Shown one piece after another: positions 1 to 64,000 of a stretch of DNA of 64,000 nt. Location: contig NC_011894.1 of assembly GCF_000022085.1 (NCBI RefSeq), positions 274,501-338,500 on the forward strand, written 5' to 3'. The stretch comes from Methylobacterium nodulans ORS 2060. Lineage in GTDB: Bacteria; Pseudomonadota; Alphaproteobacteria; Rhizobiales; Beijerinckiaceae. A model generated the notes under the pieces. The model saw only the letters and a program-made list of their open reading frames with translations, had not been told where the DNA came from and ran no database searches. Position 1 is the first letter of the stretch. The number at the start of each line of letters is the position of its first letter. A program made the position numbers and the translations under genes.

Positions 1-176
1 ACGCCGGTCCGGCCCAGTCCCGTCACGACCTCGTCGCAGCCGAAGGCGCGCAGGCGCTCGGCGACGAGGCCGGCGGTGCGGTCGACCGCGAAGAGCAATT
101 CGGGATGCTGATGGAAGTCGCGCCGCCAGGCCGTGATTTCGTCCGTGAGAGCGGCGACGCGGTTGATGACGGGCAT
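1..176 (-). CDS. M20-family amidohydrolase, N-terminal fragment (cut by window edge)
   Basis: Reading leftwards from an ATG at 174-176 gives about 58 residues beginning MPVINRVAALTDEITAWRRD, followed by FHQHPEL, the start typical of hippurate hydrolase/amidohydrolase members of peptidase family M20. These metallohydrolases remove acyl groups from amino acids or amides. The metal ligands lie beyond the window, so only family assignment is possible. No neighbour clarifies the substrate. The frame stays open to base 1. Confidence 0.75.
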   Translation of the reverse strand, partial: MPVINRVAALTDEITAWRRDFHQHPELLFAVDRTAGLVAERLRAFGCDEVVTGLGRTG

Positions 177-539
<363 letters not shown>

Positions 540-1418
540 ATGAGCGAAACGATCGAGATCCGCAGCGGGAGCACGCGCGCGGCCATCGCGCTGCACGGAG
601 CCGAGCCGGTCTCCTGGCAGGTGGAGGGCAACGAGTATCTCTGGAGCGGCGATCCGGCGCACTGGAACCGGCATGCCCCCTGGCTCTTCCCGGTGGTCGG
701 CGCCTCGGCGGGCGGCGAGGTCTTTGTGGCGGGCCGCCGCCATCCGATGCCGCAGCACGGCTTTGCGCGCGACAGCCGCTTCACGGTGGTGGAGCAGGCG
801 CCCGACCGGGTGCGGCTGCGGCTCACCGAGACGCCCGAGACGCTGACCCGCTTCCCCTTCCGGTTCCGGCTCGACATCGCGGCGCGGGTGGAGGCGGGGC
901 GCCTCGCCTTCGCCTGCGAGGTCGCGAATACCGATACGGCGCCCCTCCCCTACGCGCTCGGCTTTCACCCGGCCTTCCCCTGGCCCTTCGCGGGCGGGGA
1001 GCGGCGGGCGGGCGGTGGCTACGCGGTGCGCTTCGCGCAGGCGGAGCGGCCCGCCGCGCCGGAAGTCGGGCCGGGTGGCCTGCTCCTGCGCACGGAACGG
1101 TCCGTGCCTCTCGACGGCGACACGCTGCCGCTCGACCCGGCCCTGTTCACCGAGGCGCTCGTCTTCCTGAATGCGCAGAGCCGCTCCTTACGCTTCACCG
1201 CGCCCTCCGGCGCCGCGATCCGCCTGGAGGCGGAGGATTTTCCGCACCTTGCGGTGTGGACGAAGCCGACCGCGCCCTTCCTGTCGCTCGAATGCTGGAC
1301 GGGGCACGCGGACTGGGCCGAGTTCTCCGGCGATCTGGCCGAACGCGATTCGCAGCGGCTGCTCGCGCCGGGAACGAGCGCCCGGCACGGTGTGGTGCTG
1401 GCCTTCGAGGCGGCCTGA
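540..1418 (+). CDS. Aldose 1-epimerase family protein (LacX/GalM-like)
   Basis: The 292-residue product has the galactose-mutarotase-like beta-sandwich signature: an early APWLFPVVG stretch, PQHGFAR around residues 77-83, and a central ALGFHPAFPWP motif carrying the family's conserved histidine. This branch (LacX-like) probably interconverts anomers of a hexose or hexose-6-phosphate in the cytoplasm, and the exact sugar is unknown. The length is normal. The ATG at 540 is preceded by only a weak ribosome binding site. The following recombinase gene is separated by a palindromic repeat, so the gene is probably monocistronic. Confidence 0.85.
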   Translation: MSETIEIRSGSTRAAIALHGAEPVSWQVEGNEYLWSGDPAHWNRHAPWLFPVVGASAGGEVFVAGRRHPMPQHGFARDSRFTVVEQAPDRVRLRLTETPETLTRFPFRFRLDIAARVEAGRLAFACEVANTDTAPLPYALGFHPAFPWPFAGGERRAGGGYAVRFAQAERPAAPEVGPGGLLLRTERSVPLDGDTLPLDPALFTEALVFLNAQSRSLRFTAPSGAAIRLEAEDFPHLAVWTKPTAPFLSLECWTGHADWAEFSGDLAERDSQRLLAPGTSARHGVVLAFEAA

Positions 1419-1481
1419 CCCGTCAACCGGGCGGAAACCGGCATCGGATTGGATTGGTCGCCATGCTTCCTTCCGCTTAGG

Positions 1482-1516
1482 CGGGATCCCCTCTCCCGCA
1501 CGGGAGGGGGTTCCCG
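1482..1516. repeat. Palindromic repeat family A (short copy)
   Basis: An imperfect inverted repeat with the core CCCTCTCCCG...CGGGAGGGGG sits between the epimerase stop and the recombinase start. The same core recurs at least six more times in this window (4562, 7193, 14362, 47348, 53020, 56022), always between genes. It resembles the REP-type dispersed palindromes of Hyphomicrobiales. Confidence 0.8.
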
Positions 1517-1556
1517 TCGCAACCCTGGAAGGCTGCCTCTCGCGACGGAGCCGCCC

Positions 1557-2525
1557 GTGCTGCAGACCACGCCTCCCGATCTCCTCCTCGGCGCGCCCGA
1601 CCTGCGCGAGGCGGCGGCGGCCTGGCTCGCCGTCCTGAAGACCGAGCGGCGCTTCTCCGAGAACACCGTCGAGGCCTATGGGCGCGACCTGCGCCAGTTC
1701 CTCGCCCACCTCGCCCGCTCCGGCGCCGCCCCGGACATCCCGGCCCTCGTCGCCCTCAAGCCGCGGGACCTACGCGCCTTCATGGCGGCGCGCCGCGCGG
1801 AAGGCGTCAGCGGACGCAGCCTGATGCGGGCGCTCGCGGCCCTGCGCTCCTTCGCCCGGCATCTCGACCGCGAGGGCCACGGCACGGTCTCGGCCCTCTC
1901 CGCCGTGCGCTCCCCCAAGGTGGAGCGGCGCCTGCCCCGGCCGCTTCCCGTCGCGGCAGCGGTGGCGATGGCGAGCCCCGACATCCGCGCGGGCGAGGAC
2001 CGGCCGGACTGGGTCCTTGCCCGGGACGCCGCCGTGTTGGCACTGCTCTACGGCGCCGGCCTGCGCATCGGCGAGGCGCTCGGCATCCGGCGCAAGGATG
2101 CGCCGGTCGGGGACATCGACACGCTCACCATCCTCGGAAAGGGGCAGAAGACCCGGATGGTCCCGGTAATCGCACCGGTCCAGGCTGCGGTGGCCGACTA
2201 CCTCGCGGTCTGCCCCCACCCGCTCCCGCCCGACGGCCCGCTCTTCGTCGGGCAGAAGGGCGGTCCCCTGTCGCCGCGCATCGTCCAGCTCGCGGTAGCC
2301 TCGCTGCGCGGCGCCCTCGGCCTGCCCGACAGCGCAACGCCCCACGCGCTGCGCCACTCCTTCGCCACGCATCTGCTGGCGCGCCAGGGAGACCTGCGGG
2401 CGATCCAGGACCTGCTCGGGCACGCCTCGCTCGCCACCACGCAGGTCTACACGAAGGTGGATTCTGCCCGGCTGCTCAGCGCCTTCGACGCGGCGCATCC
2501 GCGGGCCGGGCGCCCTGGCGGATGA
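1557..2525 (+). CDS. xerC: Tyrosine recombinase, XerC/XerD type
   Basis: This 322-residue site-specific recombinase would act in resolving chromosome dimers at dif with a partner Xer protein. An N-terminal SAM-like core-binding domain (about residues 18-110, with FSENTVEAYGRDLRQF) is followed by the catalytic domain. The expected catalytic residues are visible: Arg in GLRIGEAL, HALRHSFATH (HxxR), the second His in LLGHASLATT, and the nucleophilic Tyr in QVYTKV. I chose the GTG at 1557 because it begins the homologous part of the protein; upstream in-frame codons run through the palindromic repeat. XerC versus XerD cannot be settled here. Confidence 0.88.
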   Translation: MLQTTPPDLLLGAPDLREAAAAWLAVLKTERRFSENTVEAYGRDLRQFLAHLARSGAAPDIPALVALKPRDLRAFMAARRAEGVSGRSLMRALAALRSFARHLDREGHGTVSALSAVRSPKVERRLPRPLPVAAAVAMASPDIRAGEDRPDWVLARDAAVLALLYGAGLRIGEALGIRRKDAPVGDIDTLTILGKGQKTRMVPVIAPVQAAVADYLAVCPHPLPPDGPLFVGQKGGPLSPRIVQLAVASLRGALGLPDSATPHALRHSFATHLLARQGDLRAIQDLLGHASLATTQVYTKVDSARLLSAFDAAHPRAGRPGG

Positions 2526-2566
2526 AGGAGGCGCATGAGCACCCCCGCCTCTGGCACCCTCAACCG

Positions 2567-2740
2567 CCCTCATGCTGAGGTGCGGGCGATCGAAGATCGC
2601 GCAGGTTGCCTCGAAGCACCCCTGAGCGGTGCTCCCAGCCACCCGGATCTTGGACAAGCGATCAGGCGTGCGTGCTGGCTGATGCCGGCCAGAGGCTCCG
2701 TGCGATCTTTGATCGCCAGGAGCGCCTCAGCATGAGGGGC
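2567..2740. repeat. Palindromic repeat family B, long copy
   Basis: The element starts with CCTCATGCTGAGGTGC and ends with GCGCCTCAGCATGAGG, i.e. long inverted termini around an internal GCCTCGAAGCACCCC block. Related copies occur at 7471-7616, 22675-22795 and, decayed, 30287-30385. The copy fills most of the 2526-2844 gap, which holds no gene. Confidence 0.8.
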
Positions 2741-2844
2741 GCTGGGGTCTCCAGGACCGTCTTGCGGGATTGAGGAGGGGCAGCCGTCGAGGCGCGGCGT
2801 GACCATCAGCAAAGATGCGCCACGGCATCCGGCGCCGACGCCCT

Positions 2845-3672
2845 TCAGGGCTCATCGAGTGCAAGCCGGTTCTCGCCCGAGCGGGCTCCGGTGTCGTCGC
2901 GGCCCACCGGCACCAGCAGGATGAGCTTGTAGTCCGGCCGGTCCGTAGCCGCGAAGCTGTGCTGGATATAGGCTACGGGCCCGTCCTCCGGATGGAGGAA
3001 GCGGCGCAGGCCTCCGGTGCGGTCGCGGACATCCTGCTCGTCCCAGATCGCCGCGAAGCGTGGACTGGCGCGCCGCAGTTCCTCCACCAGCGCGCGGGCG
3101 CGCGGATCGGCGCGGCTGTGGCCGTAATCGGCCCGGAACTCCGCGATCACCCGCCGGGCACGCTCCTCCCAGGCCGGGATCAGGCGGCGCGCCGCGGGGT
3201 CGAGGAAGACGAAGCGCAGGAGGTTGCGCTCACCCTCCCCGTCGAGCCAGCCGCGGAACAGGCGCGCGGCGGCCGCATTCCAGCAGCAGGCATTCCAGAG
3301 ACGGTCGAGGCCATAGGCCGGATGATCGAGCGCCGCCACCGCGTCCCGCAGCGAGGCGGGGGCGTCGGCGACCGGCTCGGGCCGGGCGGCTTGCGGGTCG
3401 CGCCGGCCGGCGAGCTCGAACAGGTAGGCGCGCTCGGCGCGCGTGAGAGCGAGCGCCGCGGCGAGGCGGTCGAGGGCCTGGGCCGAGACCTGGACATCCC
3501 GTCCCTGCTCGATCCAGGCGCACCAGGTCGCGCTGATGCCGGCGCGGGCGGCGAGTTCCTCGCGGCGCAGACCGGGCGTCCGCCGCCGGCCCGTGGGCAG
3601 GTCGGGCCGCAGCCGCTCGCGGTGCGAGCGCACGAAGGCCCCGAGGTCGCGTCGCTGGTCCGGCCCGAGCAT
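2845..3672 (-). CDS. XRE-family transcriptional regulator with MmyB-like ligand-binding domain
   Basis: The 275-residue protein has an N-terminal helix-turn-helix (about residues 10-75; RTPGLRREELAARAGISATW is typical of the MmyB group) followed by the PAS-like MmyB ligand-binding domain, which in relatives binds fatty-acid-like ligands. It is divergent from the methyltransferase gene at 3754. MmyB-type regulators usually control such a divergent neighbour, so this pair is probably one regulatory unit, an inference from arrangement. The two genes are separated by only 81 bp containing a repeated TACCAGG motif. Confidence 0.85.
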   Translation of the reverse strand: MLGPDQRRDLGAFVRSHRERLRPDLPTGRRRTPGLRREELAARAGISATWCAWIEQGRDVQVSAQALDRLAAALALTRAERAYLFELAGRRDPQAARPEPVADAPASLRDAVAALDHPAYGLDRLWNACCWNAAAARLFRGWLDGEGERNLLRFVFLDPAARRLIPAWEERARRVIAEFRADYGHSRADPRARALVEELRRASPRFAAIWDEQDVRDRTGGLRRFLHPEDGPVAYIQHSFAATDRPDYKLILLVPVGRDDTGARSGENRLALDEP

Positions 3673-3683
3673 GGCAGCTTTTA

Positions 3684-3713
3684 TACCAGGATAAGCGCTC
3701 AGCTTGTACCAGG
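3684..3713. promoter_or_regulatory. Candidate operator: direct repeat of TACCAGG
   Basis: TACCAGG occurs at 3684-3690 and again at 3707-3713 on the same strand in the 81-bp gap between the divergent regulator and methyltransferase. The 23-bp spacing (about two helical turns) suits a dimeric regulator. This is an inference from position and repetition only. Confidence 0.35.
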
Positions 3714-3753
3714 CTGAAAGGTGGGCAGGATGGCGCCGTCAAGGAGACTCACC

Positions 3754-4536
3754 ATGGACAGATCGCACGAGACCCCGGTCTCGCACGAGACCCTCGTCAC
3801 CGCGCAGTTCGGCCCGCGGGCCGCGGCCTATGTGGAAAGCGCGGTCCACGCGTCGGGGGAGGATCTCGCCGCCCTCGACGCCATCGTCGCGCGGGCCGCC
3901 CCCCGGCGTGCCCTCGATCTCGGCTGCGGCGGCGGGCACGTTGCCTATCGGCTGGCTCGGCACGCGCAGGCCGTGACGGCCAGCGACCTCTCGGCCGAGA
4001 TGCTGGCCGCGGTGGCCGCGACCGCGCAGGCCAGGGGCCTCACCGCCATCGAGACCGTGGAGGCCGCGGCCGAGCGCCTGCCCTTCGCGGATGCGAGCTT
4101 CGATTTCATCGCCAGCCGCTTCTCCGCCCATCACTGGCGCGACGTCGAGGGCGGCCTGCGCGAGGCGCGTCGCGTCGCCCAGACAGGGGCTCCGGCCGTC
4201 TTCATCGACGGCTGCTCGCCGGGATCCCCCCTCCTCGACACCCATCTGCAGGCCGTGGAACTGCTGCGCGACCCCTCGCACGTCCGCGACTACTCGGCCT
4301 CGGAGTGGACCGGAGCGCTCGCCCGGTGCGGCTTCGTCATCGAGGCCTGCCTCACCTGGCGCGTGAGGATGGAGTTCTCCTCCTGGATCGCCCGCATGCA
4401 GACGCCCGAGACGCATGTGCGGGCGATCCGGGCACTTCAGACCCTGGCCTCCGAGCCGGTGCGGGCGCATTTCGCCATCGAGCCGGACGGGTCCTTCCTG
4501 CTCGACGTGCTGATGGTCGAGGCGCGCGCCGCCTGA
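3754..4536 (+). CDS. Class I SAM-dependent methyltransferase
   Basis: The 260-residue protein has a Rossmann-fold methyltransferase core of the UbiE/Methyltransf_11 type. Motif I is ALDLGCGGGHVAYRL near residue 50, an acidic residue (TASDLS) follows at the end of beta-2, and a SRFSAHHWRDV segment is typical of this group. The substrate is unknown and is probably a small molecule. The ATG at 3754 was chosen because AAGGAG lies 7-8 bases upstream; an earlier in-frame GTG at 3721 lacks such a site. It is divergent from the MmyB-type regulator, its likely controller. Confidence 0.85.
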   Translation: MDRSHETPVSHETLVTAQFGPRAAAYVESAVHASGEDLAALDAIVARAAPRRALDLGCGGGHVAYRLARHAQAVTASDLSAEMLAAVAATAQARGLTAIETVEAAAERLPFADASFDFIASRFSAHHWRDVEGGLREARRVAQTGAPAVFIDGCSPGSPLLDTHLQAVELLRDPSHVRDYSASEWTGALARCGFVIEACLTWRVRMEFSSWIARMQTPETHVRAIRALQTLASEPVRAHFAIEPDGSFLLDVLMVEARAA

Positions 4537-4561
4537 TCCCGGCGTTGGGGACGATGACTTG

Positions 4562-4603
4562 GCGCGGGATCCTCTCTCCCGGTCGGGAGAGAGGATCCCG
4601 CGC
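4562..4603. terminator. Perfect 20-bp hairpin (repeat family A) between convergent genes
   Basis: Positions 4562-4581 and 4584-4603 are exact inverted repeats of 20 bases with a 2-base loop. The site separates the convergent methyltransferase and ribA genes and could end transcription from both sides, although there is no T-run. The core matches repeat family A. Confidence 0.55.
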
Positions 4604-4696
4604 GTCAGGGATTGGGGTTCGGCAGGATCGTTGAGAGCGCATCAATCGATCCGACGGCTCCAGGGGGTGTCGGCCGAAAGACTCGGGACCAGAGGC

Positions 4697-5809
4697 TCAG
4701 CCTCCCGACACCTCCGCGCAGGAGAAGCCGCCGAGTTCGAGGACATGGCCGGCGATGTCGCGCTTGGCGGCGAGATAGCGCGCGTTCTCCGGCGTCACCC
4801 GGCCGGGCGCCCGCTGGGCGCCGACCACGGTCAGGCCCGCCTCCGCCAGGGCGGCGATCTTCTCGGGGTTGTTGCTGAGCACCCGCACGGCGCCGACGCC
4901 GAGGCAGCGCAGCATCGCGGCGGCGAAGTCGAAGCGGCGCTGGTCCAGCCCGAATCCGAGAGCCGCGTCGGCCGCGTAGGTGTCGAAGCCCTTCGCCTGC
5001 AGGTCGTAGGCCCGGATCTTGTTGGCGAGCCCGTTGCCCCGTCCCTCCTGGTCGAGATAGAGGATGATGCCTCCGCCATTCCCGGCCATCCAGCGGGCCG
5101 TCCCGCGCAGCTGATCGCCGCAATCGCACTTGAGCGAGCCGAACAGGTCGCCGGTGAGGCAGGCGGAATGGACCCGCACGGCCACGGGTTCGGCGAGGTT
5201 CGGACGCCCGACCACCACCGCCACCTGGTCGCGCAAGCCCTCGCCGCCGCGGAAGACCACGAACTCGGTCTCGGGCGCGCCGTCGAGGGGCACCGGCGCC
5301 CGGCTGACGATGCGGAGCGCAGCCGCCTGCCGCGTGCGGAAGAGCTCGACCGCGGCGGGGTCGACCGTGAGGGCGTCCTCCGGAACGCCCGAGACCGGCG
5401 CGACCACCATGGCCGGGATCACCTGCGCCAGCCGCGCGAGTTCGAGAGCGACCGCATCCACCCGCCTGGCACAGGCGACCGGCGCGTCGATGCGCCCGTC
5501 GACCTTGAGGGCGAGCGCGGTGATCCGCGCCGGATCGACGACCGGCAGGGCCACTGCGCCGGCCTCGAACCGGTTGGCGAGCCCGATGCGGCGCAGGCGG
5601 GGCGCCGGCAACACGAGGCGCACCGCCGTGCCGAGGCGCTCCCAATCGGCCGCAAGGCGCGCATCGACGCTTTCGGCCGATACGGCCAGGGCCGGCTCCT
5701 CGCCCAGGATCGCGACGGCCCGCCCGGCGCGCATCTCGGCGATGGCGCGTTCGACCTGCACCTGTTCGCGGCGCAACCGCTCGTCTACGTTCGTGACCGT
5801 CAGAGACAT
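4697..5809 (-). CDS. ribA: GTP cyclohydrolase II with N-terminal extension domain
   Basis: The product (370 residues) opens the imidazole ring of GTP, the first step of riboflavin synthesis. The C-terminal half carries the zinc-binding cysteines (C217, C228, C230 in SACLTGDLFGSLKCDCGDQL), the catalytic LDQEGRGNG segment near residue 252, and RAYDLQAKGFDTYAAD. The first ~170 residues resemble the GTP_CH_N extension rather than an active DHBP synthase; no acidic DHBP-synthase motif is visible. The ATG at 5809 marks the start of the conserved region, and a much longer in-frame extension would run antisense through the neighbouring reductase. The divergent neighbour is RibD-like, which supports a flavin or pterin role. 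Confidence 0.87.
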   Translation of the reverse strand: MSLTVTNVDERLRREQVQVERAIAEMRAGRAVAILGEEPALAVSAESVDARLAADWERLGTAVRLVLPAPRLRRIGLANRFEAGAVALPVVDPARITALALKVDGRIDAPVACARRVDAVALELARLAQVIPAMVVAPVSGVPEDALTVDPAAVELFRTRQAAALRIVSRAPVPLDGAPETEFVVFRGGEGLRDQVAVVVGRPNLAEPVAVRVHSACLTGDLFGSLKCDCGDQLRGTARWMAGNGGGIILYLDQEGRGNGLANKIRAYDLQAKGFDTYAADAALGFGLDQRRFDFAAAMLRCLGVGAVRVLSNNPEKIAALAEAGLTVVGAQRAPGRVTPENARYLAAKRDIAGHVLELGGFSCAEVSGG

Positions 5810-5860
5810 GAGCAACTCGTGGACGTGCCGCCCGGGACCGAACCGCGTCGGGAGATCGTG

Positions 5861-6628
5861 ATGAAGGCCGGGGTGGATTACGCGACAGAGGGATGGACAC
5901 CCGCGCAGCCCTGGCCAGGGCACAGCGCGGACGTTGCGACAGATGGGAACTCCGCCACGCTTTTCGCGCCCCTGGCGGACGGTTCCTGCGATCAACCTTT
6001 CGTGATTGCCCAGCTTGGTCAATCCCTGGACGGGCGAATCGCCACCCTGTCGGGTGATTCGAAATACATCAACCGCGGGGCCGCGCTCGATCATCTCCAC
6101 CGGCTGCGCGCGCATGTCGATGCCATCGTCGTCGGCATCGGCACGGTGCTCGCCGACGATCCCCGGCTCACGGTGCGCCGGGTGGCCGGACGCAGCCCGG
6201 CCCGAATCGTCATCGACCCGGCCGGGCGGATCCCGGCGCAGGCCCAATGCCTGCGGGAGGACGGCGTGCGGCGGATCGTCGTCTGCCGGCCGGACACCCG
6301 GATTCCCGCTTGCGCCGAGGCTCTGCGGATCGAGGCGCCGGAGGCTTTTCCGCCGCAGGCCCTGGTGTCGGCGCTCGGCCGCCTCGGCTTCCGCCGGATC
6401 CTGATCGAGGGCGGGGCGCGGACGATCTCGGGCTTCATCGATGCCGGGGCGATCGACCGGCTGCACCTGATGGTGGCCCCGCTCCTGCTCGGCTCGGGCC
6501 GCCACGGCCTCGACCTGCGCCCCATCGCGGCCTTGCACGAGGCGATGCGCCCGCTCACCCGCTGCTACCCGCTCTGCGACGGCGACGTCCTGTTCGATTG
6601 CGACCTGCGCCGCTGCGCCGAGCCGTGA
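5861..6628 (+). CDS. RibD C-terminal-type reductase (stand-alone)
   Basis: The 255-residue product matches the dihydrofolate-reductase-like RibD_C domain that reduces the ribosyl side chain of the pyrimidine intermediate with NADPH. Visible motifs are FVIAQLGQSLDGRIAT near residue 47, DAIVVGIGTVLADDP, and ILIEGGART. The zinc deaminase half of bifunctional RibD is absent, so it is a reductase alone. It is divergent from ribA with a 51-bp gap. ATG 5861 (preceded by GGGAG) was chosen; a GTG directly before it is also possible. It could serve standard riboflavin synthesis or a related flavin/deazaflavin-like pathway. Confidence 0.82.
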   Translation: MKAGVDYATEGWTPAQPWPGHSADVATDGNSATLFAPLADGSCDQPFVIAQLGQSLDGRIATLSGDSKYINRGAALDHLHRLRAHVDAIVVGIGTVLADDPRLTVRRVAGRSPARIVIDPAGRIPAQAQCLREDGVRRIVVCRPDTRIPACAEALRIEAPEAFPPQALVSALGRLGFRRILIEGGARTISGFIDAGAIDRLHLMVAPLLLGSGRHGLDLRPIAALHEAMRPLTRCYPLCDGDVLFDCDLRRCAEP

Positions 6629-6647
6629 GGAGGATGAGGAGGAGCCG

Positions 6648-7190
6648 ATGACGCCGACCCGCTACTCGTCCGTCCAGAAATTCCTGCACTGGACCATCGC
6701 CCTCCTGATCTTCGGCCTCGTTCCGGTGGCGATCACGATGACGAATATCGGCGAGGGCGAGTTGCAGAACCGGCTGTTCGAGCTGCACAAGTCGACTGGG
6801 CTGACGGTGCTGGCGCTCGCGCTCGCCCGCATCCTGGTGCGGGCGGCCCGGGGCGCGCCGGCCCTCGTCGCGGGCCTGCCCGCATGGCAGCGGAAGGCGG
6901 CGCGTGCCTCGCACTACGCCCTCTACGGGCTGATCGTGCTGGTGCCGGTGCTCGGCTGGGCGGGGACCTCGGCCTGCTGCGCGCCCGTGAAATGGTTCGG
7001 GCTGTTTTCGCTGACCCTGCCGATCTCGGGCGGCATGCCGGTCGGCGAGGCCATCCTGAAGGTTCACATGGCGGTGGCGTCCCTGCTGGTGCTTCTGGTG
7101 TTCATTCATATCGGCGCCGCATTGCACCACCACGTCATCCGCCGCGACGCCACGCTGCGGCGCATGCTGCCGGGGCGCAGCGAGGTGTGA
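6648..7190 (+). CDS. Cytochrome b561
   Basis: A 180-residue four-helix membrane cytochrome of the CybB family. The haem-ligand histidines are seen in QKFLHWTIAL (helix 1), ELHKSTGL (helix 2), and KVHMAVASL plus FIHIGAALHHH near the C-terminus. It would pass electrons from quinol or superoxide in the inner membrane. The gene begins 20 bp after the reductase gene, so the two may be cotranscribed, though no functional link is clear. An AGGAGGATGAGGAGGAG tract provides a strong ribosome binding site. Confidence 0.87.
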   Translation: MTPTRYSSVQKFLHWTIALLIFGLVPVAITMTNIGEGELQNRLFELHKSTGLTVLALALARILVRAARGAPALVAGLPAWQRKAARASHYALYGLIVLVPVLGWAGTSACCAPVKWFGLFSLTLPISGGMPVGEAILKVHMAVASLLVLLVFIHIGAALHHHVIRRDATLRRMLPGRSEV

Positions 7191-7192
7191 GG

Positions 7193-7426
7193 CGGTTTTC
7201 GGTTGATCTGTTCGGAGACGAGTCCGCGCGGGGAACCCCTCTCCCGAGTGGGAGAGGGGTAGGGGTGAGGGTGGAGACGGTGCAGCAAGGATTCTGAACC
7301 GTGCCGCTGTCAGCGCGACGCTCAGTGCATTGTTCTGAACCCGTGCACCCTCACCCCTGCCCCTCTCCCACTCGGGAGAGGGGTTCCCCGCGCATACCCG
7401 TCTCGGAAGGAAACAACTGAAAACCG
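7193..7426. repeat. Palindromic repeat family A, long composite copy
   Basis: Outer arms (CGGTTTTCGGTTGATCTG... and ...CAACTGAAAACCG) enclose two hairpin units with the CCCTCTCCCGAGTGGGAGAG core, in opposite orientation. The whole 234-bp element is thus an inverted repeat. Near-identical architecture recurs at 47348-47580, including the GATCTGTTC(C/G)GAGACGAG shoulder. Confidence 0.85.
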
Positions 7427-7470
7427 TAACCGTATGAGACAGTTTCGAGGCCCGATGGCATACCCACCGG

Positions 7471-7616
7471 CCCTCATGCTGAGGTCTCATGCTGAGGTGC
7501 AGTCGGAGGCTGCCTCGAAGCACACCTGAAACGCTGGTCCGGGGCTTCGGTGGCCGGGAACATCGGTCCGGGGTGCTTCGAGGCTGCGGCTGCGCCGCAG
7601 CACCTCAGCATGAGGA
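7471..7616. repeat. Palindromic repeat family B copy
   Basis: CCTCATGCTGAGGT occurs at the left end (partly duplicated, TCTCATGCTGAGGTGC) and GCACCTCAGCATGAGG at the right end. GCCTCGAAGCACACC and GGGGTGCTTCGAGGC lie inside as inverted partners. Together with the family A copy it fills the gap 7191-7654, which contains no gene. Confidence 0.8.
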
Positions 7617-7654
7617 TCGATGGGGTTGCCAAAACGCCTGTCGATCCGGCAGCG

Positions 7655-7897
7655 TCACGCAGCCTGCGGCTCTGCCCGTCCCCGCTCGGCCTCGACGGCC
7701 TTCAGCACCAGCGGATCCACGCCCTTGCCGTCATCCGTGCAATAGGCGGCGAGCGCTTCGCGCATCTTCGGGGTCCAGAAATCCCGGATGTGCGTGGCGA
7801 CGCTCGCGACCGCCTCCTCCTCCGGATAGGGATGGAAGAAGGTCGCGATCTGATTGGCCATGCGGATCAGCTTGGCGGTGTGGTCGGCGGCGCTCAT
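7655..7897 (-). CDS. fdsD: Formate dehydrogenase delta subunit
   Basis: An 80-residue protein with the FdsD pattern: KLIRMANQIATFFHPYPEEEAVASVATHIRDFW. In Rhodobacter and Ralstonia, FdsD is a small subunit needed for cofactor insertion or stability of the FdsABG complex. It is the last gene of the fds operon, and its start overlaps the end of fdhD by four bases (ATGA). Confidence 0.88.
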   Translation of the reverse strand: MSAADHTAKLIRMANQIATFFHPYPEEEAVASVATHIRDFWTPKMREALAAYCTDDGKGVDPLVLKAVEAERGRAEPQAA

Positions 7898-8793
7898 GGG
7901 GTTTCCTCCGGATGGTCGGGGGCGAGGAGGAGGCGCTCGGCCCCCGTGAAGACCGTGACGGTGTCGCTGCGGGCAATCGCCGCCAGGGTGAGGCCGTGCG
8001 CCTTCGCCCGCTCGACGGCAAGCGAGGTCGGCGCCGAGATCGCGACGAGCACGGAGGCGCCGAAGCTCGCCGCCTTCTCCGCCATCTCGAAGGAGCAGCG
8101 GCTGGTGATGACGAGGAAGCCCTGCGCCGGATCGGTGCCGGCGCGCAGGAGCGCGCCGATCAGCTTGTCCAGGGCGTTGTGGCGGCCGACATCCTCGCGC
8201 ACGGCAAGAATCCGGCCGTCGAGATCCGCCCAGGCGGCGGCATGCACCGCACGCGTCTCGCGGTTGAGAATCTGGAGGTCGTAGAGGGCCGAAAGCGCCC
8301 GCTCGACCGCCGCCATCGTCACCCGCACCCCGGCATCGGGCCGGGTCTCGGCCTTGGGGATGTCGGCAAGGTCGTCGATGCCGCAGACGCCGCAGCCGGT
8401 GCGCCCGCTCATCGCCCGCTTGCGGGCGAGGTGCTCGCGCAACCGCCCGGGCGCGAGGTCGACGACGAGCCGCAAGCCCCCCTCCCCCGGCTCGACGGCG
8501 GCGCCGCGGATCTCGTCGGCCCCCCGCACGATGCCCTCGGTCAGGCTGAAGCCGTAGGCGAAGTCCACGAGGTCAGCGGGCGTGGTCATCATGACGGCGT
8601 AGGGCACGCTGCCGTAGATCACGTTGACGGGCATCTCGACGGCGAGCGGACGGGTGTCCGCCCGCGCCTGCGGATCGCCATAGGCGACCACCTGCGTCGG
8701 GACGCGGATCGCGGTGTCCGCCGCTGCCTCGCCGCCGCTACTCGGCGGCATCGAGCCGTTGGGCGATGCGGGTGAGGGAGACGTCTTCCTCAT
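7894..8793 (-). CDS. fdhD: Formate dehydrogenase accessory sulfurtransferase FdhD/FdsC
   Basis: This 299-residue protein delivers sulfur to the bis-MGD cofactor of formate dehydrogenase, making the sulfido ligand. The conserved CxxC loop is seen in TGCGVCGIDDL, with VREDVGRHNALDKL downstream. Its 5' end overlaps fdsA by 56 bp from the ATG at 8793; an internal Met at 8751 would cut the overlap to 14 bp and drop a proline/serine-rich leader, so the true start is uncertain. Its place between fdsA and fdsD matches the fdsGBACD order. Confidence 0.88.
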   Translation of the reverse strand: MRKTSPSPASPNGSMPPSSGGEAAADTAIRVPTQVVAYGDPQARADTRPLAVEMPVNVIYGSVPYAVMMTTPADLVDFAYGFSLTEGIVRGADEIRGAAVEPGEGGLRLVVDLAPGRLREHLARKRAMSGRTGCGVCGIDDLADIPKAETRPDAGVRVTMAAVERALSALYDLQILNRETRAVHAAAWADLDGRILAVREDVGRHNALDKLIGALLRAGTDPAQGFLVITSRCSFEMAEKAASFGASVLVAISAPTSLAVERAKAHGLTLAAIARSDTVTVFTGAERLLLAPDHPEETP

Positions 8794-11596
8794 AGAACCG
8801 GGCCTGCCAATCGGAAGGCCGGTTGGTACGCCGGACCTGCACCGCCGTCACCTTGTATTCGGGGCAGTTGGTCGCCCAGTCCGAATAGTCGGTGGTGATG
8901 ACGTTGGCGCCCGTCTTGGCGTGGTGGAAGGTGGTGTAGACGATCCCCGGCTGCATCCGCTCGGTGACGCGGGCCTTGAGCGCGATGTCGCCCGACCGGC
9001 TCTCCAGCGCGACGAGGTCCCCGTCCACGATGCCGCGGCTCTCGGCATCGAAGGGATGGATCTCCAGCACATCCTCCTCATGCCAGCGCGAATTGTGGGT
9101 GCGCCGGGTCTGCGCGCCGACATTGTACTGGGACAGGATGCGCCCGGTGGTGAGGATCAGCGGATACTTGGCCGTAGTGCGCTCGTCGGTGGGCACGTAC
9201 TCGGTGATCATGAACTTGCCGAGGCCCCGCACGAAGCGGTCGACATGCATCATCGGCGTGCCCTCGGGGGCCTCCGCGTTGCACGGCCACTGGATCGAGC
9301 CGAGCTCGTCCAGCCGGGCATAGGACACGCCCGCGAAGCTCGGGGTGAGCTGCGCGATCTCGTCCATGATCTCCGACGGGTGCGTGTAGTGCATCGGGTA
9401 GCCGAGCGCGTTGGAGAGCAGCATGGTGCCCTCCCAGTCGGCGTAGCCGCCGAGCGGCGGCATCACCTTGCGCACGCGGCTGATGCGCCGCTCGGCATTG
9501 GTGAAGGTGCCGTCCTTCTCCAGGAACGAGGCGCCCGGCAGGAAGACATGGGCGTATTTCGCGGTCTCGTTCAGGAACAGGTCCTGGATGACGATGCATT
9601 CCATCGCCCTGAGGCCCGCCGTGACGTGGTGCGTGTCGGGGTCCGACTGGGCGATGTCCTCGCCCTGGATGTACAGCCCCTTGAAGCCGCCGCCCACCGC
9701 CTCGTCGAGCATGTTGGTGATGCGAAGCCCCGGCTCGGCCGAGAGCGTCGCGCCCCAGAGCGACTCGAAGGTCTCGCGGGTGGCGTCGTCCGAGACGTGT
9801 CGGTAGCCCGAGAGCTCGTGCGGGAACGAGCCCATGTCGCAGGAGCCCTGGACGTTGTTCTGGCCGCGCAGCGGGTTCACGCCGGCGCCGGGCTTGCCGA
9901 TGTTGCCGGTGGCCATCGCGAGATTCGCAAGGCCCATCACCATGGTCGAGCCCTGGCTGTGCTCGGTGACGCCGAGCCCGTAATAGATCGCCGCGGCTCC
10001 GCCCGTGGCGTAGAGCCGGGCGGCGGCGCGCAGATCCGCCGGATCGACGCCGATCATCGGGCCGACCATTTCGGGCGCGTGGCGCTCATCGGCCACGAAG
10101 CGGGCCCAGACCTCGAAATCGGCGAGGTCGCAGCGCTCGCGCACATAGGCCTCGTCGACCAGCCCCTCGGTGACGATGACATGCGCCATCGCGTTCACGA
10201 AGGCGACGTTGGAGCCGGGCTTGAGCGGCAGGTGGTAGTCGGCCTTGATGTGGGGCGACTTCACGAGGTCGATCCGGCGCGGATCGGCCACGATCAGCTT
10301 GGCGCCCTGGCGCAGGCGCTTCTTCATCCGCGAGCCGAAGACCGGGTGGCCGTCCGTCGGGTTGGCGCCGACCACCAGGATCACGTCGGCCTCATCCACC
10401 GACTTGAAGTCCTGGGTGCCGGCGGAGGTGCCGAGCGTGGTCTTGAGGCCGTAGCCCGTGGGCGAGTGGCAGACGCGCGCGCAGGTATCGACGTTGTTGT
10501 TGCCGAAGGCGGCGCGCACGAGCTTCTGGACGAGGTAGGCCTCCTCGTTGGTGCAGCGCGAGGAGGTGATGCCGCCGACCGCGTCGCGGCCAAAGCTGTC
10601 CTGGATGCGCTTGAACTCGGAGGCCGCGTAGGCAATGGCCTCCTCCCACGACACCTCGCGCCAGGGATCCGTGATTTTTTTCCGGATCATCGGCTTGGTG
10701 ATGCGGTCCTTGTGGGCGGCGTAGCCGTAGGCGAAGCGGCCCTTGACGCAGGAATGGCCCTCGTTGGCCTTGCCATCCTTGTAGGGGACCATCCGCACCA
10801 CTCGGGTGCCCTGCATCTCGGCCTTGAAGGCGCAGCCGACGCCGCAATAGGCGCAGGTCGTCACCGCCGAGTGCTCGGGCTGGCCGTGCGCGATGATCGA
10901 CTTCTCCTGGAGCGTCGCGGTCGGGCAGGCCTGCACGCAGGCGCCGCAGGAGACGCACTCGGATTCGAAGAAGTTGGTGGGACCGGCGGCCACGCGGGAG
11001 TCGAAGCCGCGGCCCGCGATGGTGAGCGCGAAGGTGCCCTGCACCTCCTCGCAGGCCCGGACGCAGCGGTTGCAGACGATGCACTTCGCCGGGTCGTAGG
11101 TGAAGTAGGGGTTCGATTCGTCCTTCGGCAGGTAGAGGTCCGAGGATTTCTTGAAGTGATCCGCCCCCTCCTCGTAGCGCACCTCGCGCAGGCCCACGGC
11201 GCCCGCCATGTCCTGCAGCTCGCAATCGCCGTTCGCCGCACAGGTCAGGCAGTCGAGCGGGTGGTCGGAGATGTAGAGCTCCATCACCCCCTTGCGCAGC
11301 TTGGCGAGCCTGTCGGTCTGGGTGTGCACCACCATGCCGTCCTCGGCCGGGGTGGTGCAGGAGGCCGGGGTGCCGCGCCGCCCCTCGATCTCGACGAGGC
11401 AGAGACGGCAGGAGCCGAAGGGTTCGAGGCTGTCGGTGGCGCAGAGCTTGGGGATCTGCGTGCCGGCCGTCATGGCGGCGGCCATCACGGAGGTGCCGGC
11501 CGGCACGGTCACGCTCTCGCCATCGATCGTCAGCGTCACCGTCTTCTCGGCGACGCGGATCGGGGTGCCGTAGTCGATTTCCTTGATCAGGGCCAT
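8738..11596 (-). CDS. fdsA: NAD-dependent formate dehydrogenase alpha subunit
   Basis: The 952-residue catalytic subunit oxidises formate to CO2 at a bis-pyranopterin Mo or W centre. Iron-sulfur ligands are complete: [2Fe-2S] C52, C63, C66, C80; His-Cys3 cluster H112, C116, C119, C125; two ferredoxin-like [4Fe-4S] sets C172/175/178/182 and C214/217/220/224; and the cluster before the pterin domain C248/251/255/283. The probable active-site pair is C376-H377 in TCARVCHSPT. A non-selenium cysteine enzyme is therefore expected. GGAGG stands just upstream, 10 bp after fdsB. Confidence 0.95.
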   Translation of the reverse strand: MALIKEIDYGTPIRVAEKTVTLTIDGESVTVPAGTSVMAAAMTAGTQIPKLCATDSLEPFGSCRLCLVEIEGRRGTPASCTTPAEDGMVVHTQTDRLAKLRKGVMELYISDHPLDCLTCAANGDCELQDMAGAVGLREVRYEEGADHFKKSSDLYLPKDESNPYFTYDPAKCIVCNRCVRACEEVQGTFALTIAGRGFDSRVAAGPTNFFESECVSCGACVQACPTATLQEKSIIAHGQPEHSAVTTCAYCGVGCAFKAEMQGTRVVRMVPYKDGKANEGHSCVKGRFAYGYAAHKDRITKPMIRKKITDPWREVSWEEAIAYAASEFKRIQDSFGRDAVGGITSSRCTNEEAYLVQKLVRAAFGNNNVDTCARVCHSPTGYGLKTTLGTSAGTQDFKSVDEADVILVVGANPTDGHPVFGSRMKKRLRQGAKLIVADPRRIDLVKSPHIKADYHLPLKPGSNVAFVNAMAHVIVTEGLVDEAYVRERCDLADFEVWARFVADERHAPEMVGPMIGVDPADLRAAARLYATGGAAAIYYGLGVTEHSQGSTMVMGLANLAMATGNIGKPGAGVNPLRGQNNVQGSCDMGSFPHELSGYRHVSDDATRETFESLWGATLSAEPGLRITNMLDEAVGGGFKGLYIQGEDIAQSDPDTHHVTAGLRAMECIVIQDLFLNETAKYAHVFLPGASFLEKDGTFTNAERRISRVRKVMPPLGGYADWEGTMLLSNALGYPMHYTHPSEIMDEIAQLTPSFAGVSYARLDELGSIQWPCNAEAPEGTPMMHVDRFVRGLGKFMITEYVPTDERTTAKYPLILTTGRILSQYNVGAQTRRTHNSRWHEEDVLEIHPFDAESRGIVDGDLVALESRSGDIALKARVTERMQPGIVYTTFHHAKTGANVITTDYSDWATNCPEYKVTAVQVRRTNRPSDWQARFYEEDVSLTRIAQRLDAAE

Positions 11597-11606
11597 GGAC
11601 GCCTCC

Positions 11607-13166
11607 TCACTCGGCCGCCAGCGGCAGCCGGGAGCTGCGGTCGAAATCTTCCGGGAAGTGGGTGATGGCGCTCATCACCGGCACGGGCGTGAGGCCGCCC
11701 ATGGCGCAGAGCGAGCCGTCGGTCATGACCTCGCAGAGGTCCTCGATCAGCCGCAGGGGCTCGGCCGGAGCCTCGCCTGCGAGGAGCCGCTCCATAGTCT
11801 CGCGCCCGCGCACCGCGCCGATCCGGCAGGGCGTGCACTTGCCGCAGGATTCGACGGCACAGAACTCGAAGGCGAAGCGGGCCTGGCGCGCCATGTCGAC
11901 GGTATCGTCGAACACCACCACGCCGCCATGGCCGACCAGGCCCTTCCTGGCCGCGAAGGCCTCGTAGTCCATCGGCGTGTCGAACAGCACATCGGGGAAA
12001 TAGGCGCCGAGCGGGCCGCCCACCTGCGCGGCGCGCACCGGCCGGCCCGAGAGCGAGCCGCCGCCGAAATCCTCGATCACCGCGCGCAAGGTGATGCCGA
12101 AGGCGGTCTCGATCAGGCCGCCATACTTCACGTTGCCGGCGAGCTGGATCGGCAGCGTCCCGCGCGAGCGGCCCATGCCGTAATTCGCGTAGGCCTCGCC
12201 GCCATGCTCCAGGATCCACGGCACCGCCGCGAAGGAGAGCACGTTGTTGACGAGGGTCGGACGCCCGAACAGGCCCTTCAGCGCCGGGATCGGGGGCTTC
12301 GCCCGCACGATGCCGCGCTTGCCCTCCAGGCTTTCGAGGAGCGAGGTCTCCTCGCCGCAGATATAGGCGCCCGCGCCGAGCCGGACTTCGAGGAAGAAGT
12401 CCTTGCCCGAGCCTAAGATGTTGCGGCCGAGCACGCCCGCCCGCTCACCCGCCGCGATGGCGGTTTTCAGGATCTGATAAGCGTTCGGGTATTCGGAGCG
12501 CAGATAGATGTAGCCGCGCGTGGCGCCGACCGCGACGCCCGCGATCGTCATGCCCTCGATCAGCGTGAAGGGATCGCCCTCCATCAACATGCGATCGGCG
12601 AAGGTGCCGGAATCGCCCTCGTCGGCGTTGCAGACCACGTATTTTTGGTCGGCCTCGGCCAGCATCACGGTGTTCCACTTGATGCCGGTCGGGAAGCCCG
12701 CCCCGCCGCGGCCGCGCAGGCCGGAGACCTTCACCGCATCGACCGTGTCGGCAGGGCCGATCTCCAGGGCGCGCGCGAGGCCGCGATAGCCGCCATGCGC
12801 CCGGTAATCCGCCACCGAGACCGGATCGACCACGCCGCAGCGATGGAAGGTCAGGCGCTGCTGGCGGGCGAGAAAGGGATGTTCCTCCGGCCGGCCGATG
12901 CGCAGGCGATGGGCGCCGCCCTCGGCGAGCCCGGCATCGAGCAGCGACTCGACATCGCCCGGCCGCACCGGACCGTAGGCGATGCGGCCCTCTGGCGTCG
13001 CCACCTCCACCATCGGCTCCAGCCAGACCATCCCGCGCGAGCCGGTGCGGACGATGCGGATGTCGAGGTTGCGCGAAGCCGCGCCGCGGGTCAGGGCCGT
13101 GACGACGCGCTCGGCGCCGAGGCCGACCGCGACGGCGTCGCGGGGAACGAAGATCGTGACGCTCAC
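11607..13166 (-). CDS. fdsB: NAD-dependent formate dehydrogenase beta subunit
   Basis: The 519-residue NuoF-like subunit carries FMN and a [4Fe-4S] cluster and reduces NAD+. GRGGAGFPTGIKW and AYICGEETSLLESLEG are the FMN/NADH-binding motifs, and ESCGKCTPCRIG near the C-terminus gives the cluster cysteines. The first ~100 residues are a thioredoxin-like domain without cluster cysteines, usual for FdsB. The start is the GTG at 13166, which overlaps the fdsG stop (GTGA). The much longer open frame upstream is non-coding antisense. Confidence 0.94.
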   Translation of the reverse strand: MSVTIFVPRDAVAVGLGAERVVTALTRGAASRNLDIRIVRTGSRGMVWLEPMVEVATPEGRIAYGPVRPGDVESLLDAGLAEGGAHRLRIGRPEEHPFLARQQRLTFHRCGVVDPVSVADYRAHGGYRGLARALEIGPADTVDAVKVSGLRGRGGAGFPTGIKWNTVMLAEADQKYVVCNADEGDSGTFADRMLMEGDPFTLIEGMTIAGVAVGATRGYIYLRSEYPNAYQILKTAIAAGERAGVLGRNILGSGKDFFLEVRLGAGAYICGEETSLLESLEGKRGIVRAKPPIPALKGLFGRPTLVNNVLSFAAVPWILEHGGEAYANYGMGRSRGTLPIQLAGNVKYGGLIETAFGITLRAVIEDFGGGSLSGRPVRAAQVGGPLGAYFPDVLFDTPMDYEAFAARKGLVGHGGVVVFDDTVDMARQARFAFEFCAVESCGKCTPCRIGAVRGRETMERLLAGEAPAEPLRLIEDLCEVMTDGSLCAMGGLTPVPVMSAITHFPEDFDRSSRLPLAAE

Positions 13167-13636
13167 GCCGCAACCTCCGTCAGGGCGGCCTGCAGGCCGT
13201 CGGCATCGAGCCGGGCGACGGGCTCGCCGTCGATGAGGGCGGCCGGGCCGCAGGCGCAGAGGCCGAGGCAGAAGACCGGCTCCACCGTCACTGCGCCGTC
13301 GCGGGTGGTGCCGTGCCAGTCGACTTCGAGACGGCGCAGCACCTCGGCGTGGAGCGCATCGGCCCCGACCGCCTGGCAGGCCTCGGCCCGGCAGAGCTTC
13401 ACCACGTGCCGGCCGGCGGGCTTGGCCCGGAAATCGTGATAGAAGGTGATGCAGCCATGAACCTCGGCCTTCGAGAGGTTCAGGGCATCGGCGATGAGCG
13501 GGATCGCCTCGTTGTCCACGTAGCCGAAGGTCTCCTGCAGGGCGTGCAGGATCGGCAGCGTGGCACCTTCCAGATGGGTGTGTTCGGCGATGATCCTGGC
13601 GGCGCGCGCGCCGCTCCAGGGCTCGTATCCCGGCAT
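13163..13636 (-). CDS. fdsG: NAD-dependent formate dehydrogenase gamma subunit
   Basis: A 157-residue NuoE-like subunit with the thioredoxin-fold [2Fe-2S] ligands C82, C87, C123 and C127 (LCRAEAC and CLGLC). It relays electrons to the FMN subunit. It is the first gene of the operon fdsG-fdsB-fdsA-fdhD-fdsD, which is stitched together by overlaps or very short gaps. The promoter lies in 13637-13925, and GGGAAGGGG precedes the ATG. Confidence 0.94.
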   Translation of the reverse strand: MPGYEPWSGARAARIIAEHTHLEGATLPILHALQETFGYVDNEAIPLIADALNLSKAEVHGCITFYHDFRAKPAGRHVVKLCRAEACQAVGADALHAEVLRRLEVDWHGTTRDGAVTVEPVFCLGLCACGPAALIDGEPVARLDADGLQAALTEVAA

Positions 13637-13925
13637 CGTCCCCTTCCCGAGTTCGTTGTCGTTCTAAGGTGAGGGTGTGGGAACGGCCGGGCTGAATCAA
13701 TCGCGCGGTTCGGTGGCACGACAGGGAATTTTTGTTGAAACCCGCCTTTATCACCATTTTGGTCGTGCGAGAGCGCCATCCGGCCGTCGCCGCCCTGGCT
13801 CGGCAAGGACCGGTTTCGGCTTGCGGCAGAAGGCGTTGAGGAGGCCCGTCGCCGTCCCGGAACGCCCGGGACCGGGGCCGACGGATGGGCCTGCGCAAGC
13901 AGGAGGAGCCAGGAGGAGCGAGCCG

Positions 13926-14324
13926 ATGCTGACGGGCGGATGCTATTGCGGGCGGGTGCGCTTTGCGGCCGATGCGCCGGCCTTCCACGAGACGGTCTGC
14001 CACTGCGCCTCCTGCCGCCGGGCGGTCGGAGCCGCCTCCGTGGCGTGGCTCAGCGTGAAGCGGGCATCGTTCCGGCTGACTGCGGGAGAGCCCATCCGGT
14101 TCCGGTCGAGCCCGGGCGTCACCCGCAGCTTCTGCGGCACCTGCGGCACGTCGCTCACCTACGAGGCCGAGGCCTATCCGGACGAGCTCGACCTGACGAT
14201 CGCAAGCCTCGACGATCCCGACGCGGTGCCGCCGAAAGACCACACCCAGGCGGCCGAGCGCCTGCGCTGGACCTCCCTCGCCGACGGCCTGCCGGTTCAT
14301 CCCCGGACCCGTCCCGGGCGGTAG
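13926..14324 (+). CDS. GFA-family zinc protein (CENP-V/GFA fold)
   Basis: A 132-residue protein with the GFA zinc-binding cysteines: GGCYCGRVRF at the N-terminus, CHCASCRRA near residue 32, and FCGTCGTSL near residue 74. The family is named after glutathione-dependent formaldehyde-activating enzyme, but most members have no proven reaction. Location between the formate dehydrogenase operon (divergent) and its likely LysR regulator makes a C1-related role attractive but unproven. A doubled AGGAGGAGC precedes the ATG at 13926. Confidence 0.85.
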   Translation: MLTGGCYCGRVRFAADAPAFHETVCHCASCRRAVGAASVAWLSVKRASFRLTAGEPIRFRSSPGVTRSFCGTCGTSLTYEAEAYPDELDLTIASLDDPDAVPPKDHTQAAERLRWTSLADGLPVHPRTRPGR

Positions 14325-14361
14325 TCCCGCACAGGGACGAGCTGTGGGTTGATGACACCAC

Positions 14362-14399
14362 GCGGACCCCCTCTCCCGAGCGGGAGAGGGGGTCCCGCG
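14362..14399. terminator. Repeat family A hairpin between convergent genes
   Basis: An inverted repeat with the CCCCCTCTCCCG/CGGGAGAGGGGG core follows the GFA gene and lies between it and the convergent LysR gene. It may act as a bidirectional terminator; no T-run is present. Confidence 0.5.
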
Positions 14400-14458
14400 C
14401 CTCAACCGCCACCGCTGAGCGCTTCCCCATCGTCGTATTCGCCGCGTCGCGAAGCCGC

Positions 14459-15367
14459 TCAGAGGGCCGCGAGATCGTTTTCGAGATGGGGCGCGATGGC
14501 GCGCGCCTCGGCCAGAAAGGCGGCGACCAGCGGCGTCATGGGGTCGCGATCCGGCACCACGAGGCCGATCGTGTGGCTGACATCCGGGTCGGTGATCGGC
14601 ACCGCCCGGACGCGTTCGGTCAGCCTGAAGGTCTCGGCGAGCGCCGCCGGCATGATGCTCGCCCATTTCGCCGTGCGCACATGGGTGACGAGCACGATCA
14701 TCGAGTTCGATTCGAGGATCGGGGCCGGCTCGGCCCCGACAGCGCGGAGCTGCCGGTCGATGATGCGCCGGTTCTGCATGTTGGGCGTGAGCAGGCAGAG
14801 CGGGATATGCGCCACCTCCGCCCAGGTCACGCTGTCGCGCCCGCCATAGATGCCGTCCGCCGCGGTGAGCAGCCGGTACTGCTCCCGGTAGAGCGGCACC
14901 ATGGTGACGCGGCCGAGGGGCTCGTTCTCCAGGTAGGTCAGGCCCGCATCGAGCTCGAGATTGGCGATCTGGCGGATGATCTCGTGGGAGGTCGCCGATT
15001 GCACGCTGAAGCGCACCGCCGGGTGGCGCGCCCGGAACGGCGTCGTCAGGGCCGCCACCACGGGGGTCGCGGTCGGCACCGCCGCCATCCGCAGCGTGCC
15101 CGACAGGCCCCGACGCAGGGCCGCCACCTCCTGGCGCATGGCGCGCGCGTCGCCGACGATGCGCCGGGCCCATTCGAGCACGCGCTCGCCCTCGGGCGTG
15201 AAGCCCTGGAAGCGCGAGCCGCGCTGCACCAGCATCACGCCCAGCCGCTCCTCCAGCTGCTTCACGCCGGCCGAGAGGGTCTGCTGGGAGACGCCGCAGG
15301 CCTGGGCGGCGCGCCCGAAATGCTGTTCTCGCGCCAGCGCGAGGATGAATTCCAGTCGGTCGATCAT
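14459..15367 (-). CDS. fdsR: LysR-family regulator, probably of the formate dehydrogenase genes
   Basis: The 302-residue protein has an N-terminal winged HTH (residues 1-60; HFGRAAQACGVSQQTLSAGVKQLEERLG) and a periplasmic-binding-like effector domain. LysR genes called fdsR accompany fds operons in Cupriavidus and other bacteria. Here the gene lies 0.8 kb upstream on the same strand as fdsG, with the GFA gene between, so control of fds is inferred. ATG 15367 was chosen as the family's usual start; the long open frame upstream is antisense to ctaC. Confidence 0.8.
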   Translation of the reverse strand: MIDRLEFILALAREQHFGRAAQACGVSQQTLSAGVKQLEERLGVMLVQRGSRFQGFTPEGERVLEWARRIVGDARAMRQEVAALRRGLSGTLRMAAVPTATPVVAALTTPFRARHPAVRFSVQSATSHEIIRQIANLELDAGLTYLENEPLGRVTMVPLYREQYRLLTAADGIYGGRDSVTWAEVAHIPLCLLTPNMQNRRIIDRQLRAVGAEPAPILESNSMIVLVTHVRTAKWASIMPAALAETFRLTERVRAVPITDPDVSHTIGLVVPDRDPMTPLVAAFLAEARAIAPHLENDLAAL

Positions 15368-15709
15368 GACGTGGCGGAGCGCGGGCGCGACGGCGCCCTC
15401 CCGCCGGAGCCTGCATGAGGCCGCACCCGCAGCACAACCGGCACGGCGGCCGGAAACACGCTGGTCAACTGGTCGCCCAGTGGAAAAACCGTACGAAGGT
15501 CTGGGGCCTGCGGCGGATCCAAGGCCCCGGATGCGACGCCAATGCCGTTGCGCTCGCCCCGGCATTGTGGTGTGAGACGCCCACTGAACGATCGTCGGCT
15601 GGTGCCGGTCCACGCGGCCGGCCGGCGCCGCGATCGGCGGCCGGCCGCCTCGCGCTGCAGGTGCCCGGTCGCCGTCAGACCGACTTAAACCGGGAGCACC
15701 GAGGGCGAT
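15368..15709. other. Divergent promoter region between fdsR and ctaC
   Basis: No gene was found in these 342 bp. The region must contain the promoters of the LysR gene (leftward) and the oxidase operon (rightward). A mild AT-rich patch GTGGAAAAACCGTACGAAGG lies at about 15480-15500. I could not identify convincing -35/-10 elements or an RNA motif. Confidence 0.5.
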
Positions 15710-18275
<2,566 letters not shown>

Positions 18276-18406
18276 CCGACCTTAGGCAGGGCCGCCCTCG
18301 GGCGGCCCTCGCTCTTCCCCCGAATGCTGCCCGGCAGGATTCCGGCCAGAATTCCGGCGAGGAGCGAGACACCCCCTCCCCGCCCCTCGCTTTCGTGCTG
18401 GTGGCC

Positions 18407-19360
18407 ATGACGAGTCTGACGAACAGCCTGAACCCCGCACAGACCCTGGCGCCCGCCTCCAACGGCGACGTCGCGGATTTCTTCGCCCTGCTGAAGCCGC
18501 GGGTGATGGCGCTGGTGGTCTTCACGGCGCTTGTCGGCATGACCGTGTCGCCGAGCCACGTGAACCCGGTGATCGGGGCCGTGTCGCTGCTGATGATCGC
18601 GGTCGGGGCGGGCGCCTCGGGCTGCCTCAACATGTGGTGGGATGCGGATATCGACGCGGTGATGACCCGCACCCGCTCGCGCCCGATCCCGGCGGGCCGG
18701 ATCCGCCCGGAGGAGGCGCTGACCTTCGGCCTCGTGCTCGCGGTGGGCTCGGTGCTGATGCTGGGCCTCGCGGCGAACTGGCTGGCGGCGGGGCTGCTCG
18801 CCTTCACGATCGTCTTCTACACCGTGATCTACTCGATGTGGCTCAAGCGTGCGACGGCGCAGAACATCGTGATCGGCGGCGCGGCCGGAGCGCTTCCCCC
18901 GATGATCGGCCAGGCCGTGGTGACCGGCAGCGTCGGCATCGAGGGCATCATCCTGTTCCTCATCATCTTCATCTGGACGCCGCCGCATTTCTGGGCGCTC
19001 GCCCTCGTCAAGTCCGCCGACTACGCCAAGGCCGGCATCCCGATGATGCCGAACGTGGCCGGCCCGGATTCGACCCGGCGCCAGATCGTCGGCTACACGC
19101 TCCTCCTCGCACCGCTCGGCCTCGCGCCCGTGGCGCTCGGCTTCGGCGGCCTGATCTACGGCCTCGTGGCCCTCCTCGGCGGCCTCGCCATGCTGGTGCT
19201 GAGCCTGCAGGTCCACCGCCGCCGCGAGGGCGAGAGCGCCGACAAGGCCGCCATGAGCCTGTTCGGCTTCTCGATCCTCTATCTCTTCCTCCTGTTCTCG
19301 GCGCTGCTCGCGGAGCAGGGCCTCGGCCTGATGCGGCCGATTCCCGTGTTGCTCGGATGA
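18407..19360 (+). CDS. ctaB: Protohaem IX farnesyltransferase (haem O synthase)
   Basis: A 317-residue polytopic UbiA-family prenyltransferase that farnesylates haem B for the oxidase haem A. The allylic-diphosphate-binding motif [19 protein letters not shown] lies near residue 75, and the second conserved loop is [10 protein letters not shown]. The ATG at 18407 was chosen because the conserved protein begins [10 protein letters not shown]; the open frame upstream is a shadow of ctaD. The stop overlaps the next start by four bases. Confidence 0.94.
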
Positions 19361-19509
19361 CTGATCTCCCGACCCTGACCCCGGAGGAGGTGCGCCGTCG
19401 GCGCAAGCGCTCCATCGCGATCGCGCTGACCCTCACCGCCCTGGTCGCCATCTTTTACGTCCTGACCATCGCCAAGCTCGGGCCTCAGGTCCTCAACCGG
19501 CCGCTCTGA
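19357..19509 (+). CDS. CoxF-like small membrane protein of the oxidase operon
   Basis: A 50-residue protein with a basic N-terminus ([11 protein letters not shown]) and one membrane helix ([20 protein letters not shown]). Its ATG overlaps the ctaB stop (ATGA) and it ends 16 bp before ctaG. A short single-helix ORF in this position is conserved in alphaproteobacterial oxidase operons and often called CoxF. A role in oxidase assembly is inferred from position. Confidence 0.75.
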
Positions 19510-19525
19510 CGCGCGAGGTGCCCCG

Positions 19526-20137
19526 ATGACTCTCCCCCGACCTCACGCCGGCACGGCGGGCCGCAACGGCATCCGCACGACGCTCCTGGCCTGCGTCGGC
19601 GTCGTGGTCGGCATGACCGCCCTCGCCTATGCGTCGGTCCCCCTCTACGACCTGTTCTGCAAGGCGACCGGCTACGACGGCACCCCGCTCGTCGGCCGTG
19701 GCCCCTCGGCCACGGTGTCCGACGCGACCATGACGGTCCATTTCGACACCAACGTCTCCCCGAGCCTGCCCTGGCGCTTCCAGGCGGAAGCGCCGCGGGT
19801 CGAGGCCAAGCTCGGCGAGACCCAGACGGTGTTCTTCCGCGTGACCAACACGGCCAGCGTGCCGACCACCGGGGTCGCCACCTTTAACGTCCAGCCCGGG
19901 CTGATGGGCGGCTACTTCGTCAAGATCCAGTGCTTCTGCTTCAACGAGCAGACGCTGCAGCCGGGCGAGACGATCGACGTGCCCGTGGTGTTCTACGTCG
20001 ATCCGGCGGTGCGGACTGACTCGAACACCCGCGACTACACGGAGATGACGCTCTCCTACACCTATTTCCCGTCGCGGAACGGCCAGCCGACGGCCGCACT
20101 TGCGACAACGGGCGCGGGCAATCCGCGGCCGAATTGA
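19526..20137 (+). CDS. ctaG: Cytochrome c oxidase assembly factor CtaG/Cox11
   Basis: The 203-residue copper chaperone delivers copper to CuB of subunit I. It has one N-terminal membrane anchor (about residues 19-38), then LYDLFCKATGYDG with the conserved Cys, and the copper-binding CFCFNEQ motif near residue 133 in a periplasmic immunoglobulin-like domain. The length is normal. It sits between the CoxF-like gene and ctaE. Confidence 0.94.
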   Translation: MTLPRPHAGTAGRNGIRTTLLACVGVVVGMTALAYASVPLYDLFCKATGYDGTPLVGRGPSATVSDATMTVHFDTNVSPSLPWRFQAEAPRVEAKLGETQTVFFRVTNTASVPTTGVATFNVQPGLMGGYFVKIQCFCFNEQTLQPGETIDVPVVFYVDPAVRTDSNTRDYTEMTLSYTYFPSRNGQPTAALATTGAGNPRPN

Positions 20138-20297
20138 CCCTAAGGCCCGGTGACAGGCTTAGGGCCGCATCTTAAAGCGTGAGCCGGCCGAGCCGCCCGG
20201 GGACGAGGGGCACCGGCACACGAGATGGCCAAGACCGGCGCGATGCCCGGCGCGGTGCGCGCCCGGTCTTAAGATCAAGGCGAGGAGATCGAACACG

Positions 20298-21164
20298 ATG
20301 GCCGAGGCGCACGCGAAGCACCACGACTACCACCTCGTCAATCCGAGTCCCTGGCCGCTCATCGGCTCGCTCAGTGCCCTCATGACGACGTCGGGCGCCG
20401 TCTTCTGGATGAAGAGCCTCACCCTCGCGAAGCTCGCGATCGGCCCCTATCTCTTCTTCGCCGGCGTCATCGGTGTGCTCTACACCATGCTGAGCTGGTG
20501 GCGGGACGTCGTGCACGAGGCCAATACCGGCGACCACACCCGCGTGGTGCAGCTTCACCACCGCTACGGCATGATGATGTTCATCGCCTCCGAGGTGATG
20601 TTCTTCGTCGCATGGTTCTGGGCCTATTTCGACGCGGCGCTCTACGCGGCCGAGCCGATCCAGGCCTCGCGTCTGGAATTCACCGGCGGGACCTGGCCCC
20701 CGAAGGGCGTCGAGGCGTTCGATCCCTGGCACCTGCCGCTCCTCAACACCCTGATCCTGCTCACCTCCGGCACCACCATCACCTGGGCGCATCACGCCCT
20801 GCTGAACAACGACCGCAAGGGCCTCAAATACGGCCTGTGGCTCACCATCATCCTCGGCGTGCTGTTCAGCTGCGTCCAGGGCTACGAGTATGCCCACGCC
20901 CATTTCGGCTTCTCGGGCAGCATCTACTCGGCCACCTTCTTCATGGCGACCGGCTTCCACGGCGCCCACGTGATCATCGGCACGATCTTCCTGTCGGTCT
21001 GCCTCTACCGGGCCTATCTCGGCCATTTCACGCCCCGCCAGCATCTCGGCTTCGAGTTCGCCGCCTGGTACTGGCACTTCGTCGACGTGGTCTGGCTGTT
21101 CCTCTTCTCCGCGATCTATGTCTGGGGCTCGGGCTTCGGCCACGCGGCGGCGGCCGGATCGTAG
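20298..21164 (+). CDS. ctaE: Cytochrome c oxidase subunit III
   Basis: A 288-residue, seven-helix subunit that stabilises the oxidase core. Typical segments are HHDYHLVNPSPWPL at the N-terminus, MFIASEVMFFVAWFWAYFD, and the C-terminal FEFAAWYWHFVDVVWLFLF. The gene is 160 bp after ctaG; that gap shows no gene. A strong terminator follows at 21187. Confidence 0.95.
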   Translation: MAEAHAKHHDYHLVNPSPWPLIGSLSALMTTSGAVFWMKSLTLAKLAIGPYLFFAGVIGVLYTMLSWWRDVVHEANTGDHTRVVQLHHRYGMMMFIASEVMFFVAWFWAYFDAALYAAEPIQASRLEFTGGTWPPKGVEAFDPWHLPLLNTLILLTSGTTITWAHHALLNNDRKGLKYGLWLTIILGVLFSCVQGYEYAHAHFGFSGSIYSATFFMATGFHGAHVIIGTIFLSVCLYRAYLGHFTPRQHLGFEFAAWYWHFVDVVWLFLFSAIYVWGSGFGHAAAAGS

Positions 21165-21186
21165 CGCTTCGAAAAGGATGCGAAGA

Positions 21187-21210
21187 GGGCGGCGCGAGCC
21201 GCCCTTTTTT
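21187..21210 (+). terminator. Rho-independent terminator of the oxidase operon
   Basis: A perfect 7-bp GC stem (GGGCGGC at 21187-21193, GCCGCCC at 21198-21204) with loop GCGA is followed by six T residues, 22 bp after the ctaE stop. It is the clearest intrinsic terminator in the window. Confidence 0.9.
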
Positions 21211-21250
21211 CGTGGCGGGATGCCCGCCCAACCCCCATATCGATGGTGGG

Positions 21251-21357
21251 CTAAGCAGGTTTCGGAACAGTGCGTTGCGGTTTTCCGTCAAAACCTGCGA
21301 CACATCGAAAGCCTAAGCGGACGAAGCGGTGGCACGCTCCGCCAAGTCTGCTTAGGC
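21251..21357 (+). other. Structured leader with two hairpins upstream of the DUF983-SURF1 genes
   Basis: GCAGGTTT (21255-21262) pairs with AAACCTGC (21291-21298). GCCTAAGCGGAC (from 21311) pairs imperfectly with GTCTGCTTAGGC (to 21357), enclosing an inner GCGG/CCGC stem. No ORF fits the region 21211-21448. It may be a structured 5' leader, an attenuator or a small repeat; none is established. Confidence 0.4.
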
Positions 21358-21448
21358 CGGTCCCGGTTGACCGGCCCTCGCAAACGGGATCCGGCGACCG
21401 GCGGCGCCCCGAAGGATCGCGGCCCGCATCAGCGAGGAGCATGTAGAG

Positions 21449-21817
21449 GTGGACGACATCCGCGCAACCTCATCGCCGGCAACGGCCGGCCTGCGCGGGC
21501 GCTGCCCGCGCTGCGGCGAGGGCCATCTGTTCAAGGGATTCCTGAGCTTCCGCCCCCGCTGCGAGGTCTGCGGCCTCGACTTCAAGTTCATCGACTCGGC
21601 CGACGGGCCGGCCTTCTTCGTGATGTCGATCGTCGGGCTCATCGTCGTGGCCCTCGCCATGTGGGTCGAGTTCGCCTACGAGCCGCCGCTCTGGGTTCAC
21701 GCCGTGCTGTGGGCACCGCTCGCCATCGTGCTGAGCCTGGTCCTAGTGCGTCCCCTCAAGGGCCTGATGGCGGCCCTACAATTCTCCAATAGGGCCGAGC
21801 AGGGGCGTTTCCGCTGA
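21449..21817 (+). CDS. DUF983 membrane protein
   Basis: A 122-residue protein with two CxxC knuckles near the N-terminus (GRCPRCGEG and PRCEVCGLD) and two membrane helices (about residues 52-72 and 82-102). DUF983 genes are regularly found between the oxidase structural genes and SURF1 in alphaproteobacteria, suggesting a role in oxidase assembly or metal handling. The start is the GTG at 21449 with GAGGAGC about 8 bases upstream. Its stop overlaps the SURF1 ATG. Confidence 0.85.
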   Translation: MDDIRATSSPATAGLRGRCPRCGEGHLFKGFLSFRPRCEVCGLDFKFIDSADGPAFFVMSIVGLIVVALAMWVEFAYEPPLWVHAVLWAPLAIVLSLVLVRPLKGLMAALQFSNRAEQGRFR

Positions 21818-22578
21818 TGGATGCGGCGGCAGAACCGGTCCGGCGCTCCCCTCCCTGGCGCGACCTCCTCGCGCCGGGCCTCGCGACGCTCGTCTGCCTC
21901 GCGATCCTCCTCGCACTCGGCACTTGGCAACTGCAGCGCAAGGCCTGGAAGGAGGGCGTGATCCGACAGGTGGTGGAGCGCTCGCGGATCGATCCGCCGC
22001 TCGCGCCCCCCGCCGCCGGAACCTGGGACCCCGCCGCCGACGAGTTCAAGCGGGTGCGCATCACCGGCCGCCTCCTCAACGACAGGGAGACACTGGTCCA
22101 CGGCCTCGCGCCGGGCGAGGCTCCGGGCCGCGCCCTCCAGGGCTACTACGTGCTGACGCCGCTCGTGCGGGAGGACGGCCCGCCGATCCTGATCAACCGC
22201 GGCTTCGTCCCGACCGAGCTCAGGAACCCGCGCGACCGCGCGGCCGGCGAGGTCGCGGGTCCGGTCACGGTCACCGGGATACTGCGGGCGAGCGAGGAGC
22301 GGGGCCTGTTCGTTCCCGCGCCCGATCCGCAGCGGGGCGAATGGTTCAATCGCGACATTCCGGGCATCGCCGCCGCCCGTGGCCTCACGGAGGTCGCGCC
22401 CTACCTGATCGAGGCCGACGCGACGCCCAATCCCGGCGGCTGGCCCCGGGGCGGACAGCTCCGGGTCGATCTGCCGAACAACCACCTGCAATACGCCTTC
22501 ACGTGGTACGGCATCGCGCTGTGCCTCGTCGGCGTGTTCTCGGCCTATGCCTGGAAGCGGCTTCGCGAGGTGGCTTGA
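21817..22578 (+). CDS. SURF1-family oxidase assembly protein
   Basis: The 253-residue SURF1 protein assists haem A insertion into aa3 oxidase. Two membrane helices bracket a periplasmic domain: near residues 18-36 (LATLVCLAILLALGTWQLQR, with the conserved GTWQLQRKAWKE) and near 222-244 (FTWYGIALCLVGVFSAYAWK). Other family signatures are PILINRGFVP near residue 125 and the C-terminal NNHLQYAFTWYG. It overlaps DUF983 by one base. Confidence 0.92.
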   Translation: MDAAAEPVRRSPPWRDLLAPGLATLVCLAILLALGTWQLQRKAWKEGVIRQVVERSRIDPPLAPPAAGTWDPAADEFKRVRITGRLLNDRETLVHGLAPGEAPGRALQGYYVLTPLVREDGPPILINRGFVPTELRNPRDRAAGEVAGPVTVTGILRASEERGLFVPAPDPQRGEWFNRDIPGIAAARGLTEVAPYLIEADATPNPGGWPRGGQLRVDLPNNHLQYAFTWYGIALCLVGVFSAYAWKRLREVA

Positions 22579-22674
22579 TCCCAACGGCCCGGGCTGCTGA
22601 CGCAGCGGGCCGTTGACCCATCTCGATATGAGTTCGCCACCGGCTGCGCCGACCCTGACGGATGAAACCGGTCG

Positions 22675-22795
22675 CGCGGCGCAGCCGCAGCCTCGAAGCA
22701 CGCCTGAACGTTGGTCCAAGGCTCTGGTGGGTGGGATCAGCGGTCAGGCGTGCTTCGAGGCTCCTTCGGAGCACCTCAGCATGAGGAGCGGGGCG
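22675..22795. repeat. Palindromic repeat family B copy
   Basis: GCAGCCTCGAAGCACGCCTGA and its inverted partner TCAGGCGTGCTTCGAGGC bracket the copy, which ends in GCACCTCAGCATGAGG. The left terminus is diverged. The rest of the 22579-22914 gap shows nothing recognisable beyond the thrC leader. Confidence 0.75.
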
Positions 22796-22914
22796 GCTTC
22801 CACGTAGGTCAGGTTCTATTTTGCCCCATCCGGCGGGCATCCCGCTGCGATGCGCTTCCGGCTGACGCCGCCGGACAATTCGTGTAGGGCGTCCGCAGCT
22901 TCAGGACGTTCCCC

Positions 22915-24330
22915 GTGCTTCATGTCTCGACCCGCGGCGCCGCCGCAAAGCTGACCTTCACCGATGCGCTCCTCGCCGGCCTTGCCCGCGACGGCGGCCT
23001 CTACCTCCCCGAGCGCTGGCCCGCCCTCGATCCGGCGGCCATCGCGGGCCTTGCCGGGCGTCCCTACGCGGCCGCAGCCAAGACCGTGCTGTCGCCCCTC
23101 GTCGACGGCGAGATCCCGCAGGGCGACCTCGACCGGATGATCGAGGGGGCCTATGCCACCTTCCGGCACCCGGCCGTCTGCCCGCTGGTGCAACTCGGCG
23201 ACAACCTCTTCCTGCTCGAACTCCACCACGGCCCGACGCTCGCGTTCAAGGACGTGGCGATGCAGCTCCTCGGGCGGCTGATGGATCACGTGCTGAAGGC
23301 CCGCGGCAGCCGCGCCACCATCGTGGGTGCCACCTCCGGCGATACGGGCAGCGCCGCCGTCGAGGCCTTCCGCGGCCTCGATCAGGTCGACGTCTTCATC
23401 CTGTTCCCGCACGGCCGCGTGTCGGAGGTGCAGCGGCGCCAGATGACGACGGTGGATTCGGCCAACGTCCACGCCGTCGCGGTCGAGGGCACCTTCGACG
23501 ATTGCCAGGCGATCGTGAAGGCGCTGTTCCAGCACCCGCGCTTTGCCGAGGAGGTGCGGCTGTCGGGCGTCAACTCGATCAACTGGGCGCGGGTCGCCGC
23601 GCAGGCCGTCTACTACTTCACCAGCGCCGTGGCGCTCGGCTCCCCGCATCGCCCGGTCTCCTTCTCGGTGCCGACCGGCAATTTCGGCGACATCCTGGCC
23701 GGTTGGGTCGCCAAGCGGATGGGCCTGCCGGTCGGCCGGCTGATGATCGCGACGAACGCCAACGACATCCTGGCCCGCACGCTGGCGAGCGGCGCCTACG
23801 AGGTGCGCGGCGTTGCCCCCACCACCTCGCCCTCGATGGACATCCAGGTCTCCTCGAACTTCGAGCGCCTGCTCTTCGAGGCCCTCGACCGGGAGCCCGA
23901 AGGGCTCAACCGCCTGATGGCGAGCCTCAAGCAATCGGGCGCCTTCTCGCTCCCGCCCGCGGTGCTGGAGCGGGTGCGGGCGGAGTTCGACGCGGCGGCG
24001 GTCCAGGAGCCGGAGGTCGCGGCCGAGATCCGCGAGACCTACCGGAGCACGGGCTATGTGCTCGATCCGCACAGCGCCATCGGCGTGCGGGCCGGCCGCC
24101 GGCTCCTCGATGCCGATCCGGCGACGCCGGTCGTGGCGCTCGCGACCGCGCATGCGGCGAAGTTCCCGGATGCGGTCGAGGCCGCGACGGGGCAGCGCCC
24201 TGCCCTGCCGCCCCATCTCGCCGACCTGATGACCCGGCGCGAGCGCTTCGCCGTGCTGCCCAACGACGAGGGCGCGGTCGAGCGCTTCATCCGCGAGCGG
24301 GCGCGCATCCTGCGCGGAGCCGCCGCGTGA
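22915..24330 (+). CDS. thrC: Threonine synthase
   Basis: The 471-residue PLP enzyme converts O-phosphohomoserine to threonine. Family motifs include VSTRGAA at the N-terminus, HHGPTLAFKDVA near residue 105 containing the PLP lysine, ATSGDTGSAAVEAFRG near 138, and SVPTGNFGDILAGW near 257. The start is the GTG at 22915, which gives the family's usual V/M-LHVSTRG beginning. It overlaps the peptidase gene by four bases, a common alphaproteobacterial arrangement. Confidence 0.93.
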   Translation: MLHVSTRGAAAKLTFTDALLAGLARDGGLYLPERWPALDPAAIAGLAGRPYAAAAKTVLSPLVDGEIPQGDLDRMIEGAYATFRHPAVCPLVQLGDNLFLLELHHGPTLAFKDVAMQLLGRLMDHVLKARGSRATIVGATSGDTGSAAVEAFRGLDQVDVFILFPHGRVSEVQRRQMTTVDSANVHAVAVEGTFDDCQAIVKALFQHPRFAEEVRLSGVNSINWARVAAQAVYYFTSAVALGSPHRPVSFSVPTGNFGDILAGWVAKRMGLPVGRLMIATNANDILARTLASGAYEVRGVAPTTSPSMDIQVSSNFERLLFEALDREPEGLNRLMASLKQSGAFSLPPAVLERVRAEFDAAAVQEPEVAAEIRETYRSTGYVLDPHSAIGVRAGRRLLDADPATPVVALATAHAAKFPDAVEAATGQRPALPPHLADLMTRRERFAVLPNDEGAVERFIRERARILRGAAA

Positions 24331-25622
24331 ACGAGCATTTCGCGACCTTCGGCGCCTCGCCCTCCTTGCGCATCACGCGCCTGCCGAACGGTCTCACGGT
24401 CGCGACCGAGCCGATGCCGGGCGTCGCCACCGCGACGCTCGGCGTCTGGGTCGGGGCGGGATCGCGCCATGAGCGGCCGCAGGAGCACGGGCTCAGCCAC
24501 CTCATCGAGCACATGGCCTTCAAGGGCACGTGCCGGCGCAGCGCCCGGGCCATCGCCGAGGACATCGAGAATGTGGGCGGCGACATCAACGCCGCCACCA
24601 GCGCCGAGCAGACGAGCTACACCGCCCGGGTGCTCGGCGAGGATATCGGGGTCGCCCTCGACGTGATCGGCGACATCCTGACGAACTCGGTCTTCGACGC
24701 GGGCGAGCTCGCCCGCGAGAAGGGCGTGATCCTGCAGGAATACGCCGCCGTCGAGGACACGCCGGACGACGTGGTCTACGATGCCTTCACCGAGGCGGCC
24801 TTCCCCGACCAGCCGATCGGCCGCCCGATCCTCGGCCGGCCCGAGACGATCCAGAGCTTCGACCGGCGGGCGATCGAGGTCTATCTCGCCCGCGAATACA
24901 CGCCCGACCGCATGGTGCTGGCAGCGGCCGGCGCCGTGGAGCACGAGGCGATCGTCGAGGCGGCCGAGCGCCATTTCGGAGCCCTGCCGGCCCGCACGGC
25001 GCCCGACGCGGAAGCGGGCCTGTATCTCGGCGGCGAGCGGCGGATGCTGCGCAAGCTCGAACAGGCGAACCTCGTCCTCGGCCTGCCCGGCCTCTCTTTC
25101 CGGGACGAGGGCTATTACGCGCTCCACCTCTTCGCGCAGGTGCTCGGCGGGGGCCTGACCTCCCGGCTCTGGCACGAGGTGCGCGAGACCCGCGGCCTCG
25201 CCTACGAGATCCATGCCTTCCATTGGCCCTTCTCGGATTGCGGCCTGTTCGGGATCGGCGCGGGCACGGCCGGCGCCGATCTGCCGGCCCTGGTCGAGGT
25301 CACGGTCGCGTGCCTGGGCAATGCCGCCGCCTCGATCGAGGAGACGGAGCTCGCCCGCGCCAAGGCGCAGCTCAAGGTCTCGCTGCTCTCGGCCCTGGAG
25401 ACGCCCGGCGGGCGAATCGAGCGCATCGCCCGCCAGATCCTCGCCTGGGGCCGGGTGATCCCGGCCGAGGAGATCATCGCCAAGGTCGATGCGGTGACGC
25501 CCGAACAGGTGCGCGCCGCGGGGCGCGCCGTGATGGCGGGCGCCCCGACCCTCGCGGCGATCGGGCCGATCCGCAAGCTCCCGAGCCTCGACGCGGTCGG
25601 AAACGCCCTCAAGGCTGCCTGA
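24327..25622 (+). CDS. M16-family zinc peptidase (mitochondrial processing peptidase-like)
   Basis: The 431-residue protein contains the inverted zinc motif HLIEH (in GLSHLIEHMAFKGT, near residue 55) and the distal glutamate region ALAREKGVILQEYAAVEDTPDDV near 135. It resembles the beta-subunit of mitochondrial processing peptidase and M16B peptidases that degrade peptides. The GTG at 24327 overlaps the thrC stop (GTGA). Downstream, 234 bp separate it from the EAL protein. Confidence 0.9.
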   Translation: MNEHFATFGASPSLRITRLPNGLTVATEPMPGVATATLGVWVGAGSRHERPQEHGLSHLIEHMAFKGTCRRSARAIAEDIENVGGDINAATSAEQTSYTARVLGEDIGVALDVIGDILTNSVFDAGELAREKGVILQEYAAVEDTPDDVVYDAFTEAAFPDQPIGRPILGRPETIQSFDRRAIEVYLAREYTPDRMVLAAAGAVEHEAIVEAAERHFGALPARTAPDAEAGLYLGGERRMLRKLEQANLVLGLPGLSFRDEGYYALHLFAQVLGGGLTSRLWHEVRETRGLAYEIHAFHWPFSDCGLFGIGAGTAGADLPALVEVTVACLGNAAASIEETELARAKAQLKVSLLSALETPGGRIERIARQILAWGRVIPAEEIIAKVDAVTPEQVRAAGRAVMAGAPTLAAIGPIRKLPSLDAVGNALKAA

Positions 25623-25856
25623 GCGTCGGTCGCCGAAGGGGCCGGCGCCGGGGGTCCCACCCTGCCTCGCCCCGCGGCAACTTGATTTGGCCGCAAAGCG
25701 GGACCAACCAATTCCATCGCCGGACCGGGAGACGAAAGGCAGGCCGCGGGGGAGACCGGGTCCTCGCGCCTTGCTCCCACGCTTGGGCATCGATACGGTT
25801 CGGCGGCTCCTCGACGGCCCGCCTCCCCTCCCCGGTCTTGAAGACGTTCTAAAGCG

Positions 25857-28736
25857 TTGCGCCACGCCTCCCTTGCCCTCGCCCTCCTCGTCGCCCTCGC
25901 GGGGGCGCTCCTGCCGTCCGCGGCGCGCGCGCTGGAGGCGGTGCGGGTCGGGCTCGACGCCCAGGCGATCGACCTCACGCCCGCCATCGAGCGCTACCGC
26001 TCCGACGGCGACCTGATCCAGATCTCGACGGCGCCCGGCAAGGACGGCATCGTCCGGCGCATCGCCGTGAAGGCGCGCGAGACCGGGGCGCGGCCGGACT
26101 GGATCGTCTTCGCGCTCACCAACGACACCGACGAGCAGATCGACCGGCTTCTCGTCGCGCCGCATTTCCGTCTCGTCGGCTCGGGCATCATCTGGCCGGA
26201 TCTCGGCGGCTCGCGCATCGCGGCGATCACCGCGAGCCAGGGCATCCGGCCCGAGCGCGACGAGAGCCCGGATGCGGACCAGTTCACCGTCACGCTCGAT
26301 CCCGGCACGACCGTCACCTTCGTGGCGGAGCTGCGCACCCCCAACGTGCCGCAGCTCTACCTCTGGGACCAGGACGCCTACCGCAAGAAGGCAACCGGGC
26401 TCACCCTCTACAAGGGCATCATCATCGGCATCGCGGGGCTCCTCGCGCTCTTCCTCACCGTCGTGTTCGTGGTGAAGGGCGCGATCATCTTTCCCGCCGC
26501 GGCGGCGCTGGCCTGGTCGGTGCTGGCCTATACCTGCATCGATTTCGGCTTCTTCCAGCGGATCTTCCCGGTCACGGAGGCGGCCGAGCGGGTCTACCGC
26601 GCCTCCGCGGAGGCGGTGCTCGGCGCGACGCTGCTCGTCTTCCTGTTCGCCTACCTCAACCTCGCCCGCTGGCACGTGCGCTACAGCCACGTGGCGCTCC
26701 TGTGGCTGATCTTCCTCGCGGGCCTCGTGGCACTCGCCGTCGTCGACCCGCCGGTGGCGGCGGGCGTGGCGCGCATCTCGATCGCGACCGTGGCGGGCGT
26801 CGGCCTCCTCCTCGTCGTGTATCTGGCAGCCCATAACGGCTACGACCGGGCGATCCTGCTGATCCCGACCTGGCTTCTCCTGACCGCCTGGGTGGTGGCG
26901 GCGGGTTTCGCGATCACCGGGCAGCTGCGCAACGACCTCGTCCAGCCGGCGCTGATCGGCGGCCTCGTGCTCATCGTGATGCTGATCGGCTTCACGGTGC
27001 TCCAGCATGCCTTCGCGGGCGGGGGCATCGGCACGGCCGTGGTCTCGGACACCGAGCGGCGGGCGCTGGCGCTGACGGGTGCGGGCGACGTGGTGTTCGA
27101 CTGGGACGTGCCCGGCGACCGGGTCTTCGCCGGTCCGGAGATCGAGAGCCAGCTCGGCCTCAAGCGCGGCGCCCTCGAAGGACCGGCCGCGAACTGGCTG
27201 GCGCTGCTCCACCCCTTCGACGTCGACCGCTACTCGGCGGCCCTCGACACGGTGATCGAGGAGCGCCGCGGGCGCATCTGCCAGGATTTCCGCCTGCGTG
27301 CCGCCGCCGGCCCTTATTACTGGTTCCGGCTCAAGGCCCGGCCGGTGATCGGGGCGGATGGCGAGGTGATCCGCATCGTCGGCACCATCGCGGACGTGAC
27401 GGAGGTGAAGATCGCCGAGGAGCGCCTGCTCCACGATGCGGTGCACGACAACCTCACGGGCCTGCCGAACCGCGAATTGTTCAACGACCGGCTCGACGCC
27501 GCCCTGACGCTCGCGGCGCAGGATCCGCGGCTCAAGCCCACGGTCTTCGTCCTCGATATCGACCGCTTCAAGCAGGTGAACGACGCGATCGGGCTCTCGG
27601 CGGGCGATTCGATCCTGCTCACCCTGTCGCGCCGCCTCGGCCGGCTGCTGCGCCCGCAGGACACGCTGGCGCGGATCGCCGGCGACGAGCTCGCGGTGAT
27701 CCTGGTCTCCGAGCGCGACCCCGACCGCATCATCGCCTTCGCGGACATGATCCGGCGCGCCATCACCACGCCGATCACCTACGCGGACCGCGAGATCTTC
27801 CTGACGCCCTCGATCGGGGTGGTGCTGCACGAGGCGGGCAGCAATCCGAAGCGCGACCAGATCTTCAAGAATGCCGAGATCGCCATGATCCAGGCCAAGC
27901 GCCAGGGCGGTGACCGGATCGAGGTCTACCGGCCGACCATGCGCTCGGACCGCGGCGACCGGCTGATGCTGGAGAGCGACCTGCGCCAGGCGCTCGAACG
28001 CAACGAGATCAAGGTGCTGTTCCAGCCGATCGTCCGGCTGGAGGACCGCACGGTCGCGGGGTTCGAGGCGCTGTTGCGCTGGGACCATCCCAAGCACGGG
28101 CGCATCCCCCCCCAGACCTTCATCCCGATCGCGGAGGAATCCGGCCTCATCGTCGATCTCGGCGTCTTCGCGCTGGAGCGCACGGCGGCGGAGCTCGCCG
28201 CCTGGCAGCAGGCGCTGGTGGTCGAGCCGCCGCTCTTTGCCTCCGTCAACGTCTCCTCGCGCCAGCTCCTGCGCCACGACCTCCTGCACGACGTGAAGAC
28301 GGTGCTCGCCCGCACCGGCGTCGCCCCCGGGTCGCTCAAGCTCGAACTCACCGAGAGCCTGGTGATGGAGAACCCGGAATACGCCGCGCAGATGCTCGCC
28401 CGCATCGCCGAACTCGGCGCCGGCCTCTCCCTCGACGATTTCGGCACCGGCTACTCGGCGCTGGCCTATCTCCAGCGCTTCCCGTTCGACACGATCAAGA
28501 TCGACCAATCCTTCGTGCGCCAGATGGCGAACGGCCGCTCGGTGATCCTGCGCTCGATCGTGCGGATGGCGCAGGAGCTGGGGCTCGAGATCGTGGCCGA
28601 GGGTGCCGAGACCGAGGCGGATGCGCGGGCGCTGGCGGAGATCGGGTGCGATTACGCGCAGGGCTTCGCCTTCGGCGAGCCGATGTCGGTCCATCAGGCC
28701 CGCCAGCTCGTGGGAGCGGCGCCGGCCGCCGCGTGA
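25857..28736 (+). CDS. Membrane sensor with PAS, degenerate GGDEF and intact EAL domains
   Basis: The 959-residue protein starts at TTG 25857, opening a signal peptide (SLALALLVALAGALLPSAARA). A periplasmic region of about 160 residues follows, then about seven membrane helices (residues ~180-385), a PAS-like domain (~395-520), GGDEF (~535-695) and EAL (~700-950). The GGDEF active-site loop reads AGDEL near residue 608, so cyclase activity is doubtful. The EAL domain keeps FEALLRW (near 736), ELTESLVM, LDDFGTGYSALAYL and KIDQSFV. The expected activity is c-di-GMP hydrolysis tuned by a membrane signal. The gene stands alone. Confidence 0.88.
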   Translation: MRHASLALALLVALAGALLPSAARALEAVRVGLDAQAIDLTPAIERYRSDGDLIQISTAPGKDGIVRRIAVKARETGARPDWIVFALTNDTDEQIDRLLVAPHFRLVGSGIIWPDLGGSRIAAITASQGIRPERDESPDADQFTVTLDPGTTVTFVAELRTPNVPQLYLWDQDAYRKKATGLTLYKGIIIGIAGLLALFLTVVFVVKGAIIFPAAAALAWSVLAYTCIDFGFFQRIFPVTEAAERVYRASAEAVLGATLLVFLFAYLNLARWHVRYSHVALLWLIFLAGLVALAVVDPPVAAGVARISIATVAGVGLLLVVYLAAHNGYDRAILLIPTWLLLTAWVVAAGFAITGQLRNDLVQPALIGGLVLIVMLIGFTVLQHAFAGGGIGTAVVSDTERRALALTGAGDVVFDWDVPGDRVFAGPEIESQLGLKRGALEGPAANWLALLHPFDVDRYSAALDTVIEERRGRICQDFRLRAAAGPYYWFRLKARPVIGADGEVIRIVGTIADVTEVKIAEERLLHDAVHDNLTGLPNRELFNDRLDAALTLAAQDPRLKPTVFVLDIDRFKQVNDAIGLSAGDSILLTLSRRLGRLLRPQDTLARIAGDELAVILVSERDPDRIIAFADMIRRAITTPITYADREIFLTPSIGVVLHEAGSNPKRDQIFKNAEIAMIQAKRQGGDRIEVYRPTMRSDRGDRLMLESDLRQALERNEIKVLFQPIVRLEDRTVAGFEALLRWDHPKHGRIPPQTFIPIAEESGLIVDLGVFALERTAAELAAWQQALVVEPPLFASVNVSSRQLLRHDLLHDVKTVLARTGVAPGSLKLELTESLVMENPEYAAQMLARIAELGAGLSLDDFGTGYSALAYLQRFPFDTIKIDQSFVRQMANGRSVILRSIVRMAQELGLEIVAEGAETEADARALAEIGCDYAQGFAFGEPMSVHQARQLVGAAPAAA

Positions 28737-28940
28737 GGCCGGCCCGCGCGGCGACGCCGGCGCCGTCGTCCGGCATCCGGTCGATGGCTCCGCCATACGG
28801 GACGGCTTCGCCATGCGGATGTCGGCTCGCTCAGGTGGATGATTCTCCGCCCCTTCGCGCTCCCTCTTTCCGGGCCCGTTCGGGCCTGCACGACTGCAGC
28901 GTCAGCGGAATGCGACCCGGGAAAGCATCTGTGTTTGGCG

Positions 28941-29921
28941 TCAAGCCTGTTGGGGCTGATTTGGCGTCCAGAGGCGGTCCTGAGCGATGAGGCTGTTGGC
29001 CAGCACGGCGAGCTTGCGGGCCACGGCGATGATGGCGCACTTTGGCTTCTTGCCGTTGGCGATCAGGCGTTCGTGGAAGGCTTTCAGGCCGGCGTTGTGG
29101 CGGGCGGCCGAGAGCGCCGCGAGGTAGAGGACGCGGCGCACGGGCGGGCGGCCGCCCCAGATGACCCGCACGCCCTGGCGCGCGCCGGAATCGTCGGCGA
29201 CCGGCGCCAGGCCCGCCAGCAGGCCGATCTGCCGGCTGCTGCAGGTGCCCAGCTCGGCCAGGCTGGCCACCAGGGTGGCCGCGATCGTGTCCCCGATCGA
29301 GGGGATCGAGACCAGGATGGCATGCCGCCGGGCCAGTCCGGGATCGGCCGCGATGAGCCGGCGGATCTCGCCGGCAAGGGCCTCGATGTCCGCGGCGATC
29401 CTGGCCAGACGGTCCTGGAACTGGCGGATCAGGAACGGGCTTGCGGCCGCGGCCAGCTGGTTCTTGAGGGCGGTTTGTTCGGCCACGGCGCTGTCGCGGG
29501 CCGCGACCAGTTCCTGGAGCGCTTCGAGCGCGTCCGAGGCCGGCGGGCGCTGCGGGGGGGCCATCACCGCGGCAAACTGCGCCAGCACGCGGGCATCGAG
29601 CCGATCGGTCTTGGCCCAGATGCCTTGCGCCTTGGCGAACATGCGCACCCGAAACGGATCGACGACGGCGACCGGCAGGCCCGAGGCATGCAGGCTGCGG
29701 CGGGTCTGGCGGTGCCACTTGCCGGTGGCCTCGACCACGACCAGCCCCAGAGCAAAGCGCCCAAGCCAGCGCTTGAGCTGCCGGATGCCGACCTCGGTAT
29801 TGGCGAACCGCTGGGCTTGGCCGGAGGGGAGGACGTGGACGTCGAGCCAGCTCTTGCTGACGTCGATCCCCACGCTAGACTTGCCCGCGGTCTCTTGTTT
29901 GGACACTTCCTTGCCTTGCAT
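28941..29921 (-). mobile_element. IS110-family transposase (RuvC-like DEDD recombinase)
   Basis: The 326-residue transposase has the IS110 layout: an N-terminal DEDD RuvC-like domain (GIDVSKSWLDV, VVEATGKW, and KTDRLDAR with two acidic residues) and a C-terminal Transposase_20 domain (SIPSIGDTIAATLVASL and GLLAGLAPVADDSGARQG). I chose the ATG at 29921; a longer in-frame start would translate the structured non-coding flank. The frame is intact, so the element may be active. No clear terminal inverted repeats or target duplication were seen, as expected for IS110. Confidence 0.9.
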
Positions 29922-30110
29922 ACGGGACTTGCTCCCCAGCATCTGTTCAGGACAAGAGCCAGAGGGCGGCCGGATCCTGCTTTCCCACGGTGCCAATCCT
30001 AGAGGGAGATCGATCCCGGCCGCCCGCGTCGCGGCCGGTGGCCACCGGCCGCGACGCACCTCACAGCTTGGTGCGCTGGTCGGCCCGTCAAACATGCAAG
30101 AGGGAGCGGG
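29922..30110 (-). ncRNA. Candidate bridge RNA region of the IS110 element
   Basis: IS110 elements carry a structured non-coding RNA in the end flanking the transposase gene, which guides target and donor choice. This ~190-bp flank upstream of the transposase start has no coding signal. It contains a perfect 16+16-bp palindrome at 30026-30057 (arm GCGTCGCGGCCGGTGG) plus smaller stems such as GGCGGCCGG/CCGGCCGCC. AGCATCTGT at 29938-29946 also occurs just outside the other end of the transposase gene (28924-28932). Exact RNA ends are unknown. Confidence 0.45.
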
Positions 30111-30471
30111 CGACAGTAGGCCGAGCGAGACGATCGTCGGTCATCGATCGTCTCCGGCTGCGTCAGACGGAGGTCGTTGCGTGGGCCGACGCGGTCTCAA
30201 TCGACAACACACCATCTTGGGGTGCGCGGATCCGTATGGATCATCCTGAGGTTTGATCCGTCAGGGGGGCGCCGCCAGGGGTGAACTCATGCCGAGGGGC
30301 TACGGCAGTGCCGCAGCCTCTGGCCGGCTGCCGGTGCGATCGAAGAACGCCGTCACTTGGCATGAGGAGCAGGGCGGCTTCCAGCACGTCGGGTTCGATT
30401 TCGACAGAGCGAGCACTCGGCGTCGCAGACTCCATCTCACCCGCAGAGTCACCCGCAGAGCCGACTTCCAT
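30111..30471. other. Gap between the IS110 element and the receiver gene
   Basis: No gene was found. The interval contains AT-poor DNA to about 30286 and then a decayed copy of repeat family B. A likely outer boundary of the IS110 element lies near 30090-30130 but cannot be fixed without a copy for comparison. Confidence 0.5.
30287..30385. repeat. Decayed copy of repeat family B
   Basis: CTCATGCCGAGGGGC resembles the family B terminus CTCATGCTGAGGTGC. The right end GGCATGAGGAGCAGGGCGGCTTCCA closely matches the sequence following the copy at 22675-22795. The centre is diverged. Confidence 0.5.
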
Positions 30472-30858
30472 TCAGGCATGCGCGTCTCCGGCGGCTTGCG
30501 GGGCGCCGCACAGGGCCTCGAGGGTCCGGATCAGCCGGTCGGCGCTCACCGGCTTGCGGTGGACCGGCAGGTCGGGCCACATCAGGCGCATGGCGCGGGG
30601 CAGAACGCCGCCCGTGCAGACCAGCACGGGAATCCCGCTGCCGATCAGCCGCTCGGCCGTCGGCGTCGCCTCGCCATCCGCAAGGTTGAGGTCGAGGATC
30701 GCGACGTCGACAGGCTCCCGGTCGAGGAGCACCAGGGCCTCCCGGTTCGACCGCACTGGTCCGATCGGGCAGCCCTGCGCATCCGCGACGACGTCGGACA
30801 GTTCCAGAGCGATCAGCATCTCGTCCTCGACGATCAGGATGCGCCGGCCAGTCAGCAT
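30472..30858 (-). CDS. Stand-alone response regulator receiver domain
   Basis: A 128-residue single-domain receiver. The acidic pocket (ILIVEDEM), phosphoacceptor Asp in VAILDLNLADG near residue 53, and the conserved Lys in VHRKPVSADRL are all present, so it should be phosphorylated. No output domain or kinase is adjacent. It probably works by protein-protein contact or as a phosphate sink. The ATG at 30858 directly precedes the conserved fold; the longer open frame upstream lacks conserved features. Confidence 0.85.
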   Translation of the reverse strand: MLTGRRILIVEDEMLIALELSDVVADAQGCPIGPVRSNREALVLLDREPVDVAILDLNLADGEATPTAERLIGSGIPVLVCTGGVLPRAMRLMWPDLPVHRKPVSADRLIRTLEALCGAPQAAGDAHA

Positions 30859-31112
30859 TGGGGAATCTCCGCAGGCTCCCGTGGGAGCCGGCTGGTGATG
30901 GGTCGGAGGAGCAGTGTCGCCGGGGGGAGGCCAGCCTCGCTGCAAGAGCACCGAATCGCCGTCTTCCAGACTTGTTCGGCGCCGGCCCGGGGTCAATCAA
31001 TCAGATCTTAACCATCGGACTTAAGTGCTCCTTAACCTTAACGGAGCCATGGTCGGCCTTATGGACGCGGCGCCCGGAGCACGGGCCCGCCGCACCGGAT
31101 GAGGGACGAGCC

Positions 31113-31454
31113 ATGGGCGAGGCGGCACGGGACGAGGCGTGGCAGGATCGGGCCCCGGACTCGTCGAGCCTTCTGCGGCGATTGCTGCTGCGCCCCGTCC
31201 CGCGCCTCCCCGCGCCTCCCCTCGACGCCGGGGTGGAAGACATCATCGATGAGGAGGATCTGGAGGAGGCCCTCTCGCGGCTCGAAGCCGAGAACCTCGT
31301 CATCAAGGCGGCCCTGAAATCCGAGCGCGCGGAAGCCGCGGAGCTGCGGGCCCAACTGGAATCCCTGAGCGAGACGGAGACCGCAGACGACCTTCGCGCC
31401 GACCGTGATCGCTGGGCAACGCTCGTCGAGCGGCTGCTCTTTGCCGGCCGCTGA
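31113..31454 (+). CDS. Hypothetical coiled-coil protein
   Basis: A 113-residue protein without a recognised domain. It has an arginine/proline-rich N-terminal part (LLRRLLLRPVPRLP), an acidic stretch (GVEDIIDEEDLEE), and a C-terminal coiled coil of about 45 residues (ALSRLEAENLVIKAALKSER onward). The ATG at 31113 follows GACGAGCC, a weak site. It lies 43 bp before the reductase-like gene, so the two may share a transcript. No function is proposed. Confidence 0.6.
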   Translation: MGEAARDEAWQDRAPDSSSLLRRLLLRPVPRLPAPPLDAGVEDIIDEEDLEEALSRLEAENLVIKAALKSERAEAAELRAQLESLSETETADDLRADRDRWATLVERLLFAGR

Positions 31455-31497
31455 CGCGGCCCGCCCCGTCGCGCCGCGTTGAGATCCGGCCCTTCCG

Positions 31498-32463
31498 ATG
31501 GCGTCCCGCCCGCGCTGCTCGCTCGTCCTCAACGGCAAGACCGTCCGCGTCGCGACGGGCGACACGCCCCTGGAGGCGGCGCTCACGGCCGGCGTCGCCG
31601 CCGGCCATGACGGGATCGTCCAGGATGCGATCCCGCGCCTGCCCAAGACCAGCCGCACCCGCCCGCGGCTCGGCGACGGCGCCACCCGCCAGGGGCCGGC
31701 CCCCTCCCCTCTGGCGGCTCTGCGCGCCGCCAAGCGCGCCGGCACCGTTCTGTCCGTCACGCCCCTGTCGGACGCCGTCCGCGAGGTGGTCGTCACCGTC
31801 TCGCGGCCCCTGGACATCCAGCCGGGGCAGGCGATGGAGGTCGCCTTCTCGGGCTTCCCGGCCCGGCCCCTCTGCCCGACCCAGCGGCTCGACGGCGCGA
31901 CGGAACTCAACGAACTCGTCTTCCACCTGCGCCGGGACACCCATCTCGGCAGCGCCCTCGGCGAGGCGGTCGGCCCCGGCCATGCGGTGCGCCTCCGGGG
32001 CCCGGTGGGCCCGGCGTCCTATCGGCCCGGGACCGGACGGCTCGTGCTCGTCTCCGCCGAGACCGGCTTCGCGCCGATCTGGGCCATCGCGCGCGCCGCG
32101 CGCCACCTGGAGCCGGAGCGCGAGATGGTGCTGATCGCCGGCGCCCGCGACGCGGCCGACCTCTACATGCGCCCGGCCCTGGCCTGGCTGCGCGGGACCG
32201 GCGTCACGCGGATCACCCTCGTGGCGGCGGTCAACCGCATCGGTGTGCCCGACGTGCGTCCCGGCCCGATCGCCGCGCATCTTCCGCCGCTCCTCACCAG
32301 CGACTGCGTCCACGCGGCGGGCGCACCGGACGTCGTCCGGGCGGTCGAGCGGCTGGCGGCGGAAGCCGGCGCGTCCTGCGCGGCGATCCCCTTCCTTCCC
32401 CAACTGAGCCGCGCGCGCAGCCTCGTCACGCCCGGAGAGCCGGACGCGACGCACAGGCGGTGA
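31498..32463 (+). CDS. Ferredoxin-reductase-like protein lacking iron-sulfur cysteines
   Basis: The 321-residue protein has an FNR-type FAD/NAD(P) module. The flavin region GFPARPLCPTQRL replaces the usual RxYS, and the nucleotide loop reads AETGFAPIWAI in place of GTGxAP. The first ~40 residues (SLVLNGKTVRVATGDTPLEA) look like the start of a plant-type ferredoxin domain but contain none of its four cluster cysteines. It is therefore a relative of CDP-6-deoxyglucoseen reductase or phenol hydroxylase reductase with altered cofactor sites. Catalytic competence is uncertain. Confidence 0.7.
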   Translation: MASRPRCSLVLNGKTVRVATGDTPLEAALTAGVAAGHDGIVQDAIPRLPKTSRTRPRLGDGATRQGPAPSPLAALRAAKRAGTVLSVTPLSDAVREVVVTVSRPLDIQPGQAMEVAFSGFPARPLCPTQRLDGATELNELVFHLRRDTHLGSALGEAVGPGHAVRLRGPVGPASYRPGTGRLVLVSAETGFAPIWAIARAARHLEPEREMVLIAGARDAADLYMRPALAWLRGTGVTRITLVAAVNRIGVPDVRPGPIAAHLPPLLTSDCVHAAGAPDVVRAVERLAAEAGASCAAIPFLPQLSRARSLVTPGEPDATHRR

Positions 32464-32541
32464 GGCCGGCCGCAGTATTGCCGCGCCGGTGCCGGACACC
32501 CACTATCGGCCGCGGGGCGTGGCGGACGAACAGGGTCGAGG

Positions 32542-35247
32542 ATGGAGCGGGATCCGATCGCGTTCGCGTGGCGCAGCGCCCCGCGCCAGCATACGGCGGC
32601 CATTGCCGTCGCGGTGGGCCTCGGCACGCCCGTGGTGGCGCTCGGCCTCGCCCTGATGCGCGACCTCGTGGACGAGCTCCTTGCCGTCGCCGACCCGGCC
32701 GGGCCCCTTCTGCTCCTCCTGCGCGTGTCGCTGCCGCTGCCCGAACGACTCGGCGGGACGATCACCCTTTTGCCCGGCTGGCCGGTCGATGCGGCGGAGA
32801 TGACGCTCTGGGCGGTCGGCGGGCTCGCGGCCGTCGCGCTCGCCCTCGCCGCCCTCGGCTGGCTGACGGCCCGGCTCTGCTTCGCGGCGCAGGGGGCCGC
32901 CATCGAGCGGCTGCGGCACCGGGCTGCCGAGGCGATCCTGCGGTCCGGCCCCGCCGGCCGGGAGGAGGCGCGGGCGCTCGGCCATCAGGTCGGCGAGGCT
33001 CTCCGGGCGGTCGACGCGCTCCTCGCCGTCGGCCTCCTCGTGCCGGCGCTGACGGCGGGTGCGGTGCTCCTGGCGCTCCTCGTCGCGGCGGCAGCGGCTC
33101 CGCGCCTGGTTCCGGCCGTGGCGGTGAGCGTGGTGGCGGCGGCGCTCGCCCGCGCGCTGCTCAACATCCGTGCGAACCGCCAGAGCGAGCAGCGGCGGGA
33201 GGAGAGCTCAGCCCTGGAGCGCGCCCTCGCCGATCTGGTGCGGCGGCTTCCCGCCGTGCGGGCGCATGGCACGGCGGCCTTCGAGCGCGCCCGGCTCGGC
33301 CACGCGGCCCATTCGGCCCGGCGCGGACTCGCCCGGGCGGAGGCGTCCCTCGCCCGGGCACGGGCCCCGGCCCTGGCGCTCTTCGTCCTGCTGCCGGCCA
33401 TCGTGCTGGCGACCGCGCTCTGGCAGGGCGAGGGCCCGCCGCGCCCGGTCACCGCGGGGGCGCTGGCCGCCGCCTTCGGGGCGCTGGCGCTCGCCGCGAG
33501 CCTGCTCGCCCTGTTCCTGCGCCAGACCGAGCGCCGCCGTGCGGCCCTTCCGGCCTTCCGGGAGATCAGCCGTATCGTGGCCTCCCTGGAGGCACGGGCC
33601 CGGGCCGTCCGACGCCACGGCCCGGCCGCCCGGTTTCCTGCCTCCGGCGCCGTGGCGCTGGCGGGCGTCGCCGCCTACGATCCCGCCTCGGGCGAGCGCC
33701 TGACCGGGCTCGACCTCGTCCTGCCGATGCCGAGCCACGTGGCCATTCTCGGAGGGCGCGGCAGCGGCGGGCGCGTGCTGGCCGCCCTGATCGCCGGCCA
33801 GCTCGAACCCACGGTCGGCCGCGTGACCTATGCGGGCATCGACCTGCGGGCGCTCGATTCGTCGGAGCGGGCGCGCCGCATCGCCTTCGCGGGCGACGAG
33901 CCGGTGCTGATGGCCGGCAGCCTGCTGCAGAACCTCCTCTACGGCGACCTCGCCTTCGTGGACGGTTCGGCGCCCGATCCGGAGGCGCCGGCCGCCCATG
34001 CGCCGCACCTGGAGGAGCGGCTCGTCGAGGCTCTCGCCGTGACCGGTCTCGATGCCCTGGTCACCGCGCGCGGGCTTGCCAGCCTCGTGTCGCGCACCAT
34101 CGACCCGGCCACTGCGGCCGCGATCGTGGAGACGCGCGGGGCGCTGCGCGCCGCCCTCGCGGCGGAGAACGCCGCTCACCTGATCGAGCCCTTCGATCCG
34201 CACCGCTACAACGCCCAGGCGACGGTCGGCGAGAACATCCTGTTCGGCAAGCCGGTCGGCAGCGCCTTCTCCGAGGGGCGGCTCGCGAGCCATCCCTTCA
34301 CCCGCGCGGTGCTGGAGGCCGAGGGGCTCACCCGTCCGATGATCGAGATGGGCCTTTCCATCGCCCGGGCGACCGTCGAGATTTTTTCCGATCTCCCCGA
34401 CGACCACCCGCTCTTCGACGCGTTCTCGCTGTTTCCGGCCGCCGAGCGCGGCTTCTTCGAGGATCTGGTGGCGCGCCAGCCGGAGGCGACGGGCTGGCGG
34501 CGGGGGCCGGCCGGGCAGCGCGACCGCGCCCGGCTGATCGGGCTCGCGTTGCGCTACAGCGAGACGCGGCACCGCTTCGGCCTCATCGACGCCGCCTTCG
34601 AGGAGCGGCTGGTCGCCGCCCGCCACACCTTCGCGGCCCTGCTGCCGGCCTCCTTACGCCCGGCGGTGGAGTTCTACGACCCCGGCAAGGTCACGGTGGC
34701 GGCGAGCCTGGAGGAGAACCTGCTGTTCGGCCGCATCGCGGGCGCCGAGGCCGGAGCCGGGACGCGGGTGCGCGCCGTCATGCAGCGGGTGCTGGCCGAG
34801 CGCGGCCTCGAACGGACCGTCTTCCGCCTCGGTCTCTCCGCCCGGGTCGATCCCCGCGCCGCCGAGAGCAGCCTCGGCGCCCGGGACGGGGTCCTGACGC
34901 CGGCCGAGCGCAGCGCGATCGACCTCGCCCGCTGCCTCGTGCGCCAGCCCGACATCCTCGTCGTGGGGCTGGCCCTCGACGAGCGCAGCCCGGGGGAGAT
35001 CCGCGCGGGCCTCGCGCGGCTGCGCGCGGCGCGGGCGGGGCGGGGTCTCGTCGTCTGCCTGCCGGACGAGGCGAGCCTGTCGCCGGACGCCCCCTTCGAC
35101 GCGGTGATCCGCGCCGAGCGCAACACAGCGCTGCTCCTTGCACCCTCCGGGCCGCCGAACGAGTCCACCCTCTTGCGCCGCGCCGCGGATCCGGGGAACT
35201 TCGCGGACGAGACAGCCGTTCGTGATGGAGTGACCGCGTGGAGATGA
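32542..35247 (+). CDS. Large ABC-type membrane protein with degenerate ATPase motifs
   Basis: A 901-residue protein. The N-terminal ~370 residues form an exporter-like membrane domain. The nucleotide-binding region starts near residue 385. Its P-loop, GGRGSGGRV near 401, lacks the Walker A lysine. It has three Q-loop-like repeats: GSLLQNLLYG (~460), TVGENILFGK (~562) and SLEENLLFGR (~722). The signature is replaced by LTPAERSAIDLARCLV (~785), and Walker B by ILVVGLALDE. I recall a family of ~900-residue ABC proteins with this triple-Q architecture in Hyphomicrobiales, usually with intact ATPase motifs and an MBL-fold neighbour; this copy looks catalytically impaired. Confidence 0.7.
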   Translation: MERDPIAFAWRSAPRQHTAAIAVAVGLGTPVVALGLALMRDLVDELLAVADPAGPLLLLLRVSLPLPERLGGTITLLPGWPVDAAEMTLWAVGGLAAVALALAALGWLTARLCFAAQGAAIERLRHRAAEAILRSGPAGREEARALGHQVGEALRAVDALLAVGLLVPALTAGAVLLALLVAAAAAPRLVPAVAVSVVAAALARALLNIRANRQSEQRREESSALERALADLVRRLPAVRAHGTAAFERARLGHAAHSARRGLARAEASLARARAPALALFVLLPAIVLATALWQGEGPPRPVTAGALAAAFGALALAASLLALFLRQTERRRAALPAFREISRIVASLEARARAVRRHGPAARFPASGAVALAGVAAYDPASGERLTGLDLVLPMPSHVAILGGRGSGGRVLAALIAGQLEPTVGRVTYAGIDLRALDSSERARRIAFAGDEPVLMAGSLLQNLLYGDLAFVDGSAPDPEAPAAHAPHLEERLVEALAVTGLDALVTARGLASLVSRTIDPATAAAIVETRGALRAALAAENAAHLIEPFDPHRYNAQATVGENILFGKPVGSAFSEGRLASHPFTRAVLEAEGLTRPMIEMGLSIARATVEIFSDLPDDHPLFDAFSLFPAAERGFFEDLVARQPEATGWRRGPAGQRDRARLIGLALRYSETRHRFGLIDAAFEERLVAARHTFAALLPASLRPAVEFYDPGKVTVAASLEENLLFGRIAGAEAGAGTRVRAVMQRVLAERGLERTVFRLGLSARVDPRAAESSLGARDGVLTPAERSAIDLARCLVRQPDILVVGLALDERSPGEIRAGLARLRAARAGRGLVVCLPDEASLSPDAPFDAVIRAERNTALLLAPSGPPNESTLLRRAADPGNFADETAVRDGVTAWR

Positions 35248-35395
35248 CCGAGGTTCCGCAACGACGCGACCGGCCATCGCCCGGAGTGGCCGTTCTGCCC
35301 GGTGCAAGGGCAGGGATACTGCGCGGCGTGATGGCGAGGGACGTCCTGTGCGAAGCCGCACATTCTTTTGCGACGAAGCGGATCACCATCCGCGC

Positions 35396-36274
35396 ATGAC
35401 ACAAGAGGGTCTCACTGCGCCGGGTGACCTGACGCTTCGCTTCTGGGGCGTGCGGGGGTCGATCTGCGCGTCCGGCCCGAACTTCGTGGAGTTCGGGGGG
35501 CACACGCCATGCGTCGAGATCCGCTGCGGCGAGCGTCTGTTCGTCATTGATGCGGGCACGGGCCTCAATGCGTTGGGCGCCCATCACGGGGCCGACCTGC
35601 CTCAGCGCATCGACCTGCTGTTCAGCCACCTGCATCTCGACCACGTCACCGGGCTCGCCTTCCTTAAACCCGCGGTGCTCGACAAGAATCGCGAGATCCA
35701 CACCTATTGCGGCAATCTCGACGGGCAGAGCGCCGAGGAGCCGCTGAACCGCCTGTTCTCGCCGCCGCTCTTCCCGATCACCCTCGACGCCCTGCCGGCA
35801 CGCTTCGTCCATCACGGCTTTCGCGCGGGCGAGACCCTGACCTTCCCGGACGGGATGGAAGTCGACACGCTGCCGCTGCAGCATCCGCAGGGCGCCACCG
35901 GCTACCGCTTCCGCCATGCGGGCCGCACCGCCTGCTACATCAGCGACATCGAGCACAGCGAGCCCTGGCCCGAACGGAACCTGCTGCACTTCGTGGAGGG
36001 GGCCGACCTCATCCTCTACGACGGCATGTTCACCGAGGGCGAGTATCCGTCCTGCCGCGGCTGGGGCCACTCCACCTGGGAGAAGGGCGTGGAATTGTGC
36101 CGGGCCGCGAAGGTCGGCCGACTCGGCATCATTCACCTCTATCCCCAGCACGGCGACGCGATGCTGCGGGACATGGAGCAGGCCATGCAGGCCGCGATGC
36201 CGACCGCCTTCATCTGCCGCGAGCGGCAGAAGATCGTGCTGCCGGCCGAGGTCAGGGTGCCCGAACTCGCCTGA
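35396..36274 (+). CDS. MBL-fold metallo-hydrolase
   Basis: The 292-residue protein begins with LRFWGVRGSICASGPNFVEFGG, typical of a phosphodiesterase-like MBL group. It contains the metal motif FSHLHLDH (HxHxDH, near residues 74-81), a later metal-ligand histidine in QHPQGATGY, an Asp in ISDIEHSE, and a C-terminal IIHLYPQH. It should bind two metal ions, and the substrate is unknown. The ATG at 35396 was preferred over 35348 because conservation begins shortly after it. It follows the degenerate ABC gene by 148 bp and is probably in the same functional unit. Confidence 0.82.
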   Translation: MTQEGLTAPGDLTLRFWGVRGSICASGPNFVEFGGHTPCVEIRCGERLFVIDAGTGLNALGAHHGADLPQRIDLLFSHLHLDHVTGLAFLKPAVLDKNREIHTYCGNLDGQSAEEPLNRLFSPPLFPITLDALPARFVHHGFRAGETLTFPDGMEVDTLPLQHPQGATGYRFRHAGRTACYISDIEHSEPWPERNLLHFVEGADLILYDGMFTEGEYPSCRGWGHSTWEKGVELCRAAKVGRLGIIHLYPQHGDAMLRDMEQAMQAAMPTAFICRERQKIVLPAEVRVPELA

Positions 36275-36404
36275 TGGACCGTCGCCGTTCTTGAAAGACC
36301 GACAGGCGGGGCGACCGCCGTCATCCGGTCGATCGTGCCGGATTCGTCCTCCTCCTGAGGGGGCCACACCGCCCGCAGATCAGAGCGGCGGAGCCGTGAC
36401 GGGC

Positions 36405-37412
36405 TCAGACGATCGCCGCCGCGTAGCCGGCGAGAAGGGCGGTGCCGAGCACGAGCACGAAGGCCGCTGCCAGGAGTTCGAGCGTCCCGACCGCGACGGC
36501 ACCTGCCTCCCCGCGTCCGCCCGCGAGGCGCAGCGCCAGCGCCTTGGCGAAGACAGCGAGCGCGGCGAGGGCCGAGGTGGTGAGGGCGGTGCCGAGCGCC
36601 ATCGCCAGCGTGGCGAGTACCCCGGCGAGAAAGACGCCCTGGGACAGCGCGAAGACCAGGACGAGGATCGCCCCGGCGCAGGGGCGGGTGCCCGCCGCGA
36701 TGACGACGCCCGCCTGCTCCCGCCAGGTGCCGAGCCGCTCGATCCGCCGCGCATCCGCCAGAACCGCGTGGCCGCATTCCGGACCGCAGGGTGCGGCGCT
36801 CCCCCCCTGCAGGCGGGCGGCCAGCGCGCCCGCCTTGCGCCAAGTCACGGCGAGGCCGAGGAGCGCCACGCAGGCGAAACCCGCAGTCTCGATCCAGCGG
36901 CCGGCCTCGGTCAGCCCGGCCGCGGTGAGGCGCAGCAGCGCCGCGCCGCCGCCGACGAGCGCGAGCGCCACCATGGCCTGCAGCAAGGCCGCCGCGGCAC
37001 TCAACGTCACCCCCCGGGCGAGCGCCCGCTCTCCGGCCACGATGTAGCCCGCGATCACCGCCTTCCCGTGCCCCGGGCCGGCGGCATGGAAGATGCCGTA
37101 GGCGAAGCCGAGGCCGGCGAGGAGACCGTAGCCCCCCTGCCCTGTCCTGACGGCCGAGACGGCAGCCTGGAGGCTGCGCGAGAAGGCCGCCTGCATGGCG
37201 AGCAGCCACGCGCCGAGACTCCCCGCTCCGGAGGGGGCCGCCTCGCGAAATCCCATGCCGAAGGGCGAGCGCGGCGGCGGCGCGAAGCCCGGCGCCAGGA
37301 GCGCGACGAGCCCCGCGAGGAGGAAGGCCGCCGCGGCCACGGCCGCGAGGGCAAGCCCCACGCGCAGGATGGCCCCTCGGGCCGGCACAAGCGGGAGAGA
37401 GGCGGATCTCAC
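36405..37412 (-). CDS. NicO-family nickel/cobalt transporter
   Basis: A 335-residue polytopic protein with the NicO/RcnA-type motifs: GFAYGIFHAAGPGHGKAVIAGY (His-rich metal site, here broken across helix 2) and GTRPCAGAILVLVFALSQG. It would move Ni2+ or Co2+ across the inner membrane. It starts at GTG 37412, overlapping the DUF1007 stop by four bases, so the two genes are translationally coupled. DUF1007-NicO pairs are widespread and probably form a metal uptake or export system. The ion is not determined. Confidence 0.85.
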   Translation of the reverse strand: MRSASLPLVPARGAILRVGLALAAVAAAAFLLAGLVALLAPGFAPPPRSPFGMGFREAAPSGAGSLGAWLLAMQAAFSRSLQAAVSAVRTGQGGYGLLAGLGFAYGIFHAAGPGHGKAVIAGYIVAGERALARGVTLSAAAALLQAMVALALVGGGAALLRLTAAGLTEAGRWIETAGFACVALLGLAVTWRKAGALAARLQGGSAAPCGPECGHAVLADARRIERLGTWREQAGVVIAAGTRPCAGAILVLVFALSQGVFLAGVLATLAMALGTALTTSALAALAVFAKALALRLAGGRGEAGAVAVGTLELLAAAFVLVLGTALLAGYAAAIV

Positions 37413-38053
37413 GAGCACGAGACGATGATCCGGTTGGCGAACTGCACCCCGTAATTCGCCGCGTCGGTGAGTGCGGCGAAGAACGATTCCGACATGCCCG
37501 TCTGCGGCGGCGCGCTCTTCGGGCGATGCGCGACGGCCTTGCAGCCGGAAGGCGCCCCCTTCAGCGCCGCGACCGCATCGCCCTCGGCGAGGCTGAAGGC
37601 GACGAAATAGGTCGGGTCGTAGACTTCGAGGGCGAGCGCGCCCCGGGCCGGGGCCTTCAGCGGCAGCGTGAAATGCAGGGTGAGCTGCCCGTCCGCGTAG
37701 GTCATGGCGGGCGCCTCGGGCCCCGAGAAGTCCTGCCGGCGTCCGTCGACCTTCAGGCTGGTGAAATAGCCGGAGTCGCCGAGCGCCTCGACATTGTCGC
37801 GGGCGAGCGCCGCCAACGCCTCGGCATTCGGGATCCCCTGCCCCAATCCCTGCACCGTGAAGGCCGAGTAGGACGGGTCGAAGGTCCAGGCATGGCGGAT
37901 CGCCGTGACGCGGCCATCGGGGGCGAAGACGAACTCGGCCCGGGTCGTGACCCAGACATGCGGGTGGGCATGGGCCGCGCTGAGGCTCGCGGCAAGCAGG
38001 ACCCCGGCCAGGGCGGGGACGCGCAATCGAATCGGCTTGGTCACGCCCGGCAC
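37409..38053 (-). CDS. DUF1007-family periplasmic protein
   Basis: The 214-residue product has a signal peptide ending AAHAHPHVW, placing the family's conserved HPH metal-binding histidines at the mature N-terminus. The rest matches DUF1007 (AWTFDPSYSAF, NYGVQFANRIIVSC at the C-terminus). These proteins partner NicO-type permeases, likely as metal-binding periplasmic components. It is the first gene of the pair; a 53-bp gap separates it from the upstream LysR gene. Confidence 0.87.
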   Translation of the reverse strand: MPGVTKPIRLRVPALAGVLLAASLSAAHAHPHVWVTTRAEFVFAPDGRVTAIRHAWTFDPSYSAFTVQGLGQGIPNAEALAALARDNVEALGDSGYFTSLKVDGRRQDFSGPEAPAMTYADGQLTLHFTLPLKAPARGALALEVYDPTYFVAFSLAEGDAVAALKGAPSGCKAVAHRPKSAPPQTGMSESFFAALTDAANYGVQFANRIIVSCS

Positions 38054-38106
38054 GCTCGCGCTCGTTGGTTAAGCGATGGTGAAAGCCCGGAACGAGTGCT
38101 CCCGCG

Positions 38107-39033
38107 TCACTGCGGCGAAAGCGGGGCGTCGGCTTGCGCGCGAAGCCAGGCCCGGAAATGCGCCACCTTGGGCGGATCGGGTTCGTCTGGCGTGACGATG
38201 AAGAACGAATAGGGGCTCGGCACCTCCTCGGCAAAAGGGCGCACGAGGCCGCCGGGCTCCAGCAGGTCGCCGCCGAGGACGCGGGTCGCGAGGGCGACGC
38301 CCTGACCGGCGGTCGCCGCCTGCAGCACCATGAAGGTATGGGTGAAGGTCGGGCCGCGCTTGGCGACGAGGTCCGGCATGCCGACCGCCGCGAGCCATTC
38401 CCGCCAGCCGATCCAGCCGATCATGCCCGCGTCGAGCGGATCGTCGTCATGCAGCAGGGTGTGGCTCGCGAGATCCTGAAGCCTGCGCAGGGGCGGCACC
38501 CCGTCCCGCAGGCGCGGGCTGCACACGGGAAACACCGCGTCGCGTAGCAGCAGCTCCGTGCGCACCCCTGCGTAGCCGCCCTTGCCGTGGCGGATGGCGC
38601 AATCGGCGGCCTCCCGGGTGAAGTCGATCACCTGGTTGTTGGCGACGATCCGCACGTGGAGGTCGGGATTGGCCTCCCGGAAGCTCCCGATCCGCGGAAT
38701 CAGCCAGAGCGCCGCGAAGGAATGGGTCGTGTTGATGGTGAGCGCGGTGTCGTCGCTCCGACGGCGCAGGGCCAGGGCCGCCGCAGCCACCCCGTCGAGC
38801 AGGCTTGCCGCGGCATCGGCGAAACGGGCGCCCGCCGGAGTCAGCACGACCCCGCGGCTCGGCAGGCGACGAAACAACGGCAGGCCGAACCATGCCTCCA
38901 GCGCCTTGACCTGCTGCGCCACCGCGCCTGCGCTGACGCCGAGTTCATCGCCCGCCGCCTGGAACGTGGCGTGGCGGGCCGCCGCCTCGAAGGCCCGGAC
39001 GGCGTTGAGCGGCGGCAGGCGTCGCGATCCCAT
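38107..39033 (-). CDS. LysR-family transcriptional regulator (GcvA-like)
   Basis: A 308-residue LysR protein of the GcvA subgroup. The HTH is at residues 7-65 (PPLNAVRAFEAAARHATFQ, then ELGVSAGAVAQQVKALEAWFG), and the effector domain contains the group motif DCAIRHGKGGYAGV. It lies directly upstream of, and on the same strand as, DUF1007-NicO (53-bp gap), so it might be cotranscribed with and regulate that pair, or regulate the divergent DUF1127 gene. Confidence 0.88.
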   Translation of the reverse strand: MGSRRLPPLNAVRAFEAAARHATFQAAGDELGVSAGAVAQQVKALEAWFGLPLFRRLPSRGVVLTPAGARFADAAASLLDGVAAAALALRRRSDDTALTINTTHSFAALWLIPRIGSFREANPDLHVRIVANNQVIDFTREAADCAIRHGKGGYAGVRTELLLRDAVFPVCSPRLRDGVPPLRRLQDLASHTLLHDDDPLDAGMIGWIGWREWLAAVGMPDLVAKRGPTFTHTFMVLQAATAGQGVALATRVLGGDLLEPGGLVRPFAEEVPSPYSFFIVTPDEPDPPKVAHFRAWLRAQADAPLSPQ

Positions 39034-39141
39034 GCCGTAGTTTTCCTATGCCGGCGACCTAGAGCTTCTGGTTTGCCCCAAGCCCCGGTCCACGGCAAGA
39101 TTTCCTCACACAATACCCGTGAGCGCCTAGAGGAGAGAGCC

Positions 39142-39372
39142 ATGACGGTGCTCGTCACAGACCGAGGAAATCTGCGTCTTGTTCCCTCCGTCAGCCTGCG
39201 CCCGCCTCGTCCGACGCGGGCGGTGTCGGTGATCGAGCGGCTCGAACTCTGGGCGCAGCGGCACAGGCAGCGGCGGGAGTTGCAGACATTATCGGAGCGG
39301 ACGCTCGACGATATCGGCCTGTCCCGCGCCGACGTCGCCCGTGAAGCGGACAAGCCGTTCTGGAGGGGATAG
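39142..39372 (+). CDS. DUF1127 small protein
   Basis: A 76-residue protein. The C-terminal ~45 residues are the arginine-rich DUF1127 (YjiS-like) domain: LWAQRHRQRRELQTLSERTL then DDIGLSRADVAREADKPFW. In other alphaproteobacteria such proteins bind RNA or affect small-RNA maturation and phosphate/stress physiology; here the role is unknown. AGGAGAGAGCC precedes the ATG at 39142. It is divergent from the LysR gene and is followed by two strong hairpins. Confidence 0.82.
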   Translation: MTVLVTDRGNLRLVPSVSLRPPRPTRAVSVIERLELWAQRHRQRRELQTLSERTLDDIGLSRADVAREADKPFWRG

Positions 39373-39390
39373 CCTTGTCCGAGTAAACTT

Positions 39391-39465
39391 GCGGCCTCCG
39401 AGCAGGACTCGGAGGCCGCAGGATCGATGGAGCCGGGCCGGCTCGCGTGAAGCGGCCGGCCCGGC
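39391..39465. terminator. Two tandem GC hairpins between convergent genes
   Basis: GCGGCCTCCGAG at 39391-39402 pairs perfectly with 39408-39419 (5-base loop). GCCGGGCCGGC at 39432-39442 pairs with 39455-39465. They lie between the convergent DUF1127 and RTX genes and probably insulate both. There is no U-tract, so termination would be atypical or Rho-assisted. Confidence 0.6.
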
Positions 39466-39480
39466 GCATCAAGCGCGCGT

Positions 39481-41541
39481 TCAGGCGAAGGTGAAGTTGT
39501 CGGCCGTGAGGCTCGCCAGCTGCGTGTTCTGCAGCCGGATCGTGTCGCCCGCGCCGTAAGAGATCACCGCGTCGGCGCCAACCTGCTGAGTCGCCGCCTG
39601 GACGGCGGCGAAGGACGCGAAGGCACCGCCGTTGAAGGCGATCACATCGCGCTCCGCACCGCCGACCGTGAAGTCGCGGATGAGATCCTGGCCGTCGCCG
39701 CGGCCGAACCCGAAGGTGTCGGAGCCGGTGCCGCCCACGAGCTCGTCGTTGCCGGCATTGCCAAACAGCAGGTCGTTGCCCGCCTCGCCGTAGAGCGCGT
39801 CGTTGCCGGCGCCGCCCGACACGTAGTCGTTCCCGCTGCCCGCGCCGATGAAGTCGTGTCCGTCCTCGCCGAACACGGCATCGTTGCCGCCGCTGCCGAA
39901 CAGCGTGTCGTTCCCGTACCAGCCGCGCACCACGTCGTCGCCCTCACCGCCGTCGACCCGGTCGTCACCCGCATCGCCGAAGAGCGTGTCGTTGCCTGCG
40001 CCACCGTCAATCGAATCGTTGCCCGCAAGACCCGACAGGTAATCGTCGCCGGCCGCGCCCCGGATGGTGTCGTCGCCGTCGTTGCCCCAGATCAGGTCGG
40101 CGATCTGGCTGCCCACGAGGCTGTCATTGCCGGCCGTGCCGTTGATGGTCCGGTCGACATACATCATCTGGAGCTGGCCGCCCTCGACGATCTCGGACGA
40201 GCCGAAGGCGTAGTGCGCCTGGGTGTCGAGGAGGAAGGCCTGCCGGCCCGGACCGCCGAAGATCGTGCTGACGTCGAGGACGCCGGAGGATTCCTCGTCC
40301 TGGGTGAAGGGCGGCGTCAGCCCCGAGAAGCGCGCCGGATCGTGCTCACCGAGCTGGGTCAGGGCGTCCGTCGCCGGATCGTACTGCCACATCTTGGCAA
40401 GGCGCGCGTTGTTGCCCGGATCCTCCTGCAGGATGACCCGGCCCTCGGCCGTCACCGTCAGGTTGTCGAACATCACCTGGCCTTCGGTGCCGTCCAGCAG
40501 CATCTTGACCGTGCCGCCGAGTTCCGGACGGGTCACGTCGGTGAAGTCGAGCGCCCAGAGCCGCGAGGGGCTGGTGATCGCGTTGGTGGTGGTGAAGTAG
40601 AAGCGGTTCGGGTTCGTCGGATCCCAGGCGCCGTCCTCCGGACGCAGGAAGGCGGTCACACCCTCGGCGGTGCTCTCGGCCTCCAGCTGGGCACCGGTCA
40701 CGGCCGACACGTCGCCGTTCGGCCCCATCTCCTGCAGCGTGAAGGCGGTGCCCGCCGCGGCCACGGAGGTGGTGTTGGTCTCGGCGGCGAAGGCCGGGAC
40801 CTTGATGCCGTAGAGCTTGCCGTTGGTGAGGCCGGCCTTCTCGATCTCGGTGCCGGTCGCCTGCTTGTTGCCGGCATAGACGTAGAGCTGGCCGCCGGAC
40901 GAATCATCCAGGCCGATCGAGACGGTCTTGGCCCCGGAGCCCGGGTTCGCCACCGAGTTCTCGAAGGAGAAGTTGCCGAGGCGCGGAAGCTCGTAGACGC
41001 GGCCGGCCTCCGGGCCGTTCACGATCCAGGCGAAGGCCCGGCCCTCGGCGCCGCTTTCCTCGCCGTTCATGAAGATGCGGGTCTGGGTGCCGAGGCCGGT
41101 CGTGGCGTCGTAGAAGGCCGAAACCGCCGGCAGGTCGGCCGAGCAGAGCCGCGAGATGGTGGTCGGGCCCTGCACATAGGTGCCGGTGGTGGGGTTGAAC
41201 GTGAAGGTGCTGGTGCCGAGATCGCTCGCGGAGCGCACCTGGAGCGTCGCCTTGTCGATGATCAGCCGGTCGACGAAGGCACCGATCGCGCCATGCGCGC
41301 GGGTGGCGCCGGTGGTCTCACGGAGTTCGTGGTTCACGAGCACCGTGGCGGTGCCGTTGCCGTTGTCGAAGGCGCCGATGCCGTCCGGGATGCCCGCGAA
41401 GCGCCACGGAGTTCCGTCGCTCTTGACGGAACCGGCGACCGTGTCGCCCGCGCTCAGGATCGAGGTGAAAGCGACCTTGTCGGTGGTCGGGACGAGATAG
41501 GGCGATTGCGTAGTCGACGGTCCGGTCTGGTTGGCTGCCAT
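39481..41541 (-). CDS. Secreted PhoX/DUF839-like protein with C-terminal RTX repeats
   Basis: The 686-residue protein has no signal peptide. Residues ~20-460 resemble the PhoX/DUF839 beta-propeller (LVNHELRETTG, GAWDPTNPNRFYFTTT, MFDNLTVTAEGRVILQEDPGN), as in calcium-dependent alkaline phosphatases and phytase-like proteins. Residues ~465-608 are about 15 RTX nonapeptides (GGAGNDTLFGDAGDD pattern) that bind calcium, followed by a C-terminal region typical of type I secretion signals. Export by a type I system and an extracellular phosphatase-like role are inferred; no secretion genes are adjacent. A perfect dyad lies just upstream. Confidence 0.85.
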   Translation of the reverse strand: MAANQTGPSTTQSPYLVPTTDKVAFTSILSAGDTVAGSVKSDGTPWRFAGIPDGIGAFDNGNGTATVLVNHELRETTGATRAHGAIGAFVDRLIIDKATLQVRSASDLGTSTFTFNPTTGTYVQGPTTISRLCSADLPAVSAFYDATTGLGTQTRIFMNGEESGAEGRAFAWIVNGPEAGRVYELPRLGNFSFENSVANPGSGAKTVSIGLDDSSGGQLYVYAGNKQATGTEIEKAGLTNGKLYGIKVPAFAAETNTTSVAAAGTAFTLQEMGPNGDVSAVTGAQLEAESTAEGVTAFLRPEDGAWDPTNPNRFYFTTTNAITSPSRLWALDFTDVTRPELGGTVKMLLDGTEGQVMFDNLTVTAEGRVILQEDPGNNARLAKMWQYDPATDALTQLGEHDPARFSGLTPPFTQDEESSGVLDVSTIFGGPGRQAFLLDTQAHYAFGSSEIVEGGQLQMMYVDRTINGTAGNDSLVGSQIADLIWGNDGDDTIRGAAGDDYLSGLAGNDSIDGGAGNDTLFGDAGDDRVDGGEGDDVVRGWYGNDTLFGSGGNDAVFGEDGHDFIGAGSGNDYVSGGAGNDALYGEAGNDLLFGNAGNDELVGGTGSDTFGFGRGDGQDLIRDFTVGGAERDVIAFNGGAFASFAAVQAATQQVGADAVISYGAGDTIRLQNTQLASLTADNFTFA

Positions 41542-41553
41542 GGAAGCCCCCTG

Positions 41554-41570
41554 GTTGGAATGTTTCCAAC
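41554..41570. promoter_or_regulatory. Perfect dyad upstream of the RTX gene
   Basis: GTTGGAA (41554-41560) and TTCCAAC (41564-41570) form an exact 17-bp dyad 13 bases upstream of the RTX gene's ATG (minus strand). It could be an operator or a small leader hairpin next to the weak ribosome binding site. Confidence 0.45.
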
Positions 41571-41781
41571 GAGCCCATAGCGACGCTTCAGCAACACTCG
41601 GATGACGGAGCCGCCTAAATATCCGCGCCGCACGGCGAGCCGGACGCGGCCTCTTAATCGCTGCGTTCTGGCAGTCCAGCTTCAGTCCCGGCTACCAAGC
41701 GGCAAGGATTTCGTGCACTCTGGCGCTGGATGCGCGTGATGGACCACATCGGGCACCGTCGCACGGGGCGTAGAGGTCGGC

Positions 41782-42522
41782 ATGTCGGGCATGGAGGACT
41801 TTTTTCTACGCGAGACCTTCGCGCTGATCGATGCGCTCGACGAGGTTCGGGACCCGTTCGAAGCGCAGACGCGGATTTTCGAGCACATCCAGCACGTGGG
41901 CTTTACCTCGTTCACCATCACGCGGCTGCCGCGGCCGAGTGACCGGCTGGGCCCGAACATGCTGTTCAACATGTGGCCGAAGGATTGGCTCACGCATTAT
42001 GACCGCGTCGGACATTACCGATTCGATCCCGTGGTCCGGCAATGCTACCGGACGACCGAGCCCTTCGCGTGGTCGGAGGTTCCCTTCGACGCCGACCAAC
42101 CGGACCGCGCCCGCCGGGTGATGGACGAAGCCGCGGCGTTCGGCTTAGGCTTCGGGTTCTGCATCCCGGTGCACGACGCGCTCGGCTTCCAGGGCGGCGT
42201 GTCGCTGGCGGGCGAGCGCATCGACCTCTCCCCGAAGATCCGGCGGGGCCTGCACATGCTGGGGCTCTACGCCTGGGGCGCGGCGACGCGGACCACGGAG
42301 GATCGCCGCCGCAGCGAGCCGGGGCGGCTGCTGAGCGCCCGTGAGCGCGACGTGCTGTCCTGGGCCGCGATGGGGCGGACGCGCGAGGAGATCGCGACCA
42401 TCCTCGGCGTGTCTCACGAGACGGTCGCGACCCATCTCAAGAGCGCCCGCATCAAGATCGGGGCCCGCAACACGACCCAGACCGTCGTCGAGGCGCTGCG
42501 CAAGCGCGAGATCACGCTCTGA
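41782..42522 (+). CDS. LuxR-family quorum-sensing regulator
   Basis: A 246-residue protein with an N-terminal autoinducer-binding domain and a C-terminal LuxR HTH (LLSARERDVLSWAAMGRTRE through KIGARNTTQTV). The acyl-HSL-pocket residues are retained: Trp and Tyr in DWLTHYD, the DP pair in YRFDPVV, and the Trp in FAWSEVP. It should therefore bind an acyl- or aryl-homoserine lactone. ATG 41782 was chosen; Met at 41791 is possible. It is followed 275 bp later by a LuxI homologue that looks degenerate. Confidence 0.9.
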   Translation: MSGMEDFFLRETFALIDALDEVRDPFEAQTRIFEHIQHVGFTSFTITRLPRPSDRLGPNMLFNMWPKDWLTHYDRVGHYRFDPVVRQCYRTTEPFAWSEVPFDADQPDRARRVMDEAAAFGLGFGFCIPVHDALGFQGGVSLAGERIDLSPKIRRGLHMLGLYAWGAATRTTEDRRRSEPGRLLSARERDVLSWAAMGRTREEIATILGVSHETVATHLKSARIKIGARNTTQTVVEALRKREITL

Positions 42523-42727
42523 CCGCAGCCGGTCGCGGTCCCCTGGTTCGGCTCCAGTGCCAGGAGCGCCCGGCGGGCGCTTCGACCCGGTGGGCTGTGC
42601 GGCAGGGGCCGGTCGAGGGGCCTGAGCAGGACGGCATTGGCAAGCCGCCATGTCGCCCGCCGAGAGTCGCCCGCCGAGACTTTCGGGGATACGAAACCTG
42701 CTGAGCCGTATGAGAAGTTTGGCCGCC

Positions 42728-42743
42728 TCCCCGAAAACGGGGA
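42728..42743. promoter_or_regulatory. Candidate lux-type box upstream of the luxI homologue
   Basis: TCCCCGAAAACGGGGA is an exact 16-bp dyad 55 bp before the luxI ATG, in the gap downstream of luxR. Position, length and symmetry suit a LuxR-family operator, but it is not matched here to a known consensus. Confidence 0.45.
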
Positions 42744-42762
42744 TACCGGGCTCCCCACTCCT

Positions 42763-42795
42763 CTGTCCCAATGGGGTCGTGCCCCAGAGGGACAG
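42763..42795 (+). promoter_or_regulatory. Hairpin sequestering the luxI ribosome binding site
   Basis: CTGTCCC (42763-42769) pairs with GGGACAG (42789-42795), and TGGGG (42772-42776) with CCCCA (42782-42786), around loop TCGTG. The Shine-Dalgarno candidate GAGGG (42787-42791), 6-7 bases before the ATG at 42798, lies in the 3' arm. The fold could limit translation of luxI, or the DNA dyad could be an operator. Confidence 0.45.
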
Positions 42796-42797
42796 GA

Positions 42798-43448
42798 ATG
42801 ATCCGGCTTCACGCCATCGACCACAGCAACCGCGAGCGCTATGCGGACGTGCTCCGCCAGCACGACCGGCTGCGCCGGCGCCTTGCCGCCGCGGGGCGCT
42901 GCTGGAGCCTCGCAGCGGCATCCGATGATTCGGGCGCCGTGGCGGGGCAGGGTGTCGATCTGGTTGCGCTCGCCCCCTGCGGGCAGGTCGCGGGCGGCAC
43001 ACGCCTCATGCCCACGGAGGGGCCGACGCTCCTCGGGGACGTCTTCCCGCATCTCGCGGACATGCGCGATGCCGCGCGCGGCCCGGGGGTCTGGGAGTGG
43101 ACCCACTTCGTCGTGGCGCCGCGCTTTCGCGGCGACGGACGACGCTGCCACGTCAGCGGGGTGCTCGCGGTCGGCCTCGTCGAGCATTGTCTCGCCCGCG
43201 GCATCACCCGGATGAACGTCGTCACCGAGACCTTCTGGGTACCGACCGCCTCGGAGCTCGGCTGGCAGCCCCGGCCGCTCGGCCTGCCGGTCGAGCGCGA
43301 CGGCGTGTCGATCTGCGCCTTCACGGTCGCGATGACGCCGATGGCCCTGCGCACCACCCGGGCGCTCTACGGCGTCGCCGATCCCTGCCTCTGGGCGCCG
43401 GCCCATTCCGCCGGACGGCTCGCACCGCGCCAGACCCTTCATGCCTAA
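42798..43448 (+). CDS. Divergent LuxI-family autoinducer synthase homologue
   Basis: The 216-residue protein aligns along its length with LuxI/BjaI-type synthases (GGTRLMPTEGPTLLGDVFPHL, EHCLARGI, LGWQPRPLGLP). Several family invariants appear altered. W36, R69, F83 and E100 remain, but the aromatic before the Trp is Leu/Ala (L29/A30), the DxxD pair is replaced by small residues (about A47/G50), and the Arg after the Glu is His (H103 in WEWTHF). Altered or lost synthase activity is likely. ATG 42798 sits beside a hairpin-masked ribosome binding site. The next ORF overlaps its end. Confidence 0.78.
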   Translation: MIRLHAIDHSNRERYADVLRQHDRLRRRLAAAGRCWSLAAASDDSGAVAGQGVDLVALAPCGQVAGGTRLMPTEGPTLLGDVFPHLADMRDAARGPGVWEWTHFVVAPRFRGDGRRCHVSGVLAVGLVEHCLARGITRMNVVTETFWVPTASELGWQPRPLGLPVERDGVSICAFTVAMTPMALRTTRALYGVADPCLWAPAHSAGRLAPRQTLHA

Positions 43449-43845
43449 GCCCGAGATCCCCGGACGGGATCAGCCGGAGGTCCGCGAGGCCGGGCCATCG
43501 CCGAGAGTCACGAGGAACACCGCAATGCGTAAGCGCTCCCACCTCACCCTGGACGAGCAAGCCAAGCCGCCCTCACGGGCCGGGAATCTGATGGCGGAGA
43601 TCGGCGAGCGGGCCGGCGACGATGCGATCGTCGTCGAGGTGACCGACAACGTCGACCTCAGCGACGCCGTGAGGGCGGAGCTGCGCATCCTGCGCGCTGC
43701 TGCCGCGGCGATCGACCTCCAGAAGGCCGTCGGACCGCAGGTCGAGCGGATGGCGGCGGTGCAGGCGATGATTGATGCCGCCTGGGCGGTCTTCGCGGAA
43801 CTCGGGCGGGGCGGTCCCGGCGCCGACGACGCGATCCACCATTGA
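43441..43845 (+). CDS. Small unknown protein overlapping luxI
   Basis: The frame opens at ATG 43441, overlapping the luxI end by 8 bp, and gives 134 residues. A second ATG at 43525 (MRKRSHLTLDEQ), preceded by GAGGAA at good spacing, gives 106 residues and looks more natural. The protein is mostly helical, with an acidic middle (VVEVTDNVDLSDAVRAELRI). No known domain was recognised. In Rhizobium, cinI is followed by cinS, a small regulator translated with it; a comparable role is only an analogy. Confidence 0.55.
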   Translation: MPKPEIPGRDQPEVREAGPSPRVTRNTAMRKRSHLTLDEQAKPPSRAGNLMAEIGERAGDDAIVVEVTDNVDLSDAVRAELRILRAAAAAIDLQKAVGPQVERMAAVQAMIDAAWAVFAELGRGGPGADDAIHH

Positions 43846-44147
43846 GGCGAGGCGGTCGGATCGATCCCGCGGGCGCCGATGGCGCCCGCCCTGCCCCCCG
43901 CGCGGGCCGCGCCGCCCGCGAGGAGGCAACGCGCCATCTCTCCACCTGGACGACGCCGAAAGGGCAGGCTCGCGCTGCACCGCCGGATCGCCGCTTCAGA
44001 GCATTGTCCGACGAAATGGATGCCGGTTCGTCGCAGACGATGCGGCAAACTCAAAGGCCAGGAGCAGAAGCCGGTCCACCGTGAACGGATCCTGCTCCAG
44101 GCGTCCGACCCGCCATGCAGAAGACCATGACGGTCGAGGCCGTGTGA
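43846..44147. other. Gene-free gap downstream of the lux locus
   Basis: This 302-bp interval between the small lux-linked ORF and the convergent ruvC gene shows no coding signal. It contains a repeat family C element at about 43998-44060 and GC-rich stretches before it. Confidence 0.55.
43998..44060. repeat. Repeat family C: AGAGCATT-type alphaproteobacterial palindrome
   Basis: AGAGCATTGTCCGACGAAATGG followed by CCGGTTCGTCGCAGACGATGCGG resembles the AGAGCATTNTCC...GGTTCG...AATGC palindrome scattered through Methylobacterium and Bradyrhizobium genomes. Arms such as TCCGACGAA/TTCGTCGCAGA are imperfectly complementary. A single copy was seen here. Confidence 0.6.
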
Positions 44148-44717
44148 TCACGCCCTCGTGCGGAGCGAGGCGCCGCGCCCGACCCGCGCCGGACGCGCCC
44201 GCGGGGCCGCACAGGCCAGTTCCCGCGCCCGCGCGGCCCGATGCTGCGCATGGGTGATCGCGACGGCGAGCGCATCGGCCGCGTCGGCGGTGGCGGGATC
44301 GGCCTTGGGGAGCAGGAAGCGCACCATGGCGGCGATCTGCCCCTTCTCGGCATGCCCCGCCCCCACCACGGTCTTCTTCACGAGGTTGGCGGCGTATTCG
44401 GCGACCGGCAGCCCGGCGAGAGCCGGCACCAGGAGCGCGACGGCGCGGGCATGGCCGAGCTTGAGCGTCGCCTGGGCGTCCTTGTTGACGAAAGTCTCCT
44501 CGACCGCGACCTCATCCGGCTGCATCGCCGCCACGACCCGCGACAGGCCGTCATGCAGGTCGCGCAGGCGCAGGGCGAGATCGTCGTCGCCGTCCGAGGT
44601 CAGCACCCCGCAGGACACGAAGGCGAGCCGCGTGCCCGTGACCGTGATGAGCCCCCAGCCGGTGCGGCGAAGGCCCGGATCGATGCCGAGGATGCGGACC
44701 GGTTCGGTCGTCACCAT
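44148..44717 (-). CDS. ruvC: Crossover junction endodeoxyribonuclease RuvC
   Basis: The 189-residue Holliday-junction resolvase has the catalytic acidic residues in [14 protein letters not shown] (Asp near residue 13), [11 protein letters not shown] (Glu near 73), and the distal pair in [20 protein letters not shown]. The basic [13 protein letters not shown] loop is present. The tail after residue ~165 is arginine-rich. ruvA and ruvB are expected near ruvC but are not in this neighbourhood, since the upstream gene is the decarboxylase. Confidence 0.93.
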
Positions 44718-44887
44718 GAAGGTCCCTTCGCGCGTCGGCAGGATCGGCGTGCGGCAGCGACCAGCATCGCCCGAAAACGCCCCGGGGACCAGCGCGGTCC
44801 CGGGCGGGCTTTACCCGGGCCGCCCCTCAGGCGCCATAGCGCCTCACCCTTGACGAAGCGTGACCGGCACGGTGCCGGAGCCGCCTC

Positions 44888-47248
44888 TCACCGCGCAGTC
44901 GTTCCCGCGCCCTCGCGCAGGACATAGGTGTAGAACCGGATCCGCCCGTCCGGCTCCACCTGCCGGTAGACGCCCTGGATCTCGGCCTCGAAGCCCGGGA
45001 ACAGGTTCGCCGAGGTCTCGAACATCGTGAAGTAGTCGAGCATGGGCTTGGCGCGCTCGTCCAGGCGCTCGCCCGGCAGCACCGTGCCGATACCCGGCGG
45101 ATAGACCAGCATCAGGGTCGTGGCGATGCGTCCCGCCGCCTCGGCGATCGGCACGAAGTCGACCTGGTTGCGGGTCAGCATCTGGGCGGCGGCCTTCGGG
45201 GGCATCGCCATCTCGGGCAGGTGCTCGGGGGCGAATTGCTTGCGCTGCAGGGTGGAGGTGCCGGCCTCGCGATGGAACGCGTGAAACTCGGCGCAGAGGT
45301 CGCGCAGCCGCACGCCCTGGTAGCGCCGAGGCCGCCGCCGCACGAAGTCCGGCATGGCCTCCTCCAGCGGCACGTTGTCGTCGTGCAGGCGCTTGAAGGC
45401 GACGAGGCCCGAGATCAGCGTGCCGGCCTTGGAGGATTCGACGCCGGGCGTGAGCAGGAAGAGGAGCGAGTTCAGGTCGTTCTTCTCGGGCACGATGCGG
45501 TTCTCGCGCAGATACTGCGCCACGATCGGGGCCGGCACGCCGTGCTCCGCATACTCACCCGTCTCGCGGTCGAAGCCCGGCGTCAGCACCGTGAGCTTGT
45601 TGGGGTCGGTGATGGCGTAACCGGGCGCCACCTTCGTGAAGCCATGCCAGCGGGCGCCGGGCGCGAGCTCCCAGTAGCGCGGCTCGCTGGCGAGGAGGTC
45701 GGTGGGCAGGCTCTCCCAGGGCAGAACGGTCCCGTCCGGGCCCTCCACCAGGTCGGGGACGAAGGGATCGAAGAACCAGCGGCGCTGCGGATCGGCCTCG
45801 TTCTCCTCGAACTCCTTGCGGATCGCCCGCACCTTCTTGCGCCACTCGATCCCGAGCCGGATGGTGTCGTCCCACAGGATCATGCCGGAGCGGCCCTTCA
45901 TCATCTGGGCGCCGACATCGAGGGAGGCGAAGAGCGGGTAGAAGGGCGAGGTCGAGGCGTGGACGAGGAAGCTCTCGTTGAGCCGCCGGTGCTCGACGCG
46001 CCGGCTCTGGCCGCGGATATGGCCGTCCTTGGTGTGGATCTGCGAGGCTTGGCTGAAGCTCGCGAGCTGCTTGTGGGTCGATTGCGTAGCGATGATGCCG
46101 GGCGAGTCCGGCCCGAGCCCGTCGAGCCCCATGGCGAAGCGGCCGGCATAGAGCGGGTGGAACTTCATGAAGCCCGCCCAGGCCTCGTCGAACAGGATGT
46201 AGTCGCAGAGATGCCCGATCCGCGCCAGGATCTCGCGCGCATCGTAGATCGTGCCGTCATAGGTGCATTGCTCGATCACCGCGACGCGGAACGGGCGCTG
46301 CCTGCGCCAGGCTTGCCTGTCCCGGACGAGCGGGTTGCGGCGGATCTTGTCCCTGATCGCCGCCTCATCGAAGGCCTCGTGGTAGATCGGGCCGATCAGC
46401 CCATGGGCGTTGCGGTCGGTCTCGAGGAAGATCGGGATGCCGCCGCCGAGGAAGAGGGCGCCGTGATGGGCGGCCTTGTGGTTGTTGCGGTCGAACAGCA
46501 CGAGGTCGTCCTCGGCCACCAGCGCCGAGAGCACGATCTTGTTCGAGGCCGACGTGCCGTTGAGCACGAAATAGGTTTTTTCCGCCCCGAAGATCGCTGC
46601 CGCCTCCTTCTGCGCCTTCAGGGCCGGCCCCTCGTGGGTGAGGAGGTCGCCGAGATCGAGGACCGAGTTGTCGAGGTCATCGCGAAAGATCGCCTCGCCC
46701 AGATGCTCGACGAAGATGCGGCCGATCGGCGAGCGGTTGTAGAAGATGCCGCCGTTGTGGCCGGGGCAGGTCCATAGCTGGTTGCCCTTCTCGGCATAGT
46801 CGACGAGGGCGCCGAAGAACGGCGTCTTCAGCGTCTCGGCATATTGGGTGACACGCGAGACGAGGCCCCGGGCGATGAATTCGGGCGTCTCCTCGGCGAG
46901 GAAGATGTAGCCGTCGATGAAATCGAGGAGCTCGACGGGGATGTCCTCCAGCCGCTTGCGGCGGACCATGATGACGATCGGCATCTCCAGGCCGCGCTGG
47001 CGCATCATGTCGATGAGCGCCGCCGCCTTGCCGTCGAGGCCGCGCTTGCCCCAATCCACCACCATGCAGCCGATCGCCGCATCGGTCTGAACTGCGATGG
47101 CCGCATCCTCGACCCGCCGCGCCCGCACCACCTCGAAGCCGCGCGCCTCCACGGCCGCCACGATCTGGTTGACCCGCGCGCCCTCAAGATCGTCGGGATC
47201 GAAGGCGGGCGCGCACATCAGGACGGTGAAGCGGCGGTGGAAATCCAT
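44888..47248 (-). CDS. Orn/Lys/Arg decarboxylase (class I PLP)
   Basis: The 786-residue protein contains the N-terminal receiver-like wing (residues ~7-130), the PLP domain with Schiff-base lysine K393 in IATQSTHKQLASFSQ, and the C-terminal OKR_DC domain. It decarboxylates a basic amino acid to a polyamine precursor or for acid resistance; the substrate is not settled by sequence. The ATG at 47248 was chosen because it starts the conserved fold, and the 65 extra in-frame residues upstream are translated repeat family A. The enzyme is longer than E. coli SpeF/LdcI by about 60 residues. Confidence 0.87.
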   Translation of the reverse strand: MDFHRRFTVLMCAPAFDPDDLEGARVNQIVAAVEARGFEVVRARRVEDAAIAVQTDAAIGCMVVDWGKRGLDGKAAALIDMMRQRGLEMPIVIMVRRKRLEDIPVELLDFIDGYIFLAEETPEFIARGLVSRVTQYAETLKTPFFGALVDYAEKGNQLWTCPGHNGGIFYNRSPIGRIFVEHLGEAIFRDDLDNSVLDLGDLLTHEGPALKAQKEAAAIFGAEKTYFVLNGTSASNKIVLSALVAEDDLVLFDRNNHKAAHHGALFLGGGIPIFLETDRNAHGLIGPIYHEAFDEAAIRDKIRRNPLVRDRQAWRRQRPFRVAVIEQCTYDGTIYDAREILARIGHLCDYILFDEAWAGFMKFHPLYAGRFAMGLDGLGPDSPGIIATQSTHKQLASFSQASQIHTKDGHIRGQSRRVEHRRLNESFLVHASTSPFYPLFASLDVGAQMMKGRSGMILWDDTIRLGIEWRKKVRAIRKEFEENEADPQRRWFFDPFVPDLVEGPDGTVLPWESLPTDLLASEPRYWELAPGARWHGFTKVAPGYAITDPNKLTVLTPGFDRETGEYAEHGVPAPIVAQYLRENRIVPEKNDLNSLLFLLTPGVESSKAGTLISGLVAFKRLHDDNVPLEEAMPDFVRRRPRRYQGVRLRDLCAEFHAFHREAGTSTLQRKQFAPEHLPEMAMPPKAAAQMLTRNQVDFVPIAEAAGRIATTLMLVYPPGIGTVLPGERLDERAKPMLDYFTMFETSANLFPGFEAEIQGVYRQVEPDGRIRFYTYVLREGAGTTAR

Positions 47249-47347
47249 GGGCTCGGACTCCGGTCGGAATGATCGAGCCTTTCCGGTGCGGGTGTGACGG
47301 GTGGATGACAATGCGACCCGCGCCACGCCCGATCCGGGCGGGTCATA

Positions 47348-47580
47348 CGGCGTCCGGTCGATCTGTTCCGAGACGAGGACGCGCGGGATCCCCTCTCCCG
47401 AGTGGGAGAGGGGTAGGGGTGAGGGTGCTACGCTTCTGAACAAGGTACTGAGCGTCGCGCTGGCAGCGGGACGGTTCAGTCTTCTTGCGGAACCGTCTCC
47501 ACCCTCACCCCTGCCCCTCTCCCACTCGGGAGAGGGGTTCCCCGCGCGGACTCGTCCCGGAACAGATCGACTGGAAACCG
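47348..47580. repeat. Palindromic repeat family A, long composite copy
   Basis: This copy has the same design as 7193-7426: shoulders GGTCGATCTGTTCCGAGACGAG and CTCGTCCCGGAACAGATCGACT, and two inverted CCCTCTCCCGAGTGGGAGAG hairpins. Between them, GGGAGAGGGGTAGGGGTGAG and CTCACCCCTGCCCCTCTCCC are partners. It fills the gap between two leftward-reading genes. Confidence 0.85.
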
Positions 47581-47582
47581 GG

Positions 47583-50500
47583 TCACTCCGCAGCCGCGGC
47601 CAGCGGCGCCTCCGGCGCGCGGAACCGCGTGAGCAGCACCGCCTCCTCCTGCTTGGCGGCGGCGAGGCTCTTCGCCTTGACCGGCCCGAAGCCCCGGATG
47701 GTCAGGGGCAGGTTCGCGAGGCCGACCGCGACCGCGTGGTTCGCCGGGGTCAGGTCGCGCAGGATCTCGGCGACGAGCGTCTCGAATTCGCCGATGAGGC
47801 GGCGCTCCTCCCGGCGCTCCTGCGTGTAGCCGAACGGGTCGAGGGCCGTGCCGCGCAACCGCTTCATCCGGGCGAGCATCCGGAAGACGCGCAGCACCCA
47901 GGGGCCGAAGCTCATCTTGCGCGGGCGCCCGGTCCGGGGATCGGTGCGCGCGAGGAGCGGCGGCGCGAGGTGGAACTCGTAGCGCAGCCCCTCGCCCTCG
48001 AAGGTGTTGCGGATCTGCGCCTCGAAATGCCCGTCCGTATAGAGGCGGGCCACCTCGTACTCGTCCTTGTAGGCCATCAGCTTGAACAGGGACCGTGCCA
48101 CCGCCTCGGTGAGCGGGCTTCCGCCCGGATGCACCGCAGCCTCCCGCTCCCGCACGGAGGCGACGATGCGGGCATAGCGCTGCGCATAGGCCGCGTCCTG
48201 GTAGTCGGTCAGGAAGGCGACGCGCCGGGCGATCAGCGTGTCGAGATCGGCTGAGAGATCCGAGGCCGTCGCGGCCTTGAGCGCGCCCAGGGTCTCGGGC
48301 GCGGCGGCGGCCCGCCGGCCCCAGGCGAAGGCCGCGAGGTTCATCGGCACCGCCTCGCGGTTGAGCTCGATCGCCTTCAGGATCGCGGCCCGCGACAGCG
48401 GCACGCGACCGCGCTGCCACGCATAACCCAGCATGAACATGTTGGCCGCGATGGCATTGCCGAGCGCCGCCACCGCGAGCCCGGTGGCATCGGTGAGGTC
48501 CGCATGGGCCGGGCCGGCCTTCTCGCGGATCACCCGCTTGATGCGCTCCACCGGGAGCGAGAAGTCGGGCCGGCGGGTGAAGTCGCCCGGCATGATCTCG
48601 GCGGTGTTGACGACCACATGGGTGCGGCCGGGCCGCACGGCGGCGAGCACCTTGCGGGTCCCGGTCACGACGAGGTCGCAGCCGAGGATCAGGTCGGCGG
48701 CGCCCGCCGTGACCCGGATCGCATGGATGTCGTCCTGGGCTTGAGCCAAACGGACATGGCTGAACACCGCCCCGCCCTTCTGGGCGAGGCCCGCCATGTC
48801 GATCATGCCGAGCCCCTTGCCTTCGAGATGGGCCGCCATGCCGAGGATCGCCCCGACCGTGACCACGCCGGTGCCGCCGACGCCCGTCACGATGATGTTG
48901 TAGGTGCCCTCGATGGGGGGCAGGACCGGCTCCGGCAGGCCCTCGTCCGGCGTGCCCGGGAGCGGCACCAGCGGGTGCGTGCGCGGTTTTCCCCCGTGCA
49001 CGGTGACGAAGGACGGGCAGAAGCCGTTGAGGCAGGAAAAATCCTTGTTGCAGCTCGACTGGTCGATGCGGCGCTTGCGGCCGAACTCGGTCTCCAGCGG
49101 CTGCACCGCCACGCAGTTCGACTGCACCGAGCAGTCGCCGCAGCCCTCGCAGACGAGATCGTTGATGATCACCCGCTTGTCGGGGTCGGGGAACCGGCCG
49201 CGCTTGCGGCGCCGCCGCTTCTCGGCAGCGCAGGTCTGGTCGTAGATCAGCACCGAGACGCCCGGCACCGTCGCGAGGTCGCGCTGGACCGTATCGAGGT
49301 CGTCCCGGTGGTGGATCGTCAGACCCTCCGGCCAGCGCATCCCGGACGGGTACTTGTGGGGCTCGTCCGTGACGAGCGCGATCCGCTCGACGCCCTCGGC
49401 GCGGACCTGCTGGGCGATGCGGTCGACGGTGAGGCCGCCCTCGTGGGGCTGGCCGCCCGTCATCGCCACCGCATCGTTGAACAGGATCTTGTAGGTGATG
49501 GTGGTGCCGGTATCGACGGCCCAGCGCAGGGCCAGCGAGCCGGAATGGTTGTAGGTGCCGTCGCCGAGATTCTGGAACACGTGGGTGCGCTTCGAGAACG
49601 GCGCCTCGCCGATCCAGTTCGCGCCCTCGCCGCCCATCTGGGTGCAGCCGTCGGTGCCGCGCTCCATCCACTGGGCCATGTAGTGGCAGCCGATCCCCGC
49701 ATAGGCCCGCGCTCCCTCGGGAATCCGGGTCGAGCTGTTGTGCGGGCAGCCGGCGCAGAAATGGGGCGTGCGGACCGCGATGTCGGTCGTGGCCGCGAGG
49801 ATCTCCTGCGCCTGCCGGAGGGCGGCGACGCGCCCCGCCAGATCGTCGTTGCGATGGTAGCGCAGCAGGCGCTCGCCCAGCGCCACCGCGATGTCGTTGG
49901 GGTCGAGCGCTCCCTTGACGGGGAAGAGCCAGCGCCCCGCCTCGTCGCGCTTGCCGACGCAGATCGGCTGGTTGGCGGTGCCGTAGAGCTCCTCGCGGAC
50001 CTGCACCTCGATGAGGGAGCGCTTCTCCTCGACCACCATGATCAGGTCGAGCCCCTCCGCGAAGGCGAGGAGTTCGCGCTGCGAGAGCGGCCACGGGCAG
50101 GCGACCTTGTAGAGCCGAAGCCCCATGTCGTTCGCCTTCACCTCGTCGAGGCCGAGATCGTCGAGGGCCTGGCGGACATCGAGATAGGACTTGCCGACCG
50201 TGATGACGCCGATCTTCGGCTGGCGCCCGCCCGACAGGATGATGCGGTTGAGGTTGTTGGCCCGCACGAAGGCCATCATCGCGTCGCGCTTGTAGTCCTG
50301 GAGGCGGGCCTCCTGCTCCAGGATCACGTCCGGCGTGCGGATGTTGAGGCCGCCCGGCGGCATCGCGAAATCGTCCGGCTGCACGATCCTCACGCGGTCG
50401 AGCCGGGCATCGACGCTCGCCGTCGATTCGATGTTGTCCTTCACGCATTTGAAGGCGACCCAGGTGCCGCAATAGCGGCTCATGGCGTAGCCGTAGAGGC

Positions 50501-51068
50501 CGTAGTCGAGGATCTCCTGCACCCCGGCCGGGTTCAGGATCGGCATCATCACGTCGACGAAGTGGAACTCGGACTGGTGGGCGAGCGTGGAGGATTCGGC
50601 GGTATGGTCGTCGCCCATCAGCGCCAGCACGCCGCCGTAGCGGGAGGATCCGGCCGTGTTGGCGTGACGGAAGACGTCGCCCGCGCGGTCGACGCCCGGC
50701 CCCTTGCCGTACCAGAGGCCGAACACGCCGTCGTAGCGCCCCTCGCCGCGGATCTCGGCCTGCTGGGCGCCCCAGATCGCGGTGGCGGCGAGTTCCTCGT
50801 TGAGCCCCGGCTGGAAGACGATGTTGGCCGCCTCCAGCACCTTCCGGGCCTTGTACAGGTTCAGGTCGAGCCCGGCGATCGGCGAGCCGCGGTAGCCCGA
50901 GACGAAGCCTGCAGTGTTGAGCCCGGCGGCCCGGTCGCGGGCCTGCTGCATCAGCAGCATCCGGATCACCGCCTGGGTGCCGGTGATGAAGACCTGTTCA
51001 CGGGACAGATCGTACTTGTCCTCGAGGCTGACGGGTCGAAGGGACGAGACGGCCGACTGCCTGCCCAT
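47583..51068 (-). CDS. Fused indolepyruvate:ferredoxin oxidoreductase
   Basis: The 1161-residue enzyme oxidatively decarboxylates aryl pyruvates (indolepyruvate, phenylpyruvate) to aryl-acetyl-CoA, part of aromatic amino acid breakdown. Fused domains are TPP-binding alpha (N-terminal; ERGTDGCTQMGGEGANWIG), a cysteine-rich region (CEGCGDCSVQSNCV and CNKDFSCLNGFCPSF) for iron-sulfur clusters, and a C-terminal gamma-type domain (VTGVGGTGVVTVGAILGMAAH). GGAGGAAG lies 5 bases before ATG 51068, which fixes the start. A perfect 17-bp dyad lies upstream at 51151. The phenylacetyl-CoA product suits the PaaK-like gene at 59644. Confidence 0.9.
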   Translation of the reverse strand: MGRQSAVSSLRPVSLEDKYDLSREQVFITGTQAVIRMLLMQQARDRAAGLNTAGFVSGYRGSPIAGLDLNLYKARKVLEAANIVFQPGLNEELAATAIWGAQQAEIRGEGRYDGVFGLWYGKGPGVDRAGDVFRHANTAGSSRYGGVLALMGDDHTAESSTLAHQSEFHFVDVMMPILNPAGVQEILDYGLYGYAMSRYCGTWVAFKCVKDNIESTASVDARLDRVRIVQPDDFAMPPGGLNIRTPDVILEQEARLQDYKRDAMMAFVRANNLNRIILSGGRQPKIGVITVGKSYLDVRQALDDLGLDEVKANDMGLRLYKVACPWPLSQRELLAFAEGLDLIMVVEEKRSLIEVQVREELYGTANQPICVGKRDEAGRWLFPVKGALDPNDIAVALGERLLRYHRNDDLAGRVAALRQAQEILAATTDIAVRTPHFCAGCPHNSSTRIPEGARAYAGIGCHYMAQWMERGTDGCTQMGGEGANWIGEAPFSKRTHVFQNLGDGTYNHSGSLALRWAVDTGTTITYKILFNDAVAMTGGQPHEGGLTVDRIAQQVRAEGVERIALVTDEPHKYPSGMRWPEGLTIHHRDDLDTVQRDLATVPGVSVLIYDQTCAAEKRRRRKRGRFPDPDKRVIINDLVCEGCGDCSVQSNCVAVQPLETEFGRKRRIDQSSCNKDFSCLNGFCPSFVTVHGGKPRTHPLVPLPGTPDEGLPEPVLPPIEGTYNIIVTGVGGTGVVTVGAILGMAAHLEGKGLGMIDMAGLAQKGGAVFSHVRLAQAQDDIHAIRVTAGAADLILGCDLVVTGTRKVLAAVRPGRTHVVVNTAEIMPGDFTRRPDFSLPVERIKRVIREKAGPAHADLTDATGLAVAALGNAIAANMFMLGYAWQRGRVPLSRAAILKAIELNREAVPMNLAAFAWGRRAAAAPETLGALKAATASDLSADLDTLIARRVAFLTDYQDAAYAQRYARIVASVREREAAVHPGGSPLTEAVARSLFKLMAYKDEYEVARLYTDGHFEAQIRNTFEGEGLRYEFHLAPPLLARTDPRTGRPRKMSFGPWVLRVFRMLARMKRLRGTALDPFGYTQERREERRLIGEFETLVAEILRDLTPANHAVAVGLANLPLTIRGFGPVKAKSLAAAKQEEAVLLTRFRAPEAPLAAAAE

Positions 51069-51150
51069 CGGGCTTCCTCCACAAACTCCCCCCTCGGAGG
51101 CGTCGGCGGTCCGGTTCGTCCGGCCCTGCCCCACCCCAAGCCTTCGATTA

Positions 51151-51167
51151 TGTCAGCAATGCTGACA
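51151..51167. promoter_or_regulatory. Perfect dyad in the ior promoter
   Basis: TGTCAGCA and TGCTGACA flank a single A, making an exact 17-bp dyad 83 bp upstream of the indolepyruvate oxidoreductase ATG. The right half read on the minus strand ends next to a CATAAT -10-like hexamer. It is a strong operator candidate, for example for an Lrp/AsnC or GntR-type factor; the factor is unknown. Confidence 0.55.
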
Positions 51168-51291
51168 TTCTTTGGTACAACCGTCAATGAGGATCGCGGC
51201 GCCGTTCTCCGTCATCGCGACGCTCCCCGGCCCCCGCCCGTCCTCGTGCCGCGGCGCGTCGAGGCTTGCGGTCACCGTGACGCCTGCTCTC

Positions 51292-52986
51292 CTAAGCCGT
51301 CTTCTCCGCGACCAGTCCCAGCTTCTCCACCATCGCCTGCCGCATCCGATACTTCTGCATCTTGCCCGTCACGGTCGTGGGGAACTCCTCCACGAACTCG
51401 ACGTAGCGGGGGATCTTCTGATGGGCGATCTGGCCGGCGCAGTGGGCGCGCAAGCCCTCCGCCGTCAGCGCCGCGCCCGGGCGCAGCCTGACCCAGGCGC
51501 AGAGTTCCTCGCCGTAGCGGGGATCGGGCACGCCGAAGACCTGCACCTCCTGGATCGCCGGATGGCGGTAGAGGAATTCCTCCACCTCGCGCGGATAGAC
51601 GTTCTCGCCGCCGCGGATGACGAGATCCTTGATGCGCCCGACGATGTTGCAGAAGCCATCCTCGTCGAGGGTGGCGAGGTCGCCCGTATGCATCCAGCCG
51701 GCGGCGTCGCGCACCTCGGCCGTCTTCTCGGGATCGCCCCAGTAGCCCTGCATCACGCTGTAGCCCCGCGTGCACAGCTCCCCGGGCGTGCCCCGCGGCA
51801 CGATGCGGCCCTCGGCGTCGACGACCTTCACCTCGGTGTGCGGGTGGATGCGCCCCACCGTCGAGACGCGCCGCTCCAGGGGATCGTCCACCGCGCTCTG
51901 GAAGCTCACCGGGCTCGTCTCGGTCATGCCGTAGCAGATCGTCAGCTGCGTGAGATGCATCCGGTCGACCGCCCGCTGCATCACGGCGATCGGACAGGGC
52001 GAGCCCGCCATGATGCCGGTGCGCAGGCTCGACAGGTCGAAGCGCGCGAAATCCGGGTGGTCGAGCTCGGCGAGGAACATGGTCGGCACGCCGTAGAGCG
52101 CCGTGCAGCGCTCTGCCTCGACGGCGCGCAGCGTCGCCAGGGGATCGAAGCCCTCGCCCGGATAGACCATGGCGGCGCCCGAACTCACCGCCGCGAGATT
52201 GCCCATCACCATGCCGAAGCAGTGATAGAGCGGCACCGGAATGCAGATCCGGTCCTCCGGCGACAGGCGCATGGCGCGGCCGACGAAATAGCCGTTGTTG
52301 AGGATGTTGTGGTGGGTGAGGGTCACGCCCTTCGGACTGCCGGTTGTCCCGCTCGTGAACTGGATGTTGACCGGATCGTCGAACTGCAGCGCGCCGGCAT
52401 GGGCGGAGATGCGGTCGCGCTCGGTCGCGCCCGCCCGCTCCGCCACGGCCGCGAAGGGCAGCGTGCCCGGCGATTCCCCGCCGCCGATCTCGATCACGGT
52501 GCGAAGCGCCGGGAGCCGCGCGGCCCGCAGGCGCCCCGGCGCCGCCTCGCGCAGCTCGGGGGCAAGCGACGTCAGCATGCCGATATAATCGCTGCTCTTG
52601 AAGGCGCGGGCGGTGACGAGGGCCTTGCACCCGACCTTGTTGAGCGCGAATTCGAGCTCCGCCAGCCGGTAGGCCGGATTGACCGTGACGAGGATCAGCC
52701 CGGCCTTGGCGGCGGCGAACTGGGTGAGCGCCCATTCGGCGTTGTTGAGCGACCAGATCCCGATCCGGTCGCCCCGCTCGAGCCCGAGCGCCAGGAGACC
52801 CGCCGCGAAAGCCTCGGCCCGCGCGTTCAGCTCGGCCCAGCTCCAGCGCACTTCGCCGGCCGGCGCGATCAGGGCCGGGTGGTCGGGCCATGCTTCCGCG
52901 GCCGCGCTCAGCGCCTGGCCGATGGTCCGGCCGAGGAGCGGGACCTCGCAGGCGCCATGGACGTAGCTCGCCCGAGGGTGGGTCAT
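51292..52986 (-). CDS. Acyl-CoA synthetase (AMP-binding), divergent from ivd
   Basis: A 564-residue ANL-superfamily enzyme forming acyl-CoA from a carboxylic acid, ATP and CoA. It contains the P-loop [15 protein letters not shown], motif [17 protein letters not shown], and the C-terminal [12 protein letters not shown] with the catalytic lysine. It matches medium/short-chain acyl-CoA synthetases found in leucine/isovalerate clusters, so isovalerate or methylcrotonate are plausible substrates. It is divergent from ivd with a 177-bp shared regulatory region. Confidence 0.87.
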
Positions 52987-53019
52987 GGCGTTCCTCCTGG
53001 TTCTTGGCAGTTCGGCATC

Positions 53020-53075
53020 AAGAGCGGCGCGGGCACCCCTCTCGCATGCGGGAGAGGGGTGCCCGCGCCGCTCTT
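53020..53075. repeat. Long perfect hairpin (repeat family A variant) in a divergent promoter region
   Basis: AAGAGCGGCGCGGGCACCCC followed by TCTC (53020-53043) is exactly complementary to 53052-53075, giving a 24-bp stem with an 8-base loop (GCATGCGG). It lies between the starts of the acyl-CoA synthetase and ivd, in the probable 5' leaders, so it could influence either transcript. Confidence 0.8.
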
Positions 53076-53118
53076 CGCATCCGGGTCCTCACCCGATCCG
53101 CGAATCCATCTTGTTTTA

Positions 53119-53132
53119 AAAACGATCGTTCG
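53119..53132. promoter_or_regulatory. Candidate operator upstream of ivd
   Basis: AACGATCGTT at 53121-53130 is a perfect palindrome inside an AT-rich patch (TTTTAAAAACGATCGTTCGT), about 35 bp before the ivd ATG. Position and symmetry suit a repressor site for the catabolic operon. Confidence 0.4.
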
Positions 53133-53163
53133 TATAGATAGTCGAAACGCCCGGAGGACGCCC

Positions 53164-54339
53164 ATGATCCCGAACGCCGCACGCGAGTTCAATTTCGGCC
53201 TCGGCGAGACGGCCGACGCGATCCGCGAGAGCGTGCGCGACTTCGCGCGGGACCGGATCGCGCCGCGGGCCGAGGAGATCGACCGCACCAACACCTTCCC
53301 GCGCGACCTCTGGCCCGAGATGGGGGCGCTCGGCCTCCACGGGATCACGGTCGAGGAGGAGTATGGCGGCCTCGGCCTCGGCTATCTGGAGCATTGCGTG
53401 GCCATGGAGGAGGTGTCGCGCGCCTCCGCCTCGGTCGGCCTGTCCTACGGGGCGCATTCGAACCTCTGCATCAACCAGATCCGCCGCAACGGCTCGGACG
53501 CGCAGAAGCGCCGCTACCTGCCCAAGCTCATCTCCGGCGATGAGGTCGGCGCGCTCGCCATGTCGGAGCCGGGCTCCGGTTCGGACGTGGTCTCGATGCG
53601 CACCCGCGCCGAGAAGCGCGGCGACCGCTATGTGCTCACCGGCTCCAAGATGTGGATCACCAACGGCCCGGAGGCCGAGACGCTGGTGGTCTATGCCAAG
53701 ACCGACCCGGCCGCGGGGCCGCGGGGGATCACCGCCTTCCTCATCGAGAAGGGCATGAAGGGCTTCTCCACCGCCCAGAAGCTCGACAAGCTCGGCATGC
53801 GGGGCTCGGACACCTGCGAGCTCGTGTTCGAGGAATGCGAGGTGCCGGAGGAGAACGTGCTCGGCGAGGTCGGGCGCGGCGTGAACGTCCTGATGTCGGG
53901 CCTCGACTACGAGCGCGCCGTGCTGGCGGCGGGGCCGCTCGGCATCATGCAGGCCTGCCTCGACGTGGTCCTGCCCTATGTCCACGAACGCAAGCAGTTC
54001 GGCCAGCCGATCGGCGAGTTCCAGCTCGTCCAGGGCAAGCTCGCCGACATGTACGTGGCCACCAACGCCGCCAAGGCCTATGTCTACGCCGTGGCGCAGG
54101 CCTGCGACCGGGGCGAGACCACCCGTGAGGACGCGGCGGGCGCGATCCTCTACGCGGCCGAGCGGGCGACGCAATGCGCCCTCGACGCGATCCAGCTCCT
54201 CGGCGGCAACGGCTACATCAACGACTACCCGACCGGGCGCCTGTTGCGCGACGCCAAGCTCTACGAGATCGGCGCGGGCACGAGCGAGATCCGCCGCATG
54301 CTGATCGGCCGCGAGCTCTTCGCGAAATCCTCGGCTTGA
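53164..54339 (+). CDS. ivd: Isovaleryl-CoA dehydrogenase
   Basis: The 391-residue FAD enzyme oxidises isovaleryl-CoA to 3-methylcrotonyl-CoA in leucine degradation. It matches acyl-CoA dehydrogenases ([54 protein letters not shown]). The catalytic Glu lies in the region [16 protein letters not shown], where isovaleryl-CoA dehydrogenases place it, rather than at the C-terminal position of other family members. GGAGGA precedes the ATG. It is first in the operon ivd-mccB-mccA-MaoC-CitE. Confidence 0.92.
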
Positions 54340-54348
54340 GCCTTAGCC

Positions 54349-55956
54349 ATGCCGGTCCTGCCGACCACCGCCGATCTCGCCTCCGCGGAGGCCGGACGCA
54401 ACCGCGCCGCCTGGTCAGAGCTGCGCACCACCCTGAAGGCGCGCCGCGCCGAGGCCGCGGCCGGCGGTCCGCCGCGGGCGCGCGAGCGCCACCGCGCCCG
54501 CGGCAAGCTCCTGCCCCGCGACCGGGTGCTGCGCCTCCTCGATCCGGGCTCGCCCTTCCTGGAGATCGGCGCGCTCGCAGCCTACGGGATGTACGACGAC
54601 GCGATCCACGCGGCCGGCCTGATCGCCGGCATCGGACGGGTCGCGGGCCGGGAGGTCATGATCGTCTGCAACGACGCGACGATCAAAGGCGGCACCTATT
54701 TCCCGGTCACGGTGAAGAAGCACCTGCGCGCGCAGGAGATCGCCCGCGAGAACCGCCTGCCCTGCCTCTACCTGGTGGATTCGGGCGGCGCCAACCTGCC
54801 CCAGCAGACCGAGGTGTTTCCCGACCGCGAGCATTTCGGGCGCATCTTCTACAACCAGGCCCAGCTCTCGGCGGCGGGCATCCCGCAGATCGCCTGCGTG
54901 ATGGGCTCCTGCACGGCGGGCGGCGCCTACGTGCCCGCCATGTCGGACGAAAGCGTGATCGTGCGCCGCCAGGGCACGATCTTCCTCGGCGGCCCGCCTC
55001 TCGTGAAGGCGGCGACCGGCGAGGTCGTCAGCGCCGAGGATCTCGGCGGGGCCGACGTGCATGCCCGGCTCTCGGGCGTTGCCGACCACTACGCCACCGA
55101 TGACGCGCATGCCCTGGCGATCCTGCGCCGCATCGTCGGCACGCTGAACAGCGTCAAGCGGCCCGACCTCGACCTCACAGCCTCGTGCGATCCGCTCCAC
55201 GATGCCGCCGACCTCGACGCCGTGGTGCCGGTCGACCTGCGCAAGCAGTACGATTCCCGCGAGATCATCGCCCGGCTCGTCGACGGCTCCGAGTTCGACG
55301 AGTTCAAGCGGCTCTACGGCACCACGCTGGTGACGGGCTTCGCCCGCCTGTGGGGCATGCCGGTCGGGATCCTGGCGAATAACGGCATCCTCTACTCGGA
55401 GAGCGCGCTCAAGGGCGCGCATTTCATCGAGCTGTGCTGCCAGCGCCGGGTGCCGCTCCTGTTCCTCCAGAACATCGCCGGCTTCATGGTCGGGCGCGAG
55501 GTGGAAGCCGGCGGCATCGCCAGGAACGGCGCCAAGCTGGTGACCGCCGTCGCGACCGCGGCGGTGCCGAAGCTGACCGTTCTGGTCGGCGGCTCTTACG
55601 GCGCGGGCAATTACGGCATGTGCGGGCGCGCCTACGGCCCGCGCTTCCTGTTCGCGTGGCCGAACTCGCGCATCTCGGTGATGGGCGCCGAGCAGGCCGC
55701 GAGCGTGCTCGCCACCGTGCGCCGCGACAACCTCGAAGCCGCCGGCGAGACCTGGAGCGCCGAGGAGGAGGAGGCTTTCAAGGCCCCGATCCGCGAGCAG
55801 TTCGAGGCCGAGGGCTCGCCCTATTACGCCACCGCGCGGCTGTGGGACGACGGCATCATCCTGCCGGAGGAAACCCGCCGGGTGCTCGGGCTCGCCCTCT
55901 CGGCCTGCCTCAACGCGCCGGTGCCGGAGACGCGGTTCGGGCTGTTCCGGATGTGA
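54349..55956 (+). CDS. mccB: Methylcrotonyl-CoA carboxylase carboxyltransferase (beta) subunit
   Basis: The 535-residue subunit moves the carboxyl group from biotin to 3-methylcrotonyl-CoA. Carboxyltransferase signatures are [39 protein letters not shown] near residue 183, and [20 protein letters not shown] near 415. It starts 9 bp after ivd. A 189-bp repeat element then separates it from mccA. Confidence 0.94.
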
Positions 55957-56021
55957 CGGCGATGAGCCTCCTCCTGCGAACGGGTGACGACATGCAGCAA
56001 CGCAGAACGAGATGGCGCGGG

Positions 56022-56210
56022 ACGCGCGGGAACCCCTCTCCCGTGCGGGAGAGGGGTAGGGGTGAGGGCCCCGGACCGTGCCGCCATGAATCACTGAGCG
56101 TGGTGCTGGCAGCGGCCCGGTTCAGGATACTTGCTGAACTACCTGGGCCCTCACGCGCGATCTTCGATCGCCTGCCCCTCTCCCGCACGGGAGAGGGGTT
56201 CCCCGCGCCA
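56022..56210. repeat. Palindromic repeat family A, composite copy within the mcc operon
   Basis: Inverted GCGCGGGAACCCCTCTCCCG units bracket a ~110-bp centre that differs from the other long copies. It lies between mccB and mccA, in the middle of what should be one operon, and probably forms a large transcript hairpin. Confidence 0.8.
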
Positions 56211-56248
56211 AGTCCGGAAGCCTGGTATCGTCGTCGGAGGAAGACCGC

Positions 56249-58205
56249 ATGACCGGGCTCCGCTCCGTCCTGATCGCCAACCGGGGCGAGATCGCCTGCC
56301 GGGTGATCCGCACCGCCAAGCGGCTCGGCCTGCGCACCATCGCGGTCCATTCCGAGGCGGATCGCTCCGCCCTGCACGTCGCCATGGCCGACGAGGCGCA
56401 TCTCATCGGCCCGGCGCCGGCCGCCGAATCCTATCTGCGCATCGACCGCATCCTCGAGGCGGCGGCGCAGGCCGGCGCCGACTGCATCCATCCGGGCTAC
56501 GGCTTCCTGTCCGAGCGCCCCGACTTCGCCGAGGCCTGCGCGGCGGCCGGGCTCGTCTTCGTCGGGCCGCCGGCCCCGGCGATCTGCGCCATGGGCCTCA
56601 AGGACGCCGCCAAGGCCCTGGTCGCCAAGGCCGGCGTGCCGGTGGTGCCGGGCTACCACGGTGCCCGCCAGGAGCCCGACTTCCTCGCCGCCGAGGCCGC
56701 GGCGATCGGCTATCCGGTCCTCATCAAGGCGGTGGCCGGCGGCGGCGGCAAGGGCATGCGGCGGGTCGAGCGCTCGGAGGATTTCGCCGCCGCCCTCGAA
56801 GGCGCGCAACGCGAGGCGCTGGCCGCCTTCGGCGATCCGCGGGTGCTGGTGGAGAAATACGTCCTCGCCCCGCGCCACGTGGAGATCCAGGTCTTCTGCG
56901 ACGCGCATGGCCATGCCGTGCACCTGTTCGAGCGCGACTGCTCGCTCCAGCGCCGCCACCAGAAGGTGATCGAGGAGGCGCCCGCCCCGGGCATGTCGCC
57001 GGCGGTCCGCGCCGCCATGGGCCGGGCCGCCGTCGAGGCGGCACGGGCGGTCGGCTATGTCGGCGCCGGCACCGTCGAGTTCATCGCCGACGGCCGCGAG
57101 GGCCTCACGACCGACGGCTTCTGGTTCATGGAGATGAACACGCGGCTGCAGGTCGAGCACCCGGTCACCGAGGCGATCACCGGGGTCGATCTGGTGGAAT
57201 GGCAGTTCCGGGTGGCGGCGGGCGAGCCCCTGCCATGCGGTCAGGACGACCTCGCCATCCGCGGGCACGCCGTCGAGGCGCGGCTCTACGCGGAGGATCC
57301 GGCGGCGGATTTCCTGCCCTCGACCGGGCGGCTGCGCGCCCTCGACTTGCCGACGGGCGACGGAATCCGCGTCGATACCGGCGTGCGCGCGGGCGATCTG
57401 GTCTCGCCCTTCTACGATCCGATGATCGCCAAGGTCATTGCCCACGGGGAGACGCGGGGGCAGGCCCTCGACCGGCTGGCGCAGGCTCTCGAGCGCACCC
57501 TCGTCGCCGGCCCCCGAGCGAACGTCGCCTTCCTCAAGGCGCTGGCCGAGGCGGAGGAGTTCCGGGCCGGGCGCTTCGACACCGGCTTCATCGACCGCCA
57601 TCTCGATGCGCTCACCGGCCGCGCCGCCGGGATCGATCCCGAGGCGATCCGGCAGGGCGTCGCCGCCCTGATCGCCCGCGCGCAAGGGGTGCCGGGTGCC
57701 CCCACCTCGCCCTGGGAGGTCGCGGACGGGTTCCAGCTCGGGGCCGGGCGCCGGCAGGCCTGGCCCGTCCTCGTCGAGGGCGAGGCCCGCGCGGTGACGC
57801 TGGCCTGGCCCGAGGGCGGCGGGGCCATGGCGATCGAGGCCGGCGAAGCGGCCCGCGCCCCCCGCCCCCGTCCACGTGGTGCCGACCGAACGCGGCATGC
57901 TCGTCGTGGCGGGCGGCCGGCAGGTGGCGGTGGAGCCGCCCGATCCCTTCGATGTCGATCTCGACCACATCGATATGGGCGGGAGCGTCAAGGCACCGAT
58001 GCATGGCCGCCTCGTCGCCATCCTCGTCGCCCCGGGCGAGCGGGTGACGCGCGGCCAGCGCCTCGCCATCGTCGAGGCGATGAAGATGGAGCACGCCCTC
58101 ACCGCCCCCGCCGACGGCGAGGTCACGGAGGTGGCGGCGGAGGCCGGCGCGCAGGTTGCCGAGGGCGCGCGCCTGATCACCATCCGCACGGAGGATGACG
58201 CATGA
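56249..58205 (+). pseudogene. mccA: mccA, methylcrotonyl-CoA carboxylase biotin-carrying (alpha) subunit, frame-disrupted
   Basis: Biotin carboxylase motifs (LIANRGEIACRVIRTAKRLG, GGGGKGMRRV, EMNTRLQVEHPVTE) are intact from 56249 to about 57860. The biotinyl domain then continues in the next frame (PTERGMLVVAGG, APMHGRLVAI, biotin motif VEAMKMEH, ending at 58205). The switch lies in the C-rich run 57858-57869 (C6 G C5). The shift equals one extra base; without it the product would be 651 residues. As written, the first frame runs on to 58198 as an arginine-rich tail without a biotin site. This is either an inactivating indel or a homopolymer sequencing error. Confidence 0.85.
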
Positions 58206-58702
58206 CGAACCCGCTTCCCGTCTCCACCCATCCCCGCGGCGGCCTCTATTTCGAGGATTTCGAGGTCGGACGCGTGCTGCGCCATCGGCTCACCCGCACG
58301 GTGACGCAGATGGACAACATGCTGTTCTCCACCATGACCCTCAATCCGCAGCCGCTCCATATCGACGCGCATTTCTGCGCGACCGAGACCGAGTGGGGCC
58401 GGCCGCTGATGAACTCGCTCTTCACCCTCGGGCTGATGATCGGGATCTCCGTCAACGACACTACGGTCGGCACCACGATCGGCAATCTCGGCATGACGGA
58501 TGTGCGCTTCCCCGCGCCCCTGTTCGAGGGCGACACGATCCGGGTCGAGACCGAGGTGGCGGGCAAGCGCGAGTCGCGCTCGCGGCCCAATGCCGGGCTC
58601 GTCGAGTTCATCCACCGGGCCTACAAGCAGGACGGGACGCTGGTCGCCGAATGCCGCCGGCAGGCCCTCATGCGGCGGCATCCCCCCGCAGAGACGGCCT
58701 GA
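58202..58702 (+). CDS. MaoC-family hot-dog hydratase
   Basis: A 166-residue MaoC-like (R)-specific enoyl-CoA hydratase. The hydratase motif is partly seen in NPQPLHIDAHFC (the D/H pair of the catalytic dyad) and TNLG-like GTTIGNLGMTDVRF. Its ATG overlaps the mccA stop. The following CitE-like gene overlaps it by one base, so MaoC and the lyase are coupled. MaoC-CitE pairs act as (R)-itaconyl/mesaconyl-CoA hydratase and citramalyl-CoA lyase in other bacteria. Use here in place of methylglutaconyl-CoA hydratase is possible but unproven. Confidence 0.82.
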   Translation: MTNPLPVSTHPRGGLYFEDFEVGRVLRHRLTRTVTQMDNMLFSTMTLNPQPLHIDAHFCATETEWGRPLMNSLFTLGLMIGISVNDTTVGTTIGNLGMTDVRFPAPLFEGDTIRVETEVAGKRESRSRPNAGLVEFIHRAYKQDGTLVAECRRQALMRRHPPAETA

Positions 58703-59577
58703 TGCGCTCGCTCCTGTTCGTGCCGGGCGATTCGGCCCGCAAGCTCGACAAGGCGCTGGATTCCGGTGCCGATGCCCTGATCCTCGATCTGGAGGATTCG
58801 GTGGCAATGGCCGAGAAGCCGGCGGCGCGGGCCGCCACGGCGGGTTTCCTTGCCCGCGCGCGCGATCTGCCCGCCCGCCCGCGCCTCTATGTGCGCATCA
58901 ACGCCCTGGAGACCGGCCTTGCCGACGACGATCTCGCGGCCGTGATGCCGGCTTCTCCAGACGGGATCGTGCTGCCGAAGGCGGCGGGCGGCCCCGACGT
59001 GGCGGCGCTTGGTGCCCGGCTCGCCGTGCACGAGGCCGAGGCGGGCCTTGCCGACTGCGCGACCCGCATTCTGCCGATCGCCACCGAGACCGCACAGGCG
59101 GTCTTCGCGCTCGGCACGCTCGCGGGATCGAGCCCGCGGCTCGCCGGGGTGACCTGGGGCGCGGAGGATCTCTCGGCCGATCTCGGGGCGGAGACGAACC
59201 GGGGCGAGGACGGCGGCTGGAGTGCCCCGTTCCGGCTCGCCCGCAACCTCGCCCTGCTCGCCGCCGCCGCCGCCGAGGTCGACGCGATCGATACGATCAA
59301 TGCGGCCTTCCGCGACCTCGACGGCCTCGCCCGCGAGTGCCGCGAAGCCCGGCGGGACGGCTTCGTCGGCAAGATGGCGATCCATCCGGCGCAGGTGCCG
59401 GTGATCAACGCCGCCTTCACGCCCTCGGAGGCGGAACTCGCCCGGGCGCGGGCCGTGGTGGCCGCCTTCGCGCAGGCGCCCGGCACCGGCGTGGTCGGGG
59501 TCGAGGGCCAGATGCTCGACCGGCCGCATCTGCGGCGGGCGGAGCGGCTGCTGGCACGGGTGGGTGGAGGCGTGTGA
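58702..59577 (+). CDS. CitE-like CoA-ester lyase (HpcH/HpaI family)
   Basis: The 291-residue TIM-barrel aldolase resembles CitE/citramalyl-CoA lyases. Motifs are SLLFVPGDSARKLDKALDSG, ADALILDLEDSVA (metal-binding Asp/Glu), VRINALETG, TWGAEDLSADLG, and GKMAIHPAQVPVIN near the C-terminus. It should cleave a beta-hydroxyacyl-CoA (citramalyl- or malyl-CoA type) to acetyl-CoA plus a keto acid. It ends the ivd-mcc operon. The classical HMG-CoA lyase of leucine degradation is not in this window. Confidence 0.87.
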   Translation: MRSLLFVPGDSARKLDKALDSGADALILDLEDSVAMAEKPAARAATAGFLARARDLPARPRLYVRINALETGLADDDLAAVMPASPDGIVLPKAAGGPDVAALGARLAVHEAEAGLADCATRILPIATETAQAVFALGTLAGSSPRLAGVTWGAEDLSADLGAETNRGEDGGWSAPFRLARNLALLAAAAAEVDAIDTINAAFRDLDGLARECREARRDGFVGKMAIHPAQVPVINAAFTPSEAELARARAVVAAFAQAPGTGVVGVEGQMLDRPHLRRAERLLARVGGGV

Positions 59578-59643
59578 TACGGCTTCGGCGGCAGATCGTC
59601 ATCGCGTGAAGCTCGGCAACGATAAGACGAGAGGGAGGCCCCC

Positions 59644-60876
59644 GTGCCCGAACACTACGACGCCCGCGAGACCGAGAGCCCGGCCGCCCGCGACGCGGCC
59701 CTGTTCGCCCGCCTGCCGGATATTCTCGCCGCCGCCCTGCGCAGCCCCGGCTACGCGGCCCATCTCGGGGAGATCGACCCGGCCGCCATCACCGATCGCA
59801 CGGCGCTGGCCCGCCTGCCCGTGCTGCGCAAGAGCGAGATGCCGGAGAAGCAGCGGGGCGCCCTCCCGTTCGGCGGATTCGTGCCGGGAGAGCCCGGGCG
59901 CTTCCCCCGGCTCTTCACCTCGCCGGGGCCGATCTTCGAGCCGCAGCGCTCCGGCGAGGATCCCTGGGGCGGGGCGCGCTGCCTGTTCGCGGCGGGGTTC
60001 AGGCCGGGCGACGTGGTGCTGAACACCTTCGGCTATCACCTGACCCCGGGCGGCTTCATCTTCGACACGGCGGCCCGGGCCCTCGGCTGCGCGGTGATCC
60101 CGGCCGGCCCCGGCAACACCGAGCAGCAGCTCGACCTGATCGAGGCCTACCGGCCCACCGGCTATTGCGGCACGCCGGATTTTCTGCGGATCCTGGTCGA
60201 GGCCGGCCGCGCCGCCGGCCGAAATATCTCCTCGCTCCGGCGCTCCGTCGTCTCGGGCGCGGCCTTCCCGAAATCCCTGCAGGAGATCGTGGCCGGCTTC
60301 GGCATCGCGGCCTATCAGGCCTACGCCACGGCCGATGTGGGCTTCATCGCCTACGAGACCTCCGCCCGCGACGGGCTCGTGGTCAACGAGGACCTGATCC
60401 TGGAGATCGTGCGGCCCGGCACGGGCGACCCGGTGCCCGAGGGCGAGGTCGGCGAGATCGTGGTCACGGTCCTCGATCCGGACCGGCCGCTGATCCGCTA
60501 CGCGCTCGGCGACCTCACGGCGGCCTTGGGGCACGCGAGTTCCTGCGGGCGCACCGCCCCGCGCATCCGCGGCTGGATGGGCCGCGCCGATCAGGCCGCC
60601 AAGGTGAAGGGGATGTTCGTGCGTCCAGAGCAGGTGGCCGAGCTGGCCCGCCGCCACCCGGAACTGAAGCGCCTGCGCCTCGTCGTGACCCGTGCCGACG
60701 AGACCGACGCCATGACGCTGAAGGCCGAGACGGCCGAGCCCGGTCGGGCGCTCGCGGATGCGGTCGCCGAAAGCCTGCAGGCGGTGACGAAGCTGCGCGG
60801 CGCCGTCGAGCTCGTCGCGCCCGGCAGCCTGCCGAACGACGGCAAGGTCATCGCCGACGAGCGCCCGACCGGCTGA
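59644..60876 (+). CDS. Phenylacetate-CoA ligase-like AMP-binding protein
   Basis: A 410-residue PaaK-type adenylate-forming enzyme. Features are LPVLRKSEMPEKQ near residue 60, a PaaK-like core (YCGTPDFLRILVEAG, AYQAYATADVGFIAYE), and a C-terminal GRADQAAKVKGMFVRPEQV. The ATP P-loop is not canonical (SPGPIFEPQRSG), as in some PaaK relatives. GAGGGAGGCC precedes the GTG at 59644. The product may activate an aryl or branched acid. Its 3' end overlaps the convergent TetR gene by 29 bp. Confidence 0.82.
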   Translation: MPEHYDARETESPAARDAALFARLPDILAAALRSPGYAAHLGEIDPAAITDRTALARLPVLRKSEMPEKQRGALPFGGFVPGEPGRFPRLFTSPGPIFEPQRSGEDPWGGARCLFAAGFRPGDVVLNTFGYHLTPGGFIFDTAARALGCAVIPAGPGNTEQQLDLIEAYRPTGYCGTPDFLRILVEAGRAAGRNISSLRRSVVSGAAFPKSLQEIVAGFGIAAYQAYATADVGFIAYETSARDGLVVNEDLILEIVRPGTGDPVPEGEVGEIVVTVLDPDRPLIRYALGDLTAALGHASSCGRTAPRIRGWMGRADQAAKVKGMFVRPEQVAELARRHPELKRLRLVVTRADETDAMTLKAETAEPGRALADAVAESLQAVTKLRGAVELVAPGSLPNDGKVIADERPTG

Positions 60877-61510
60877 CCTCGGCGAGCCGCGGTGGTTCGG
60901 GAAGGCTCTCTTCCATCCCGACCCCGCTCACCAGCGAGAGCACCATGCCGAGGAAGGTCTCGCGCACCTCGTCCTTCGAGAGGCGTCCGCCCGGACGGTA
61001 CCACGTGCAGATGCCCGACAGCATCGCCAGGATGGCATAGGCGGCCATCCTGGTGTCGGCGAGACGGAACTCGCCGGTGGCGCGCCCGAATTCGAGGATC
61101 TCGATCAGCTTGTCCTCGTAGTCGCGCCGCATGGCGACGATCGCGGAAAAATTCTCGGGCTCGAGGCTACGCAGCTCCGAGTAGCAGATGAAGACCTCCT
61201 GCGGCCGCTCGATGTGATAGGCGACGTGGAACTCCACGAAGCGCGTCAGCCGCGCGACGCCGTTCCCCTCCGGAAGCAGGGCCGCATCGAGGGCCGCATG
61301 CAGGTCCCGCATGTGGCTGCGGATCAGCTCGAACAGGAATTCCTGCTTGTTGCGGAAATAGTTGTAGAGCGAGCCCTGCTGGATGCCGACCGCCCCGGCG
61401 AGCTGGCGCAGGCTCATCGCCGCATAGCCATGCGTGTAGAGGAGTTGCAGGCCCGCCCTGCGGATCGCCTCCTCGGTCTTCGGCCCGGATGAGCCTGCGA
61501 TGCGCGCCAT
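60848..61510 (-). CDS. TetR-family transcriptional regulator
   Basis: A 220-residue protein with an N-terminal HTH (residues ~12-58: AIRRAGLQLLYTHGYAAMSL, then GIQQGSLYNYFRNKQEFLFEL) and a TetR_C ligand domain likely binding an acyl-CoA or organic acid. The ATG at 61510 was preferred over 61579, since 61551-61566 upstream carries an exact operator-like dyad. It is divergent from the livG-like operon and convergent with the PaaK-like gene. It probably represses the livG-acyl-CoA synthetase genes. Confidence 0.87.
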   Translation of the reverse strand: MARIAGSSGPKTEEAIRRAGLQLLYTHGYAAMSLRQLAGAVGIQQGSLYNYFRNKQEFLFELIRSHMRDLHAALDAALLPEGNGVARLTRFVEFHVAYHIERPQEVFICYSELRSLEPENFSAIVAMRRDYEDKLIEILEFGRATGEFRLADTRMAAYAILAMLSGICTWYRPGGRLSKDEVRETFLGMVLSLVSGVGMEESLPEPPRLAEVSRSGARRR

Positions 61511-61550
61511 GTCTGCCCTGCACTCCCTGTCGGCACGCGTCCCGCGTCCG

Positions 61551-61566
61551 TGCGACGAACGTCGCA
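61551..61566. promoter_or_regulatory. Candidate TetR operator (perfect dyad)
   Basis: TGCGACG and CGTCGCA flank AA, an exact 16-bp dyad in the 195-bp gap between the divergent TetR and LivG genes. It lies 40 bp upstream of the TetR ATG, a classical place for autoregulation. Confidence 0.6.
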
Positions 61567-61705
61567 TCCAGTCTATCACTTGACGGTCGGAAAAAAACAG
61601 TCGAACGTATTTTCAAGCTGCATGGCACCGCTTCGCTGGGCGGAGGCCGCGACGGCAGAGCCGCCCCGCCGACGAGGGCGGCCGCCAGGCTCGAGGGAGG
61701 TGCGG

Positions 61706-62515
61706 GTGGCGGAGGCCCTTGAGGTTCGCCATGTCTCGTTGCGCTTCGGCGGCGTGAAGGCCCTGACGGATGTCGGCTTCACCGTCGAGCAAGGCGAGCT
61801 GTTCTCGATCATCGGCCCCAACGGCGCCGGCAAGACCTCGATGCTGAACTGCATCTCGGGCCGCTACCGGCCGACCGAGGGGCAGATCCTGTTCCAGGGC
61901 CGCGACATCACCCGGGCGACCCCGAATGCGCGGCCCAAGCTCGGCATCGGCCGCACCTTCCAGAACCTCGCGCTCTTCCACCACATGAGCGTGCTCGACA
62001 ACATCATGGTCGGGCGCCACCATCTCCTGCGCAACAACTTCCTGACAGGCTCGCTCTACTGGCTGCCGGGCGTGCGGAGCGAGGAGCTCGCACATCGGCG
62101 GCGCGTGGAGGAGATCATCGACTTCCTCGACCTCCAGGCCTACCGGAAGGCGACGGCCGGCACCCTGTCCTACGGGTTGCGCAAGCGGGTCGAGCTCGCC
62201 CGCGCCATGGCGCTGGAACCCAGGCTGATCCTCCTCGACGAGCCGATGGCCGGCATGAACCTCGAGGAGAAGGAGGACATGGCCCGCTACATCGTCGACC
62301 TGAACGAGGAGTTCGGGATGACGGTGGTGATGATCGAGCACGACATGGGCGTGGTCATGGACATCTCGCACCGGGTCATGGTGCTGGATTTCGGCCGCCG
62401 CATCGCGCTCGGGCGCCCCGAGGCGGTGCTGGCCGATCCGCATGTCCGCCGCGCCTATCTGGGCGAGGAGGACGAGGCCGAGGACGCGCAGGCTCCGATC
62501 CGGGCGGTGTCGTGA
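61706..62515 (+). CDS. livG: Branched-chain amino acid-type ABC transporter ATP-binding protein (LivG)
   Basis: A 269-residue ATPase of the HAAT (LivG) group. Motifs are Walker A GPNGAGKTS (~residues 38-46), Q-loop GIGRTFQNLALF, signature LSYGLRKRVELARAM (~153), Walker B LILLDEP with AGMNLEEKEDMA, and the switch His in MIEHDMGVVM. The GTG at 61706 has GAGGGAGG 5 bases upstream; a GTG two codons earlier is possible. It overlaps the next gene by one base. In such operons the other Liv genes usually follow. The substrate is likely an organic acid or amino acid. Confidence 0.87.
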   Translation: MAEALEVRHVSLRFGGVKALTDVGFTVEQGELFSIIGPNGAGKTSMLNCISGRYRPTEGQILFQGRDITRATPNARPKLGIGRTFQNLALFHHMSVLDNIMVGRHHLLRNNFLTGSLYWLPGVRSEELAHRRRVEEIIDFLDLQAYRKATAGTLSYGLRKRVELARAMALEPRLILLDEPMAGMNLEEKEDMARYIVDLNEEFGMTVVMIEHDMGVVMDISHRVMVLDFGRRIALGRPEAVLADPHVRRAYLGEEDEAEDAQAPIRAVS

Positions 62516-64000
62516 TGGGAACCGACTTCGCGGCCCGCGCGGCCAAGGCCGACACCTTCCCGAAGCTCCTGGCGCTCAACGCCCGCGAACACCCGCACGC
62601 GGTCGCCCTGCGCGAGAAGGATCTCGGGCTGTGGCGCCCGACGACCTGGAGCCAGTATCAGGACCGCGTGCGCGCCTTCGCGCTGGGCCTGCGCGATCTC
62701 GGCATCGGCGAGGGCGACGTCGTCGGGCTGATCGGCGACAACCGGCCGGACTGGGTGGCGGGCGAGATCGCCGCCCACGCGCTCGGCGCCCTCACGCTCG
62801 GCCTCTACCGCGACGCGCTGGAGGACGAGGTCCACTATCTGCTCGACTACGGCGAGGCCCGCGTGGTCTTCGCCGAGGACGAGGAGCAGGTCGACAAGCT
62901 CATCGGCCTCGCCGACCGCGTGCCGAGCCTGCGCCACATCGTCTATTCCGACCCGCGCGGCATGCGGAAATACGACGACCGCCGCCTGATCTCGGCCGAG
63001 GCGCTGGCCAGGCGCGGCGCGGCGCTGGAGGCGGCCGAGCCCGGCCTCTACGAGCGGCTGGTCGAGGCCACGGACGGCGAGGCGGTGGCGATCCTCTGCA
63101 CCACCTCGGGCACGACCGCGCGCCCGAAGCTCGCGATGCTGAGCGCAGGCCGGGTGCTGCGCCACTGCGCGAGCTATCTCGCTGCCGACCCGAAGGGCCC
63201 GGAGGACGACTACGTCTCGGTTCTCCCCCTGCCCTGGATCATGGAGCAGATCTACGCGCTCGGTCAGGCGCTGCTCTCGCGGATGACGGTGAACTTCGTC
63301 GAGGAAGCCGATACCCTGATGCACGACTTCCGGGAGATCGCCCCGACCTTCGTGCTGTTCGCCCCGCGGGTCTGGGAGGCCATCGCGGCGGATGTGCGCG
63401 CCCGGATGATGGACGCCTCGCCCCTCAAGCGATGGCTGTACGAGCGCGGCATGGCGCGGGGCCTCCGGGCCCTCGAGGCCGGGCGGCGCTCGCCCGTCGC
63501 CGAGGCCGTCCTGTTCCGGGCGCTCCGCGACCGGCTCGGCTTCACCCGCCTGCGCTCCGCGGCGACCGGCGGCGCGGCCCTCGGCCCCGACACGTTCCGG
63601 TTCTTCCGGGCGCTCGGCGTGCCGCTGCGCCAGCTCTACGGGCAGACCGAGGCCATGGGCGCCTACACGCTCCACCGCGGCGACAGGGTCGATTTCGACA
63701 CGGTGGGCATGCCCTTCGACGACAGCATCACGGTGCGCATCGTCGATCCGGACCGCAACGGCATCGGCGAGATCTGGGCCCGCCACGACAACATGTTCCT
63801 CGGCTACTACAAGGCGCCGGAGGGCACGGGCGACGTGGTCGACGGCTGGATGCACACGGGCGATGCCGGCTATCTCGACGCCAAGGGCGAGCTCGTCGTC
63901 ATCGACCGGGTCAAGGATCTCGCGCTCAATGCCCGCGGCGAGCGCTTCTCGCCGCAATACCTGGAGAACAAGCTCAAGTTCTCGCCCTACGTGGCGGAGG
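62515..64000 (+). CDS. Long-chain acyl-CoA synthetase-like AMP-binding protein (3' end beyond window)
   Basis: At least 495 residues are visible. The ANL P-loop is TSGTTARPKLAM near residue 197, with YGQTEAMG, GWMHTGDAGYLD, and IDRVKDLALNARGERFSP. The open frame continues past 64000. It overlaps livG (stop TGA / ATG). AMP-binding enzymes located within Liv-type ABC operons suggest import coupled to CoA activation of an organic acid. Confidence 0.87.
   Translation, partial: MGTDFAARAAKADTFPKLLALNAREHPHAVALREKDLGLWRPTTWSQYQDRVRAFALGLRDLGIGEGDVVGLIGDNRPDWVAGEIAAHALGALTLGLYRDALEDEVHYLLDYGEARVVFAEDEEQVDKLIGLADRVPSLRHIVYSDPRGMRKYDDRRLISAEALARRGAALEAAEPGLYERLVEATDGEAVAILCTTSGTTARPKLAMLSAGRVLRHCASYLAADPKGPEDDYVSVLPLPWIMEQIYALGQALLSRMTVNFVEEADTLMHDFREIAPTFVLFAPRVWEAIAADVRARMMDASPLKRWLYERGMARGLRALEAGRRSPVAEAVLFRALRDRLGFTRLRSAATGGAALGPDTFRFFRALGVPLRQLYGQTEAMGAYTLHRGDRVDFDTVGMPFDDSITVRIVDPDRNGIGEIWARHDNMFLGYYKAPEGTGDVVDGWMHTGDAGYLDAKGELVVIDRVKDLALNARGERFSPQYLENKLKFSPYVAE

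Follow-up and report, generated by a model that had tools for sequence, protein, structure and literature searches.

The window, i.e., the whole 64,000-nucleotide stretch of Methylobacterium nodulans ORS 2060 DNA analyzed in this study, contains three adjacent genes that encode a BenC-like flavin reductase, a 901-residue ABC protein, and an MBL-fold hydrolase. Their positions are listed in Table 1, together with the repeat units and degenerate motifs of the ABC protein.

Table 1. Positions of the genes and protein features of the locus within the window
Feature	Position	Strand	Basis or remark
BenC-like flavin reductase lacking the cysteine cluster of a [2Fe-2S] site	31498..32463	+	judged a neighbor, outside the system
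Pseudo-ABC exporter protein, 901 amino acids	32542..35247	+	ORF, PF00005, AlphaFold model, VIA-align, dN/dS
Degenerate Walker A GGRGSGGRV (residues 404-412; Gly410 at the Lys column, Arg411 at the Ser/Thr column)	33751..33777	+	
Repeat unit 1 (residues 446-468, ending in NLLYG), the original Q-loop region	33877..33945	+	
Repeat unit 2, residues 549-569, EPFDPHRYNAQATVGENILFG, within the NBD insertion	34186..34248	+	
Repeat unit 3, residues 710-730, EFYDPGKVTVAASLEENLLFG	34669..34731	+	
Degenerate signature, residues 785-790, LTPAER replacing LSGGQR	34894..34911	+	
Degenerate Walker B PDILVVGL (residues 803-810; Gly809 at the Asp column, Leu810 at the Glu column)	34948..34971	+	
MBL-fold hydrolase (Lactamase_B_2; RNase Z/cyclic-nucleotide phosphodiesterase-like)	35396..36274	+	

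The ABC protein is composed of a membrane domain (TMD; approximately residues 1 to 357) followed by a nucleotide-binding domain (NBD; approximately residues 365 to 868), and the predicted models have the TMD and NBD fold of an exporter. In VIA-align, the AlphaFold model of the window protein aligns to ABC exporters, and SUR2 structures are among the folds matched by the predicted models. The Pfam match to PF00005 (ABC_tran) covers only residues 388 to 464. The NBD includes an insertion of approximately 260 to 300 residues, which is a feature of the family that is absent from type IV ABC exporters (MsbA, Sav1866, TmrAB, and the NBD of ComA) and which carries two extra Q-loop/NxLFG units.

The three units contain NLLYG at residue 464, NILFG at residue 565, and NLLFG at residue 726, as the preliminary description of this DNA had noticed. 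Over 147 aligned family sequences, the Asn residues of these motifs are conserved at 97% (Asn464), 100% (Asn565), and 100% (Asn726), and the Arg residues ahead of units 2 and 3 (Arg532 and Arg694, respectively) are both conserved at 100%. Profile-profile comparison by hhalign with a 66-sequence family alignment matches unit 2 to unit 3 with a probability of 98% (E = 6e-14), unit 1 to unit 2 with a probability of 81% (E = 1e-5), and unit 1 to unit 3 with a probability of 68% (E = 5e-5); i.e., the similarity of unit 1 to the other two is weaker than that between units 2 and 3. The triple repeat is therefore not a product of chance, and the repeat in the 901-residue protein is real. In the AlphaFold models, a strand, a short helix, and a strand make up each of units 2 and 3, and unit 1 takes the form of a strand and a short helix in the window protein and of a strand, a helix, and a strand in the relative L197. 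The window protein, which aligns to the family over its full length and has three related NxL[YF]G units within a single NBD, belongs to the triple-Q-loop pseudo-ABC family.

None of the motifs of an ABC ATPase (Walker A GxxGxGK[ST], the Asp and Glu of Walker B, and LSGGQ) is present in the window protein. The reported absence of the Walker A lysine, the LSGGQ signature, and the Walker B aspartate is borne out by Gly410, LTPAER, and Gly809, respectively, and the H-loop column is occupied by Pro841. The same columns were inspected in 31 orthologs (30 including the window's own copy, plus G007). The Walker A Lys column contains Ala (14), Ser (8), Gly (6), or Val (3), so that the loss of the lysine extends to every ortholog; the Ser/Thr column contains Arg (29) or Gln (2), the Walker B Asp column Ala (19) or Gly (12), the Glu column Ile (16), Leu (12), or Val (3), and the H-loop column Pro (31). 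Lys, Ser/Thr, the Walker B Asp, Glu, and the H-loop His are thus each found in 0 of 31 orthologs, as are the Q-loop Gln and either signature Gly. A sequencing error at Walker A is ruled out, since both Lys and Ser/Thr are missing in 31 of 31. In ordinary exporters of the same class, which served as controls, Lys, Ser/Thr, Asp, Glu, Gln, and His occupy the same alignment columns in 30 of 30; these control ORFs were chosen by a strict P-loop filter, which none of the 30 loci failed.

Against an 84%-identical ortholog (G036), the dN/dS of the window ABC gene is 0.198 overall, a value that comes from one ortholog pair. By part, the same comparison gives 0.192 for the TMD, 0.149 and 0.177 for the NBD parts, 0.141 for the insertion, and 0.738 for the last 41 residues. 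An ortholog is present, at least in part, in all 37 genus genomes compared, in six of them in pieces only (G007, G011, G012, G014, G028, and G029); G007 is broken into two frames, and the relative G270 is interrupted by a stop. The many lost motifs and these few broken relatives are what a decaying relic or pseudogene heading for loss might display; however, the NBD and the insertion are the most constrained parts, at least a piece of the gene persists in each of the 37 genus genomes, and insertion residues are invariant over the 147 sequences. The relic explanation, rejected on the dN/dS of 0.198 for that one pair, is extremely improbable. The view that the ABC scaffold is kept and the ATPase residues are gone is supported by the AlphaFold and VIA-align results, the motif census, and the dN/dS values, which point to a folded protein under purifying selection.

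The family is not confined to the genus. A member was found in 131 of the 385 sampled genomes of the class, counted by a best match of at least 239 bits per genome, where generic ABC proteins score at most 86 bits. In a sample of 299 genomes of the phylum, of which an unstated number lie outside the class, 25 match at E <= 1e-30, all from the same class or nearer. A named species collection gave at least 593 matches to NBD patterns, at least 548 of which are relatives, and 80 were kept, including members from Azospirillum, Tistrella, Sneathiella, Inquilinus, Nisaea, Thalassobaculum, and Ferrovibrio; this named set was recruited via the NBD patterns and overlaps the set of 118 wider-family loci described below. 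Twelve of the 80 records are metagenome bins titled as other groups (Gammaproteobacteria, 10; Competibacteraceae, 1; Anaerolineae, 1), and these titles are unconfirmed. Among plasmid records, mostly of Rhizobium and Sinorhizobium, 344 match at E <= 1e-40, 262 of them across at least 80% of the query. Annotated plasmid records name the family member as an ordinary ABC transporter, e.g., RHECIAT_PA0000037.

Compared with type IV exporters, the window clade has lost Walker A, Walker B, the Q-loop Gln, the signature, and the H-loop His, and most of the family has altered versions of them. In the census of 118 wider members, from which two of the 111 fetched class regions were left out (L100, which is truncated, and L103, which has an internal stop), the Walker A Lys column contains Lys in 65 and Arg in 42, i.e., one or the other in 107. 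The next column has Ser/Thr in 9, Glu in 49, and Asp in 42, and the Walker B Asp column has Asp in 22, Asn in 61, and Ser in 21. The catalytic Glu is present in 58 members, the Q-loop Gln in 24, the H-loop His in 34, and the signature Gly at its two positions in 15 and 9. The commonest state, in which Lys is followed by an acidic residue and Asn or Ser replaces the Walker B Asp, resembles a re-set motif and not random decay. L037, L039, L040, and L180 retain Ser/Thr and the Walker B Asp and lack Lys and Glu, with Arg at the Lys column in the first three. The ABC proteins of Rhizobium etli CIAT 652 and Mesorhizobium WSM1497 have A-E-N-R at the Lys, Ser/Thr, Asp, and Glu columns and three N[LV]L[FY]G units each. 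All four residues are present in only two members (L121 and L173), and L121, which is ATPase-competent in appearance, is nested in the tree among degenerate relatives; the degeneracy therefore looks old. Within the family, the TMD (0.71) is more conserved than the NBD parts (0.52 to 0.65), which is the opposite of the control exporters (0.56 for the TMD and 0.70 for the NBD) and a further difference from type IV exporters. Thus, this is a class-wide family with the ABC-exporter fold, a strongly conserved TMD, and an NBD insertion, most members of which lack some of the residues required for Mg-ATP hydrolysis.

These counts bear on two explanations that retain a role for ATP. In the first, the protein is an active exporter that is driven by ATP through unusual catalytic residues, which would agree with the full exporter fold, the Glu in 58 members, and the two members with all four residues; however, most members lack one or both Mg2+ ligand positions, the Gln, the His, and the signature glycines, and the TMD is better conserved than the NBD, so we regard such a noncanonical ATPase as very unlikely. 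In the second, the NBD binds ATP without hydrolyzing it, and Lys or Arg, without the usual Mg2+ ligands, would hold a long-lived closed dimer that is opened by a cyclic-nucleotide (cNMP) signal, the window clade having lost even ATP binding. Such a switch is favored by the Lys or Arg in 107 of 118 members, the Glu in 58, and the change of the Walker B Asp to Asn in 61, whereas the Q-loop Gln and the H-loop His remain in only 24 and 34, respectively, and the mechanism is inapplicable to the window clade itself, where the Lys column is Ala, Ser, Gly, or Val throughout. On balance, it is unlikely.

In the midpoint-rooted tree, the window orthologs (22 of 22) form a clade with a support of 1.0, which joins the genus second copies and one outside sequence with a support of 0.992 on a stem of 1.79 substitutions/site; because of this long stem and the midpoint rooting, the position of the window clade is less certain than the support value implies. 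The second family copy in the same genome (G000:C7:4450665-4453358) has a cNMP gene 117 bases downstream. We infer that the window copy is a duplicated, fast-diverged paralog of the genus that has lost its cNMP and glycosyltransferase neighbors.

Counted over raw loci, uncorrected for kinship among them, a cNMP-binding protein (PF00027) is the same-strand downstream neighbor at 98 of the 118 wider-family loci, is fused at 13, and is absent at 7; the fusion in L070, at a contig end, is less certain, and the cNMP matches in the fusions L176 to L178 and L180 are weak (45 to 54 bits). In the named set, it is found at 74 of 80 loci, and the 6 without it are all among the ten metagenome bins titled Gammaproteobacteria. 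The phosphate-cassette pattern GE[x]A...R[TS]A occurs in 96 of 110 cNMP domains, two from genus second copies, and the cNMP protein aligns to PKA regulatory subunits, which carry the same pattern. Among the 91 loci flanked by at least 3 kb on each side, a count that excludes nine genomes represented by the short-flank loci L069 to L077, 60 have at least three glycosyltransferase matches and 25 have none; the corresponding numbers in the named set are 59 and 1 of 65. In Mesorhizobium WSM1497, a 21-kb region contains the ABC, cNMP, MBL, and glycosyltransferase genes, two adenylate/guanylate cyclases, and a polysaccharide deacetylase; the locus also has a nucleotide sugar dehydrogenase. In R. etli CIAT 652, RHECIAT_PA0000037 adjoins two glycosyltransferases and an annotated transcriptional regulator with the cNMP pattern. 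Importer-type ABC genes are located within 9 kb in the R. etli and Mesorhizobium loci. The linkage to cNMP and sugar-polymer genes suggests a signal-controlled machine and not an ordinary pump. A nucleotide cyclase lies within 4 kb at 9 of 118 loci, and on this count, the cyclase was set aside as a standard part of the locus. A defense system was also rejected; PADLOC is negative for the window ABC protein and MBL, and its other matches, i.e., an ABC-type match only (mad3, 1.3e-13) for a wider member and TIR/Pycsar models for the cNMP protein, are read as shared domains.

The fold and some of the motif losses are common to this family and to heterodimeric exporters (TmrAB, TM287/288, BmrCD, and MsRv1273c/72c). 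The protein could accordingly be imagined as the degenerate half of such an exporter, following the logic of TmrAB, TM287-288, or IrtAB, with a nonhydrolytic site and an intact partner encoded elsewhere. However, a regex test of the flanks (from less than 1 kb to approximately 9 kb) found an intact-looking ABC ORF at only 7 of 146 loci, i.e., an adjacent partner is rare. In addition, the family signature is also degenerate, and the glycines that would complete the site of the partner are mostly lost (present in 15 and 9 of 118). The degenerate chains of established heterodimeric exporters are not known to carry a tripled Q-loop unit. This alternative is distinctly unlikely.

At the other 21 ortholog loci of the window clade, no cNMP gene (0/21) and no glycosyltransferase (0/21) was found, which places the window copy outside the cNMP-linked pseudo-ABC gene system, although it is inside the protein family. 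The MBL gene follows the ABC gene immediately in the window and lies at most 4 kb downstream of it at 18 of the 21 loci; in G004, G008, and G034, no MBL adjoins the ABC gene, and one is located elsewhere in the genome. A YafK/DpaA-type (YkuD) gene is found at 17 of 21. The starts of aligned relatives indicate that the MBL gene probably begins at 35396, not at 35348 as first proposed. Its metal ligands are intact (SHLHLDH, corresponding to HxHxDH, and a later His, Asp, and His), and both these and its own conserved pattern DxEH...GHSTW are found in 6 of 6 aligned sequences. The window MBL is close to RNase Z models, is under every equivalog cutoff listed, and scores 33.6 bits against NF041851 (cyclic-nucleotide phosphodiesterase), the cutoff of which is 400. 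It is nearer to the MBL of L033 (244 bits), where the gene order is ABC-cNMP-MBL-cyclase, than to the paralog in its own genome (120 bits, measured by another program with a somewhat shorter query); this suggests that the ABC-MBL linkage is old in the order. In the wider family, an MBL gene lies within 3 kb at 4 of 118 loci, at none of the 80 loci of the named set, and at the Mesorhizobium locus L287; the MBL was rejected as a family-wide part on the first two counts, and the linkage looks restricted to the order of the window.

The preliminary description had mentioned relatives with intact motifs beside MBL genes in other Hyphomicrobiales. Five MBL-adjacent relatives were found, none of which is intact and all of which lack Lys and Glu; in L033 and Mesorhizobium WSM1497, Ser/Thr and the Walker B Asp are missing too. 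No MBL is present in the fetched flanks of L121 or L173, the two members that keep all four residues. The reductase, which had been called cysteine-less, contains Cys7, Cys126, Cys270, and Cys294 and no other cysteines; what stands of this claim is the lack of the four clustered cysteines of a ferredoxin-type [2Fe-2S] site. It adjoins the ABC gene in the window and at 1 of the 21 other ortholog loci (G036), among which L058 offers just 1.2 kb of upstream sequence, and a homolog exists somewhere in 41 of 41 genus genomes. We judge it to be a neighbor and not a part of the system. A trio of pseudo-enzymes consisting of the ABC protein, the MBL, and the reductase, as had been suggested, is rejected on account of the intact MBL and the nonsyntenic reductase.

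ABC transporters are portrayed as ATP-driven machines, and the degenerate ones mostly as cases of a single degenerate site in an active dimer. In SUR (ABCC8/9), the ABC-exporter fold serves as the regulatory subunit of KATP channels, and nucleotide binding is retained at the NBDs. The present family differs from SUR in that it is bacterial, its ATP residues are altered or lost, and the linked sensor is a cNMP-binding protein. By its name, TIGR03896 (cNMP-binding "bacteriocin-type transport-associated") ties a cNMP domain to transport, and the cNMP protein of L040 matches it at 1.1e-13 with 51 bits, far under the 161-bit cutoff. In the titles and abstract beginnings of the open-access literature searched, we found no publication on a tripled-Q-loop ABC family, and we do not claim that it is unpublished. 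The ABC-exporter scaffold is of a known kind; the combination of the tripled Q-loop unit, Mg2+ ligands altered throughout a family, and a linked cNMP protein was not encountered in that literature.

The explanation that we favor, which as a whole stands an even chance of being correct, combines a nonhydrolyzing NBD, cNMP control, and an envelope-glycan output, with the window copy as a scaffold that works with the MBL. In this family, the NBD-derived platform would no longer drive a transport cycle by ATP hydrolysis and would instead be a docking receptor for the cNMP-binding protein. cAMP or cGMP, instead of ATP turnover, would switch the membrane domain from one state to another, in the manner of SUR-like regulatory ABC proteins, and would thereby control a step of surface-glycan assembly or export carried out by the neighboring glycosyltransferases and deacetylase. 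The cyclic-nucleotide part is not directly transferable to the window clade, because there is no cNMP neighbor there. The window copy may have lost this link and become a structural or signaling membrane scaffold for envelope maintenance; the intact MBL would be the enzyme of the ABC-MBL pair and might act as a cyclic-nucleotide phosphodiesterase. In most relatives, the scaffold would also work with a YafK/DpaA-type peptidoglycan enzyme.

Several observations weigh against the favored explanation. The Lys or Arg in 107 of 118 wider members and the Glu in 58 make ATP binding without hydrolysis possible. L121 looks ATPase-competent, and L037, L039, and L040, which belong to the order of the window and are MBL-adjacent, keep the Mg2+ ligand positions. 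The MBL is near RNase Z models and far under the phosphodiesterase cutoff. Finally, cyclases within 4 kb are few (9/118), the cNMP protein is absent at 7 of 118 and 6 of 80 loci, and no glycosyltransferase is found at 25 of 91. In its most specific form, the favored explanation makes the family an ABC-fold gate or flippase for envelope glycans that is operated by cyclic nucleotides via the tripled-unit NBD, with the window copy as a nucleotide-independent offshoot; this form is tentative, and its correctness is doubtful.

The family occurs in approximately one-third of the sampled genomes of the class, with an altered catalytic motif, a TMD that is more conserved than the NBD, and two extra coupling segments. 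It raises the testable question of whether a second messenger can take the place of ATP in running an ABC scaffold, and it may supply a function for the adjoining glycosyltransferase and deacetylase genes in Azospirillum and Mesorhizobium.

A homolog of the BenC-like reductase is found in all 41 of the 41 genus genomes, and the gene was seen adjoining the ABC gene only in the window and in G036, the genus genome with the 84%-identical ortholog. In most genus members, but not in the window's own subclade, the ABC gene is followed by a gene for a YkuD-domain protein. This gene is located downstream of the ABC gene at L056 (10140-11330) and 16 other ortholog loci, in the order ABC, YkuD-domain gene, and MBL-fold hydrolase gene, where the last is present; the nearest model for its product is LdtF/DpaA/YafK, with a score below the cut-off of that model.

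Other features within the window
Feature	Position	Strand
BenC-like reductase, clustered cysteines absent	31498-32463	
Putative transposase, IS110 type in appearance (judged by eye)	28941-29942	-
PhoX-type phosphatase-like protein, 686 aa, apparent glycine-rich calcium-binding repeats (by eye)	39481-41541	-

In the wider family, the C-terminus of the pseudo-ABC protein carries a fused cyclic-nucleotide-binding (cNMP) domain at loci L038, L163, L167, L170, L172, L173, L176-L178, L180, L181, and L184, and perhaps also at L070; the fused proteins are about 1000-1100 aa long. The downstream cNMP gene is absent in six relatives (L228, L240, L259, L260, L269, and L271), all from metagenome bins titled Gammaproteobacteria. 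Two family members are disrupted by a stop or frame change (L103 in G270 and G007:C2:1024670-1027215).

The family member at L121 (6452-9130; G307:C81) keeps the Walker A Lys, a Thr at the Ser/Thr column, the Walker B Asp, the catalytic Glu, the H-loop His, and an LSGAQ motif, and is nested among degenerate relatives in the tree. Its predicted ATPase site may have been either retained or regained, and L121 would provide a natural control for biochemistry.
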